Of a stretch of 64,000 bases of DNA, positions 1 through 64,000 are shown piece by piece (positions within the stretch are counted from its first letter, which is position 1; each line of letters begins with the position of its first letter). The stretch covers positions 372,001-436,000 of the forward strand of contig QWDQ01000001.1 of assembly GCA_003868215.1 (NCBI GenBank), written 5' to 3'. The notes beneath the pieces are model-generated. The model was not told the DNA's origin, ran no database searches, and was given only the letters and a program-made list of their open reading frames with translations. Made by a program: the position numbers and the translations under genes. Source of the DNA: Pseudophaeomoniella oleicola. Lineage: Eukaryota; Ascomycota; Eurotiomycetes; Phaeomoniellales; Phaeomoniellaceae.

Positions 1-140
1 CTTTCTATCGCGTTTGATGCGAGTGTCGTTGTCTATTATAAATAGTCCCTCATTACTCTCAAAATTGAGTTGCATCCTAGTATCCTTATTGTATGCTTGG
101 ACGTGTGTCAGGCGTCAATTGCGAAACCACCTCTCAAGGC

Positions 141-1157
141 ATGGAACCTCTTATCGATCCAACTCGAAGCGAATCGAGCGACGTGCCAGATTTTGACTGT
201 CCTATCTGCCTAAAATTGTGCAATCCAAAAGAGGATGAAGCGGTTGAGACGGGTTGTGGTCATCGGTTCCATGAAGAATGCTTAGAGAAGTGGCTCGAAC
301 AGAAGGCATGGGATAAATGGAGCTGTCCGATGTGCCGGACCGTGATCAGCGATACTTCCGGCCTACCACCACCGCCGCCCGAGTACCCGTTGCAAGGCAT
401 GAGCATTGATCCCCCCTATTGGCAAATTCTCCTCCATACCACCGCCGGAACTGACATCATGAATAGGATAGGCCAAGCGCCGACGTCTGACGAGAATGAT
501 CGCTCCCTTCTCCGTCTTCTGCAGCCTAACATCCACCTCTATTTCCTCTCACCAGAACAAAGATTTGAATTGGCAGAGATAAGGTTGGGCCGTCATCTCA
601 GCGAAAGTCACCCACCGCCTACAAGAAGGTTTGACGAAGTTATTGAAAGTGTCCCTATGAATGTTCGGCACCTTCTGCCAAAATCGGCCCCTATGGATGA
701 TCGATCGCTTGTCCATATCGAGTGGAATGAAGAAGAAGAGCAGTTCGCTTTTAGCCACCAACTTGACTTGGGTTTCTTTGACTTCATGGTGAACGAGGAG
801 GAAAATCCATGGCGTGAACAAGATTGGTTCATATCCGCTATCTGGATTCTGGGGGTAGCAAGGAGCAGTTACATGTTCAATGCTTACCTTGAATATAATG
901 TTGACGATGCAGGCATGCCAGAGACTCCGATGCGTCCGAGATTGGTGCCGCGCACGTGGAACATTTGCGCCCTTCCGCCGGAAGAGGAGCTGCTGACCAT
1001 AATGCCTCTTTGTGACTCTGCTCGGGGATTCGTCCACGATCGGCTGATGGAGGTGGATGATGAGGATGATGGGGGTGATGGGGATGATGGGGGAGGCAGG
1101 GGGGACATGGATGGCATGGAAGACGTGGACCAGTACGTGGATCCTGGCGTCGATTGA
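141..1157 (+). CDS. RING-H2 finger protein, probable E3 ubiquitin ligase
   Basis: Single-exon frame of 338 aa from the ATG at 141; an in-frame ATG at 93 would add 16 residues. Seen: a RING-H2 finger near the N-terminus with ligands C20, C23, C39, H41, H44, C47, C62 and C65 (CPIC, CGHRFHEEC, CPMC), which fits the C3H2C3 zinc pattern. A proline run (PPPPPEYP) follows. The remaining ~270 residues have no domain I recognise and end in a very acidic Asp/Gly-rich tail (about residues 300-338). RING-H2 proteins usually act as E3 ligases that position a ubiquitin-loaded E2; the substrate here cannot be inferred. No signal peptide or membrane segment is evident, so it is probably cytosolic or nuclear. 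The zinc finger is certain, the ligase role is inferred from the family, and the start codon is uncertain. Confidence 0.8.
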   Translation: MEPLIDPTRSESSDVPDFDCPICLKLCNPKEDEAVETGCGHRFHEECLEKWLEQKAWDKWSCPMCRTVISDTSGLPPPPPEYPLQGMSIDPPYWQILLHTTAGTDIMNRIGQAPTSDENDRSLLRLLQPNIHLYFLSPEQRFELAEIRLGRHLSESHPPPTRRFDEVIESVPMNVRHLLPKSAPMDDRSLVHIEWNEEEEQFAFSHQLDLGFFDFMVNEEENPWREQDWFISAIWILGVARSSYMFNAYLEYNVDDAGMPETPMRPRLVPRTWNICALPPEEELLTIMPLCDSARGFVHDRLMEVDDEDDGGDGDDGGGRGDMDGMEDVDQYVDPGVD

Positions 1158-1762
1158 TCCGAGGTTTCACCTGAACAGTTACAGGAAGATTGTGTCTAAG
1201 TACAGGGTAAGGTAAGGTAAGTTAGTTCGACAAATGGCCAAAATCTTAGCATCAGAGATCGTTGATCCAAGTGACAGATGTACTGCAAAGAGCTCAGGAC
1301 ATTATAAATGAGACAGAGATGTAGAAAGTAGATTTCCATGACCAGCTTTGGTTAGTACCAACCTCCTGTACGTGCCACGACTGCCATGGTAAACTCCATG
1401 TCGCTGCCATATGAGTATAACGATTCTCCCATAAAGAAGCTCAGTCCTCGATGTCGAGCTCGCTTGTTTTATTGCAGAGACGTCATGTTATTGTTGTTCT
1501 TGTTGTTGCTGTCGTGCCCATGGAGGTTTTGCCTCTGAAGTAGACCTTGAATGTAGCCCCGCAGCCCCGCGATGATGATTGCGCTTCTGAGTACAAAAGT
1601 TCAGGCCTCAAAAGATTTCCCTTCATGTTAATGAAGGATTTTCTCGAAGCGTACTCTGCCTAGTAGGACCTGACAGTCACGGAGCGCATGGGTAATTGAG
1701 AAGGCGGACCGTCTAGACAAAGGAATCGATTCCTATCCAAGTGGGCTTGGACGGCGTCCATC
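1158..1762. other. Intergenic, RING gene to ELP3
   Basis: About 600 bases holding the 3' end of the RING gene and the ELP3 promoter and leader. A TTGTTGTT-type imperfect trinucleotide run lies near 1491-1512. No RNA gene or convincing coding stretch seen. Confidence 0.6.
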
Positions 1763-3505
1763 ATGGCGACAGAAACGATGACCTACCCGGTGCGGACGAA
1801 GGCAAAGTTCACCAAGAAGGAAGAATTGGCACCAGAGAATGAGCGATACATGCGTGCTTGCGCTGACGTTGCCAATGCGCTCATTCAAGAATACGAAGAG
1901 CAGATCGACAGCTCAAAGCCGAAGAGGGACATCAACTTGAATCGACTGAGAGGAGATATGGCAAGGAAGCACAAACTGAGCAGCCAGCCGCCATTGACGG
2001 CCATCATCGCGGCGGTGCCTGAACACTATAAGAAATACATTCTTCCCAAACTCATTGCAAAGCCGATCCGAACATCATCTGGTATCGCGGTTGTGGCAGT
2101 TATGTGCAAACCCCATCGATGTCCACATATCGCTTATACCGGCAATATTTGCGTTTACTGTCCCGGTGGTCCCGATTCGGACTTCGAGTATTCTACACAA
2201 TCTTACACGGGATATGAGCCAACATCGATGCGAGCAATCCGAGCCAGATATGACCCCTTTGAACAAGCACGTGGGCGTGTGGATCAGATCAAGTCTCTTG
2301 GACATAGCGTGGACAAAGTGGAATACATCATTATGGGAGGTACGTTCATGTCTTTGCCTGAAGACTACAGAGACCATTTCATCTCCCAACTTCATAATGC
2401 ACTCAGTGGATATCAGACGGAGAACGTGGACGAAGCTGTAAGAGCTGGAGAAATGTCAACCATCAAATGCGTCGGCATCACTATTGAGACACGGCCTGAC
2501 TACTGCTTGGACCAACATCTTTCTGCCATGCTTCGTTACGGTTGCACCCGGCTGGAGATTGGTGTCCAATCGTTATACGAAGATGTCGCACGAGACACGA
2601 ACAGAGGGCACACGGTGGCCGCAGTGGCGGAGACTTTCAAGCTTGCGAAAGATGCTGGATTCAAAGTCGTCTCGCACATGATGCCCGATCTACCAAATGT
2701 TGGAATGGAACGGGATTTGTTCCAGTTCGAAGAATACTTCGAAAATCCTGCTTTTCGAACAGACGGGTTGAAGATCTATCCTACGCTGGTCATCCGGGGC
2801 ACCGGGTTATACGAGCTGTGGCGGACAGGGCGTTACAAGAACTACACGCCGAATGCTCTTGTGGACCTCGTCGCTAGAATACTTGCACTTGTCCCGCCAT
2901 GGACTCGTATCTATCGCGTTCAGCGAGATATCCCTATGCCCCTCGTCACATCTGGTGTTGAGAACGGTAATCTTCGCGAGTTGGCTTTGTCCCGTATGAA
3001 AGACTTCGGCACTACATGCCGCGATGTCCGTACCAGAGAGGTAGGTATCAACGAGGTGAAGAATAAAATTCGACCATCGCAGGTCGAGTTGGTTAGACGG
3101 GATTACGTCGCCAATGGAGGATGGGAAACCTTCCTTGCTTATGAAGACCCCAAGCAGGATATTCTCATTGGCCTGCTGCGTTTGCGCAAGTGCAGCCCTA
3201 CTCACACATTCAGACCAGAATTGACCGATCAACAAACAAGTATGGTGCGAGAATTACATGTTTACGGTCTCGCCGTTCCTGTACATGGTCGTGACAAGGA
3301 CAAGTTCCAACATCGTGGATATGGAACGTTGCTGATGAAAGAAGCTGAAAGAATAGCAAGAGAAGAGCATGGCAGCTCGAAGATCAGCGTCATCAGCGGC
3401 ATTGGTGTGCGTAGCTACTATGCTAAGCTTGGGTATCACCTTGATGGGCCCTACATGAGCAAGACGCTCCAACCCAAAAACGAGGACAGTGACGATGACG
3501 ACTGA
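1763..3505 (+). CDS. ELP3: Elongator complex protein 3, tRNA uridine-34 modifying radical SAM/acetyl-CoA enzyme
   Basis: Intronless, 580 aa, close to the usual 550-580 aa of fungal Elp3. Elp3 is the catalytic subunit of Elongator and makes the cm5U base of the wobble modification in tRNAs. Seen: the highly conserved iron-sulfur motif CX9CX2C at C120, C130 and C133 ([16 protein letters not shown]), the radical SAM core through about residue 390 with near-invariant blocks ([45 protein letters not shown]), and a C-terminal GNAT-like acetyltransferase domain (about 420-570) with the acetyl-CoA loop [15 protein letters not shown]. The tail is acidic (EDSDDDD). Conservation along the whole length makes the call safe. 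The ATG at 1763 gives the expected lysine-rich N-terminus. It is convergent with the Myb-like gene downstream. Confidence 0.98.
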
Positions 3506-4569
3506 ACTCCAGAATTGGAAATCACATGGCACAAGCAACTACATTTACAATGATTTGGAGCTCCCAGAGAGGAGGCTTTTTAATCGAGCAGGGACGCCGC
3601 CAGCCATATTGATATTCTTCGATTACTCGGAGGACTCAAGTCATGGTGCCGACACAGATCCCACCAATACACTGGGAAGCCATCCCGAGCTCCAGCGCTC
3701 GAGCTCTTTTTGAGAGTTCGATTAGCTCCACCCCTACCCCAGAACAGTGCATCCTCTATCTCCACTGGGAGACCATTGTTGGATCCCGGCGCCGGGCACC
3801 CTGAAGGCTCATGGCGTCTCTCAGCCCAAATCTGCTGCATATGCGTTTGGTCTGGTCGGGAACCGGGGAGAATAAAGCGCCACGAAGTTGAAAGGATATC
3901 CACTCAGGTCTAGTGGATGTTCTAGCAGGGATAGCCTGAGATGACTTATTCAAATCATGACAGGTGCGGAAGAGGGCTGAGAATCTACATATGGAACGAA
4001 CAACTCCATACTAGTCAGTCACTAGAGCGGCATCGAATCGATCATATCTAGGGTACTAGTGCCGCGGAACGGTCTATTTCCTACATTCATAGATCGAAGA
4101 GACATGTCAAGCAATGGAAGCATATATCATGGCCCTAGGGACGAGACCACCCCACCCACCGGCTCATGAACTACATTCACTAGAAGATAGAACAAATGAT
4201 AAAAGCATGGCATGCAAAACGCACCATACATCTTATACACATTATACATAAGACCCCCCTTTTCCCAGTCTCTCCTCCTCCTCCTCCTCCTCCTCCTCCT
4301 CCTCTTCTTCTTCTTCCAAAAAACCAACCCTAGAATCACTCTCACCGTCATCCAGCAAGAAGTTAATATATGCACCAAGTATCTATCTAAAATGAAGAAT
4401 AAAAGGGTATCATCATCATAGTCCCACCTACTACATAGTAATAATAACAATAATAATAAATAAGAACGTGAAATCAATAATACATAAAAAGTCCCCAAGA
4501 AAAGAATTGGGATGGTAGATAAGATTTCCTTCGACGAGGGAGGCGAGAGAGCGATTGTTGGATTCGAAC
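3506..4569. other. Intergenic between convergent ELP3 and Myb-like genes
   Basis: About 1.06 kb that should contain both 3' ends. It holds a pyrimidine trinucleotide tract at 4271-4316 and short ATA/AAT-rich runs near 4436-4460. No convincing gene; the open frames across the tract are low-complexity artefacts. Confidence 0.6.
4271..4316. repeat. (CTC)n then (TTC)n microsatellite
   Basis: About eleven CTC units followed by four TTC units, in the shared 3' region of two convergent genes. Confidence 0.9.
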
Positions 4570-5724
4570 CTAACTCTTCCCGTAGTAAGGTAGGTCCAAG
4601 GCCAAGTCCAGGTCCCTCAACCCTCTCCTCCTCCTTCGTCCTCTACTGATCTCTCCGTTTCCGCTTTCCTGCTGCTGCGGCTGTTCGTGCCGTCGTCCTC
4701 CCTGACCCTGTTGGTAATTGGAGGTGGAGGAGGAGGAAGAGGAAGAGGAGGTCTTCAAGCCAACGTCGCCGCTGTGCAATAGGTACCTCCACCGACGTCC
4801 CATGCTGTCGCCGTCCTTGCCTAGGATGCGGGCACACTCGTTCCAGTCTCGAGGGGAGATGCGCATTCTTTGGAGGAGGAGGTGGACTAGTGCGACGTCG
4901 TCTTCGGGGGTCCAGGTTAGGGGGTCAGAGGTGGAAGTGGCGGTGTGTTCTGGTGCTGACGGGTGAGATGAGGGCGCTGGGTGTGGAATACAGATCGGCG
5001 GGGAGAGAGGTGGCGAGTGTGGGTTAGTCTGAGAGAGGGGTTGGGCTTGAGATTGGGGGCCGTAGCCGGGTGGCATGGAGAGGGATTCGTAGTCTTGGGT
5101 TGTCAGGCCGAGGGGTAGAGAGAGAGGGGCTATGCGCCGGCGTTTGGGGGTCGAGTATGGGGAGGAAGAAGGGGAAGTCGGCGTTGTAGAGCCGATGTGT
5201 GGTTGTGCCTCGACGCGATGTGGAAAGGGTTGAGTGGTAGACAGCAAAGGAGGGATGGTGAAGATTGACAGCGGAGGAATGTCTTCTGTTACCTTTATCA
5301 CTGGGCTTGTGACAAGGGTCGAGGCTTCGCTGAAACTTCTGCTATGCTGGGTCTGTGGTTGCGATACTGGCAGTGGAGGAAGGCCTATCGGTTCGTCGTC
5401 CAATCTGTGTTTTCTAGACGTCTGCGATGGGCGAATGGTCCGTTCGTGGCTTGCAACATCTCTCGTCCACGGCTCGGCGACAGGCTCTTTCTCGATTTGC
5501 GTGGCCATCGGCGATCGTATCAGTCTTGGTCGTTGCGGGCGAGGACACGGTGATGGCGCACGGGAACCCAGGATCGCTTGTAGAGCTCTACATGAGCTCA
5601 ATGTCTCTTCGTGCCATGTACGTTGTGGACGGGTTGGTTCTTGCGACGGGAACAGGTAGTTGCGCGCCGGCGCAACTTGGTGTGGTGCACCACCATCGCA
5701 AGGAAAGACAGATGGCATGAGCAT
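4570..5724 (-). CDS. Myb/SANT-like DNA-binding domain protein
   Basis: 384 aa from the ATG at 5724 (another in-frame ATG at 5718). Seen: a long proline/serine-rich, probably disordered N-terminal two thirds; a basic KRRR patch at about 194-197 that could be a nuclear signal; then a Myb/SANT-like module at about 270-318 with spaced tryptophans (LTWTPEDDVAL, DWNECARILG, RRWRYLL). The end carries a serine run, Gln-rich stretches and an Arg-rich segment (RGRRRRR). Single Myb-like domains of this form are common in filamentous fungi and usually mark DNA-binding or chromatin proteins. The target and role are unknown. An upstream exon is possible, since the N-terminus has no conserved landmark to fix the start. 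Codon use and the long open frame support a real gene. Confidence 0.65.
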   Translation of the reverse strand: MLMPSVFPCDGGAPHQVAPARNYLFPSQEPTRPQRTWHEETLSSCRALQAILGSRAPSPCPRPQRPRLIRSPMATQIEKEPVAEPWTRDVASHERTIRPSQTSRKHRLDDEPIGLPPLPVSQPQTQHSRSFSEASTLVTSPVIKVTEDIPPLSIFTIPPLLSTTQPFPHRVEAQPHIGSTTPTSPSSSPYSTPKRRRIAPLSLPLGLTTQDYESLSMPPGYGPQSQAQPLSQTNPHSPPLSPPICIPHPAPSSHPSAPEHTATSTSDPLTWTPEDDVALVHLLLQRMRISPRDWNECARILGKDGDSMGRRWRYLLHSGDVGLKTSSSSSSSSTSNYQQGQGGRRHEQPQQQESGNGEISRGRRRRRGLRDLDLALDLPYYGKS

Positions 5725-7567
5725 TATGGCTGTAGAATTCTCCTACGATCGTCTTTTGCTGTCTAGGTCGATTGGTGGTCGTCGGTGTTGCCAATGGGAT
5801 GAGCGGTCGAAATGCGGTCAACAGCCTTCTCGAGAATGCGCCGGAGCTCGTGGAATTCGGGAACGCAGGAATTCAATGAATTTGAGACTGGAAATAGAAT
5901 CGCAACAGTCTATTGTAGGGGTCTATGTCTGTTTCATTACGATCAGCGTCGTGGTGATGTTTCAGTCATTGGCTGAAGGGAGGAAGTGAGGGTTGGTTGA
6001 AGGGTGATTGCAAGGAGGATTTCGGGCAAATTGCGAAGGTGGAAAAACGTGCAAGTCCCGGTAGTGAGCGGGATTCCACAATGGTGCTGTTCCCAACACC
6101 TGTCTACCTATTAATTGCATAGTAGTACCTATCATACCAGCTTCTAGTTCTCTTCTCTTACTGTGAATCATTCTCCACCCCAGGTTTCACAATCCGCTGG
6201 ACATGTCATCTATAAAGAGTGGCGGCTGCTGCTTGTGCATCAGGATTTGAGTGACCTCTTCTTGGTTGGGGGTTCTACGCTATCTCTCAGTTCACGATGT
6301 TGGAGAGACTAGTTACTACGCTGCTGGTATCATTGCACCATCAAGATCGACACATCAGAATTTGAGGCAGACGGAACGTCGTAGATGGTGGCTGAAGTCA
6401 TGCTTTAGGAAATTGTCCGACTGGAACCAGCCATGCATCCATTCCAGGCTCGTTCACCGATCCACGGTTCGTTGTAAGAGATGGAGAAGCGAAGGAAGGG
6501 GTGCCCTTTACTGGATCGTCTCGCCTCGAACAGAAAAGAGCCGATGCACGCCTTGCATTTCAATGGAGACATGAACACGAGCATAGTGGGAAGGGCAAGT
6601 TGAAGTTCCTCTCGTATGGAATTGGGAAAACTACCCTTGCTATTCCCCCTCCCTCTTTCTTTCTCTTCCCCCAATCATCTGGTTTACAGCACACAGTACA
6701 CAGCATAACAATATACCTAAGGCTCGATGATTGACCACTATCATAGTGCCTGGTTGCTAAATGGGACACGATAAGTGCTTCCTGACTTCTAATGCCTCTG
6801 AGAGATCTTGATTCTTTGCCTTGGATCGTTGAAAATGAGAAAAATTCAATTCGATCCGAACGCGTAGACGCGGACAATTCGCGTTCCTCTCAATTTAAGT
6901 CGCGTCTCTTTTTTGGCCTCCCTTGGCTGTCTTTTTCCCCCTTTGGCAAGAGTCTTCTTTTCCCTTGGCTCTCCTTGCTTACTTATCATCCAATGTCTTG
7001 CACCAGCTCATCAACTTCTCTCTACCTCTGTCTTTCATGTTCCCATCTCGCCTCAGGAAGGAAGCCCACACGCCATTGGAATACATAGGCCATCCCTTAT
7101 GCGGCACACTCCTTGTCCCTTTGCAAGTGTGTTTAATGACCCTTGATTCATTCAACCATGATGAATCCTAAGAGACGAGACTAGACTTGTCTAGAACTGC
7201 TCGGATTAGCTACAAGACTCGGTCATTTCCTCTTGACCAGGCTAAGTGTTGGTATGATGGATCTATGTTCGTAGTAAATTTGTCATCGTCATACTTTAGA
7301 GTCATACTACGTAGATGCATTGAAAGGATACCAGAGAGTTCTTCCAGACAGACCATCCTTGAAGCAGAATACGGTGGGTCTCCGAGAGTAAACTGCGGAC
7401 CCGAGTCAAGAGATGGATGGGAGGTTCTCATAGGTTGCCAACAAGACCTCTTTGGCTGGCTTGCTGTCAACGATAAGGTAGGTAGTTATGCATAGCAAGG
7501 TAGTTTCCTGAGAGACTTCACTTCCATTGTAGATTATATATCTAAATACCCTCTTCCAAATTACAGT
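5725..7567. other. Intergenic / 5' region of the Myb-like gene
   Basis: About 1.8 kb with pyrimidine-rich stretches (6640-6672, 6905-7045) typical of fungal promoters and leaders. Open frames here are short, overlap each other on both strands and show no known domain. A TATA-like run at 7535-7541 belongs to the tRNA gene that follows. Confidence 0.5.
7535..7541 (+). promoter_or_regulatory. TATA-like box upstream of the tRNA gene
   Basis: TATATAT begins 33 bases before the tRNA 5' end, the position where fungal Pol III genes often carry a TFIIIB-binding TATA element. Role inferred from position. Confidence 0.5.
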
Positions 7568-7590
7568 GGCTGGATAGTTCAGTGGTAGAA

Positions 7591-7641
7591 GTGAGCCTCA
7601 CTCGCACCGTCTGGTTTTCATATATACTTACAATGATATAG
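7591..7641 (+). other. Spliceosomal-like GT-AG intron in the D-arm of the tRNA gene
   Basis: 51 nt, starting GTGAGC and ending ATATAG, with CTTAC at 7627-7631, ten bases before the 3' end. The bases on either side (A7590 against G7641, G7591 against T7642) differ, so the boundaries needed to restore the D-arm are unique and fall exactly on GT and AG. Size, donor and branch motif match mRNA introns in this window: INO80 intron 1 also begins GTGAGC, and the ALB1 intron also uses CTTAC and TAG. That the spliceosome removes it is inference. Confidence 0.7.
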
Positions 7642-7654
7642 TTCTTGCTTTGGG

Positions 7655-7667
7655 TTTCCAACACATC
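7655..7667 (+). other. Canonical tRNA intron (after position 37)
   Basis: 13 nt between G37 and U38. It contains CCA (7658-7660), able to pair with the UGG anticodon as is usual in eukaryotic pre-tRNAs. Expected to be removed by the SEN endonuclease. Confidence 0.8.
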
Positions 7668-7704
7668 TGTAAGAGGTCCTGGGTTCAATCCCCAGTTCAG
7701 CCCC

Positions 7705-7716
7705 TTTTTTTTTTTT
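7705..7716 (+). terminator. Pol III terminator T12
   Basis: A run of twelve T starts two bases after the tRNA 3' end. Confidence 0.85.
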
Positions 7717-8715
7717 CTTCCATTGCTATCCTCTTTGGATGGATCCGTGTTAATACGATGAGCTCTCTCCGAGAGGCTTTTTTCTCTTTCTTTGATTGTG
7801 TGAAGTATTTGGAGTGGGCTCGCGTAGAAAGGGGCTAACCGTATTCATTTACCAATGATATCATCAGAATGTACTATGTGGAACCGTCCCATGCGTTGAG
7901 GCTCCGAGATTTATATCTCCTTTCCTATTGCAGGCAGACCTTCAACCCTTTTTTCGCTTTGATTCCGACGTCTCAAGTGCTCGTTCGGACTCTCAAGGCG
8001 CGGGCTGTCCCGTCCGAAATCCTAGTTCCTCTGTGCCTCACATTCGGTTCTCTAATTGAACCTACTGCAGGCAGTCTGACTGCGTTGCCTTGTCACATAC
8101 CAGGGTCTGAACTTCCACCTGGTTGGTAACCGACACTCCAATCTAGCATCAGTTCCCCCCCAACATCACCATCAGTATGGATCTTGTTCTTCTGCTACAC
8201 CTTCCACGTACTCATTTTCTTTTCATGTGGTCTTCAAGAATGTTTCAACTCGCGCAGATTTAGGCTTGCGACTTGTGGGAATGCAGTCTATTGACTATCC
8301 GTTTGCATACTCGGTCCTTTGTCTCCACATACCCGACTTTGCTATTGTTGGCCTGCCATACTCAAATGACTGGCCGTTCGCAGGTGTTTACCTGTGGTGC
8401 TTATCCTCATATCATCAAGCGGCTTTGTTGGTTCCAGTCCTCATCGGTAGCTGGTTCTGTTTCACAATCAAGGAGTACTCAGTCTACACCTTTTCTGTCC
8501 GGCATCCTCGTTGCCGAGTCTCTGGCGTGTCATTGCCCGACGGGCTTTTGGCCACATATGGATATTGATGACACTATTCGCGTATACAGAACGCCGCGGT
8601 TTTAACGGCTCATGATGAATGAAAGAATTTCTATATGAACAGTCCGTCGGCCCCCTGACGGCTGCGTGCTGGTGCGAAGATCCTCTATTTTCAGTCGCTT
8701 CCTTGTAATGCCAAT
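7717..8715. other. Intergenic, tRNA-Pro to WSC gene
   Basis: About 1 kb that is probably the promoter of the WSC protein gene. Frames of up to about 113 codons exist here, but their translations look like random composition and match no domain I know. Confidence 0.5.
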
Positions 8716-11275
8716 ATGATGTCTCTCGTTCACTTCGTTGTCTATCTCTTTCTGGGTCTTTTCGCGACCTCTGTACAAGCATACTGGCGTATGACATGTG
8801 GAGTCATTCAGACCGGGCGTGTCGATCCTGTGATCAGCTACGGCTCTCTCTCTGGCCATGTGCATAAGATCAGCGGCGCTAATAGTGAGTGAATATGCTA
8901 CTGTCCTGACACGCTGTATCATACTTATTTTTTTATCAGCAATTGATCTGAGCTCGACTTTTGATTCGCTGCAAGAATCTAGGTGTACTTCATGTGAAAT
9001 CCAGAAAGATCTCAGTGCTTACTGGACTCCTCAACTCTACTACGAACATGCGAATGGTTCATTTGAGGAAGTACCCAATGGCGGCACTGTTGTCTACTAT
9101 CTCGGACGAGGTGATAATCGTGATCAAATTCAACCCTTCCCTCCAGGGTTCAAGATGTACTCCGGAGACACATTCGCACGCTCCTACAAGGACGATATTT
9201 TGACCTGGGACGGTGGAAGGCCCATCTCAGATCGTGTTACTTTCGTGTGTATCACCCCGTCAGAGACCAGACCCCAGACGGGCAACTTGACCTATCTTGA
9301 CTGTGCGGATGGCATGCGAGCACAAATTCAATTTCAATCATGTTGGGATGGTGTCAACCTCTACAGAGAGGACCAAAGCCACGTTGCGTACTTGTCCCAA
9401 ATCGACAATGGAGTCTGTCCGGACACTCATCCCGTCCTTCTTCCTCACCTGTTCTTTGAGGTCTACTATAGCGTCAACTCAATCGATAAATCCGACGGCG
9501 GGAGATTTGTTTTTGCTAATGGTGACACTACCGGGTATGGCTTCCATGGAGATTTCATCAACGGTTGGGACAACCAGACGCTCGCCAACGGCATCCACCA
9601 ATGCATTAACAACGATTCTGTCACCTATCCTGCCGCTTGCCCCGCTTTCGTGGTCGATCCTTACGCAACTGACAACTGTCCAGAACAACGGCCAGTTGTT
9701 AATGAGAAGGTTCATGGGTGGCTTGACAAGCTTCCTGGTTGCAATCCAATCACTTCGGGACCGGAAGATGCCACTGCTGTCGCAAATTGCAATGAGACGG
9801 CAAGCTTGACCAACTACACGCAGGCGACAAACACATCGATGCTTAATCCGGAACCAGGTTATGTCTTGGGCAACTGGACGTACCTTGGATGTGCAGACGA
9901 ACCAACGAATGGACGTGCTCTGAACTCGGCTGACTACAGCAACAGCACAGGCATGTCTATAGATCAATGTACAACATACTGTGCTTCGAAGAATCTGCCC
10001 TATGCCGGGCTTGAGTACGGTGATGAGTGCTGGTGTGGTAGTACACTTGGCGCCACACTTCTAAGCGCTTCTGTCTGCGATACGACTCATAAAATGCTTT
10101 GCAGTGGCAACTACTCTGAGTGGTGTGGTGGCCCAAGCCTTCTCCAAGTCTGGAACAACACCGCCTGGGTCAATCCTGTCCCAACGGTTGGCGAGAGTAC
10201 CATCTTGGACGGCAAGGCCGTCTATGCTGGTTGCTATTCCGAGGCCACTGGAATCCGAACTTTGTCAAAAGCTTCAACAAGTGGAACAAACAACACTGTT
10301 CAGACCAACGAAAGGTGTGGGACATTCTGCCTCGCATTGGGGTACTCCTTTTTTGGTACAGAGTACTCAGCCGGTAAGACATCAAATTTCTGTATCTCTT
10401 TTCACGGGCTCACTGACATCAATCTAGAATGTTACTGTGGCAACGTCATCGAAGCTGGAAGTGTCCTTGAAAGTCCTTCGGACTGTGGCATGACCTGTAA
10501 CGGTAATGTTCAAGAATTGTGTGGTGGTTCCAACAGACTCTCTGTATGGCATGCAACGGAGTTAGCTGCCAGCAATGCATCCACAAGCATAAGCACGTCG
10601 AGTTCAACGTCAATGTCGAGCTCCGCTTTTAGCTCTTCCGCGATTCCAACCTCGAACTCCTCAAGCACCAGCCCAACATCCTCGGCTTCAGTCAGAATCG
10701 ATGGTGCATTGACCACGGTTACGGGAATCAGCAGTAGCAGTAGCAGCAGTCTGAGTTCCTTCCTAACCACGTCCCCTTCTAGCTCCTCTGTGTCCACAAC
10801 AGCTTCTAGAAGTACCTCGCCCTCATCTTCCACAGCATCAACTACAGTGTCAATATCAACCACCAGTGCCTCCCCGACTCCGACTCTCGGCTACTACTCC
10901 CTCGGTTGCTACTACGACGGTGCCAGAACCCGCGAACTCCGGTACGAAATTCTGGCTAATGACACTATGTCCGTCGAACACTGCCTGAGCTATGCCCAAC
11001 AATTCCTCACTCGCCAACCCGCCAGAACATACGCCTACGTCGGCCTCGAGTACGGCCGCGAGTGCTGGGCAGCCACCTCCGCCCCCGCATCCCCGCTCAC
11101 CAGCCTGGTCGGAAACAGAGCCTGCACGATGGCCTGCAGAGGCAACCCGACCGAGTCCTGCGGCGGCCCGACGCAATTCAATTACTACGTCACCAGCTCC
11201 CTCGCCACCGCCTCCATGTCCGTCGTCACGAGCACGACAGGAACAGTTTCGACGAGAACCACCCAGGTTGCTTAA
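8716..11275 (+). CDS. Secreted DUF1996 protein with three WSC domains
   Basis: Exons 8716-8884, 8940-10373 and 10428-11275; 816 aa. The first exon is needed: it supplies a signal peptide (FVVYLFLGLFATSVQA) and the start of DUF1996 (YWRMTCGVIQTGRVDPV), which continues in exon 2 (CTSCEIQKDLSAYWTPQLY) to about residue 310. Then come WSC1 (ECWCG; WCGG), WSC2 (ECYCG; LCGG), a Ser/Thr-rich mucin-like linker and WSC3 near the C-terminus. Intron 2 (54 nt) lies inside WSC2, and removing it gives the regular motif YSAECYCGN. WSC domains bind carbohydrate or sit in wall sensors, and DUF1996/WSC proteins are extracellular fungal proteins of unclear activity. There is no C-terminal membrane helix or GPI signal, so it is probably soluble or wall-bound. 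WSC3 lacks two cysteines. An in-frame ATG at 8719 is an equal start. Confidence 0.88.
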
Positions 11276-12516
11276 GGTTGGTTGGCTGCAGGCAGCACAC
11301 AAGTCCACAAGCACGGCCATCTGTCTCAATTTCTAGAGTAGATAAAGCATGGGAGACGACTTACCAACACCACTAATAATAATAATACCAACAATGACGG
11401 CCGTCATCCGAAACCTCGATGTCTTTACTAGGGTACCTACTTACACATCTGGATCAACAGCACAACAAAAAAGAAAAAAGAAAATTAGCTATTATAGAGA
11501 GCGATGTGGATATGTTACGTGTATGTGGTATTCAATGACTTGCCATGCTTTCATGCTTTCATCCTCCCCTTCTTTTCTCTTTCTTCTCAACATTCAAAAC
11601 AAATAACCTATCTCGTCCTTTTCTCTTTATGTATGTATGTACCTTACCTTACTTTTATCGACTACTACATATATATACAGACATATATATTCAAACAATC
11701 TAATAATTACTAGATCTATATATACATATATGCGTATACTGTATATCCCACTCCTCCTCACGTCTCTCTCTCCCTCTTACAGTAATCCAGACAGAACAGC
11801 GCAAAGCCAAATCATGCAAGCTCAACAACGTTTTTCCTTCCTAATAAATCAATTATAATCACGATCACGATTCACGAACCTCAAAAAAGATATCTAGATA
11901 GATAGATAACATGTCGATGTTACCTAAATGATAGGGGACATAAAAGAAAAAAGGAATTTTTTTTTTTTCTAAATATATATATGAACAAGAGTAGCCAGCC
12001 AGCAAACCCTAGTCTCAGTCGGTGGGAACAGACAGATAAATGTTGTTGTTGAAGATTCGATCGTAGTAATTACTGTAATCACTATGACTTCCGTTTGACC
12101 CTCAGATCAACAAAGGCACAGAAAAAAAGAAATAGAAACTCAAAAGTTACAAACCATGCATTATTCGCGAAAAGAAGGGTTTACAGTCTTCAATGTTCTC
12201 ATTGATACCATGCTGGCTATGTCTACCTACTGATAGCCTTTCCAGCCACGGCAGGATCGTGGTAAACCACCGCCCTTCCCACAGACACATGTCTTGCATG
12301 CATGAGATCCCGTCCCTTTCCGTCCTATCCGTACCTACCGGAGCGCAGAATTCTCCCTTCTAACATCGACACTTTTGATAGATCGACGTCATATCCCCGA
12401 TTTCATATCCTGGCAAAAAGAACTCCAAAACGCGCGCGCTATTCGAAAACCCACACGAAAAAAAAGATATCGACAAAAATGGGATGTCATGGACAGGAAG
12501 AAAAAAACCCGGTTCC
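11276..12516. other. Intergenic between convergent WSC and SIZ genes
   Basis: About 1.24 kb, notably A+T-rich, with ATATAT, GATAGATA and poly-T (about 11946-11958) runs; both 3' ends fall here. No gene seen. Confidence 0.6.
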
Positions 12517-14355
12517 CTAAAGAGATGTATTGAAGTACCGATTCGTCTCGGACGATGGATGATATCCTCCAGAACTTGGCCTTGGTGGTGCCGGAGGTAG
12601 GCTCGGTCTGGGGAGTGGAAAGCTGATACCCGTATTGAAAGACGAAGGGGGACCAGGAGCTAATGATGGTCTCTTGGGTGGCCTTACAGGTAGGTCGTCG
12701 TCATCGCTTTCTGTCAAATCAATAACAGCACTGGCTAGCCTTTTCGGGGCCGAGGAAGGCTGCCTTGCCGACAGAGTAACAGATGGCTCACGCGAAGAGT
12801 AAGAAGGAGTATGTTGTATGGGCGAGACAGTGGATTGTTCTCGTTTCAACGACGCAATTCGGGTGTCTTGTATCTCCACGATATCATCGTCGTCATCGTC
12901 ATCATCATCATATGCGGAGGGTCTAGATTTGTCGGGAGTCTCCGGTGGCGCGTTCTTGGTCCATGTGCCGTCAGGCTCGACTGTGACTTGTTCCACATTT
13001 CGTTCCGTAGATTTCAGTATGCCATCGACATACATATCCATGGCAAGAGATTCATAGGGTGTGGATTTGTTGCATACCGGGCACGTCCATGTTGGCGCCT
13101 GCTCCTGGAGTTGGAGAAACGAGGTAGCATCAAAACATTGGTTGTGTGCGCAAGTCATTCCACGGGTCGGGATTTCTAGTCGCAAGGTCGATAGAGGGCA
13201 CTTCAAAGACATCACAGATGAGGTAGCTACGATATCAGCATCCTCAGCTTTACCCCGCACTGCACAAAATGGTCAGAAATTGTTTGTAGAGGTATGAGGT
13301 TTGCATCTTACTTTCTTTCAGCACAAGCTCTTTGCTGATATATTTCCCCGCCCTGATTTTTTGAACCAGCTCCTCGACGGAGTGCTTCTTAACGAGGTTG
13401 ATGACCAAATAGTATCTCTGCTGAACCCCGTCATTCTGTGTCCGGCCGAAAACAGGAAGTCTGGGGTGATCCATACCTTGGTAGTCAAAGCATAGGTAAC
13501 GCTCACTTTGTTTAAATATCCAACCTTCTTCCTCAAGAAGGGGGTGATGTCAGCCGGCCTAGTTGATCCGGGTTTGTTCTTGAGCCCACGAAGATTCGCC
13601 TTGACGTCGTCTAAGTTGCATTTTAATTCGCATTGGTGAGGAAATGCAACATCCGCAAATGTGTACGGACTGAGACCGCTGTCCCCAGCACAGTAAACCA
13701 TCACCCTCGTAGATGGATCATTCAATGCTGTGACAACACCCGGACTCAAATTGAGCTCAACGTCCAGAGTATCGCGGGTGTTCTCCCGAATCTTCAATTC
13801 TCTGTTAGATACCAGAGTTTGATCGACCGTGAAAAATGGAGAGGGTTTGAAGCGTATTGGCGCTGCATGCGAAATTGGTCAGTGAGTACACATAGGTGCT
13901 TCGCAAGAAACCATACCTGTAGGTATCCCAGGCTTCGATGGCATGTTTGGAAAAGGCCCAAAAGATGAGGTACTTTTCGAGGGCGGTAGATATGAATGTT
14001 GTGGCAGATATGGCGCCGTTGGCGAGGATGAGCTGGTCGCAGCCTGGCCCCTTTCGGCTATGGCCAGGATTCTTTGAATTCGCTGAGTATCACCATCATT
14101 TGCGAGGTTCTGGATATCTATAAGAAGGGTTGAAGTTAGCGATATATTACCAGCGTAGAATCGCGAAGGGTGCGCGGACAATGCCGGCGGGGGTCTAGCC
14201 TTACGATCTTGCAAACGATTGATTAATTCCTGCTTGACTCCAGAGACTGGCAGGGACTCTGCTCGAAGAATCTCCTTGAGATGAGCGTTGAGTAAAGTCT
14301 TGATCTTCAGGCTCAGTCTTTCGACTGGATCTGGGCGGCGCCCATTCGTTGCCAT
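12517..14355 (-). CDS. SP-RING SUMO E3 ligase (SIZ/PIAS family)
   Basis: Five exons on the minus strand: 14355-14205, 14117-13917, 13862-13477, 13417-13312 and 13259-12517; 528 aa. Domain order is that of Siz1/Pli1/PIAS: SAP DNA-binding helix pair (about 15-65, KQELINRLQD), PINIT domain (about 118-270, ending RYYLVINLVKKHSVEELV) and SP-RING/MIZ zinc finger (about 295-345, MSLKCPLSTLRLEIP, CAHNQCFDATSF, WTCPVCNK). The family transfers SUMO from Ubc9 to nuclear proteins. The acidic C-terminal part contains a classical SUMO-interacting motif (VIDLTESDDDD) and a second candidate (DDIVEIQD) after an Asp run. All splice phases agree. Intron 1 (87 nt, 14204-14118) is a multiple of three without a stop. 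ATG 14355 was chosen because it gives a typical SIZ N-terminus; an in-frame ATG at 14448 would add 31 residues. Divergent from ALB1. Confidence 0.93.
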
Positions 14356-14717
14356 TTCGGGCGACCGAGAGATATGGGAGGTGGAAGGTTCGAAAGGGGC
14401 GGATGGCGCCTCTTCTATATCAAATTTGACTTGACATATGCATGGCAACAGGCTTCAAACGCTTCAGACCACCGCTGCCTGCAGGTGAAAGGAAGCAGCG
14501 TCCTGTGCGACTAGCTGTGAGTTCTGACAATGAAACGGATCACCGTTGTCATGCAGAGTTCGAGCTGCCGTCACTTTTTTTCCTTCTCCAAATCGTGAAA
14601 TTCTATGAAAGCCCTCACTTTCGCAGTCCCCCACAAGACCCTTTTTGTCTGATCAAGCTCTATCCTGCAAGTGCGCCGTGATCGCCAGTCTACAAGGAGC
14701 GTCCTGCAATCGCCAAC
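14356..14717. promoter_or_regulatory. Bidirectional promoter region, SIZ ligase / ALB1
   Basis: 362 bases between two divergent start codons, so it must hold both promoters and leaders unless one gene starts further upstream. No defined motif identified. Confidence 0.5.
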
Positions 14718-15173
14718 ATGGCAAAAAGTGCTCGCTCCAGTGTTGTGAAGAGGAACAATGCCAAATTACGGTCTACAGTCTTCGGGCCTGCTGCGGATGC
14801 TCGTACAGAACGGTTGTCTGCAAAGCTTCAAGAACTAGCATCACTGCCTAAGTCAACCAATATCAAAGATGACGCTTCTATGGAGGTTGAGGCTGAGGGT
14901 ATGCACTATGTGGTTACATCATGTTATTAGCTGCTTACGCACGACTTAGGGAAATCTGCCAGCGCCAATCCGGAGTTTACCAGCAATGGTTCTGAAGCCA
15001 TGGATGTTGAAATGAACGACAGCCAGGCCAAGGGCACAACCTCGTCAGCGGCCAACAAGAAGAAGAAGGCCAACAAAAATGAGAAGAAGAAACTTCACAG
15101 GAAGGCGAAGAACTCTATTACATTCCAAAAGCCAGGGAAGAGTGGGAAGCATCGTGTTTCGAAGAGGAAGTAG
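14718..15173 (+). CDS. ALB1: Alb1-like 60S ribosome biogenesis protein
   Basis: Exons 14718-14898 and 14950-15173; 134 aa. The 51-nt intron has a GTATGC donor, a CTTAC branch and a TAG acceptor. The N-terminus MAKSARSSVVKRNN and the basic Lys-rich C-terminus (KKLHRKAKNSITFQKPGK) match the fungal Alb1 family. Alb1 partners with Arx1 at the peptide exit tunnel of pre-60S particles during export. The middle is acidic and Ser-rich (EAMDVEMNDS) and probably disordered. Small, basic, nuclear/cytoplasmic shuttling. Recognition rests on the N-terminal signature and overall architecture. Confidence 0.85.
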
Positions 15174-16006
15174 ACGAGGTTTTGCTTTTGCATGCTGCCC
15201 TTTTTACGAATGCGTTTTCAAGCTTCTACCGACAGTGTTGTCAAACTTTGCCGCACTCTCGCTCTCGTTGCACAGCAGTTCGCCTACGGCTATTGATCTA
15301 GCTTGAGGGTGAGAGCAATTCGCCATAGATCCAGGAAAGACTCGTATGGTGGATCCGACTAGGTTCAAATGTACCGTTGCAAGAGTATTGGAGGTGCGAT
15401 AGTCTGGCCTGCCATGCCTGTGGACCTCAATCCGGCTTCCAGAGCAAGTGAGGAGTAAATGTGTATGGAAGGTTCAGATGGACTCTAAGCGGTTGGCCTG
15501 CTCAAAGGGGGGGGTTCTATCCCAGTGATCCCCCACCCGTCCAACTGCCATTACTGTGAGGAAATGGAATAGGGTGAGGACTGAGGCAGCACACCCAATG
15601 TCGAACCAGCAGATTGGGCAGATAGAGCTGCATCCGTGAGCTCATGAGTCACATGTGGCATGTGGACTCATACTTGATGAGTAGGTTTGAGACATCAAAC
15701 ACTAATCTCTATCATTCGTCGATATATAAAGAGATTTACTCAAGCAACGATCATATGTTGCTAGCAACCTTTACTCAGACCCTTCTAACCGATCCATGCA
15801 TCCATCCGTCACATGCATTGAATTGATCTCACACTACGCATCGTGAATCTCCTTTCTCATCTTTCTCTTTCGGTTTCACTTTTACTTCATCTGCTCCTGA
15901 ACTCAGCGTCCAACATCGATAGCTCAAAAGGTTTCAACCTTGGTCTTGGCAATCTTCGCCTGGAAAGCAACTCTCTGACACAGTGCTGACTTTACTGTCA
16001 TAATAA
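15174..16006. other. Intergenic, ALB1 to E2/F-box gene
   Basis: About 830 bases. A TATA-like GATATATAAAG at 15721-15731 and a pyrimidine-rich stretch at about 15849-15895 precede the next start codon. No gene seen. Confidence 0.5.
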
Positions 16007-17896
16007 ATGGCTACTAAACTCCGTCAACGACTCTTACTTGATATCGCAGAGCTTCAAGAAAACCCGTATCCCAACATCGCCCTCCACGTGTGTGATGACG
16101 ATCTCACACGAGCGTGTTTGATACTGACGCCTGAAGGATTTGGGCCCTTACATCTCACTGTGTTGTTTGGCAGAAGATATCCTTTGGTTCCCCCAACAGT
16201 CACCATAGAAACGGATGTTGTTCACCCGAATGTCTTCAATAACTACATCTGTGCCTCCATACTCAACGATCATACCGCATATACGCCAGCTTATACCCTG
16301 AAAGGGATTGCAATACAGCTGCTGAGCTTCTTCGGTAGTGACACCCTTGACCAGTCATACGGCAGTCGATATGACCTGACAGAGTACAGGAAGATGAACG
16401 GAGGCTTGAAAAAGGTCTTTGGTACGGGTCGCACACATTTTGTATGCACCAGATGCCAGTTTGGTACTCGCAACGAATCCTTACCGAATCAATTAACGCT
16501 GGCGCTGGGCACCCAGTTTGCTTCAATCCACCTCAGTGGTGAGAGCCAAAATGAGCGCCAAAATGAGCGCCATAGAGCAAGTCTTCATCAAACTCTCATG
16601 CAGCATCTCCCTGACGAGATCCTTCTTCTCATTCTCGACCAACTTGAAACTGAAGATCTCACCGTCTTCGCACGCGCTTGGCACAAGGTCGGTCATCTCA
16701 TCGCAAAGTATGACATAATCCGTACTCGTGAATTGCAGTGTTTCCTTCTGAAGGCGAATTACCATCAACTTCGGCTCGGGGTAGGGGTTGCAGTGACTGG
16801 TAGGGGCCACCAGAAACAACTCGAGTCTGAATTTGACTTGTTATCATTGGAAGCTTTCAGTGACCACGGGATCCGGCATTCTGTTCATCATCTCCCATTC
16901 CAGTATTGGCTACCTCTTCCCATCTCATACCGCCATTGGCAGCGGGTCAAAGATCATGCTGGAACCAATCTAGCCGATATTGCCAGGGCTGCTAACATGG
17001 CCGGTGCATCCATTGTCAATACCCTCTACACCTTCATGAACGACATCGTTGTAAGGCTGAACAAGCAAACCTCGGACACAGCTATGCAAGATCGGCAGTA
17101 TGCTCATGCATCAAGAAGCACCCTTAGACATGCATCCGAGAAAGCAATAGAGTCATATTTTCATCTCTTCCATCTCCTACTCTGCATCACCACCGGAAAC
17201 CCTTCATTTATCACCTCAGCGAACCGGACTGTGCAAGCTTTTATATCTGGCAAGACGTCCAAATCTGACTGCCCAAACCTTGGTCACCTTCTTGTTGCTC
17301 TCTTGATTAGTGACGTGCAAATTACTGCTGCCCTCGTCAAAGCAATCATTACTGAAGCGATAACACGCAATGTGGTTTGGCTCCTTGACAAGAGAGGTGC
17401 CAATATGCCCGAAATGAGTTACATGGAACCTGACGTCGTCTCATACTACCGTCTCAGGAAGACTTTTGAAGGCAGCCGCACATCTTACCGGCTGTTGATG
17501 TTCTCTGAACTATTCCGTCGGACCGCAAGACCACATGATTCAACGAAGTCATTGGCACAGATTCGCGACGATTTATTCGACCGGCATGGCGCTCCACCAA
17601 GAGGTGCGGCTACCAGACTGGCCGCCGACGTCAAGCGTCTGCATGACATCGACGACTTCCCACGGTTCCTGAAGCAAATGGGAATTGCCGATATGCCCTC
17701 TGCAGAGCACTTCACTGCATTTCTTCGACATACCGTACATGCAAGCGTACAGAAGGGTTATTCCAAGTGGGCTATTCGACCAAGAGCGGCTCTGACGTTA
17801 CGTCGGTCAGTAGAGCCAGGTGTTGGTGTTGCTCATGGCGTTTATGAGACGGCGGCCCCAAAGATGGCGGAAGTGACATTCTTTCCCCGGAAATAG
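16007..17896 (+). CDS. E2 ubiquitin-conjugating domain fused to an F-box, uncharacterised
   Basis: Intronless, 629 aa. Seen: residues about 3-130 form a UBC/E2 fold (FGPLHLTVLFGRRYPLVPP, then HPNV at 73-76 and YICASIL with Cys82 at the place of the catalytic cysteine in ICLDIL). A CxxC pair follows (FVCTRCQFGT, 147-150). Residues about 198-240 look like an F-box (LMQHLPDEILLLILDQLETEDL). The last ~390 residues have no domain I recognise. F-box proteins normally dock a substrate onto SCF ligases and E2s carry thioester ubiquitin, so one chain may do both; this is inference. HPN and the active-site Cys are kept, so the E2 part could be catalytic. A 12-bp tandem duplication between the domains encodes QNERQNER. 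The start ATG follows an in-frame TAA closely (TAATAAATGG). Confidence 0.78.
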   Translation: MATKLRQRLLLDIAELQENPYPNIALHVCDDDLTRACLILTPEGFGPLHLTVLFGRRYPLVPPTVTIETDVVHPNVFNNYICASILNDHTAYTPAYTLKGIAIQLLSFFGSDTLDQSYGSRYDLTEYRKMNGGLKKVFGTGRTHFVCTRCQFGTRNESLPNQLTLALGTQFASIHLSGESQNERQNERHRASLHQTLMQHLPDEILLLILDQLETEDLTVFARAWHKVGHLIAKYDIIRTRELQCFLLKANYHQLRLGVGVAVTGRGHQKQLESEFDLLSLEAFSDHGIRHSVHHLPFQYWLPLPISYRHWQRVKDHAGTNLADIARAANMAGASIVNTLYTFMNDIVVRLNKQTSDTAMQDRQYAHASRSTLRHASEKAIESYFHLFHLLLCITTGNPSFITSANRTVQAFISGKTSKSDCPNLGHLLVALLISDVQITAALVKAIITEAITRNVVWLLDKRGANMPEMSYMEPDVVSYYRLRKTFEGSRTSYRLLMFSELFRRTARPHDSTKSLAQIRDDLFDRHGAPPRGAATRLAADVKRLHDIDDFPRFLKQMGIADMPSAEHFTAFLRHTVHASVQKGYSKWAIRPRAALTLRRSVEPGVGVAHGVYETAAPKMAEVTFFPRK

Positions 17897-18589
17897 CAGA
17901 TGTCGGGTTGCTACTGGATACATCGTGTCGTAGTAGCGGTCGACCAGCAATGAGACTGGTAAGCACTTGTATCATAAGCTGAAGTTCATCTGAGCTTGTA
18001 TGTGAGGGTCTTGGTTCGGTATTCCAGGATAGAGACAAGTTAGGTTTGGAAAGCTATTCAATGTTTACTTGAGCCAATTGTATCTGAAATGCTTCATGTC
18101 TGTATCCCAATTTAGCTAAAGCCGCGCTGACAAAAGGCTGCTCGTTTAGCTGAAAATAGTGTGAACCTACTACGATATGTTCTATCAAAGATACGCAACA
18201 AGTCAAGCAGTGAAACCAAGAAGTGACGAAAAGGTTTACTCCAAACAGCTTCTCAAACTCGTCTCCTTCCTTTCATGTTTGTGTCGCCAATATTGGATGA
18301 GATAGTCACTTGTTGCAGATCCTGGCAACTGATCACCGTGTCACTGCCCTACACCACGACGATTGTGGCGGTACACGTACTCTCAAGCCACGCTGCGCGT
18401 CATCGTCATCGCTTCAGCCCCGTATCAACATCAGTTGGTTCGTATCAAGATATCCATTAATAGTCTGTAAGTCAATGATTAAGTTACATGCGTTTCCACT
18501 CATAGATATATTCTCTCCTCTTCTCGTCTTCCTTTGTGGTGCTGTACAAGCTGTTCGATCCTCACAGTCCCTCCCTACGTCCAATCAGT
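17897..18589. other. Intergenic upstream of the proline-rich protein gene
   Basis: About 690 bases; the 3' end of the E2/F-box gene and the promoter of the next gene. No RNA or protein gene seen. Confidence 0.5.
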
Positions 18590-20174
18590 ATGGCCCAAAC
18601 CACCTACAGTACAGCAGAATTTCCACCACCTCCTACAGAATCTGGTGCCGGACAGGCCCAGGACTTGTCGCTGTCTGAGATGAATGTAAATCAGGGAGCA
18701 CCAACGCAACACATGCTAAATCAAGAAGCCTACTATCCACCACCGCCGGCTCAACCGTATCCTCAAACACAGACAGCACCGATGTACCATGAACAATTCC
18801 AGCAGCAGAACTTCCCTCGAGGTCCCATGGCACAATCTGCATATGCACAAGCACCACCGCTTCCACAGCGACCTTACCAAGACACTGCAGCAGTCTATGT
18901 ACCTCAAAGCGGTGCCTCTGTCCCATCTACGGGAAACTTGAATACCTGGCAACCACCTCCGAAGAGACGATCTCAAGATTTCGGTGCTGACGATCCCTCA
19001 AATCCAATACACTACACTAGAGACCCACACAAGCTCACTGCTTACCTGGTTCCATTCCCAACGCCGCACCTCAAAGGCGTAGACCCTGCCCAAGTCCCTC
19101 TGCGCTTCTTGATCTATACTCCTCCGCCTCCCCCATTGAGCAAACCTGTTGAGGGAGAGAAAGAGGGGAAGCTTCACATGGTCCAGAGGAAATGGCAAGA
19201 AGAGGTTCGCGGTGCAAAGACAAGCACGGCCAAGACGGCAAGCTGGCAAGGTGTCAAAAGCAAAGCCACTCGTGGTATCAGCAAAGCAATGCAATACACG
19301 ACATCCTCTAATCTGGATTTCCTTGGTCGCGTATCAGGCAACAAATCGGACTCTGAAGGCGACCGACACGCCAACGACGGCCATCCAGAGGGAGAAACCA
19401 CTCACAAGACGGTTGGTGTCGAAGAAATGGTGCTCGTGTACCCTCCGACGATGAATCTGAATGGGCAGCAAATGCGTGAGGAATTTGTCAACACAATGCT
19501 CCGGACAAAGTCCAAAGCCCAACGTGATGCTATCATTGCGACCGGACTCATGCCAGTAGCTTATGGTAAGTCTTATATTGACTCAATTCATATTTCATCT
19601 CCTCGTCTTCCTCCCCTCCTGGCCTCCCATTATCACTTCCAGTCCCTACTCTGCTATCTATAACCATACTAATCCCATCACAGGTATCGACATTCTTGCC
19701 ACCCTAGTATGGCCCTTTGGCGGCCTCGGCGAAGTCGACACAGTCTGGGCCTACAAATCCCTCCGCGGCGCCAAAACGGCCCGCAATGTTACCAAACGCC
19801 TCACCTCCTCATCATCGGGAGACCACGAAAAGGACACGCTCCACCTCACCTTCACGCCGTCCCCTCGTCTCGAACTCCTCCGCCGCTACCTCGCCTCCGA
19901 ATGCAACAAAGCCGACCCGAAACTCTTCCCCGAATACGTCTCCGCGCCCACGGAATCCGACGTGCTGCATGCCGTCGGTTGGAACCCCAGCAGTGCCAGC
20001 GGCACCAGTGGTACAACCACCTCCACCGAACCCGTCAAAAACTGGGAAGATGACCAATGGGAACTCCAAGAAGTCAAAGAGGATTTCAAAACAGTGATGA
20101 AGAAGGGCGCGAGGGAGTGGAGGAAGTGGTGTGAAGCGTTTGGCAAAGATCCCGAGAAAGCGCTCAAGAAGTGA
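18590..20174 (+). CDS. Conserved-looking fungal protein of unknown function, Pro/Gln-rich N-terminus
   Basis: Exons 18590-19565 and 19684-20174; 488 aa. The 118-nt intron starts GTAAGT, and splicing gives PVAYGIDILATLVWPFGG. The first ~140 residues are rich in Pro, Gln, Tyr and Ala and probably disordered. The rest is well-ordered sequence: KLTAYLVPFPTPHLKGVDP, a proline stretch (YTPPPPPLSKP), a basic region, VEEMVLVYPPTMNLNG, then the hydrophobic block ILATLVWPFGGLGEVD that might be membrane-associated, and a Lys/Glu-rich end. I do not recognise a family and assign no function. An in-frame ATG at 18536 would add 18 residues; 18590 is preferred because it has a better context and a typical N-terminus. 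Confidence 0.75.
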
Positions 20175-21275
20175 TTTGTGTGCCTGCTCCTCCTCCTGCT
20201 CCTCCTCCTCCTCATTGCTGTTGCTGTTGCTTATTATGTACTTTTTCAGATACATATGAACCTGAAAGCAAAAAAGAAAAAGGGGGCCGTCTGAATATCC
20301 GTACCATTGACCGTTTGCTTTCTGATACCCAATAATTACTCAATACCCAATACAGATATCATGAATCTCATAACGTTACTCTCACTTTTTGATCATGTCA
20401 TCAAGTACCAAAGATTAGATTAAAGCAAAGAGAAAAAAAGATATTTGTAGACATGTAATTTTTTGGATTTTGGTTTAATTCCTTTTTTGAACCCATTCTG
20501 TGACGAAAGAACTGAGGTAAGGATTGGTAAATTTCAAGGATAGAAAAATGAAATCTGATGTTGCGTCTGGTATGAAGGTAGATGTTGGTAGTTGTACATG
20601 GTAATTCCTTTCCCGTCTCCCCTTTCCCTCGCCCACCCTTCATTTCCTGTGTTTCTCTTGCATCTGAGGAGTTGTGAGCTAAAGTCGGTAGGTCCCCTTT
20701 CCTCTTTCCTGGGGAACGCCATCACACCTTGTTTCAACAGAGTTCTTTTTTTCTTTTCAGACAGGGAAATGGTATAAGAACAGGACCATTCCCCTTTTTC
20801 ACGTGCTTCTGCTCTCCCACGGTCATTCGAAGTCTGACATCGGGTCAAAGCACCGGTTGAGAAGACGATGGATCAAAAAAAACAAATAATAATAAAAACA
20901 TCAAGGTAGCAGAATCGTAAAGCCATCGAAACCCATCCAAATGATCATCGTAACACGCTCAATGCTCTCACATATACACCCAAATCCAAGACGCTCAGGG
21001 ACTTTATGTGAGGAGACATCCAGCTCGCCATACCAACCCATGCAATGAAATGCCCCTGCCCACCAAGGGCATGATCTGTCTCCAATGAAAAATAAATGGT
21101 ATCAACAGACGATAAAAAAAATTTGCTCGAAAAGTCCAACACAACACATGACACGAAAATAGCATGCCAAAAGGGGAAGCCATGATGTCTCCTCATGCAT
21201 TGTTCTAGTCGATTGACAGATACAATTCAGGCCGACAGTGAGAAAAATGGCACAGATTTCAAAGTACGACATGAT
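20175..21275. other. Intergenic between convergent genes
   Basis: About 1.1 kb joining the 3' ends of the proline-rich protein gene and STE12, with a CTC-rich run at 20185-20213 and A/T-rich tracts. No gene seen. Confidence 0.6.
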
Positions 21276-23662
21276 TCATATATGCTGTTGTAGAAGTTGT
21301 GGTTGAATCATTTGACCTTGAAGAGAGTTCAAATCCGAGGCATCGTGGTGCGAGTGTTGCTGTTGTTGGAACATACCATGGTGGACATTGGTAGAGCCGC
21401 TAGAACCAGGTGCGTGCATGCTGCTGATATTTGACATATTGAGCATACCCGAACTCGACAGCGTGAAGCTTCCATCTTCTGGCGGTGAATCTTCGCCAAG
21501 TGAACCAAATTCGTTTTCCTCGGCTTCAAGATCCTCGTCGCTGAGACTCATATGGGGATGGGTACCATCCGGTTGGGTCTCATGGGTTCGGCGATGTCTA
21601 TCAATAGGCTGTCAGAATTGGAGTCCTGATCAAGGGAGATTATAGGTCGACGATAACTTACTGTGCGAGATTATCCGACCTAGAAAAGGCCTTGTTGCAG
21701 TAGGGACAGATGTATGGTCGTTCTTGAGTGTGGGTTCGAACGTGTCTAACCGCCGGAGAATTAGCTGGCGCTTAACCCAAATTTAAAATAGATTGCCCAA
21801 TCAATAGAAAACGAGAAGTGGCATGCAAGACATACCTTTTAAGATGTTCGAGACGTTTGAACAATCGACCACATGACGGAATGGGACACGAATGTGACTT
21901 GTGGGGATATGGACCAAGCTCCATCATGGTAGCGCTTCGAGCACGGCGGACTGGACCAGGGCGTTCCTGTCTCACCGCTGGACTGTTATGCAGAGAAAAC
22001 GATGAGTAATCATCATGGACCAGACTGGAAAGATCGTCCTGCTGTGGGCTAACGATAGGCATGGTGGCTGGTTGTGGGCTTTCTTCAAGGCTTGGCATGG
22101 GGGTGCCGTGACGAGAAAGGTCTTGGAGCAGGTCATTCTTTGGTACAACTGTCGAGGCATAGCTGTTTGTGAGGCCAGGTGGAGAGGTATTGTTCGACTC
22201 GTCGTTTTCCGCAAAGGGGAGGACAGAGCTTGACATCGAGCGGCGGAGGTCGCTTGGTCTGTGCGCTACATGTGGTTGTTTGGCCTGTGCTGCCGCATTG
22301 GCAGCCACAGCATTAAGGATTGATGGTGGGATTGAAGACCTCCTCCTGCGTTGCTTGTACGTTGGAGAGCCCTCTATTACAGAGTAGACGTTGGTAGATG
22401 GAAACGTCCGCGTCGCAGCGGAGAATTGTGGACCGACGAGGTTTGATGGTGGCAGGGTCGCCATTGGATTAAATGTACCCGCTGAAACATCAGGAAGAGC
22501 GCTGTAGAGTCCGGTGTCCTCATTGGCGATGTAGGCGGGCTCGGCACCCAATCCCATTCCTTGTTGAGGTGGGGTAATAGGTTCATAGGAGATAGCACGA
22601 TTGCTATAGTCATCATAATGCGATGAGACAAATGATGGAGCTGGTGAATACTCCATGTATGCTGGAACAGATGTATGTCTCTGATGCACCTTTGACAATG
22701 CGATTCCATTACGATCGAACTGCAGCTGACCGTAGTCTTGGTCACGCTTCATCATGTTTGATGCCATTGTATTCCCCATTGACATCTGGTTATACATCGG
22801 AGCAGACAAGGTGGTATCCTCCGGTACCATTGGCATCGAGTGGGGGATCATAGAAGGAGGAGGCATTGAGTCGACAGCTCTCATGACTGGCGAGGTCGAC
22901 TGCGAATATGAAGTATTTGCATGCGCTGAGAAAGAAGAAGAGTTTGCCTGTTGAGCCTTCGTGAGCTGTTCGAAGAGAGACTGTGAAGAATCGAACTCGA
23001 AAGACAATGCGGGCTCAGCCACAGCCACTGTAGTCGCTTCTTGATTCATCTTTTCTCTCTTCAGATCGCGCTCTAATGCGTCCAGGAACAGCCGGTCGTG
23101 TGGCACGCTGTACCAATAGAATACCTTCTGCTTCTTCTGCGTTCGAATGCAATTATTCTTGTACAGAAAGTCCAGGAAAGGGCTCTTGGGCTCTTCGAGG
23201 GACGCATCTGTCCCGGACTTCAAATTTCGGAGGTCGGAGAAGATCCCTTCTTCGAACTTCTTGGAATTCTTGACCGGTCTCCCAAAGGCCTGGAATCTGA
23301 ACGCAAGGCATCGTACGATATCCGTGCCTGAGATATGGAAGAGGTTGTTCCATAGCACACAGGATACATATTCGCCAGTTGGGAGAAGAAAGCGTCTAAT
23401 GTATTGGTCCGGGGTCCAGTCGACTGGCGCAGAGATCAAGAAATACTTCACTGTGAGGAGCTATTAGCGATGTTCAAGTCGAACGCGTTGCGCCAACGCG
23501 TGCTAACCGTCAAGGAAGGATGGGCAGCGTCGACTTACAGTTGTCGACTTGTTGAAGCGCGACTTGGGCATCTTGAGGTAGGCTTTGTTGAGCTTCAGTT
23601 GATAGCATGAAAGTTTCGGGCTTTTGAGGCGGTGCCATTGCCGCACCAGCCTGAGAATACAT
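21276..23662 (-). CDS. STE12: Ste12 transcription factor with homeodomain-like STE domain and two C2H2 fingers
   Basis: Minus-strand exons 23662-23539, 23450-21836, 21745-21662 and 21597-21276; 714 aa. Exon 1 encodes [20 protein letters not shown], the common start of filamentous-fungal Ste12. The STE domain (about 42-160) is very well conserved ([56 protein letters not shown]). A long Ser/Gln/Met-rich region follows, then two C2H2 fingers: [19 protein letters not shown] (about 563-585) and [21 protein letters not shown] (about 593-613). Ste12 is the downstream target of the Fus3/Kss1-type MAP kinase, controlling mating, fruiting and invasive growth; the C2H2 fingers are typical of filamentous fungi and absent in yeast Ste12. 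Exon 3 is 84 nt with phase-2 introns on both sides, so it can be skipped in frame. Confidence 0.97.
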
Positions 23663-26600
23663 TGTTAATTAAGGCCAATGATAGGAAGATTGGCTGTCCT
23701 TTCGAAGGAGAATTTCGCGAAGACTGGTCGTGGGACAAAGGCGAGTATCAGGACTGGGTTGGTGAAGCAATCCTGTGTTTCGAAGTGCTGGACAAGCTTC
23801 AGCAATAGGTCGGAAACGAATGTCTGTCTTGGGCTCGATGATCAAAACGAGTGAATCATGAGGCAGACGAGGTAAACAAAAACTTGTCTGGCGAGAGACC
23901 TGCCCTCGCAACGTCCTGACGCTGTGGTAGTATGTTCTATCACCCAATGGTGCGGGAGTCTTGTCGAGGCCTGCCCGCTGAAGATCTCCCTTCTTCGTCG
24001 TAGTCTGGGGGTTGACGAGGGTGAGGGGGCCAACAATGACCACACGACTCAACAGGGAAGAAACACCAAACGAGATTGTCAACGAAGCGATCAAGCTGCG
24101 ACAATCGTGGGGAGAGGAAATGAAAGTTGTTTGAGGAAGGGGAAGATGAATGTTTTAATGAGATGAGGGAAAGGTGCGACAAAAGAGGATATGTATGAGA
24201 TTTGAGGTGAGAGGGAGCATGGACTGGGGGGTAGTAGGTGCTTAAAGCTCCGGGCGGGCGATAGACAGAGGAGCGCCGCAAAATGATAGGACGTGAAGTG
24301 AACGGCTCGTGGTAGGGGGACCGGGTATCCCGCCCACACAGGATCTTAAGTACCCTGTGGTAATTGGACTACTAACAACCGCTATGGCACCTCGTACCGC
24401 GCTTTTTGTTATTTTGATGGTAATATGAATAGTATACATGAGGTATAGATACCAACCATTATAACATGATTAGTACATAAGGTACCTATATCTCGTACCT
24501 AGGTATTCTTCCTTTCTTGCAACTTCTGTTGCTGCTGCTTCTTGTCAGATTGGAGACTGACATTGGAGAGTTGTCACACGGGCCAGGGGGGGGTTTGCAA
24601 GCAGGGACATGAATTGGAAAGAGACAGGGAGGGACTGAACCATCTCCCAGTCTGCTCCCGTTGAACTACTGCACTCTGGATACCCAGAAGTCGTGTAGTT
24701 ACTGGAAGGCGTAAAGTGTCAAATTGAAAAAATGGGTCAATTATTCTTTCCAGTCCTACAGGCAAACATAGCTTCATCGAAGGGAAAGTCAAGCAAAGGT
24801 ACGGCAGACGAGACACAGGAGAATGGAGCTTTGCCTGTACAGTACAGTACGGTAATTAGTCTACACAGCTACCTACCTAACCCAGTACTCTGTCTATGCC
24901 TAAGGTACGGTACCTTCGCATTTATCACCTTTCACCTAAGTATAGGTGCTTCAAGCGAACAGATGTTAATCGTCCCTGTCCTAGACAACGAATACGGGCC
25001 CATTACCAAAATATCAACAGGGATGCCGCTGTCTTTGGGCCTTTGACTCTTGGGAAGGGAATCGCAGTCAGGGATTAGGACGTTCAAGAAGGCACTTTTC
25101 GCAATAAGCGAGGCACATTGGCGCTGACCAAACCAGAGATGGCGAACAGACCTGCAAGGATGAGATTGGCTTGCGGCCTATAAGCGAGGGACCTAAAGCC
25201 TCGAAATACGCCAATAACGTCTTGACTAGGCCCCATATCAAGTCTCCATTCGTTAGGTGGCTCGCTCGGTGCAGGTGGTTAAGAAACGCAAGCAGGGAAC
25301 AGGAGAGACTCAGGTACGGTACCGTCACCGGCGTGGTAATCTCCCCACCACGAACCCCCGTTCACACAAGACAATTAATTTATCATCCGGTACGCTAATA
25401 ACATTTCTGGTCAAAGATGATTGAGCGAGTGGAACCGACTGAAATCTGCGACTTGTGTTTCATCTTCTTAAGCTCCAGAGTCTATGTTTGAGAGATGCTG
25501 GTTGGGAATGGTCCCAGACTCCAGTCGGCTCCTACGATATGGACATTTTCAGCACCATTTTTCTTTTCTCATTGCTGGTGTTGATCTTCGCTTATTACAG
25601 AGTTGAGATCCGAGCTCTCGTTCACATTTTCATTCATATCCATAAGGCGAACGAACGATAGAAAGCCTGCTCCGCCAACGTGAGGATTTAAATTGAGAGG
25701 TTGAAGCAGCCACATCCATCTATACAACGTCGTATATACCGCGCGAGCGCGTTGGCAAGGAGTGTGTGATCGCCACTCCTAGCCGCTGTAATGCACGCAA
25801 GGTTGGTAGGATCTTGGAGACATAATCAATTGCAGTCACCCAATCACCCAATTACCCAAGAACATTCCGCCCTGTCATATCCAATATGAGGGTCATGATG
25901 GTGATTTGGTTTTTGTTGTTGTCATTACTATAATTAAAGGTCGAGGAGAAGTGACCATGGTCTTGCATTGAGCCAATGAGGTTATTGGTTATGTCTTTGC
26001 ATCGTCGAACTTACCGTACTATCCTCATGGTAGGACATCATTCTTGGCCTTGTTTACTGTCCGATTGCGACACAATATTCTTCAAGACGGCGAAAAACGG
26101 TCAACTGGACCACGCGAGGTCCTCTGCCGATCAAAAGGTCTGGAATGGAGGCTTGATCATGAACGGGTAGTAACTTTACTGGTAACGGTACCTAACATCA
26201 GAATCGGGCTCGTGCCATCCAACTTAGACGGAAATCAAAGCCAAGTGCAAGTTACCGTTGAGTAGGTTGTGTACTGGATGAGTGGATTGATCACTGGGTT
26301 GACTTTTCTCAGGGGACGACAAATTGCTCAAGTGATACTACGTAGTAGTCGCCCTTGTGACGCTGAAGCAAGATTCCTACACGGCACTTACTCCGAGTAG
26401 TGGTAAAGATACATACCTACCTAGGTACCTTAGGTAGATATAAATAATACACATGATTTTTCAGTTGACTCTGATTGGACTTACATTTTGAAGATTGCTG
26501 CTCTCTCTTTGAAGGGATTGGCGATACGCTCGCTCATTTCCTGAAATCAGCAAGGAGAGATCTTAGAGTCAGGTACGGGAATTTACCTTTTGTTTGGCTG

Positions 26601-27515
26601 GCGAGCTGAGACGGTGTTTTTGCAGTTCCTTCATGCCCGGCGCCTGTCTCAGAAATTGACTATACTAGGGTCAATTATGACCAGTCGTTGCAGCCTCAGC
26701 GGGGCCCGACAACAGAAATAGCCGTACTACATAGTACGATGTACGACTTACGACCAGAGACAGCGAGACCATCCCCCCACTGCCACTAGAAATATACCGG
26801 AGGGCCATTTTCCGGAAGCGAGGAGGAGAACAGGCTGGATAAGGTAAGTGTAGGTAGATATTACTTCTGGTACAGTCACTAGATGCAACCCGACTGTACG
26901 GGACTATCTCAATAAAAGGGTGGTCGAATATTCAAAAAGATGCAGGTACGGTGTTAGTGCTATACGAGAGTCAAAAAGAGAAATCAATTTCAGCTTTGTC
27001 TGCTCCACTCATTTCCTCTTCTGTTCTATCTTGAAGCAAAGGTGTTAGGTTCAGTTAATTAGTACTGATATAGGATCTACAGTAATAGGTAGTATGAGGT
27101 GCATGCTGTACTACTACCTCTATGGTATGCGATCCCTAGGCCAGTAGGGGCCACGATCAGGATCACAGTACACGATCGTGTTCGCCTACCTACCTCTACT
27201 TAGATACCTACCGAAACCCCGTCCGATGGGATGCTTGAGGTACCGAAGGCACAGCTACATACTTGGTCATACATCACAGTAGATCAATATGAAGTACAGT
27301 GCTCTGAAAACGTCAGAATCCCTTACACGGCCTCGACGGGAAGACACTTCCTCATCCCCTCCTTGATTCATGAAAGGATCGCCCAGGAATCAATATATAT
27401 TCATCTAAAACGGGTCTTCAGGGCTCCATCAATTCAGGCATTCTAAAGAAGCGAATGGCAATCAATCATCTTGCCCGTACATACGTCAAGTGCTATGTAT
27501 GACATGACATAATTA
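23663..27515. other. Large gene-free interval upstream of STE12
   Basis: About 3.85 kb. The part next to STE12 (23663-24300) reads like a long leader/promoter. The rest carries scattered short palindromes such as CCTAGGTACC and TACTACGTAGTA (24480-24510, 26336-26347, 26405-26440, 27185-27215). Open frames are at most about 105 codons and unconvincing. It could hold long regulatory sequence for STE12, a non-coding transcript, or relics of decayed elements; the sequence alone does not decide. Confidence 0.45.
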
Positions 27516-28512
27516 TCATATGGCGACTCGGAACTTCAAGAGATCTTTGGTCTTGATCTCGTCCAGTTTCGCTAACAGTTCCGTCACATCCCACTTACAG
27601 GAGAGAAACCTACCGTTCAGTGCATCTGCCTTGGCCTTGTCCTTGGTCAACCAAACGCAAAATGATCCTGCAAGATTCGGATCATCTACTAGCACTAATA
27701 TATATCGGCGTAATCGATTAGCTTTCAATACGCCTTCAAGACAGGGTAAGGCCAAGGCTTATGTCAGATCTCTTACAGTGTTGGTACTCTCTCGGCATGC
27801 TCCTTTCAGAGAACTCGCTCACCACTCCTCCGGGGTGGACACTGGCACAGAAGACTCCTCTGCAGGCATCCTGTTCCGCCATCATCTCCAAAATACGCAC
27901 CTGCGCCATCTTACTTGCACAGTAGTGGATATGTGCAACTGGCCCCGCGACTGTCGGTGCCGCCATGGAATTGATAGCAATGAAAGCCATCGCGCCATTC
28001 GGTGTAGCCTTGAGGAGCGGTATGAGGTAATGAGCCGCATGATAGGTGCCTACAGCCTGGACACTGAAAGCAGTCTGGAATTCTCCTGGGGTTTCAAGTG
28101 TGATATCTGCCTGCATCTTGCCCGAATATCCCGCATTGATCACAACGGCATCGAGTCGGCTATCAAACTCTGCCTTGGTCGCTGCTGCGATGGCAGCTAC
28201 ATCCGAGGACGACGTGATGTCACACTCCAGCACCAGCGTCTTCACTGTTGGATTTATGGCCTTGACTTCATCTGCTACTGACTGCAGTGCCGGCAATGAA
28301 CGTGCACACAGCACAAGCCCCGTGGCTCCCGCACGAGCGTAGGAACGTGCCAATCCGCTACCGACTGCTCCCCTCCCGCCGATGATGCAGGCAACATATG
28401 GTTGGGATAATTTGACCAGCGAGGGATCAATATCCGGGTACGGAGCAGCGTGGAGAGTAGGCACAAACTCTCGAAGATCTCTGGCGTTCGTTTGGCTCGG
28501 TGTCAAGGTCAT
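27516..28512 (-). CDS. Short-chain dehydrogenase/reductase
   Basis: Minus-strand exons 28512-27777 and 27694-27516; 304 aa. Splicing of the 82-nt intron gives YQHLLVDDPNLAGSFCVWL, a usual SDR C-terminus. Seen: a Rossmann nucleotide-binding turn written GGRGAVGSG in place of the common TGxxxGIG (about residues 45-53), an NAG motif (VVINAGYSG), the catalytic serine region (INSMAAPTVAG) and Tyr-x3-Lys (HYCASK). Classical SDRs reduce or oxidise small hydroxyl/keto substrates with NAD(P)H; the substrate here is unknown. There is no neighbour suggesting a pathway, and the gene sits isolated between two gene-poor intervals. Both strands are open across much of exon 1, but only the minus frame encodes a known fold. 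Confidence 0.9.
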
Positions 28513-30445
28513 GATTGATGCCGGTGACAGTCATATGATATATGGTAACTTGCAATCATTGGGTTGCGTGAACGCCACCACTGTTACTTATAATGAGTGA
28601 GTGGTGGTAGCTGTAGATACTGCGGGAAGAAACCACGGAAATAATCCCGGAGTTTACTCCATAATTTTACGGAAATAAGAAAGAGAAGAAATGATAGCAT
28701 TTCAGCAATACAATATATTTATTGATCCTGTACAAACATGAATAGTGTATCAATCAAGCACAATGACTTCCGCTCATATCTATTGTACCTCATTGCCCTA
28801 GGTATCGTAGGTACGTGCACTTACCACCGTGAACACACACACCATCGACGTAGCTGCAGTCAGTAACTCTTAGGAACCTATCAAGTACAGTCTTCTTCAC
28901 CTTTTACAAGAAGTAACGAAGTCAGGTAGGTCTGTAGGTTAGGTATGTACCTATGTATCTTGATTTCACCACCCAAACCGAGTTATTGCCTTGATATGTT
29001 CGTTGTCAGTCAGTAATTCTCCTGACTACCTACCTACCTTTCTACCTAGTAATTAGGTAACCTATCATAGCGGAGAAGTGCGTGATAACTGTAGAGTAAA
29101 TACATGAAAGGCTTGTTTGTAATCATGAGGTATCAGAAGAGGGTTTTAAACGAGGGAAGACGACTACCGCCCTTTCGAGGATGGAGTATGAGTCTTTTTT
29201 CTGCGGTTCTTTTCGATTTACTACCATAATTAGTTGAGAGATTTTGGTTACTGAGGACTGTGTAATACTTAGTATCTTACGTAGTACAACGTTGTAGTCT
29301 AGCCGGTGGTAGTCCGGACTAAAACCAGCAAGCGCATTTGTATCTGTACTACGATGTATCCTCCCCTCGTTTCCGTTTTTACCCCTGACTAAAACCAGTA
29401 CTACATACTTAGTAGCCCACCTGCCACCGCCAGGGGTCCTGCCGCAGATTCTGAAGCAACCAGAGCTCGCGTTTCAAGTTTCCAGGTCAATGAGCGAGAG
29501 TCAGCCACCGTCACTACATCTTTCGTTCTCTCGGAATATGCTATTTCCACCACTGACCGGAGAATGTAGAGACATTGATGATGTGATAGGCACCTCGCTG
29601 GGACCTGTCACACTTGGCTTCGCTGAGATCCTGCATTGGTGCAATTTCATCACCACTTCCTCGACTTGAGGTGCTCGCTTTGATTGATCGAAATCGAATC
29701 CGAGAAATATTCAGAGGCTAAACGAGTTTGTAACCAGTACCCAGCTGGCTTCTGTTGATTTCGTAGTATGCCGACGCAGATGTAGGTGCTAACAAGCTCT
29801 ACCCGTCAAAGAGAGGCTAGGTCATACCATAGTATTGAAGCGAAGACGAAACGCATGCCCTGAGCAGAATGGGCAATTCAGGCTTGCGTAACTTGGGCCT
29901 TCGTCAACTTCCGCGCCGTGCACCGTAGTACGTGGCTAGCTATTCCGCCATTCCGTCGACCCATCACTGCCCAGCTTGGATGGGGTCTTCCACGTCTAAA
30001 CGCTCCTTCTCGTCATGTGTCGAGCCGTCGAGAGCCGGGTAGAAGTACGTGGTAGCGAGGTAACTTCTCGGCTGGTTGTTGTAGGTACGAAACGCCTAGA
30101 CCTGTCTAGCTTCGGCGTGCACCAGACCCGCAGGTTACATACAACTAGTACTTATTTCCATAGGGCAAAGGTCCGACCAGGTGATCGACGCAATCAGAAA
30201 CGCCGGCTCGGGGACAGTGCAGTGGCGAGTAGTGGATGTCCGCAAGGGCCTCGAATCGATTGATCTCTGACTCTCTCACTCTTGCTATGACCTTTCGTCG
30301 GCTTTCGCCTCTCACGGTACGCTGATATCATCGTGAGTTCAGAACGTCGTGGCGCTGGCGAAGTGCCCAAGCATGCTACTACGTAAACGTATGCTTTGGT
30401 CATAAGTCCCTCTAGCGCAGTGTCGAGTTACTTGGCATGCTTGTG
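28513..30445. other. Gene-poor interval rich in short TAGGTA/TACCTA motifs
   Basis: About 1.9 kb with repeated short strings (TAGGTAGGT, CTACCTACCTACC, GTACGTAG) near 28800-29060 and 29270-29420, and GACTAAAACCAG occurring twice (around 29318 and 29386). No gene recognised. Confidence 0.45.
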
Positions 30446-31338
30446 TCATCTCTTCTTTGTACGTCGGCCTTTCGATCCTGATCCTTGAATGCTTTGAAGG
30501 TCTTTTCGACTGAGACTAAGAGTACCTCCTCTGAACTTGCCGATACCAGGACCTCCAACAGCTCGCTCGCGCCGTACCGCTTTGATTCTTGAAGCCTGCA
30601 TAGGACGTTCGAGTATAATACCATTCTCCTTAGCTTCGATCCTACGCCTTGTCTCTATTGCAGAAGCTTTGGCTTTCATGCCTTTCCTGTGGGAAAGTGG
30701 CATCTTAGTTTGAGCCAGTATGGAGTCCTTCGAGCCGAGCGCTTGTAACCGCAAGTCGAGTGCCTTGTGCCTCTGTGAACCAACAGGAGTCGTTTCTTGG
30801 TTTGATTCAAGTAGATGTGATTCCTTCAGCAACCTTTGTAGCGCTAGGTCGTTCTTCAAGTTCGCTGTATCATCTGTGTCTTGCTGGCTGGTCTGAGGCT
30901 GTTTCTGTGCTGTCTTACTAGAAGAATGCTCGGCGCCTGTTTTGGGAGGCTTGGAAGACTGCAGACTGGTCAGAAACCCGATATTGATCTATAATGCTCA
31001 TACCATACCATGTAGCTTTTATAGGATTTATCCAATGCTAATTCATCCCCCTGCGAACTTTGCGTGTAGTCCACCACCTGGACTGGGCCGTTGTCTTCGA
31101 CCTCGCTGAACCCGGACCAGGACTCGGAATCTCCTGTACCATCACTAGAGCACGCCTCTGAGAGATCGAGCTGCTCCGGTACTGGTATGCTTTGTGGTTC
31201 TAGAGGCGCATAACGCTGCTCGAAATACTGGCGAAAGACCTCGTTTGCATCTTGGGGGGTATTTGGATGGCTTTGGTCTTCCGCGGCTGCTTCTCTTCTG
31301 ACGACGGTCGCGGCCTTAACTTTGACCTTTCGTGGCAT
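30446..31338 (-). CDS. FAF1: Faf1/C1orf131-like 40S ribosome assembly factor (DUF4602)
   Basis: Minus-strand exons 31338-31009 and 30958-30446 with a 50-nt intron (GTATGG...CAG); 280 aa. The C-terminal part carries the family signature: ALDLRLQALGSKDSILA, ETRRRIEAKENGI, and GGPGIGKFRGGTLSLSRKDL, a pattern seen in DUF4602 proteins such as yeast Faf1. The family acts in early 18S rRNA processing and small-subunit assembly in the nucleolus. The N-terminal half is acidic and Ser/Gln-rich (VFRQYFEQRYAPLE, then an acidic block). The C-terminal tail is basic (GSKGRRTKKR). ATG 31338 starts the basic segment MPRKVKVKA; a TTG/ATG-less extension upstream is not needed. Divergent from HIS6 with 256 bases between start codons. 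Confidence 0.82.
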
Positions 31339-31594
31339 CCTTCCAGATCTGGATAAAGTATTGTACGCAACGATAACAAGGAGCAATATTTCCTAAGTTG
31401 TGGCGTCTTCAAAGCTATCATCGAGAGTTCGCCGCGCGGAAGCGGTGAAACTTTTTGTGCCGTCAAAATAATTTATCGTTACACGGGCGGTGAGCATCTC
31501 CATGAGCACTACAACTTAGACATTTGCTCCAGGTATAGCTGCGGCCTCTCGTTGCATGCGAAGAAGTTCGAAGTTAAGAATAGAAGCCCACGTA
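31339..31594. promoter_or_regulatory. Bidirectional promoter region, FAF1 / HIS6
   Basis: 256 bases between divergent start codons of a ribosome assembly factor and a histidine biosynthesis enzyme. No certain TATA box or Gcn4-type TGACTCA site seen. Confidence 0.5.
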
Positions 31595-32496
31595 ATGACA
31601 AAATTCAGACCTTGTATCGATCTCCATGCTGGTCATGTCAAGCAAATCGTGGGAGGGACGTTATCCAATGTCTCGAGCGATCTCAAGACGAACTACGTCT
31701 CCGAGCACCCAGCAAGCTTCTACGCAAATCTTTACCGAGAACATAATTTGTTTGGGGCACATGTCATAATGCTTGGATCTGGCAATGAGGAGGCTGCCAG
31801 AGATGCCCTGAAAGCCTGGCCTAGGAAGCTTCAGCTAGGAGGTGGAATTACGGATGCAAATGCAGAGTCATGGATCGAGGCTGGTGCCGAGAAGGTACGC
31901 ACTGATTGTTTACTCACTGCTTTTACAGATCTTACAAAGCATGGTAACTTATGTGCGGAGTAACATGTAGATTATCATCACATCCTTTCTATTTCCGAAC
32001 GGTGTTTTCTCCAAGGAGAGACTTGAGAACGTGCTTGCCAGACTGGGAAATGACAAGAGCAAATTAGTCATTGATATCAGTTGTCGACGGCAAGGGAACA
32101 AGTGGTTTGTAGCAATGAACAAATGGCAGACCATTACCGACATGGAGGTCAACCAAGGTATGTGTAAACCAGCTCTAGACATGATCACATACCAACCGCG
32201 GAATATCAGAGAGTATCTCGATGCTTGAGCCGTACTGCTCAGAATTTCTCATTCATGCTGCCGATAACGAGGGCTTGCAGCGTGGTATGGACGAAGACCT
32301 CATCTCTCTCCTTGCACAGTGGTGTACTATTCCGGTAACGTACGCAGGAGGAGGCAGAAACCTTGATGATTTAGATTTGGTCAAAAAGCAAAGTGATGGT
32401 AAGGTTGACCTAACGATTGGTAGCGCTCTGGACATTTTTGGTGGTCTCGGTGTCAAATTTGAAGACTGCGTCAGGTGGAATAAGGACAACATCTGA
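31595..32496 (+). CDS. HIS6: Phosphoribosylformimino-AICAR ribotide isomerase (histidine biosynthesis)
   Basis: Exons 31595-31894, 31971-32157 and 32210-32496; 257 aa, close to yeast His6 (261 aa). It catalyses the fourth step of histidine synthesis, opening the ribose of ProFAR to PRFAR, with a TIM-barrel fold. Seen: [21 protein letters not shown] with the catalytic Asp in the first strand, [25 protein letters not shown] across the first splice, [45 protein letters not shown] and the phosphate-binding [12 protein letters not shown]. Splice junctions restore unbroken alignment-like sequence ([17 protein letters not shown] at intron 2). Start at 31595 rather than 31556, since fungal His6 begins [11 protein letters not shown]. 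Confidence 0.97.
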
Positions 32497-34045
32497 AGCT
32501 TAGGAAGTCTCCCGAGTATACTCGCACAACTCGATCCTACCACCCTCCAGCTAGAGAAAGGCTCTACTCATGATTCACCTTCTCCAGTCATACTGGCTGA
32601 ACCCTGCCTTGGCTCTGTGTACAGACTAGCTCGCCAGTGAACATGAGACAGCGGCTTAATAAGATTGCAGGAATGGACTATTCGACGGACAGTGAGCGCT
32701 TTGCCAGCAAATTGCTCGTGGAGTTTCGCAAGGTCCGACGTAGTCCTGTTGATGGAAATCCTCAGCGACTACCAATGAGGCTCACCGAAAGCATGCCCAA
32801 ACCTGGCTAGAAATTACCGTCTGATCTTGGGAGATCTTTGACCTCTTGGCAGTCTCATCTGCAATATTTGTGTATTGGCTTGTGCTGAAGACTAGTCGAG
32901 GTCTTTCTACAGTTTAGCTATAAGTGGCAGCGTGCTTCGCCTGTCCATCTCGCTGCGGAAAGCTTCAGCAATGCACGCCGCTCTCATACAATCAACTCAT
33001 CTCTCTTGCCTCAAACAGGAGTGTGTCCAAGGGTCCTTCGAAACTACCCACATGCTTTTGCCTACCTGAAACATGTTGAAGAAGCGGCGGACGCCTTCAG
33101 CTACATGAGGTCAATTGCTGTACGCACTCAAAGCTGCATCGTCAGCTTCGGAAGCATGATGAGTATGGGTTGATTGGCACCCGTCTTCTAGACATAAGGC
33201 GTGAAAACCTGGATTGCTTCGATATTGATGCCTCTAAAGTTGGTGGATCGAATCTGTATTGAAGGTGTCTGGTCGTAATAGAGATTCCATCGAGTTCCGA
33301 GAGATAAAACATCTACAACATCGATCCAGGTCTTGTTGCCATAGTACAGAGAATTGCATTGTGAATCATGGTACCTGAAAGAACGACTGTACGTTCTAGA
33401 GGCATCCTTATCAAACTATCTGGCAATTCCAGAGTAAATAACCGAATCTTGCACAACGTCCTCCATTCCTCCCAGTTCCCGGCTTATAGTGAAGCCCTAC
33501 AGGTCCAGGGCCAGGGTATCTGTGCTGCAGTATTCAGCAGGAATGAAAAATTCCCAATAAACGTGGTAACTTAGTCAATTATATGCTCTCGTGAAACTCG
33601 TTCTTCAAGTTATCCATGTATCGGACCCCTTCCCCACAAGATGCAAGGCAAGGGAATCATCGGCGAGATTTACGGGGCTGCTATCGCAATCCTCAAGAGG
33701 TGCAGTTGTCCTGATCAGCAGCAACAATTGGTTGCGATCCTACAGCTATTCTGCAATTTTCTACCACGCCCACAATTCACAGTAGCGTTCATAGTTGTTG
33801 CGCCGACCTTTACAACGTGCGACACCCTCCAGATACGGCATGACAACTTCTGGATGAGGATCATGCTGAGGTTACCCTCTTCATTAAAGCCACTGTATTC
33901 CCTTATCTGTGACGCAGCAACTTCGCCGCCATGGTTCGAGAGGCCTTGACTCATATTACTGGCGCAGCTTTTGAACTGTTGAGTATGAGGTAGAGCTTCA
34001 CTCCTCCGGCTTTACGCTAATTCTGGACAGGGAGGCAGGTAGAGG
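32497..34045. other. Intergenic, HIS6 to NHX1, possible decayed coding sequence
   Basis: About 1.55 kb. Two stretches read like protein but are short: a 55-codon frame at 32643-32810 (LVEFRKVRRSP) and an open stretch near 33038-33173 (AFAYLKHVEEAADAFSYMR). I recognise no family in either. They may be remnants of a lost gene, or chance. Confidence 0.35.
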
Positions 34046-36212
34046 ATGTCGATCCTGAAGGTAGACTCGCAGAGCGATAGCTGTTCGACGAGGCTGACGT
34101 TTACAGAACCTGTCGAACCAGGCCAGAAGGAAATCTCTACATCATGGGCACTCTTCATCCTCATATCACTCCTTATAACTGCCCTATTCACCAGCTATAT
34201 CCTACAACAGAAAAAGATACAAGCTGTTCACGAGACGGTCATTTCAATCTTCGCTGGTATGCTGGTACATGGTCCAGGACCTTCAAGCGGGACTGACTCT
34301 CGCAGGAATGCTGGTTGGTTTGATAATACGAGTGACGCCCGGCAGCTCTATACAAGATACTGTCAGCTTCAACTATCAGTATGTTCCCAATCTCGCCGCC
34401 ACATGACAGCGTAGCTGACCACGACAAGGTTCTTCTTTAATCTGCTCCTCCCCCCTATCATTCTGACGTCGGGATACGAGTTGCATCAGGTGGGATGGAC
34501 CAGCGTAGCTTGGATTAAGACTAATTGTCCCAGGCCAACTTCTTTCGCAATATCGGAACAATTCTCACTTTTGCCTTTGCCGGCACTTTCATATCTGCAG
34601 TTGTACTAGGTGTCATTCTATGGTTATGGACGCGGATCCCTCTCGATGGATTGGACATCAACTTCGTTGAGGCCATATCCGTGGGGGCCACGTTGTCGGC
34701 GACTGATCCAGTCACGATACTTGCCATCTTCAATCTTTACAAAGTGGAGCCCAAGTTATACACGGTCATATTCGGCGAATCGATCCTCAACGATGCGATT
34801 GCCATTGTGCTTTTCGAAACTGCTCAAAGATACAGGAGCGGTGGAGCCGCCGGCAACCTGACGATCATCTCGCTGTTTGAAGCCATCGGTATATTCTTGC
34901 TTGTGTTCTTCGGCAGCTTGTTGATTGGTGTCGCTGTTGGCATTGGTACTGCCCTATGCCTTAAACTCACATATATCCGACGTTTTCCTAAAATTGAGAG
35001 CTGCTTGATCATTCTGGTGGCATATGCCAGCTATTTCTTCTCAAACGGTATTCAAGGATCTGGTCTGTTTCCCACGAACTACAAGTATGCAATAACTGAA
35101 TGATATTAGGTATTGTGTCTCTGTTATTCTGTGGCATTACCTTGAAACATTGGGCATATTATAATATGTCGCGCCGCACCCAACTGGCTACCAAGTATTT
35201 GTTTCAAGTGCTTGCGCAATTGTCGGAAAACTTTATCTTCATCTATCTCGGTCTTACGTTGTTCACCGAGACGGATCTAATTTTCAAGCCATTGTTCATC
35301 ATGGTCACGGTAGTTGGAATCTGCGCTGCCCGCTATCTCGCAGTTTTCCCCTTGTCGAAGGCCATAAATTGGTTTATTCGTTACCGTGCCAGGAAGCTCG
35401 GGCAGGACGTTGCGGATGAACTGCCTTATCCTTATCAAGCAATGCTATTCTGGGCAGGCCTCAGGGGTGCTGTCGGTGTTGCATTGGCCGCAGGCCTTGA
35501 GGGGAACAATGGTCCTGCCCTGAGAGCGACGGTCCTCGTGGTGGTCGTGCTTACCGTCATCATTTTCGGCGGTACAACCGCCCGTATGCTCGAGATTCTA
35601 GGCATTCGTACTGGTGTTATTGAAGAAATTGACTCGGATGATGAATTTGACATCGAGACAGCAAACGGCGGCACCTACTACAAGCGGGCGGGCACTGCGC
35701 TCGGACACACGCCGCGACCGAGTGCCGCGCATATTGCATTGGATAACGTCGAACGGCGTACCGGTGGCCCCGGGAAGCTCGCAGGGTACAGCAGCGGTAA
35801 CCGACTAAGCCCACCGACCAGGCCTGCATCTGGTATGTCGGCGCGCAAGAACTCGGCTCTCAATCAACGCGAGAGAGATGGTGCATCTCAGACTCTGTTA
35901 GGTCAGGACAGTAGCTCCCCCAGCGATGACGAAGCTGAGTTTTCAGATGGTGATTTGCCACCCGCCGTTAGGAAGTCGCCTCACCGGAAGTTGTCACCTA
36001 TACTCGGGGCTGATATAGCAGAAGCCCCAACACCAGGTGGTTCGCAGGCGGATAACATGACGGTTGCCGACAGCAGCGGACCAGCCGGAGCATCTTTCCG
36101 CGATATTCTCAACAGGTCGGCTGGAGATCATGTTGCGTGGCTCAAGCAGCTGGATGAGGATTATATCAAGCCAAAATTACTGCTTGATCAAGGGAAAGGA
36201 GGGTCTGTGTAA
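34046..36212 (+). CDS. NHX1: Endosomal/vacuolar Na+/H+ exchanger of the NHX1/NHE family
   Basis: Exons 34046-34256, 34306-34378, 34429-34489, 34534-35062 and 35110-36212; 658 aa. Introns are 44-50 nt. About a dozen membrane helices span residues ~30-450. Seen: SWALFILISLLITALFTSY, QAVHETVISIFAGMLVGLI, the inhibitor-region motif FFFNLLLPPIILTSGYEL, GATLSATDPVTILAIF, the ion-coordinating FGESILNDAIAIVLFE (Asn-Asp pair) and FWAGLRGAVGVALA. The C-terminal ~200 residues are a hydrophilic, Ser/Pro-rich cytosolic tail. Members exchange Na+ or K+ for H+ in late endosomes and help vacuolar sorting and salt tolerance. Exon joins restore invariant motifs. The 5' splice site of intron 4 is GTCTGT, unlike the others. 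The N-terminal ~25 residues are not anchored by conservation. Confidence 0.93.
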
Positions 36213-37159
36213 GATAGGGTTGGAGAGACCACACAATGCGAACTTGACTATAGACATATGCTACATTCCAATTCGTTTCTATGCGCTGCACATTCCTTAG
36301 TGCTGAGGAGTAGATTGGCAACGATGAGCGATGATATGATGACGATGAGGGGGGCCAGTAAGAAGGTCTACGACAGTTTACTCGGACGCCTAAGATGAAG
36401 TTTGACACGTCTATACCTTTAGTTATAACTTCTTTGTCTAGATGAGATGAGATGTGATGATGAAAGGTGGCAAGGTCTGAAGTTGATAACTCATCAGGGA
36501 AAGTCTTGGCGAGGCAATCGTCACAAGAAAGGGAAAGGGAAACATCGAAAGCGTAGAGAAAGAGAAACTTCTAACATCCAATAGTCCCCCGATGGATCTC
36601 CTGCTGATGAAATGTCGCCCTTCCCAACAACAACTTCAGACCGTTAAACGTAGACCTTGTAACGAATCCTTGCTTTCCTTTTCTCTTCTTCCATCCCACC
36701 ACCCTTCATTCCATTTATAAAATCCTGCGACGTAGTTGAACCTGTTCATGATTCGATAAACCTCAACCTTCCGTATACGGTAAATCCGCGGGCTACGCGG
36801 CTTCAATTGAAAGAAAGGGCTCATTTGCCCAAGTCGCGACATCACTGATCACCTGAATTGCCAAGCCGAAATCTTCCAAACTGCATACTCGCTCCCTTCA
36901 ATCGCCCTTCACTCAACACCTCTGCAATAAGTCTTCATCATCCAATATCCTCAACGAAGGTACTTCCTTCCCATCTATTTCTCTGGACATCGGTGGTTGT
37001 CGGCTAGCCCACGTCGCCTTTTATGCTGTCCTAAGCGCAACCCCCAGATAGATGTCAGCGACTCGAACCCTCAGTCAACAATTTTCCACTTCAGATCGTC
37101 TAACATCCCCGGCATGACTTCAATCGCGTCAGATATAACAAGATAGGGGCATAAACAAT
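36213..37159. other. Intergenic, NHX1 to INO80
   Basis: About 950 bases holding the NHX1 3' end and the INO80 promoter and leader. GATGAGATGAGATG-type short repeats occur at 36441-36460. No gene seen. Confidence 0.5.
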
Positions 37160-40100
37160 ATGTCAGGGGGGCAATCGTATCCTCCGCCGCTGCGCTCGCC
37201 AACTGCTCAGTCTGCGCCAAATCAGAGCTTCCCGCCCTATTCGCCAACGCAACGCTCGAGACCTTACTATGCTGCTAACGATACATACCCTCCCCAAACA
37301 CCACCTCAGTTCTCGGCGCAGCATCAAAGCCCACATTTCGGAGCATCTCAGCATGGTGTTAATACTGCTGTGCCTACAGTGAATGGCTCGATTCCGCGAA
37401 ACGTTGATTCCTCTCCACGATTTCACAGCGCGACAGCATCGCCGGGCTACTCAGTACAGCATTCCTATCCAACGCAATATGCCCCCACGCCGTCATCAGC
37501 TCCATACCTGAGTGCACCCTCGAATCATGCGCATCCCCAAAATCGGCAGGAGTCGGTGATGATGTCGCCCACAAGAGAGAGGCATACTATCTCCATTTTA
37601 AATGACGATAATGGTGATGGAGCTAGCATAAGATCTCCCGCACCGGCTACTAGCCGTCCGGTCTCTCAGGAGGTGAGCAAAGGCAATATCCAAGGTGTTG
37701 TGACCTAGCTGACAGATGCATACTAGAAACCGATGCGTGCCAACGATCCCATGTCGTTTGCGAGCATCCTGTCCGAACCAGCTTCTGAACCCCCGCCTCC
37801 ACGACCAGCTCCCAAAGCATCATCGCCTGTGCCAGAACCGGTATCAGAAGAGCCGTATGTCTCTGAGCGACGGTCTTCGAGGAGTATCAAGACAGAAATA
37901 CCACTGGACGATCAGATGCAGCTAGATCCGGTCCAACCTACCCCGATGGAAGACCAAGCTGCACCCGCGGACGAAAAGCCGGCTATTAGCCCAATCCGAT
38001 CGACCCCTGCAAAAGTCAACGGTATCACCAAGACTCACAGTCACACGAATGGAATATCAGAGCCGCGCCTTACCCTCACAGATGTGGAGTACTCGAAGGT
38101 CATGAGCGAGATCACCAGGATCGAAACGGACGAGCAAAGCGACGTTGATGAGCCCCTGCCATCTGAACTCCTAGACTTGCTTAATCAAAAAAGGGAGAAG
38201 CGACGCCTAGGAATCGAGAATGCGGAGATGAGCAAGCAGAAGGTAAGAGATTAATCCATCATCGCCGCATGGAGTTTTGCTCACATATGACTGTAGCGTC
38301 GTAGAGTCGACCTCCTGGAGACATTCAAGAACTCATTTGCCACTAATGCAGCCATAGGACATGAACGCTTCCGTGTGACCTACGAGCCTATTGCCCAGGT
38401 TGAAGTTCATGACAAAGAGGTTCAAGATGAAAAGGAGCGAAAGAAGGACATGCAGCGAAAGCGACGTCGCGAACAAACTATACGCAACGAGCTGCAAAAG
38501 AAGCAAGAGGCTGAAGCTAGGGCTGAAAAGGCAGAGGACAGCGCCGAGAAAGAACGGTTGCAGCGCGAAGCCGAGAAGCACGGAAAGAAGATCAAAGTCA
38601 CAGAAAGAGCATTGCAACGTGGCAATGCACCACAAGAGATATCGGAGGTCACACCGTTGGCACCGAACCTTGAAGGAGGCACGACATCGACATTTCAACT
38701 GGGTGCCGGAGAATCACCTGAACCGTCGCGGAGCAAAAGAAGAACAGCAGGGTCATCCAGACTCAAGAAGTCCAAAGAGCAGAAGCAGCATGAGAAGGAC
38801 AAGGCCGAGGCCGCGTTTGCTGCAATGGACAAGGACGAACCTGTACGCATTGCCCCGAAGGAAGATACCCGTAAGGATACTGTTAAGAAAGAGGGCAAAG
38901 CGTCTAAGTCAAAGGAACCAAAGGAGCCCAAGGAACCAAAGGAGTCGACACAGGTCACACCTGCGTCGCCAGTGTCTCCCTATGATTCGAAGGGCTATAT
39001 TCAAATCTATGACCAAATTTGGCGCGATATGGCACGGAAAGATATACCCAAGGTCCTACGTATCAAGACTGTTTCTCTCTCAACCCGCCAGGAAAACCTT
39101 CGGAAGACTGCCCAGCTTGCTAGTAAACAAGCTAAGAAGTGGCAAGAGCGCACCAATAAGAGTATGAAAGACACCCAGGCCCGTGCAAAACGTACCATGA
39201 GGGAGATGATGTCTTTCTGGAAGAGAAATGAGCGAGAAGAGCGTGACCTTCGGCGCTTGGCTGAGAAGAAAGAGATCGAGGACGCGAAACGTGCAGAAGC
39301 TGAGAGAGAGGCAAATCGACAAAAGAGGAAGCTCAACTTCTTGATCTCTCAGACGGAGCTGTACTCTCACTTCATCGGCCGCAAGATCAAGACAGATGAA
39401 GTCGAGCGAGCCACTAATGATCCCGACGTTGCTGTCTCAGGAGAAAAGATCCAGCCTGGAGACCAGAAAGCTCATACTGTCCAGCTGCCGGATTCTGTCG
39501 CCAATGTCAACAGAAAGGTCACTCACATTGAAGATCTTGATTTTGATGCCGAAGATGAGACTGCTTTGCAAGAGGCGGCCATGGCAAATGCCCAAAATGC
39601 AATTCAAGAAGCTCAGGATAAAGCCAGAGCATTCAACGACACAGAAAACAAGATGGCCGCTTTTGACGACGGGGAACTCAACTTCCAGAACCCCACCAGC
39701 TTTGGGGATGTGCAGGTCACACAGCCGAAGATGCTTCAAGCCCAGCTCAAAGAGTATCAACTCAAGGGTCTCAACTGGCTCGTGAATTTGTATGAACAAG
39801 GCATCAACGGCATTCTTGCTGATGAGATGGGCTTGGGAAAAACAGTGCAGTCTATATCGGTGATGAGCTATTTGGCGGAAGTTCACAATATCTGGGGTCC
39901 GTTCCTAGTCATTGCACCCGCATCTACGCTCCACAATTGGCAACAAGAGATCACCAAATTCGTTCCAACCCTTAAAGTCCTGCCATACTGGGGTAATGCA
40001 AAGGACCGCAAAGTGCTGCGTAAATTCTGGGATCGAAGGCATGTGACCTACACCAAGGAATCCGAGTTCCACGTTTTGGTGACGTCGTATCAACTCGTGG

Positions 40101-42409
40101 TTCAGGATGCGCAGTATTTCCAAAAGGTCCGCTGGCAATACATGATTCTTGATGAAGCTCAAGCTATCAAATCCTCCAGCAGCTCGAGATGGAAAGTCCT
40201 CCTGGGATTCCATTGTCGTAACCGGCTTTTGCTTACTGGGACACCTATTCAAAACAACATGCAAGAACTCTGGGCCCTCCTTCATTTCATAATGCCCACG
40301 CTTTTTGATTCACATGACGAGTTCAGCGACTGGTTTTCCAAAGACATTGAGAGTCATGCTCAGAGTAATACGAAGCTCAATCAGGATCAGCTCAAGCGTC
40401 TGCACATGATTCTGAAACCTTTCATGCTCCGGCGTGTGAAGGCCCATGTGCAAAAGGAATTAGGAGACAAGGTCGAGATTGATGTCTTCTGCGACTTGAC
40501 GTATCGTCAGCGTGCATATTACAGCAACCTGCGCAGTCGAATAAGTATCATGGACTTGATCGAGAAGGCCACAATGGGCGATGATCAGGACACAGCTACG
40601 CTGATGAATTTGGTCATGCAATTCCGCAAGGTCTGCAATCATCCTGATCTATTCGAACGAGCAGATACGACTTCACCTTTTGCATTTACACACTTTGCCG
40701 AGACGGCATCTTTCGTACGTGAAGGGCAAAACGTTCAGGTCGGCTACTCTATCCGGAACAGCATTGAGTATGACCTTCCCCGTATCTTGTGTAATGATAC
40801 TGGGCGTTTGGACATAGCTGGACCCATGAATCCCAAGGCTGGTTTCGAGCAAAAGTATTTGCACAACTTGATGAACATATGGACGCCAGAGTACATCTTG
40901 CCTGTTACACGAGCCAGTGGACCTCTGTCGTTCCTACGCTTCATCGACGAATCTGTTGGAGACGTATGCCATGCTGCCAGACATGGTCTTTTCGAGCGTG
41001 CGCTAGCTATCAGGTCGGAAAGTAATAACAGCGGTACCCAACGCTTAATTTCCGCTGATGAGACCGACGCCGAGAAGGATATCATTCCCTTGCATGCACT
41101 GTTCGAGATTATTGCGAAGAAACCTTGCTTGGGCAAGGTCGAATCAAGCCACCCGTTGCACGATCTTTGCAATGTATCACGTCAACTCATACAGGAAGAG
41201 GGGCTTGGTCTCATTGAACCAGCGAGTCGACCGGGTGCTTCTGCGCCTCCCATCCAGGTCTCTTCCTTCGACCAGAACTCGACCACCGAGCGCCAATATA
41301 CGATGTTCAACATGCCTGTGCGCCAAGCCTTGAACCCTCTGCCCGTAGTGGTGGAGGAAGCATTATTAAGTGAAGACATGGATCCGAAGTTGTATCCGGT
41401 AACAGGCATGCTTCCGCCACCAGCGAATCAGAAAGCCAAATTCACAAACATCTCGGTGCCGTCCATGCGTCGGTTCGTGACCGACTCTGGCAAGCTTGCT
41501 AAACTCGACCAACTACTGAGGGAGCTGAAGAACGGCGGTCACCGTGTTTTGCTCTATTTCCAAATGACCAGAATGATTGATTTGATGGAAGAGTACCTGA
41601 CCTATCGAAATTACAAATACTGTCGTCTCGATGGCAGTACAAAACTTGAAGATCGTCGAGATACTGTACATGATTTCCAGACGCGACCGGAGATCTTCAT
41701 CTTCCTTCTGTCTACTCGAGCTGGTGGTTTGGGAATCAACTTGACTTCTGCCGATACTGTCATCTTCTACGATTCGGACTGGAATCCGACGATCGACTCG
41801 CAAGCCATGGACCGAGCTCATCGTCTTGGTCAGACGAGACAAGTCACTGTGTACCGAATGATCACACGCGGAACTATCGAAGAACGAATCCGCAAACGCG
41901 CTTTGCAAAAAGAGGAGGTGCAGCGTGTTGTTATCTCTGGCGGTGCTGCCGGTGGCGTCGATTTCAATACCAGAATCCGTGAGAATCGTACTAAGGACAT
42001 CGCTATGTGGCTTGCAGATGACGACCAGGCGGCTCTTATCGAGCAAAAGGAGAAAGAGGCAGCTGAACGTGGTCCTGAGGAAGAGGCCAAGGGCAAGCGA
42101 AGTAAGAAAGCCACAGCGGCAGCCGCAATCAAGCGCAAGCGGGCCGATCTGAGTATGGATGATCTGTATCATGAAGGTATGTGCTTGGATGCATTAATTT
42201 TGAATTCCCGGGATGTTGCTAACAACGTGATAGGTGAAGGGAGCTTTGAGAGCGAGAGTGCGAGCGCCAAGCCTTCAGGAGCGGCGACGCCGGTGGAAGA
42301 CATCAGCACCACAAACGGACCCCGGGCAGGGAAAGGCATTTCGAAGAAGGCGAAGACACGAGAACAGCGGCTGCAAATGATCGATGGGGAAGGGGGCATG
42401 GGATTGTGA
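37160..42409 (+). CDS. INO80: INO80 chromatin-remodelling ATPase
   Basis: Exons 37160-37672, 37727-38242, 38297-42176 and 42234-42409; 1694 aa. It is the Snf2-family motor of the INO80 complex, which slides nucleosomes and acts on H2A.Z nucleosomes in transcription, replication and repair. Seen: a disordered Pro/Gln/Ser-rich N-terminus, a Lys/Glu-rich coiled region (about 370-560), a DBINO-type basic region (about 575-710, [31 protein letters not shown]), Walker [16 protein letters not shown] near 846, DEAQ box near 962 ([18 protein letters not shown]), [10 protein letters not shown], a large insertion between the two lobes as in all INO80 proteins, and helicase C motifs ([54 protein letters not shown]). 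The tail is basic. The last intron (57 nt, CTAAC branch) is in frame without a stop. Confidence 0.97.
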
Positions 42410-43930
42410 CTCTGACTGAGGTTGTGCGGCTTCTGTAATCAGGGATGAAGAAGGTTAATTTCTAGACGAGAGCATAGATTCGGTACTTCCATGTACAGGA
42501 AGTCGTTTCACGTTTGGCCTCGTTATGTGTTTGGGAGGCGTTCTGATCCAAGTCATCTTTTTACGAATGGGCAAGGGGAAAAGGACAGGATGGGTCATGG
42601 GATGGATTCGACCGGGTCGACAATTCTTGTACATTTATTCACCTGTGTTCCTCCTGAGTTCACCGCTTGTCTGTTCTCTTCTGAGTTTCCTTTTGCTTTC
42701 GATCATGGCATGTAGAATTAGACAAAAGAGAGATCGCTGGTATTCTCTCGTGCTTGCTTCTCCGGTATTTGACTCGCAAAAGGGTGCAGTCTCAGTAAGT
42801 TGACAATCGGTCCAACATGACGATGCTTCCATCATTCTGTGTCTGGATATGCTCACAGTGTGCGTTTCGAGTGAGAACCAAGACGTGTTCAGATGACTGA
42901 TGAGGTAATGAAGCACCTCGGTAATCGACCCAGCACGCCTTGCGGGGAAGTATTATCTAATTACAGATAGAATAAAGTAGGCAGCGAGGAGAGAGAAAAA
43001 GTAAGAGATAAGGATTGACGTATTGATAAATCGTATACAATATCAAATCATGGTCTGTAGTAGTAGTAGTAGTATTGGTTATGTGCCTATGCTCATGAGA
43101 GTATCAATATCGTAATTATTGGAAAGTGTGGTCATGTATAAGTTATAACGATAATAAAAGTTCAGGATGACGTTCTATAAGTAATCGGTAATTAACAACT
43201 GAAAGACCGAATCATGGCCGGTAGCCGGAGGATCAATTAGATCAATTAGATAGAGTGAGGACATCATGGGTAGTACCACGTAGTACCACGTAATTAGTAC
43301 TACGTAGCACCAGCGGTGAGGGGGGGGCTCGGGGGGTTGGTGGCTGTTGAAAAATGAGCCAACCAGAGGCAACCAGTAATTGATTACCTTTTTTGGCGCG
43401 TCAAAGAGGGAATGATGATTCTGACAAAGTATCGTAAACTTACCGGTAGTGAATCATAGGTACAGAAATGACAGTGGAAATGATGAAGAGACTGGAAATA
43501 GGAGGTAATCAAGAGTATTACGCATAGTATTGAGATTTCTTCCATTGGTGTAAATTGTAACTTGATGGCCGATATCGTTGTGTTGTTGTCTGTAACGGCA
43601 AAAAAGAGAAAGGGCACAGAACGGGCTCGACCTACGGATTTCGCAGTTCCCAGTGCCCATGTCGTGGCGTTCTCTGGAATTCACAGTCCGTTCCCCACAA
43701 TCGCTATTAACTTAGCTAATTACGATCAATCGTCAGTGAGGAAAAGAGATTCAAAGTCCGAAACACTTCCATTGTCCCCTCTCCTCTCCTCTCCTCTCTT
43801 ACTTGCTCTCAAACCTCGTTCCCTCTTTCTGCTTGTTCTGCTCTTCTCCTCCTCCTCCCATCTTTTACCTCCTCCCTCTCCACTCTTCCTGGTATCTTTA
43901 TCTCTGTCCCTTCATCGCGATATCGTCAAC
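42410..43930. other. Intergenic upstream of HEM1
   Basis: About 1.5 kb. Contains a (GTA)n run at 43057-43073, a palindrome-rich block at 43268-43311, and a strongly pyrimidine-rich stretch (about 43767-43920) directly before the HEM1 start, probably promoter and leader. No gene seen. Confidence 0.55.
43268..43311. repeat. Cluster of nested short palindromes/direct repeats (GTAGTACCACGTAGTACCACG...)
   Basis: GTAGTACCAC occurs twice in tandem, followed by AATTAGTACTACGTAGCACC, which is partly its inverted copy, so the segment can fold into a hairpin. The motif family recurs at other intergenic sites in the window. Confidence 0.6.
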
Positions 43931-45833
43931 ATGGAAGCCTTTCTCGGTTCTTCCAAGGCGGTATGCCCGTTCCTCAAAAAGACGTCGCCGGCCACCCTCC
44001 GATCTCTCTCCACTGCCACACAGCAGTCTCCCGGTGGAGGCACCATTACCAATTTGCAATTCATTGCACGTCGCTGCCCTGTCATGAGCAAGGCTTTGGC
44101 CGTTCAGAGCGCTCGAATCAAGACCGCCAATTGCTCCACCACTTCTACCGCCAAGGCTGGTGCGTTCAAATCAATTGTAGCAAGAAAATTGCATACCTCT
44201 GCTGAAAGGAAGGCCAATGTGGATACCTCTACGTTGAAACCGAACAGACACGGTAAGCGATGACAGGCGTGAGATCCCAGCTCATCTTCTGACTCCAATG
44301 ATAGGTTTTCCGTCCCCACGGGTTGCTACTCCGGTCGCCACGAAAGATGCTGCCTTTTCAGGTCCGAAGCCAGCTCCTCCTCCTGTGCCGCGATTCGACT
44401 ACGAGGGTTTCTACGATGCTGAGCTTGACAAAAAGCACAAGGATAAATCCTACCGGTACTTCAACAACATCAATCGGCTGGCTCGAGAGTTTCCCCGGGC
44501 CCACATGACAACGCCGGAAGAGAAGGTGACCGTATGGTGCTCTAACGATTATCTGGGCATGGGAAGGAACAAGCAAGTCTTGGAAACGATGCATCAGACC
44601 CTGGATAAATACGGTGCCGGTGCCGGAGGAACGCGCAATATCTCTGGTCACAATCAGCATGCGGTCGCATTGGAAAAGACTTTGGCCGATTTACATCACA
44701 AAGAAGGCGCACTCGTCTTCAGCTCTTGTTACGTTGCGAACGATGCCACCTTGGCTACCCTGGGCAGCAAACTACCGAATTGCGTTATACTGTCAGACAG
44801 TTTGAACCACGCTTCTATGATTCAAGGCATCAGGCACTCTGGGGCAAAGAAGATGGTCTACAAACACAACGACTTGGAGGATTTGGAGAATAAATTGGCT
44901 TCCTTGGACCCAGCGGTCCCCAAAATCATCGCTTTCGAATCCGTATACAGCATGTGCGGGTCCGTAGCTCCGATTGAGGCTATTTGCGACTTGGCAGATA
45001 AGTACGGTGCCGTCACCTTTTTGGATGAAGTTCATGCCGTTGGTATGTATGGTCCTCACGGTGCAGGTGTTGCGGAGCATCTTGACTACGAGGTATATGC
45101 TTCGGAGGGCAAGCTCCCGACAAAAGGCACTATCATGGACCGTATAGACATAATCACGGGTACTCTTGGTAAGGCTTGGGGGTGTGTTGGCGGGTACATC
45201 GCTGGATCCGCCAAGTTTGTGGACATGATTCGTTCCCTCGCTCCCGGTTTCATCTTCACGACTTCGCTACCCCCTGCCACCATGGCTGGAGCGCGTGCAG
45301 CGATTGAGTACCAAGCTTCATTTCAACATGACCGCACCCTGCAGCAGCTACATACCCGTGCTGTCAAAGATGCACTGGAGGCCAAAGACATACCGGTCAT
45401 TCCAAACCCTAGCCACATTGTGCCGGTGCTCGTTGGAGATGCTGAGCTTGCAAAGAAAGCATCTGATATGCTACTCATCGACCATGATATATATGTCCAG
45501 GCAATCAATTATCCCACGGTACCACGCGGTGAGGAACGGTTGAGGATTACGCCTACCCCAGGTCACACACAGGAATTGAGAGATGAATTGGTCAAGGCTT
45601 TGGAAGCCGTTTGGACCAAGCTTGATCTCAAGCGCATCAGTGATTGGAAAGCAATGGGCGGTTTTGTCGGAGTTGGGGTTGAAAACGCCCCCCCAGTCGA
45701 AACGCTCTGGACTGATGAGCAACTGGGCCTGGACAATGCACAATCTGAGAGGGCCTTGGAGGAAATCCTGGAAACGCAGATGCAGCCCGAAGAACCAGTG
45801 GTTGACGTCGCTGCTGCTGCAACCGCGGCGTAA
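43931..45833 (+). CDS. HEM1: 5-aminolevulinate synthase, mitochondrial (haem biosynthesis)
   Basis: Exons 43931-44252 and 44305-45833 (52-nt intron); 616 aa. It condenses succinyl-CoA and glycine to 5-aminolevulinate, the first step of haem synthesis, with PLP in the mitochondrial matrix. Seen: a presequence region with two Cys-Pro haem-regulatory-type motifs (AVCPFLKK near the start and RRCPVMSK about residue 48), the catalytic core from [62 protein letters not shown], the PLP lysine in [12 protein letters not shown] (about residue 394), and [19 protein letters not shown]. The C-terminal ~60 residues are an Ala/Glu-rich tail as in fungal HemA proteins. CP motifs in this enzyme family let haem block import or trigger turnover; that this applies here is inference. 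ATG 43931 gives the expected presequence. Confidence 0.98.
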
Positions 45834-46603
45834 AAGGAGGAATCTTTCTTCTTTTCCAGCCGCGGGGTACGGTAGAGCCTCGTCTGGCTCCCTCCTTGGT
45901 TGACGATCACGTTTTTGCCATCTTTGACAAGCTTGTCAGTACTATCTTTGAATATCGACAATATAAGAAGTTTTAAATCTTCTGTGATCTGCCTTTTCAT
46001 TCATCATTCGCGTATTCTTTGCCCTTGTATGCGTAGTACGCTCAACTGAATTCTTCATCGTAGGCTCAAGTGTAGGTATCAAGGTAGGTACCTAATGAGT
46101 GCATTCACCACAAGTGCTTCACCAAAATCCATGGTTCACATAGTTTAGGTACGTTTCCTAGGTACCTAGGTGCCTAGGTACCTCAGGCAGAAGATGATGT
46201 TAAGACGGAATATAGAAATCGGCATTTACTAGTGGATTTTTTCAGAACACATGGGTATTCAAGGATGATGCACAGTATGGTTGTGCCAGAGTAGGTACTT
46301 TAGATAGTGAATCAGTAGAAGTGTCTCGTCTCAAACTTAACCTGCTGTTACCTGATTTATTAAGACAAGATTGCGAAAAGCGGTAACGTTAGAGTGAGGA
46401 TGTGACTTACCACTACGAATACATCGAAGGATTCTCGTAATAATAAAATCAAAGATCTCACCAAACCAACCCCAATCCAATCCTATCATCATCCTTCCGT
46501 CTTTCTCCCAACCCTCTCTCCCCTACAAGCCTAAGTATCTACTATCTACATTTCCCCAGCATGTCCAATTGAAATACCATTGAAACATTTAAGAAAAAAA
46601 GAG
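45834..46603. other. Intergenic, HEM1 to DUF202 gene
   Basis: About 770 bases with a dense block of GGTACCTA/CCTAGGTACCTAGG palindromes at 46079-46190. No gene seen. Confidence 0.55.
46079..46190. repeat. Cluster of AGGTAGGTACCT / CCTAGGTACCTAGG palindromes
   Basis: Several overlapping copies of TAGGTACCTA and CCTAGGTACC in about 110 bases. Seen elsewhere in the window only in intergenic DNA. Confidence 0.65.
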
Positions 46604-47617
46604 ATGCCCTTAGCGTCCCTTTCACGCGAAATCTCGACGCTGACGGCTACGACGACGACGACGACGACCGCACCGCCGCCGCCATTAGAGACGACGGTCA
46701 CATCGGAAATTGAGAATGCGTTGGAGGAACAGAGGGCGATTTTGGTGCATAGGGGGATTTGGAGTCCGTTTGGGAAGAAGGGGATTTTGATTGATAGGTA
46801 TGTTATGTATGTTATGCGTTCTACGTCTATGCATCAATGGTGTTGGGTTTTGGGTTCTTTACTTTCCTTTGTTGCAGAGATGATGTTGGGATGAAAGAGT
46901 TTGGATCGTTCGTTATAGGTACCTTACTGTGCATGTCTGCTGTATTGGAAGGGTAAGGGAGGAGGAGGAGGAGGAGTTTGAGGACTGGGTCAATACCCCG
47001 TTTACGTCGTGGAAGAGAAAGTTGCTCTCGGGAAGTGCCTCTACTACCTACTGTCCTCCTGCATGTTGTCTATTTGGATACGATATATCGGTCTGCAAAG
47101 CCTGTTGCATTTTCTTTACTACTGCAGCCTTGAGCCCTCACGAAAAAAGAAAACTAACCATCCCATCTCCCTCGTCAGCCCCCTCCACGCCCACGACACC
47201 CACCCCTTCTTCCACCTCCCAATCCTCTCGCCTCTCCTCTTCGACAACAAGCCCCCCTCCTCCAACGCCCGTGACCACTGCGCCAACGAACGAACCTTCC
47301 TCTCCCTTCTCCGCCTCAGCATCTACCTCGCCGTCGTCTCCCTCGCCATCCTCACCTCCTACCATCTCAAACACCAACCCACTAGCTTTGACCGTAAGGT
47401 CTCCCTCCCGCTCGGCATCATCTTCTTCGTCCTATCGCTGCTGACCCTCGGCGCCGGCTGGCTGAATTACGTACGGACCGTGGTCCGATACGCGAGGAAG
47501 GCTGCCCTAGTGCAGAGGGGCCCGTTGAATGAGCTGCTGTTTGTTTTTGTTGGGATCGTCATCGTGGCGGCTTGCATTATGTTCTTGGGTAGCGAGGGTG
47601 GCAGGTCAAGAAGGTGA
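46604..47617 (+). CDS. DUF202 family membrane protein (exon structure partly inferred)
   Basis: Certain part: the frame ending at 47617 encodes a DUF202 domain with NARDHCANERTFLSLLRLS followed by three hydrophobic segments (LSIYLAVVSLAILTSY, PLGIIFFVLSLLTLGAGW, LLFVFVGIVIVAACIMFL). Proposed model: exon 1 46604-46797 (MPLASLSREI..., Thr/Pro run, ...FGKKGILID) and exon 2 47179-47617, 210 aa. The junction is phase-correct (AG + C) with donor GTATGT and acceptor GTCAG, but the implied 381-nt intron is far longer than others here, so a small internal exon may be missed. DUF202 proteins are small multi-pass proteins of unknown activity. The domain is safe; the N-terminal half is moderate. Confidence 0.65.
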
Positions 47618-47932
47618 TTTTGTTTTGCTTGACGTCATTTCATTTATCAGATCAAAAGCCCTGTTCATCGCTTTCACTACTACAGATGATTCCCTGTTAG
47701 AGATCTATGACACGATGTATGAGGTACTGGGTATGGACGACAAGTTAGATATTTCACGACGTGATATGAATTACCAGAACTTGTTCAAAGAGCAGATAAC
47801 TTGATGTTGCGACCCTTTATCACGGCAACCATGATATGATATGGATCGGATTGGAGTGGGAGAATATACCAGACATAGGGTGATAGTACAGTAGCAAGCT
47901 ACATGTGTAGTACAATAACGAATATAGACGTG
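47618..47932. other. Short convergent intergenic region
   Basis: About 315 bases between the stop codons of the DUF202 and DUF1772 genes; no gene or strong structure seen. Confidence 0.6.
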
Positions 47933-48562
47933 TTAGATACTGAGCGCGGTGATAGCGGAAGCAACACCCAGCAACGGGAATACGGCTCTACCGAGATTCA
48001 CCTTCCCCCAGCTTTTGATCAGGTCCTCTGTCGTCTCAGAACCAGCTTCTTCCTCAACGAGATCGTCTCCCTCGTCGGCTTTGCTTGCCCTGGCCGTCAA
48101 TCGATTGTTTGTCGGCCTGAGGAACATGCCCGTGTACGGTACGACGAGAACGTCGAACACAGCGGCTAGAGCAAGCAGTCTGACACGAAGTTGCCCCTTC
48201 GTCACCACAGGGCCCGCTCTCGTGAGCAGCGTGGCAGCGACGGCGTACGCCAACGCACTGGACCCTGCGACGACGGGCCCAGCTTTCTTGCCGTAATCAT
48301 ACAGCGTCTGCCATTGACGCGCGAGATGCGAGGCAGATGACACGGGTTTCCCAGCTCCCTTCGATGACCCACCGCCGCTGACGGGCTCCTTGGCCGGGTC
48401 TTCTTTGGTGGGCAATAAGGCCGGAGAAGTGGCAGAGGGTGAGGGAAGGAGCAGGACAGGGAGCGTGATGGCAGATATGGAAAGGCCCGTGAAGGCGAAA
48501 CCGCCGGCTAGGGCGATGCCGAGACCGGTCGATACGAGAACTCGGGGTGGGAGGTTCGGCAT
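47933..48562 (-). CDS. DUF1772-type membrane protein
   Basis: Intronless, 209 aa. Seen: an N-terminal hydrophobic segment (VLVSTGLGIALAGGFAFTG, then ISAITLPVLLL), a low-complexity Ser/Gly/Lys linker (about 45-78), WQTLYDYGKKAGPVVAGSS, and further hydrophobic stretches (LAYAVAATLL, LLALAAVFDVLVVPYTGMF, VFPLLGVASAITAL), giving about four membrane helices. The WQ-x-YDxGK / PYTGMF layout resembles the DUF1772 (anthrone oxygenase-like) family of small fungal membrane proteins. Some relatives oxidise anthrones in polyketide pathways, but no polyketide synthase is nearby, so a biosynthetic role is not supported here. The ATG at 48562 is the only reasonable start. Confidence 0.78.
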   Translation of the reverse strand: MPNLPPRVLVSTGLGIALAGGFAFTGLSISAITLPVLLLPSPSATSPALLPTKEDPAKEPVSGGGSSKGAGKPVSSASHLARQWQTLYDYGKKAGPVVAGSSALAYAVAATLLTRAGPVVTKGQLRVRLLALAAVFDVLVVPYTGMFLRPTNNRLTARASKADEGDDLVEEEAGSETTEDLIKSWGKVNLGRAVFPLLGVASAITALSI

Positions 48563-49487
48563 TGCGACGCGATAAGGAACTACCTAGGTAGTATGTAGGT
48601 GGGTAGTAGGTAGACCTTTCTCTCTTTTTTGGCTGTTGACCTTTGGATACCGTGAAATTGATGATGAATCGCTCCCCCTCTATTCACTTGCGTGTAACGA
48701 AGATCTTGTTGCTAAGAATGATGGCAATATGTATGGAATGAAGGGGTTTTGTTTTCTGATTTTGATGATGAGAGGTGATATTTCCTATGTACCAACATTA
48801 GCTATTTAATTTGGCTGCCTAATACGTGTAGGCTAGCGAGTCCCTTGATTCACTCTCGAGCCGCGAAGAAGCAAGTCATTGGCCATCGTCAACGACATGC
48901 TTGTCGAGGTTCGGGAGTCACGCCTACTGTTCATGAAGGGTGTCTAATCTACGTGCTCAAATCGACATGCGTAAGAGCGAGCTGCTCTTCGTCGATGGCC
49001 TGTACGATATCATGCTTACAGTATAGCAATGCTTCGGCCACCGCCATGCAGTGCCAATCGATGGCCTATGGCGTGACATTCTGGCCGACAATTCGGCGAT
49101 ATATACATCTGAAGCAAGAGTTCCCTTCGAGAGTAACTCACTACGTTAGCAGTATTCCTGTCTCTAACTGTACACTACGTGCATTCTTCACGGCGGCCAC
49201 CTCCTACAGGGCACTTCCCAGAGAACAACAAGGAGGTTGAGCCACGAGCTGTTAGCCACCGAGCCACTAGGAGCATCTGCCGACGCTGGATGTTTCGAGT
49301 ACAAATGGAAATCACTAAGATGTACCATGTTTGATGATATTACCTCATTCTCATTGGCACTGGAAGATTACTGGCATCAAGTTATCGAGCAGTAACTATT
49401 ACTCCAGTAACTTAGGGTCTCCGTAAGGTGCTGATCGGCTTTGGACACTACGGTAGAGGTCAATCGCATATCTCCGGACGGGGCATC

Positions 49488-49529
49488 GATGAGGAGGGAC
49501 TTCCTACGTAGTATTAGACTTAGTCACTT
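49488..49529 (+). repeat. Left copy of direct repeat flanking the microsatellite
   Basis: GATGAGGAGGGACTT at 49488-49502 and ATTAGACTTAGTCACTT at 49513-49529, separated by ten bases (CCTACGTAGT) that are absent from the right copy. Confidence 0.8.
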
Positions 49530-49560
49530 TTACTATATAATTAATAGTACGTAGTACCGT

Positions 49561-49573
49561 CGTAGTCGTAGTC

Positions 49574-49614
<41 letters not shown>

Positions 49615-49615
49615 C

Positions 49616-49667
<52 letters not shown>

Positions 49668-49675
49668 GAGGAGTC

Positions 49676-49733
<58 letters not shown>

Positions 49734-49745
49734 GAGGAGTAGGAG
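49561..49745. repeat. (TAG)n trinucleotide microsatellite, about 185 bp
   Basis: Long, slightly interrupted run of TAG/GTA units with TCG and AGG variants. It yields spurious poly-leucine and poly-serine-like open frames. Confidence 0.95.
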
Positions 49746-49754
49746 GGCGAGGGG

Positions 49755-49786
49755 GATGAGGAGGGACTTATTAGACTTGGTCACTT
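49755..49786 (+). repeat. Right copy of direct repeat flanking the microsatellite
   Basis: GATGAGGAGGGACTT directly followed by ATTAGACTTGGTCACTT; one mismatch to the left copy and no 10-bp insertion. Confidence 0.8.
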
Positions 49787-50355
49787 AATTAGGGGCGCAA
49801 GATATCCGCGGACATCACGAGCGAGCTTCCCGTTTCAGACGCACTAGCAGCGAATTCCTGATATCCCACCGTCTCCAGGCGCGGCACCTACTCGACTCCT
49901 CTAAGATCATCGCTGGGGTCACCTTTTATCTCTTGTCGCCTCCTCCTCCTCCTCTATCATCCCTGCTCGAGCCTGCGAGCCTGGTCTTCTCGTCGCTCAA
50001 GGCGCACGCATTCTGTCCGCTTTTGTGGGAACACGAGCATTGCTGGCTCGCTGGTCACTAGTCATGGCCCGGAACAAACAGCAATGGCCCGATAAGACCT
50101 TGGATCGCGCACCTTTGTACCAAGATCCAGGTTGTTATCGCCTATCGTATCTGTGAACTTGATCCATACGGAGCCACCGGCCGTATCTCCTATGCCATCC
50201 TGCCACCTGATATCTATATACTCTGCGAGCCTTTCCTTTGTGTAGACACTTCTATACTTTCTTCTCCTTGTGCAGTGCATTCGTAACATATCCATTGGTT
50301 CTTCCTTCACTTGTACTGCTCATCTTTCCGCCAACATCGTTGAGTCAGGCTGCTC

Positions 50356-52178
50356 ATGATGGCCGACATGGAAAAGAACGGACACATCGGAGACGAAAAG
50401 TCCCCGGATGTTCAAGGTGGTCAAGTGGTTGAGACTGCCGGCGATGTAGATGCCGCGCTCGAGTATCTCAATCATGAGGACAAGACGCTCATGTCAGACG
50501 TGGACGAGAAGAAATTGGTCCGGAAAATTGATTACAGAATTGTACCTTTGATGTGAGTGATGGCACCGCAGCCTCGGCAGAAAGGAGAGGATAAACAATA
50601 CTGAACTATTCTTGTGTGTCTTCAGGTGGGCTTGCTACAACCTTCAGTATCTGGACAAAACCCTCAGTAAGCCTATCGCGGAGAAGGACTAGAGGCGAGA
50701 ATTTCGTGCTAACCAACGATCTCAGTCAACTATGCAAATGTTATGGGTCTCGAGGACGACACGCACATTAATGGCGACCAATACTCACAATTGGCACTCG
50801 TCTTCTACATCACCTATCTGGCTTTCGAATTTCCAACTGGGTACCTCATGCAAAGACTCCCAACCGCGAAGTATCTCGGTGTGAACGTGGCTCTATGGGG
50901 CGTGATCGGTGCGTTATTTCCAGATGCTCGTGGCAGATGATACTGACGCGTCGAAAGTTGCCTGCACGTCCGCCGCCAATAATTTTGCCAGTCTCGTCAC
51001 TCTTCGTGTTCTTCTCGGCTGCTTCGAATCAGCTGTCGCTCCAGCACTTATTCTTGTCACGACGATGTGGTACAAGAAGCAGGAACAGCCTCCTCGAATC
51101 GGGTTCTGGTATGTAGGTACGGGAACCGGGACAATCATCGGAGCCTTAACATCCTTCGGATTCCAGCATTACGTCGGTCATCAGTTCTCATCCTGGCAAA
51201 TCATGTTCCTGATGTTCGGTCTTATAACCATTGTAGTGGGCATTCTGGTGTTTATGTTTATGCCAGACAGCCCCATGTCCTCATCTCTAACCCGCGAAGA
51301 AAAGATCTGGGCGATCGAGAGGCTCAGGGAGAACAAGACAGGTATTGAGAATAAGCATTTCAAGTCCTATCAAGCACTCGAATGCCTCAAAGACCCGCAG
51401 ACTTGGTTGTTAGCCGTACTCACAATCTCGAGCAACGTCCCTAACGGAGCTGTGAGCAGTTATCAAGCCACCATCATCAAGGGGTTTGGCTACACATCCA
51501 AGCAGACAGCTCTGCTGTCAATCCCTTCGGGCGCTGTGGCAATGATATCTGTCATCGGTGCGACGTGCTCCTCCGGATACTTCAACCGAAGAGGCTATTT
51601 CATCATCGCGCTCCTGATCCCTGGAGTGCTGGGTGGATGTCTCCTTGCATTCCTGCCAGATGACAAAAAGATCGGAAAGTTGATCGGCAACTATCTAACG
51701 AACTGTATTGGGGCCAGCCTACCATTGTTGTACTCGTGGGTTGGAGCCAACTATGCAGGGCATACCAAGAAAGTGACGATGAATGCTATTCTTCTCATGT
51801 CGTTTTGTACGATCTCCCCCGTTCACCTACGTCGTTTGCGAGGCATCTCAGGCTAACAGCATGATGTGTTGTAGGTCTGGGTAACATCATTGGACCCCTA
51901 ACATTCCGAAAAGGCGACGCTCCGGATTACATTCCGGCGAAAATTACCATCGTCGTCACCACTGCATTTGCAATCGTCGTGACGGCGGTCCTTCTGGCGT
52001 ACTATACGTGGGAGAACCGCAGAAGGGACAAACTTGGCTTGGGACAGCAACACAAGGAGAACAGCGAATTCTTGGATATGACGGATAAGGAGAACCCTGA
52101 GTTCAGAGTAAGTAGTCTCCTCATCTCTGCAAAAGTGAAGGATGTTCGTCTGATACCCGACTTTAGTACCGTCTTTGA
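50356..52178 (+). CDS. Major facilitator transporter, Dal5/allantoate permease-like (anion:cation symporter family)
   Basis: Six exons: 50356-50552, 50626-50666, 50726-50908, 50958-51806, 51875-52107 and 52167-52178; 504 aa. All phases agree, and the junctions restore family motifs (RIVPLMWACYNLQYLDKTLINYANVMGL, WGVIVACTSAANNFASLVTLRVLLG, LMSFCLGNIIGP). The last exon adds only YRL and the stop after ENPEFR, a common ending in this family. Twelve membrane helices are expected. Seen: YLAFEFPTGYLMQRLP, IGFWYVGTGTGTIIGA, MPDSPMSSSLTREEKIWAIERLR in the central loop, and WVGANYAGHTKKVTMNA. Relatives carry allantoate, nicotinate, pantothenate or other organic anions with H+ across the plasma membrane; the substrate here is unknown. 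An in-frame ATG at 50359 is an equivalent start. The first 50 residues are hydrophilic and cytosolic. Confidence 0.92.
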
Positions 52179-53199
52179 TGATCTTATCGCAAGAGGGCAT
52201 GTGTGGGATGCAGGACCATTTTCACGGAGGCATGGTATAGATTTAGCCGTTCAGCTCTAATGATTCAGACGGCTCCTCTGGATCGCCAAAATAATTATAG
52301 CACTAGTCTCTCTCTTCTGCGCTCTGCCGTCTTGGCGCCACGGAATCAGGCCAAGAGTATGTACATGTGCATGCAGCATGAGCGCCTAATGATAAGTGCA
52401 GGAGAAAGACGCCGGGTAAGTTTTGCACCAGCAGGATGTTTGTAGTATCTAGCCAATTGATTCTCCTCGACTTCAATCGCATCTTGGCTGCTCAGAGAGC
52501 TACTGAGATCAAGTGAGCTTAAATTGTCCTACCACTGTAGCTACTCGAAGCCAAAAGGACGAGTACGTAGACGGGATGACACTGCATATGGAAATGCAGA
52601 TGACGACTGTGGTTGAGTTTCACGGAGATATATGGCAAGGCAACTGGATGATTGTCGATCTAGCATGGTGATGGGTGCGAGCCCAAAAACCTTCGATAAC
52701 AGGCTGGATATCTGAATTCCTGAACCGTAAGCGGTACACTGTAGGTAGGGTGATGAATGCATCACGATCCTGATGCACAACACTTGAGTGCTTACTTATC
52801 CTTTGCAGCAGAGGGAGGATTCCATCGCCAAGAATCTGTACATGTAACTCTGTTTAACACGGAAAGCTGACAGCGAGACAGGTACACAGATAGGGTGTAC
52901 CGACGTCGAAATTATACTTCAGATGATATCTCCGTCTACCGTGTATTGGGGGCGATTGGTTCAATACGTAGGAGCTTGTCTTGATGGCGATCCTTCGAGA
53001 GCATAACGTTGTAAGGTGAGGTGGGACGATGGAATTCCCAGAATGAAGTCTTCCATATTGGGGTTAGCGCATTATCGGTGACAAAGTTTCTCCGCCCACA
53101 ATCACCCACAATCATGAATTTCAGAAGAAGCGATCTTTAATCCATCTCGACAGCAATCAACCACCCACGTCGGCTTCAACAACCAGAGACTTGCCCATC
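52179..53199. other. Intergenic, MFS gene to RPS18
   Basis: About 1.02 kb; 3' end of the transporter gene and the RPS18 promoter. No RNA or other gene seen. Confidence 0.5.
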
Positions 53200-53839
53200 A
53201 TGTGTAAGTAATGCGATCTGTCCCTAGTTCAGGAACTGTGGCGCTTTTGTTGCCTTTGAGTTCCAGCGGGTTTAGACGCTCAAAAATGTGGATTTGAAAG
53301 ACTGACAATTGTCGCAGCTCTCGTTTCGGGTGAGAAGAACAACTTCCAGTTCATTCTCCGTATCCTCAACACCAACGTCGATGGCAAACAAAAGATTATG
53401 TACGCCTTGACCAAGATCAAGGGTGTCGGTCGTCGTTACTCCAACTTGGTCTGCAAGAAGGCCGATGTTGACCTGAGCAAGCGGTATGTCTACAAAGATC
53501 CGATCGTTCCGGGAATTCCAATATTGATAAAAACTTCCCAGTGCCGGTGAACTCACCTCCGAAGAACTTGAACGAATCGTCACTATCATCCAAAACCCTA
53601 CACAATACAAGATCCCAGCATGGTTCCTCAACAGACAACGTGATATTACCGATGGCAAGGACACTCAGGTTTTGGCTAACCAGATGGAGAGCAAGCTCCG
53701 TGAGGATTTGGAACGATTGAAGAAGATCAGAGCCCACCGTGGTCTGCGTCACTTCTGGGGTCTCCGTGTTCGCGGTCAACACACCAAGACCACCGGCAGA
53801 AGAGGACGTACCGTTGGTGTCAGCAAGAAGAAGGGTTAG
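53200..53839 (+). CDS. RPS18: 40S ribosomal protein S18 (uS13)
   Basis: Exons 53200-53203 (ATG plus one base), 53318-53483 and 53542-53839; 155 aa, the usual size. Intron 1 (114 nt, GTAAGT...GCAG) directly follows the start codon, typical of ribosomal protein genes. Seen: [18 protein letters not shown], the helix-two-turn-helix region [29 protein letters not shown], and the basic RNA-binding end [29 protein letters not shown]-type sequence ending GVSKKKG (the central blocks are [20 protein letters not shown]). It sits at the small-subunit head and contacts tRNA and the 60S bridge. Unmistakable. Confidence 0.98.
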
Positions 53840-55131
53840 TGGTTTACGTGGGCTATCGGCGTGGTACTATTGGTGGTGGTGATCATGATGCTGCAGGGAT
53901 TTCAACGTACGTACGCTCAGGTTTATCTGGTGCATGGTTGCACTTCATATCAGACATCTGGGCGATGGCAGGAAAATGAGATAAAAAAAATCACATTTGC
54001 TCCTTTGAGTATTCTGCATGAACTTAACCATACACCTTCTTGATCGTAACTTTAGCTTCCTGGATGAGGACTCTTATCATACCAGTTCAGGCCATGTTCT
54101 CTCATTTTGTAGCGGGTGATCATTCACACAAACCCTCTGTCCTGGCATGCAAACGGCAGAATGTGTGTATTGCTGCCATCTCTCACGTCTATCACATAGA
54201 GTCCTCGACTACAATTTCTTTTACACCCCTTTCTTCGTCTTCTGGATTACCTTTTTCAAAGTCTCCGTTTCCGAGTCCGTATCTCAAATGCCTGCAGGCG
54301 GTAGCTCGTGCAACCGGTTTCGTAGGCTATGAACTTTGATGTTCTATAACCGACTCCTTTATGAAGGCCGTAAACCATAGCCCGCGGGGGTTGGGAGGGG
54401 AGTCGGCACTTGTCTCCGGTTGGTACGGACCAGATCTATCAAGAAAAAGTCAGATATCTGTGTCCTTCTTAGATCTACGGGCACGGGGCGTTGCGTCTCC
54501 CTTGCTTCAATGCAAGGACGACCACACAAAGGAATGCAAAGTAACTTGCGAGCCCAGATTGGAACGTTGTCGCTGTGCGCGTACTTCTTTCGGCCGATGT
54601 GCACCCTGTGGGCGTGTACAGACAAGAGGCAAACGAGAAAGTACCCTCAAGCCACCTTCCAGGCAGCGTTCCCCTCACCGCTACTGTTCCTTCAATCAGA
54701 TCGCCGAGAAAAAGTACCGTCCCATACTTTGTGACAGGTAGGAACCGCCAGCATTTGCTCGAAGAGTCCGTCTACTACCCTGTTACGGCTTCTGCACCGT
54801 AAAACGGTGGCACATGGAAGGAATCAAGAGGCTTTTGATCTCTCCCTTTACAGCCTCTATCGGAAGGCCTTGTTACACATTGTCGTTATTGCCATTTAGC
54901 CTTCTTCAACCGCCACAGAACCTTTTTGAGAATGCTAACTTTGGCGCTGTGGTACAAATCACGCGTACCTTGATCGATTCGATCTTGGGAGGACGAAAGC
55001 ATGCAGAAGGAAGACATATATAGCTCGACTTGTCTATCCTCGTTCTCCATGATATCCTTCCAACTCACGGATTACTACTCTAAATCAGCTACAAGTTCGC
55101 ATTCACTTCCAGATCCAAGATCCTTACAACG
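53840..55131. other. Intergenic, RPS18 to small secreted protein gene
   Basis: About 1.29 kb. A 126-codon frame at 54361-54741 and overlapping antisense frames have random-looking translations; not called as genes. Confidence 0.45.
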
Positions 55132-55748
55132 ATGGCGAAGATAGCAGTCTTGGTACTTGCTATTGTCCTCTGCTTCACTTCTGTTACGCATGGATCGTTC
55201 GTCCTTTCCCAAATGACAGTGGTAGGGCCCACAGCCGATGCAAATAACAATTTCTCTACTACTGTCGCATGTTGGTATCCTTCGACAGACTTGCTCCCTG
55301 CGATACTGATCTTGGACCAGTTGTATACGAGTCCACCGAACGTAACGTCACGTCGGCATGCAGTGTCACTTGGAGAAACAGCACGTCACCTCCAACCAAA
55401 GCTGTAAAGGGGTCATGTGAGAATAAGAACATGACCTTCGCGTTCCCGACAGGAACTTGGCTTGGAAACAACAAATTCAAATTGTCACTGTGGTTCAAGT
55501 ATGAGGATGCTAGGTATGTGTGACTGCTGGTCGGTCAAATACAGAGACTAATAATGGCATCTTATAGTGTCGGCAAGTGGCCATATGACATGGTCACTCA
55601 GTACTCGACTCTCAATGTCACCGAAGGACCTGATTGGGTGTGCGCCGATGATGGCAGTTGCCGCGCACCAAACGGTACGACCATGTCGGCGAAAATTCTG
55701 ATGGAAACCGCCAGGAAGAGAGACATTGCGCGTCTATTCACCGCTTGA
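55132..55748 (+). CDS. Small secreted protein of unknown function
   Basis: Proposed exons 55132-55270, 55321-55513 and 55568-55748; 170 aa. Seen: a clear signal peptide (IAVLVLAIVLCFTSVTHG), mature part starting SFVLSQMTVVGP, several N-glycosylation sequons (NFS, NVT, NST, NMT, NGT) and four cysteines in the mature chain that could form two disulfides. Intron 1 is exactly 50 nt (GTTGGT...CCAG) and joins two frames that are each open; the donor is not ideal, so the exact junction is moderate. Intron 2 (54 nt, GTATGT...TAG) is convincing and gives YEDASVGKWPYD. The general layout resembles small Cys-bearing secreted proteins of filamentous fungi, sometimes effectors. I know no named family and assign no role. 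Confidence 0.65.
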
Positions 55749-56500
55749 GGCAGCCGCAAGGCTACAAATTGGACATGAGTCTGGGATAAGAATACGAATT
55801 TGACGATCGAGACTAGGTGCTCATGGCCATTGGGGACGTTGAGACTTCGCAGAACTGATCTTTCATTCAACGATTGAACGCCGATTGACGCATGTAGCTA
55901 TTACCTTCGTAACTATAATTTATTGTTTTTTGTGACGTTTAAGCTGGCCTGAAGTACCTACCTACCTTGATTAGTGTCTCGTCTCAAGTAGGCCCGCCTC
56001 CTGTCGATGTGATATCTCACCTGCTGCATCCGGCTTCGGCGGTGGAAACGACCACGTGACTCTGCTATGCTTGGGTGTTGTGGCAACCGGATTGGAGTCA
56101 AATGTCGACTCCAACCACCAAAAGTCTCCACACTAATCGAGTCACAGCGGCCACTCAGCTGCTCTAACCTTATCCGCCAAACAAGACCCGGTGATTGTCT
56201 CAGGCACCAGGGAGCTTACCCCGACCACGAACACAGCATCTCTCTTCCCATCCTATCCTCCTCATCAATCAGCCCATCTCTTCATTGATCGCTATCCTAT
56301 CTTCACTTTGTGTCAGCTTCGGTTTGTTCGAACCGTTCAGCATCCTCTGTATCTTCCTCCTCTTCCCAGTAGTTTCAGGTACGAGATAACGACGAGGTTG
56401 TCGTCATTCTCCGCCTGCGACGTCACTGCTGTTGCTGGTCTCAACTCAGTGAAATCAATCAACTTCAATCCGCGCACGAAGAAATATCTCTGAGTACAAG
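55749..56500. other. Intergenic upstream of carboxypeptidase Y
   Basis: About 750 bases, pyrimidine-rich in 56236-56370, probably promoter and leader. TACCTACCTACC occurs near 55956. No gene seen. Confidence 0.55.
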
Positions 56501-58213
56501 ATGAAGTTTTTTGCATCTGCTCTGCTTGCGGGAGCGGCGACTGCCGCTGTTGCTCCCCAACAGCACGTTATGCAGGCTCCTAAGGAGTTCTCCGAGAAGG
56601 TTGCAGAGCAGGTCTCCGAGAGTGCCTCATCGCCTCTCCACCAGTTTAAGGATGCCTTGAAGTCATTGACTGCGGAGGCACAGGCCGCCTGGGATGAGGT
56701 TGCCATGATGTTTCCAGAGGAAATGTCGAAGGCTAGCTTCTTCTCACCACCAAAGAAACATACTCGCCGACCTGATCACGAGTGGGACCACATTGTCCGT
56801 GGCGAAGAAGTTCAGAGCGTCTGGGTCGAGAATGCCAAAGGTGAAAAGGAGCGTGAAATTGACGGCAAGCTCGAAACATATGATCTGAGGGTTAAGAAAG
56901 TTGACCCAAGTTCGTTGGGCGTTGACCCCGGTGTCAAGCAATACAGTGGCTACTTGGATGACAACGAGAACGATAAACATCTCTTCTACTGTAAGTCACA
57001 TAATAACTGCTAATGGGTGTTTTCATGGACATCTACTGACAAATTTCTAGGGTTCTTTGAATCGCGTAATGACCCAAAGAATGATCCCGTTGTCTTGTGG
57101 CTCAACGGTGGCCCAGGCTGCTCCTCTATGACCGGTCTCTTCTTCGAACTCGGTCCCTCAAGCATTGATAAAAATGCTAAGCCAGTATACAACCCACACT
57201 CCTGGAACAGCAATGCTTCGGTCATCTTCCTCGACCAGCCTGTTAATACCGGATACTCCTACTCAAGCAGCAGCGTTTCCAACACTGTCGCTGCTAGCAA
57301 GGACGTCTATGCTCTTTTGACCCTCTTCTTCAAGCAATTCCCAGAATATGCCACTCAGGATTTCCACATCGCTGGTGAGTCGTACGCTGGACATTACATC
57401 CCTGTCTTCACCGCCGAAATCTTGTCACACAAGAAGACCAACATCAACCTCAAGTCAATCCTTATTGGCAACGGCTTGACTGATGGTCTCACTCAATATG
57501 CCCACTACCGTCCAATGGCATGCGGTGAGGGTGGCTACCCAGCTGTGTTGGATGAATCTGAATGTCAGGCCATGGACAACGCTCTTCCACGTTGTCAATC
57601 TTTGATTGAATCTTGCTACAACAGTGAGAGTGTGTGGTCTTGCGTACCTGCCGCCATTTACTGCAACAACGCCATGATGGGTCCATACCAACGCACCGGC
57701 ATGAATGTATATGATGTCCGCAGCCCATGCGAGGATTCCAGCAACCTTTGCTACGCAGGACTCGGCCCAATTGCTACTTTCCTCAACAAGCCAGAGACCT
57801 TGAAAGCTCTCGGTGCCGAGGTTGATGGCTTCGAATCTTGCAACTTTGATGTCAACCGTAATTTCCTCTTCCAGGGAGATTGGATGAAGCCATTCCATCG
57901 CCTCGTACCCGACATTCTGGAGAAGATCCCAGTCTTGATCTATGCCGGTGATGCCGATTTTATCTGCAACTGGCTCGGTAACTTTGCTTGGACTGACGCT
58001 CTTCCATGGGCTGGCCACAAGGATTTCTCTGCTTCCAAGTTGGAGCCTCTGACCCTCGGTGGCGACGAAGAAGCCAAGGAGTATGGTCAAGTGCGTGGAT
58101 CTGGAAACTTTACTTTCATGCGCATCTGGGGTGCTGGACACATGGTTCCGTACGACCAACCTGAAGCAAGCTTGGACTTCTTCAACAGATGGCTCGCAGA
58201 GGAGTGGTTCTAG
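56501..58213 (+). CDS. CPY1/PRC1: Carboxypeptidase Y, vacuolar serine carboxypeptidase
   Basis: Exons 56501-56990 and 57051-58213 (60-nt intron); 550 aa, the usual pre-pro length. It removes C-terminal residues from peptides in the vacuole. Seen: a signal peptide ([18 protein letters not shown]), a ~125-residue propeptide ([32 protein letters not shown]), the mature start near [25 protein letters not shown], the oxyanion segment [21 protein letters not shown], nucleophile motif [10 protein letters not shown] (Ser about 273), catalytic Asp in [14 protein letters not shown] (about 465) and His in [18 protein letters not shown] (about 526). Cysteine pattern fits the S10 family. The yeast QRPL vacuolar sorting signal is not evident in the propeptide. 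Intron phase and the restored FYWFFESRN block confirm the model. Confidence 0.97.
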
Positions 58214-58751
58214 ATGTCTCGTTGAAAATGGTGACAGGCTAGTGGCAGAAGCTTTGGATGTCACCTGGCAGTGAGAAGGTCATTTTTAGAAACACGAATC
58301 TACCCCGGACTGTTTTGATTGTACTTGGTTTCGTCGTCTACTCTGAACCTATAGTTGTCTATCGTATTGCATAGTCCTTTTATTGAGAACATTTCAAGCG
58401 AGGATACTTTCCGTTACACTGCAGGCTCACTCTAGAGTCATCTATATGTAGTCATTCTCGAGCTATCGAGTGGAATATCTGTACGTTGACTCATGCCATG
58501 TGGGATTCGGTGAGGACCCTTCGGGGTTCACCGCTTTCGTCATTGTCCCGCAAAAAATGTTCCCAGACGTGAGCGAGATATATATATAATAATCTCGTGT
58601 TGCTTAAATAAACTGCCCGCATGGTGACGAGTATTTAAGTACAAGAAAGATATCTCTCTGGGTTCCTGATAGGCGTATTCTCCTCTCTGGGCCTACTCCC
58701 GTTCTCACCAACGTTACGCACCCGGGCGTGAGCCCAAACACTGTACTCAAG
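58214..58751. other. Intergenic, CPY to SDO1
   Basis: About 540 bases. An A/T palindrome (GAGATATATATATAATAATCTC, 58573 region) lies about 170 bases before the SDO1 start and may act as a TATA region. No gene seen. Confidence 0.5.
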
Positions 58752-59945
58752 ATGCCACAGAACATCAACCAACCCGCCAACAGAATATCACTGACCAACA
58801 TCTCTCTCGTACGACTCAAGAAAGGCAAAAAGAGGTTCGAGATAGCATGTTACAAGAACAAGCTCCTCGAGTACCGTTCCGGGCTGGAGACAGACCTCGA
58901 CAACGTCCTACAAGTCCCTACGATATTTCTGAGCGTTTCAAAGGGTCAGACGGCACCGAAAGAAGACCTACAAAAAGCGTTTGGAAAGGGTGTCAGCAAT
59001 GACGATATGATAGTAGAAATCTTGAAGAAGGGTGAAGTGCAGGTCGGAGCGAACGAGCGGAAGGAACTACTTGATCGGATAGAACAACAGGTGGTTGAAA
59101 TGGTTAGCGAAAGGGTTGTCGATCCCGAGACGAAGAGAGTTTACACCACTGGTATTATCCGCAAGGCACTGGATCTGCTAGCCAAGCAGTCCGGTCAGCT
59201 GCAGCAAGGACTTGACGCACCGAAGCAATTAGACAAAGAGGACGAAGGGGCAGCGGCAGACGAAGAACAGGCGGGGTACATGGGCCTAGGCAAACTTGAC
59301 ATCAACGACGAGGAGGGAAACAAAAAATCACACCAGAAGAATCAAGGCAAGAAATCGAACAAGAAATCCAAAGCGAACAAAGGTGGCGCACGGAAGGACT
59401 CTCCAGACGACAGCGACCGCGACACCGCTACCAACGACCACCCAAAGCCATCTCACTCTCAACCAAACTCGCAAGACCAGACAGATGGCCAGCATCGAGC
59501 CGATCCAAATGAGAAGCATCTCCCAACCTGGACCGGAGTCTCGACTTCCAAACCCCCGAAAGCTCTCGCCCTCGAAGCCATCAAAGCCCTAATCTACCAT
59601 CAACCCATCCCCATCCAACGAGCACGCATGCGCCTCCACATCACCATCCCAGCCTCAATCGCCAAACAAACCATCCGCTCTTCTGCCTCCTCTACATCTG
59701 CCCCCACTTCCCAACAAGAACAGCAGCAACAACAACAACAACCCACAACCGTCAAAGCCAAAATCCTCTCCTTCGTCGAACAAGTCGAATCCCAAGACAC
59801 ATCCCCCGAATCCGGCGATTGGGAAGTCACCGGCTTCGTCGAACCGGGCTCATTCAAGGGCCTGGGAGAATTCGTCGGCGCCGAGACGAGGGGCCGGGGT
59901 CGGGTCGAGGTCTTGGACATGGCCGTCATACATGAAGATGATTAG
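58752..59945 (+). CDS. SDO1: Ribosome maturation protein SDO1 (SBDS orthologue) with a long insertion
   Basis: Intronless, 397 aa from ATG 58752 (a GTG lies 24 bases upstream). SBDS/Sdo1 works with the GTPase Efl1 to release Tif6 from late 60S subunits. Seen: domain I (RISLTNISLVRLKKGKKRFEIACYKNK, SVSKGQTAPKEDLQKAFG), domain II (VGANERKELLDRIEQQVVEMVSERVVDPETKRVYTTGIIRKALDLLA) and domain III (KPPKALALEAIKALIYHQPIPIQRARMRL, VKAKILSFVEQVESQD, DWEVTGFVEPGSFKGLGEFVGAETRGRGRVEVLDMAVIHEDD). Yeast and human proteins are about 250 aa. The extra length is a Lys/Asp/Ser/Gln-rich, probably disordered insert at about residues 160-272 between domains II and III, plus a Gln-rich loop (SQQEQQQQQQQPT) inside domain III. 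Both look like additions, and the core motifs are intact. Confidence 0.95.
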   Translation: MPQNINQPANRISLTNISLVRLKKGKKRFEIACYKNKLLEYRSGLETDLDNVLQVPTIFLSVSKGQTAPKEDLQKAFGKGVSNDDMIVEILKKGEVQVGANERKELLDRIEQQVVEMVSERVVDPETKRVYTTGIIRKALDLLAKQSGQLQQGLDAPKQLDKEDEGAAADEEQAGYMGLGKLDINDEEGNKKSHQKNQGKKSNKKSKANKGGARKDSPDDSDRDTATNDHPKPSHSQPNSQDQTDGQHRADPNEKHLPTWTGVSTSKPPKALALEAIKALIYHQPIPIQRARMRLHITIPASIAKQTIRSSASSTSAPTSQQEQQQQQQQPTTVKAKILSFVEQVESQDTSPESGDWEVTGFVEPGSFKGLGEFVGAETRGRGRVEVLDMAVIHEDD

Positions 59946-60927
59946 CCGAAGCTCGGATCTAGAGATGAAGCAATGAAACAAAACCAAAAACAAGAACGAA
60001 TTGATGACACAGGAACAAATTGATGGTTTTGGGGGGCAGGGAGGAAGGGGGTTTATAGATCATGGTCAATTTGTTACCGGCTAATATCATCAGATAGGTA
60101 CCCACCTACTCACTCAATCGAGGTACACATAATGTAGCTACGTACATATGTCTGTCTGTCTGTCTAGTAGCCGTAAACAAAATCCATGAACTTCCTTCCA
60201 TTCCCCTTTCCCTTTCCCTTTCCCCCCCTTATCTTCCCTCCCCGGAAAGAAACCAGAAACCAGAAATCAAAACATCAATCACAATGACCTCCTCCTCCTC
60301 CTCCTTCCATCCCTCATCTCCCATATATGATATAACAGGTCCTACTACTTACCAACTAACCAAGTCAAAACGATAGAAAACAAACCATCATTATCATTAT
60401 CATCATCATCATCACGAACAAGGCTAGAAACTCATATATATATAAAAAAATAATACTTATTATTATTAGTAACTGTTGCAGGGGTCTAGACGGACAGACA
60501 AGACAGACAGACAGACACAGACCTTCTTGTCTACTACCTAACGTATTTGCCCCGCGATGTGGTTGGTTGTTTTATCATCATGAGATAATCTCCTCCGTCT
60601 CTAATTATTCCGACGCGGGCGGAAGGGGGAAAAAAAATTGAAAAAAGGAAGAAAGCAGGGGGTATTATTACTACTGTCTTGTATGCTCTGCCCAGATGCT
60701 TCTGTTCTTGCAGGCAGGGTGTATTATTGTTGTTGTTGTCTTGTGAAGAAGAGGTAAAAAAAAACACCGAGTTACCTTCCTTCTCCCTTGGCCTTTTCAC
60801 CGGTCTTCGTGATCCTTCTAAACCTTGATCCTCGTCATTTCCCTTTGAGGCTCTGGCGTCTCCTTTTTTGTTTTCCTGTGATGCTCCGCCCTTTCATCTT
60901 GGTCTCTTCGCCCCGGATGTTGCAATG
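59946..60927. other. Intergenic between convergent SDO1 and 5-phosphatase genes
   Basis: About 980 bases with several simple repeats: CTC run near 60286-60303, ATC/ATT run at 60386-60414, GACA run at 60491-60520, and poly-A/T tracts. No gene seen. Confidence 0.6.
60491..60520. repeat. (GACA)n simple repeat
   Basis: Imperfect GACA/CAGA tetranucleotide run in the convergent 3' region. Confidence 0.8.
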
Positions 60928-63900
60928 TTACTGCAGAAAAGCCTCGATGACCCTTTTCTTTCTCTGCAGGAGTGCCTTCTTGTCCTTCTGCTTTGATGAA
61001 GCAGGCTCACAAGACCGGATGACAACATCGGCGAAGATCGTCGAGTAGGCCTTGACCATGGCATTACGGCGGTCAGCGCCAGAGGCAGATGGGCCTGAAG
61101 CAGCATTGTTAGCCGTACTAGTGGAATCTGCCGTAGTCTCCGCTGCAGATGAGGTTGTCGAGGACAGTGTATTTGTTCTACTTCGACGGCCTCGGATGGA
61201 GAGGGATGAGAAGATCGAGGATGCTGCTTTGGAAGGACTAGTTGGGCTGTTCACTTCTTGCAAATTTGCGTCGGCTGTTGGCTTCGGCGCGGATGATTGC
61301 CCGCTGGTACCAGAATATACTGATTGTTGGGAAGCCGAGACAACTTCATGAATTATGCGTGTTAGCAAGAAATGCAGGAACGTAAATGATACATTATGCG
61401 CAGGTTTTGTCGAGAGTGATTCGAGTATCAATGTTTGCAAGTCATCAAGCGTATTCTGGGTCTTATTTTTCTCCTTTTCTCTCAACGAGTCATCGATATC
61501 CGCCCACAACTGAGGTGGAATGATTCCGTCTTGGAGAGACGAAAGGAATATAAGGAGCGCTTCACAGAGTGCCTCCAACCGAAGAAGACTAGGTGCATCT
61601 TCGGGGAAGTGCTCCTTTAACGGGTCACCAGTGTCAAGAGCCTCAAACACAGCAGAGATCAGCGAAGCCCGATGAGGGGAAGCAGTGAGGGTCCGCGTCG
61701 TTTCGCTGAAAGGCCACCCATTGAAAGCTATCTCATTGAAAGTCCAGGGACGAGGTTCAGAAGCTTCGTGAGTCATATCCCATTCTGCAAGACTTCGGGT
61801 GAGAAACTCTTGGATACCCTCTGTGAGAGCAAAGAGTTCACGAGGAGCTGAGAGCCTTCCTGAAGACGCAGTATTTTCGTCTGCAGCGACATTCCCAGTG
61901 TGCTTATCAGAAGCCAGCAATGACTTTCTGCGGATTCCGCCCTCGGGCAGAACAACAAGATCATCGATACTGCGACATAGACATGATTGCATCCAATGTC
62001 CCCGAACTGGTATGAAATGGTCACGCCCGTTGTTGACACGTAAGACCAAAACATCATCGAGTTTGACGACGCCTTCATTGAGTCTGTGTACTAACTTCAA
62101 AGTGTCAATGTCCACAATCAACTCAACATGTGCGGTCTCTCCAGGTTCGAGCGAGTATACGTGGACAGCCGAGGGGTTAGGATTAGCATTGTTGCTTGCT
62201 TTTTCAACGTGGAGAGAGAGCCATGGCGGGGCCTTCCCACCCTTTTTGCCTTCCTCGACAGGGCGATCGATAAATGAGACTGTGGCGATAACACTTCCGG
62301 TGTTCGCAAGAGTCATGGATCGCGACTTCCATTGGCGATACCTGACTTCTCCAAAGTTGATGCTTTGGGTGTCAGAAAGATCGTTGTCGGTGAGCTTGTC
62401 AGCCTCGGGCATATCCTCTTTGGAGTGTTCCACAACTATCGTGATGGTTGGCCGTCCCTCATTCTCTGCTTTGTCAAGTTGTTTCGCAACTTCTTGATGG
62501 ATTTTAGCCCTCAGCTCGGGTACAACTGCATCATAAGTCAAAGTAAATATTGCATCGAGCGGTTTGTGATCGGATGAAAGCACTCGTTGGTGCGAGGCGT
62601 AGTGGTCGAGGGAGATCGTATCCTCAAAACCCTCCTTCGTTTCGACAACGTCCCCAACCTCAGGAGTAGCCTGTTCTTGCTCATCATCACCGTCGTCATC
62701 ACCATCATCATAAGTGAGAGCATCAGTCTCTGGGTCGTAATCATATAGAATGTCATTCTCCTGGGATGCTTCCTCGATGCCCCGTACCTTCATCTCCTCA
62801 TCTCTCTTTCTGTCTTCTTCCTCTTGTTTAATTCGCTCAAGTGCGTGAAGACGATCTTTTCGGGTGCGAAACAAAATTCGATCGCACCAGCTAGGGCTTC
62901 GCTTCTTTTCGCCGGAGTCGAACATTCCCACACTGCCGACGTCATACTTGTAGGTTGGCAGGAAATCGATATCGCCTTCTCTCCAACCATCATGAAAAGC
63001 CTTCCGGACCTTTTGTTGCTTGCGCAGCTGATCGTGCGGTAGAAGAGATTGCAGGGTTGTATGTAACGATGCTGGGTCGGACTTGGGATCCAGAAGTAGG
63101 TCATCGTCGGACTGGGGGTGGTCCGTGCCCTCAGTAGACGACCGTGCTGAAATATAACCGAGCTCGCTGTCTATTTTGCGCTTGGACTTGTTATTCAGAT
63201 CGTATTCATTTTTTGTATGCAGCAGAAGGAGCCGGCGAACGTCGTCCCCAGGAATATCTTCTAAACGATAGTTCAAGTCTCCGAACCAAAATCCGAAATC
63301 TTCATCCCCGATACCATCTCCGAAGTCCTCACTGACTCCAGAACTGTCTGTGACAGCATCAAACCTCGTGCGACTGACAACCTGGGTAGCATCCCAATTT
63401 CGCCTCTCAAGGGCTGCCTTATCCGACCCAGCGGCCAAATGACAATCCACAAAGACAAGACGCGTTGTCTCTCCAAGCACCAAGCGCACCGACACAGCCC
63501 CTTTGTTGCCCATGTAACCCAGAAGCCCAGTGCCGACGCTTGTAGTACTAACCGAACCGATGGTAGGGGCAACATCAGCTGCTGCGTAGACTAGTATCAA
63601 CAAACCCAAAAGTTGCTCTTCGGCTACTTTCTGATAACCAGAAGGTAGCGCCTCTTCGAGCGCGTTTTTCCATCTTTTCGCGGTCGATGGGTCGGTGTAC
63701 GGTCGAAGGGCCTCGGATGCCGAGGAGATATCGACCACTTCTTGCAAGCCGAGAACATAGATGCCTATATCCTTACCAGCCGGGACAGCTGCGACATCGT
63801 TCTTAGGCAAGGTCGACTTCTTTTTCCGGAAGCGCTCTTCCTGGTCCACTACAGTTTCCAGGTCTTGTGCCGACTTGTTTTCTTTGCCCACAGGGCGGTT

Positions 63901-64000
63901 GCCACTCTCGGAGGGTTCAGTGTAATTGGGCAGGAGTTCGTTGAGTCCGCGTATTCCCTTCCCGTCCACGAACCATCCGCCCAGGTCTTTCTCCGTTCCA
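60928..64000 (-). CDS. Inositol polyphosphate 5-phosphatase, OCRL/INPP5B type (5'-partial)
   Basis: Frame open from the stop at 60928 through the window end, so the N-terminus lies beyond 64000; over 1020 aa are present. Seen on the minus strand: GGWFVDGKGIRGLNELLP at the start of the catalytic domain, GIYVLGLQEVVDIS, GYMGNKGAVSVRL, DFGFWFGDLNYRLED, PSWCDRILFRTRK and SSDHKPLDAIF, together the full IPPc metal-dependent phosphatase signature (about 1-480 of the visible part). Next comes an ASH-like beta domain (INFGEVRYRQWKSRSMTLANTGSV) and a RhoGAP-like helical region (FLTRSLAEWDM, LLRLEALCEALLIFLSSLQ, TFLHFLLTRIIHEV). This IPPc-ASH-RhoGAP order is that of OCRL, which removes the 5-phosphate of PI(4,5)P2 at endosomes and Golgi. 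Two acidic or Lys/Glu-rich loops interrupt the catalytic domain. No introns are needed in the visible part. Confidence 0.93.
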   Translation of the reverse strand, partial: GTEKDLGGWFVDGKGIRGLNELLPNYTEPSESGNRPVGKENKSAQDLETVVDQEERFRKKKSTLPKNDVAAVPAGKDIGIYVLGLQEVVDISSASEALRPYTDPSTAKRWKNALEEALPSGYQKVAEEQLLGLLILVYAAADVAPTIGSVSTTSVGTGLLGYMGNKGAVSVRLVLGETTRLVFVDCHLAAGSDKAALERRNWDATQVVSRTRFDAVTDSSGVSEDFGDGIGDEDFGFWFGDLNYRLEDIPGDDVRRLLLLHTKNEYDLNNKSKRKIDSELGYISARSSTEGTDHPQSDDDLLLDPKSDPASLHTTLQSLLPHDQLRKQQKVRKAFHDGWREGDIDFLPTYKYDVGSVGMFDSGEKKRSPSWCDRILFRTRKDRLHALERIKQEEEDRKRDEEMKVRGIEEASQENDILYDYDPETDALTYDDGDDDGDDEQEQATPEVGDVVETKEGFEDTISLDHYASHQRVLSSDHKPLDAIFTLTYDAVVPELRAKIHQEVAKQLDKAENEGRPTITIVVEHSKEDMPEADKLTDNDLSDTQSINFGEVRYRQWKSRSMTLANTGSVIATVSFIDRPVEEGKKGGKAPPWLSLHVEKASNNANPNPSAVHVYSLEPGETAHVELIVDIDTLKLVHRLNEGVVKLDDVLVLRVNNGRDHFIPVRGHWMQSCLCRSIDDLVVLPEGGIRRKSLLASDKHTGNVAADENTASSGRLSAPRELFALTEGIQEFLTRSLAEWDMTHEASEPRPWTFNEIAFNGWPFSETTRTLTASPHRASLISAVFEALDTGDPLKEHFPEDAPSLLRLEALCEALLIFLSSLQDGIIPPQLWADIDDSLREKEKNKTQNTLDDLQTLILESLSTKPAHNVSFTFLHFLLTRIIHEVVSASQQSVYSGTSGQSSAPKPTADANLQEVNSPTSPSKAASSIFSSLSIRGRRSRTNTLSSTTSSAAETTADSTSTANNAASGPSASGADRRNAMVKAYSTIFADVVIRSCEPASSKQKDKKALLQRKKRVIEAFLQ

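Follow-up and report, generated by a model that had tools for sequence, protein, structure and literature searches.

In a 64-kb stretch of fungal DNA (the window), the tRNA-Pro(UGG) gene at 7568-7703 is made of three exons, and its cloverleaf forms only after a 51-nt insert has been excised from the D-arm. Judged by its sequence, this insert is very probably a U2-type spliceosomal intron in a functional nuclear tRNA gene, and one of nine such genes found in the genome. Eukaryotic nuclear tRNA introns are held to be taken out by an endonuclease and a ligase dedicated to this task, and we know of no action of the spliceosome on tRNA.

Results

The gene lies on the forward strand, with a TATA-like element (TATATA, 7535-7540) at -33. 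Exon 1 (7568-7590) holds positions 1-24, that is, the 5' strand of the acceptor, the A box and most of the D-arm, and is identical to exon 1 of a paralogue on contig C35. It is followed by the 51-nt GT-AG intron of the spliceosomal type (7591-7641) between tRNA positions 24 and 25, by exon 2 (7642-7654, positions 25-37) with the anticodon TGG, by a canonical 13-nt intron of the tRNA splicing endonuclease type at the 37/38 site (7655-7667), and by exon 3 (7668-7703, positions 38-73), which contains the B box GGTTCAATCCC. A run of twelve T residues (T12, 7705-7716) provides the Pol III terminator. The D-arm insert, GTGAGC...CTTACAATGATATAG, opens with the donor GTGAGC (7591-7596), carries a branch-like CTTAC (7627-7631, candidate branch A at 7630) and closes with the acceptor TAG (7639-7641). 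A sequence-only reading of the window had described the gene as split by 51 and 13 nt; its coordinates and sequence were verified, and the donor, the branch-like motif and the Pol III signals that it listed were all located.

With the 51 nt excised, ARAGORN calls a tRNA-Pro(TGG) with a 13-nt intron (score 108.7), and with both introns excised a 72-nt tRNA-Pro(TGG) (score 119.9); our own cloverleaf score for the spliced tRNA is 26. After excision the gene has what a functional one requires, namely a full cloverleaf, A and B boxes and a terminator. Rfam models at gathering cut-offs and a standard tRNA tool, run over the 64-kb window, detected no tRNA. The sequence-only reading took the GT and AG boundaries to be unambiguous from the fold. 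The boundaries hold, but the fold alone leaves a choice, as four of the 147 possible D-arm excisions share the top score. A single excision has GT-AG ends, and it belongs to these four; the junctions are fixed by the paralogue and by the GT-AG rule in the eight other interrupted genes.

A second tRNA-Pro(UGG) gene lies at C35:74599-74746 of the same genome (G000), with both introns at identical positions and flanks that cannot be aligned. Between the two paralogues none of the 72 exon sites is changed, against 11 of the 51 sites of the D-arm intron (Fisher p 3e-5), and nine of these 11 changes fall in the middle 25 nt (middle versus ends, p 0.019). The first six bases, GTGAGC, are unchanged, and only one base differs in the last 19 nt, which include CTTAC and TAG. 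The 37/38 introns have diverged in both sequence and length (13 versus 15 nt). The exon identity is what purifying selection would leave, as measured, like the conservation of the intron, in one paralogue pair inside a single genome, where gene conversion is also possible.

We searched the 26.1-Mb genome (112 contigs) with the spliced 72-nt sequence, a query that detects near-identical copies only, and obtained two loci, both interrupted. The uninterrupted tRNA-Pro(UGG) genes that would speak for a dead copy were thus not found in this search. Nor did the insert match a dispersed repeat, which had been named as evidence against an intron: a 241-nt query from the window matched only itself and the paralogue (E 0.001), whereas an introner-like element would be present in many near-identical copies. 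A mitochondrial-type tRNA-Pro(UGG) occurs within a tRNA cluster on contig C110, and the Pro(AGG) and Pro(CGG) genes (L050, L054) have 37/38 introns only.

The tRNA genes of the whole genome were surveyed with six patterns combining a B box with a T run, one B-box pattern without a T run, and the Rfam tRNA model, for which 63 of 781 candidates were scored. In total 98 stretches were fetched for inspection, two of them being wider repeats. Matches to the T-run patterns exceed the control on one or both strands, and every non-mitochondrial place was inspected. The B-box pattern without a T run is no commoner than its reversed control (204 + 201 matches versus 193 + 217); the first 100 of its 405 places were considered, and 28 of the stretches fetched from among them contain no tRNA gene. 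Leaving aside the mitochondrial loci on C110 (12 locus ids), we recognised 52 nuclear tRNA genes; the D-arm is intact in 43 of them and carries an insert in nine. The 43 include three Gly(GCC) genes (L008-L010) which our parser could not read and which are intact by ARAGORN (40 + 3). Neither tRNA-Asp(GUC) nor tRNA-Arg(ACG) appears in the whole-genome results of the B-box patterns or the Rfam model; the survey is therefore incomplete, and these genes may be interrupted too or bear odd B boxes.

The nuclear tRNA set is intron-rich: where the D-arm is intact, 33 of 43 genes have a 37/38 intron of 7-58 nt by our own parse, from which ARAGORN differs on some (e.g. L029). Some other Pol III-like loci came up in the survey. 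A three-copy family (L100, C63:77450-77810; L101, C98:52560-52960; L104, C37:29360-29720) has a TATA element, a B-box-like GTTCGAGTCA and T runs, matches no Rfam model at E 0.5 and is possibly an unknown Pol III RNA. Locus L084 (C2:263220-263580) has a TATA element, a B-box-like GTTCGAATCGC and T5, with no tRNA fold and no Rfam match at E 0.5. At L042/L098 (C21, about 299875-300050, minus strand) good acceptor, D and T arms occur with no sensible anticodon arm, and ARAGORN calls a SeC tRNA with an 88-nt intron. L059/L099 (C102:255280-255640) has a B box and a T run, no credible cloverleaf, and an intron-like GTGGGAG..CACTAACTGATACAG inside.

The inserts of the nine interrupted genes are 51-88 nt long and lie between positions 15 and 27, the Sprinzl positions being our reading of the folds. 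The two Pro(UGG) introns begin with GTGAGC at junction 24/25. The others begin with GTTCGT in Leu(AAG) (C91, junction 15/16), GTAAGT in Phe(GAA) (C36, 16/17), GTCAGT in Val(AAC) (C21, 17/18), GTATGT in Lys(UUU) (C85, 19/20), GTACGT in Gln(CUG) (C61, 23/24), GTAGGT in Tyr(GUA) (C54, 26/27) and GTAAGT in Trp(CCA) (C22, 26/27). The A box spans tRNA positions 8-19; the introns of Leu, Phe, Val and Lys lie inside it or at its edge, and this location is a burden on the internal promoter. Pol III boxes are present, and T runs accompany eight of the nine genes, the exception being the interrupted Val(AAC) copy, which has no close T run and could be a pseudogene. Paralogues lacking the D-arm insert exist for Leu(AAG) (L058) and Val(AAC) (L014). 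The Leu(AAG) junction is directly supported, because the D-arm of L058 is the same as that of the excised gene (TGGCCGAGTTGGTTATGGCG). The D-arm of the Val paralogue differs from that of the excised gene and lends no support to its junction.

From each gene we cut out in turn all segments between 40 and 120 nt long whose start lies in the D-arm region; the cloverleaf that was left was then scored, with 24 or more counted as a pass, a value attained by 38 of the 40 parser-readable intact genes. Between 16 and 52 excisions pass per interrupted gene, covering 16-40 of the 256 possible pairs of end dinucleotides. In all nine genes GT-AG is found exactly once among the passing excisions, and the runner-up pair is found in five of nine. 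If pairs were random, the product of the chances for GT-AG would be 1.6e-9, or 1.2e-8 if only one Pro copy is counted, a figure that serves as a guide and not as a blind test, eight of the nine genes having been spotted by eye beforehand as tRNAs bearing an intron-like insert. Among 63 control loci without a tRNA (51 + 12), two (L042 and L059) have any excision passing at 24, none of them GT-AG; the later 12 controls gave 0/12.

The further splice signals of the inserts, like their length, did not enter into this test and agree with it. G at +5 and a YAG end are present in nine of nine introns and T at +6 in seven. The branch-like motifs are CTAAC in five introns, CTAAT in one, TTAAC in one and, in both Pro copies, the weaker and off-consensus CTTAC; the distance from the branch A to the 3' end is 11-20 nt. 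None of the introns contains a T run longer than four. When excisions were restricted to the D-arm (147 per gene), the GT-AG excision was among the best in eight of nine genes and second in Lys(UUU), where it ties with 28 others; in five genes, 13 to 29 of the 147 excisions tie with the GT-AG one. The Lys(UUU) excision leaves an A-C mismatch, as found also in the intact tRNA-Asn (L061).

Two other scoring schemes were tried and rejected. ARAGORN proved too permissive for placing junctions: most excisions per gene gave full-length calls, and the top-scoring one had another isotype for both Pro genes and for Val and was the GT-AG one for Gln. We therefore adopted the stricter cloverleaf grammar of our own. 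A cloverleaf threshold of 20 was too loose, since L056 and L103 were labelled intact (21 and 20) though their GT-AG excisions score 24 and 26; at this threshold L059/L099, a single locus, was labelled split, and nine wrong-dinucleotide controls passed in 2 to 9 loci each.

For comparison with mRNA introns, four in the window were placed by tblastn of homologues together with the reading frame. One belongs to 5-aminolevulinate synthase (ALAS) on the forward strand (44253-44304, 52 nt, GTAAGC...CTGACTCCAATGATAG). Three belong to STE12/steA on the reverse strand: 21598-21661 (64 nt, GTAAGT...CTGAC...TAG), 21746-21835 (90 nt, GTATGT...CTAAT...TAG) and 23451-23538 (88 nt, GTAAGT...CTAAT...CAG). The tRNA introns (51-88 nt) and these mRNA introns (52-90 nt) are alike in splice grammar, and the 51 nt of the window gene bear out the mRNA-like length that had been proposed for it. 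The end of the ALAS intron, CCAATGATAG, resembles that of the tRNA-Pro intron, ACAATGATATAG. A set of mRNA introns predicted de novo from coding statistics was discarded, as it yielded 238 GT-AG candidates versus 222-294 for four control pairs. By its ALAS and STE12 proteins the fungus belongs to the Eurotiomycetes, in or near the Chaetothyriomycetidae, and the matches of an inositol phosphatase are in accord. The best species-named match of STE12, among the matches listed, is Phaeomoniella chlamydospora (Phaeomoniellales; 87% over 96% of the query); within the best 120 matches, in which P. chlamydospora does not appear, that of ALAS is Pyrenula ochraceoflavens (82%) and that of the inositol phosphatase is Exophiala bonariae (51%). 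In some of these lists, matches that bear no species name are closer (88%, 69% and 86%).

The U6 snRNA gene of the genome (L034, C32:203080-203235) carries a 56-nt intron, GTTTGG...CTAAT...TAG, between GATTAG and CATGGCCCC. A GT-AG intron is thus present in a classical Pol III gene of this species as well.

Finally, we assessed how far translation would need the interrupted genes. Whole-genome searches with spliced-exon queries returned only interrupted loci for Phe, Tyr, Trp, Gln(CUG), Lys(UUU) and Pro(UGG); for the first five, nine candidate places were scored, and here too the queries detect near-identical copies only. The nine window ORFs (6004 codons) contain 209 Phe, 196 Tyr and 76 Trp codons, together with 90 CCA, 107 AAA and 95 CAG. 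Uninterrupted genes may be present in DNA that was missed or not assembled; failing these, the six tRNAs must derive from spliced transcripts, and on these genomic data splicing is probably obligatory for the supply of Phe, Tyr and Trp tRNAs.

Discussion

The proposal of a spliceosomal intron, made from the window alone, gains support from the paralogue, from seven further interrupted tRNA genes and from the U6 intron of the same genome. In the pathway that we propose, Pol III would use the A and B boxes to transcribe the gene and would stop at T12, and in the nucleus the spliceosome would excise the GT-AG intron in the way that it does the introns of U6. The D-arm could then fold, and tRNA splicing endonuclease and ligase would take out the 37/38 intron before end processing completes the tRNA. 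We infer the production of a mature tRNA, the order of the steps and the catalysis by the spliceosome alike. In the yeast endonuclease, Sen54 contacts the D-arm and the cuts are set by distance from the tRNA body, according to a review (PMC4090602). In the window gene this body would form only once the GT-AG intron has been removed, and the predicted order is therefore spliceosome first and endonuclease second.

Other origins of the insert have to be weighed against this pathway. Removal as a non-canonical bulge-helix-bulge (BHB) intron, cut by the endonuclease and joined by the ligase, has precedents in archaea, Cyanidioschyzon and perhaps nucleomorphs, where D-arm introns are known, at times beside a 37/38 intron (PMC4090602, PMC3978253). 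We consider it very unlikely here: all nine introns fail a strict BHB test (central helix with 1-3 of 4 pairs, outer 0-2 of 3, inner 0-1 of 3), a simple form that covers strict and not relaxed BHB and was run without a positive control, and a BHB intron has no reason to start with GT, to have G at +5, to contain a CTAAC-like motif or to end in YAG. Moreover, the D-arm through which Sen54 is described as positioning the cuts (PMC4090602) is interrupted in these genes. That the insert arose by insertion or duplication in what is now a dead tRNA copy is given a very small probability. Such a history may fit Val(AAC), given its lack of a close T run and its uninterrupted paralogue L014, and the window gene does have a 7-nt repeat near the insert. 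This repeat, ATAGTTC, which had been put forward as a sign of duplication, exists, but its copies are 64 nt apart while the insert measures 51 nt, and therefore do not flank it in the manner of a target duplication. A dead copy is also at odds with the insert being present in both Pro(UGG) loci found, with 72 of 72 exon bases identical, with the intact Pol III signals of the window gene, with the use of CCA codons (90 of the 6004 counted), and with like inserts in the sole tRNA-Phe, -Tyr and -Trp genes found.

The unexcised window gene is called by ARAGORN as tRNA-Ser(GCT) with a 46-nt intron at position 33 (score 103.3), which would make it a gene of this or another isotype with a single longer intron. 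The exon-identical paralogue is named Ala(TGC), with thresholds lowered to 85%, so the isotype call depends on intron bases that are not conserved. As a normal Ser(GCT) gene is present elsewhere (L031), and excision gives a higher score with a normal 37/38 intron, we regard this possibility as negligible. Spliceosomes normally act on Pol II transcripts (PMC8527467), and the intron might be removed only from transcripts made by Pol II, for instance longer ones, whose RNAs serve another role. This is highly improbable in view of the Pol III boxes, of the T runs in eight of nine genes and of the searches having yielded no alternative source of tRNA for Phe, Tyr or Trp; introns of the spliceosomal type are, besides, known in U6 and U3 genes, and Pol I rRNA is known to have spliceosomal introns removed from it (PMC5832005, PMC8527467).

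A U2-type spliceosomal intron in tRNA has a close parallel in fungal U6 snRNA genes, in which spliceosomal introns occur in Schizosaccharomyces pombe and others (cited in PMC5832005). In these, as in the window gene, the RNA with the mRNA-type intron is short, structured and made by Pol III; U6, however, is a component of the spliceosome, whereas here nine tRNA genes are concerned, a class with its own pathway of intron removal. The U3 snoRNA of fungi, likewise structured and non-coding, has mRNA-type introns toward its 5' part. According to that 2017 paper, U3 and U6 are alone among small structured RNAs in being known for frequent interruption by an intron, and tRNAs are not named as such there (PMC5832005). 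In lichen fungi, ectopic spliceosomal introns occur in the rDNA of ascomycetes, again in a transcript not made by Pol II, but in Pol I rRNA and not in Pol III tRNA (PMC8527467).

Extra introns in the D-arm, at times together with one at 37/38, are also known from archaea, Cyanidioschyzon merolae and nucleomorphs, and the tRNA-Pro(UGG) of Pyrobaculum islandicum has two non-canonical introns beside the canonical one (PMC4090602, PMC3978253). Those introns are BHB introns or short inserts of unexplained removal, while the ones described here have GT-AG ends, a branch-like motif and no strict BHB. The 2014 review describes eukaryotic D-arm introns from nucleomorphs and from a red alga, which it either counts as endonuclease-type or leaves unexplained, and treats other inserts in the D- or T-arm as supposed pseudogenes (PMC4090602). 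The canonical 37/38 intron shares the window gene (7655-7667) and differs from the D-arm intron in position, length and boundary rules.

Our literature searches, which covered few subscription papers, turned up no description of a spliceosomal intron in a nuclear tRNA gene, in agreement with the sequence-only reading, which knew of no fungal tRNA of this type. Both the machine and the type of intron are known ones, and it is for this class of host RNA that we found no report of them. A Phe-type pattern searched in viral contigs and a Pro-type pattern searched in genome contigs gave no matches, both collections being without fungi. Such fungal genes may be missed or misnamed in annotation, since ARAGORN misnames the window gene and the non-canonical intron search of tRNAscan-SE 2.0 is described for the archaeal mode (PMC8450103).

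If our reading is true, these introns would be a third kind of tRNA intron and would show the spliceosome maturing tRNA from a Pol III transcript. They would also bear on the gain of introns, to which reverse splicing into Pol III RNAs is one possible route. Translation in this lineage is likely to need the spliceosome for its tRNAs, since the only genes found for Phe, Tyr, Trp, Lys(UUU), Gln(CUG) and Pro(UGG) are interrupted; some of these would require two machines in turn. Splicing capacity would then be linked directly to the decoding of whole amino acids, and the rate of splicing could be a means of controlling codon decoding.
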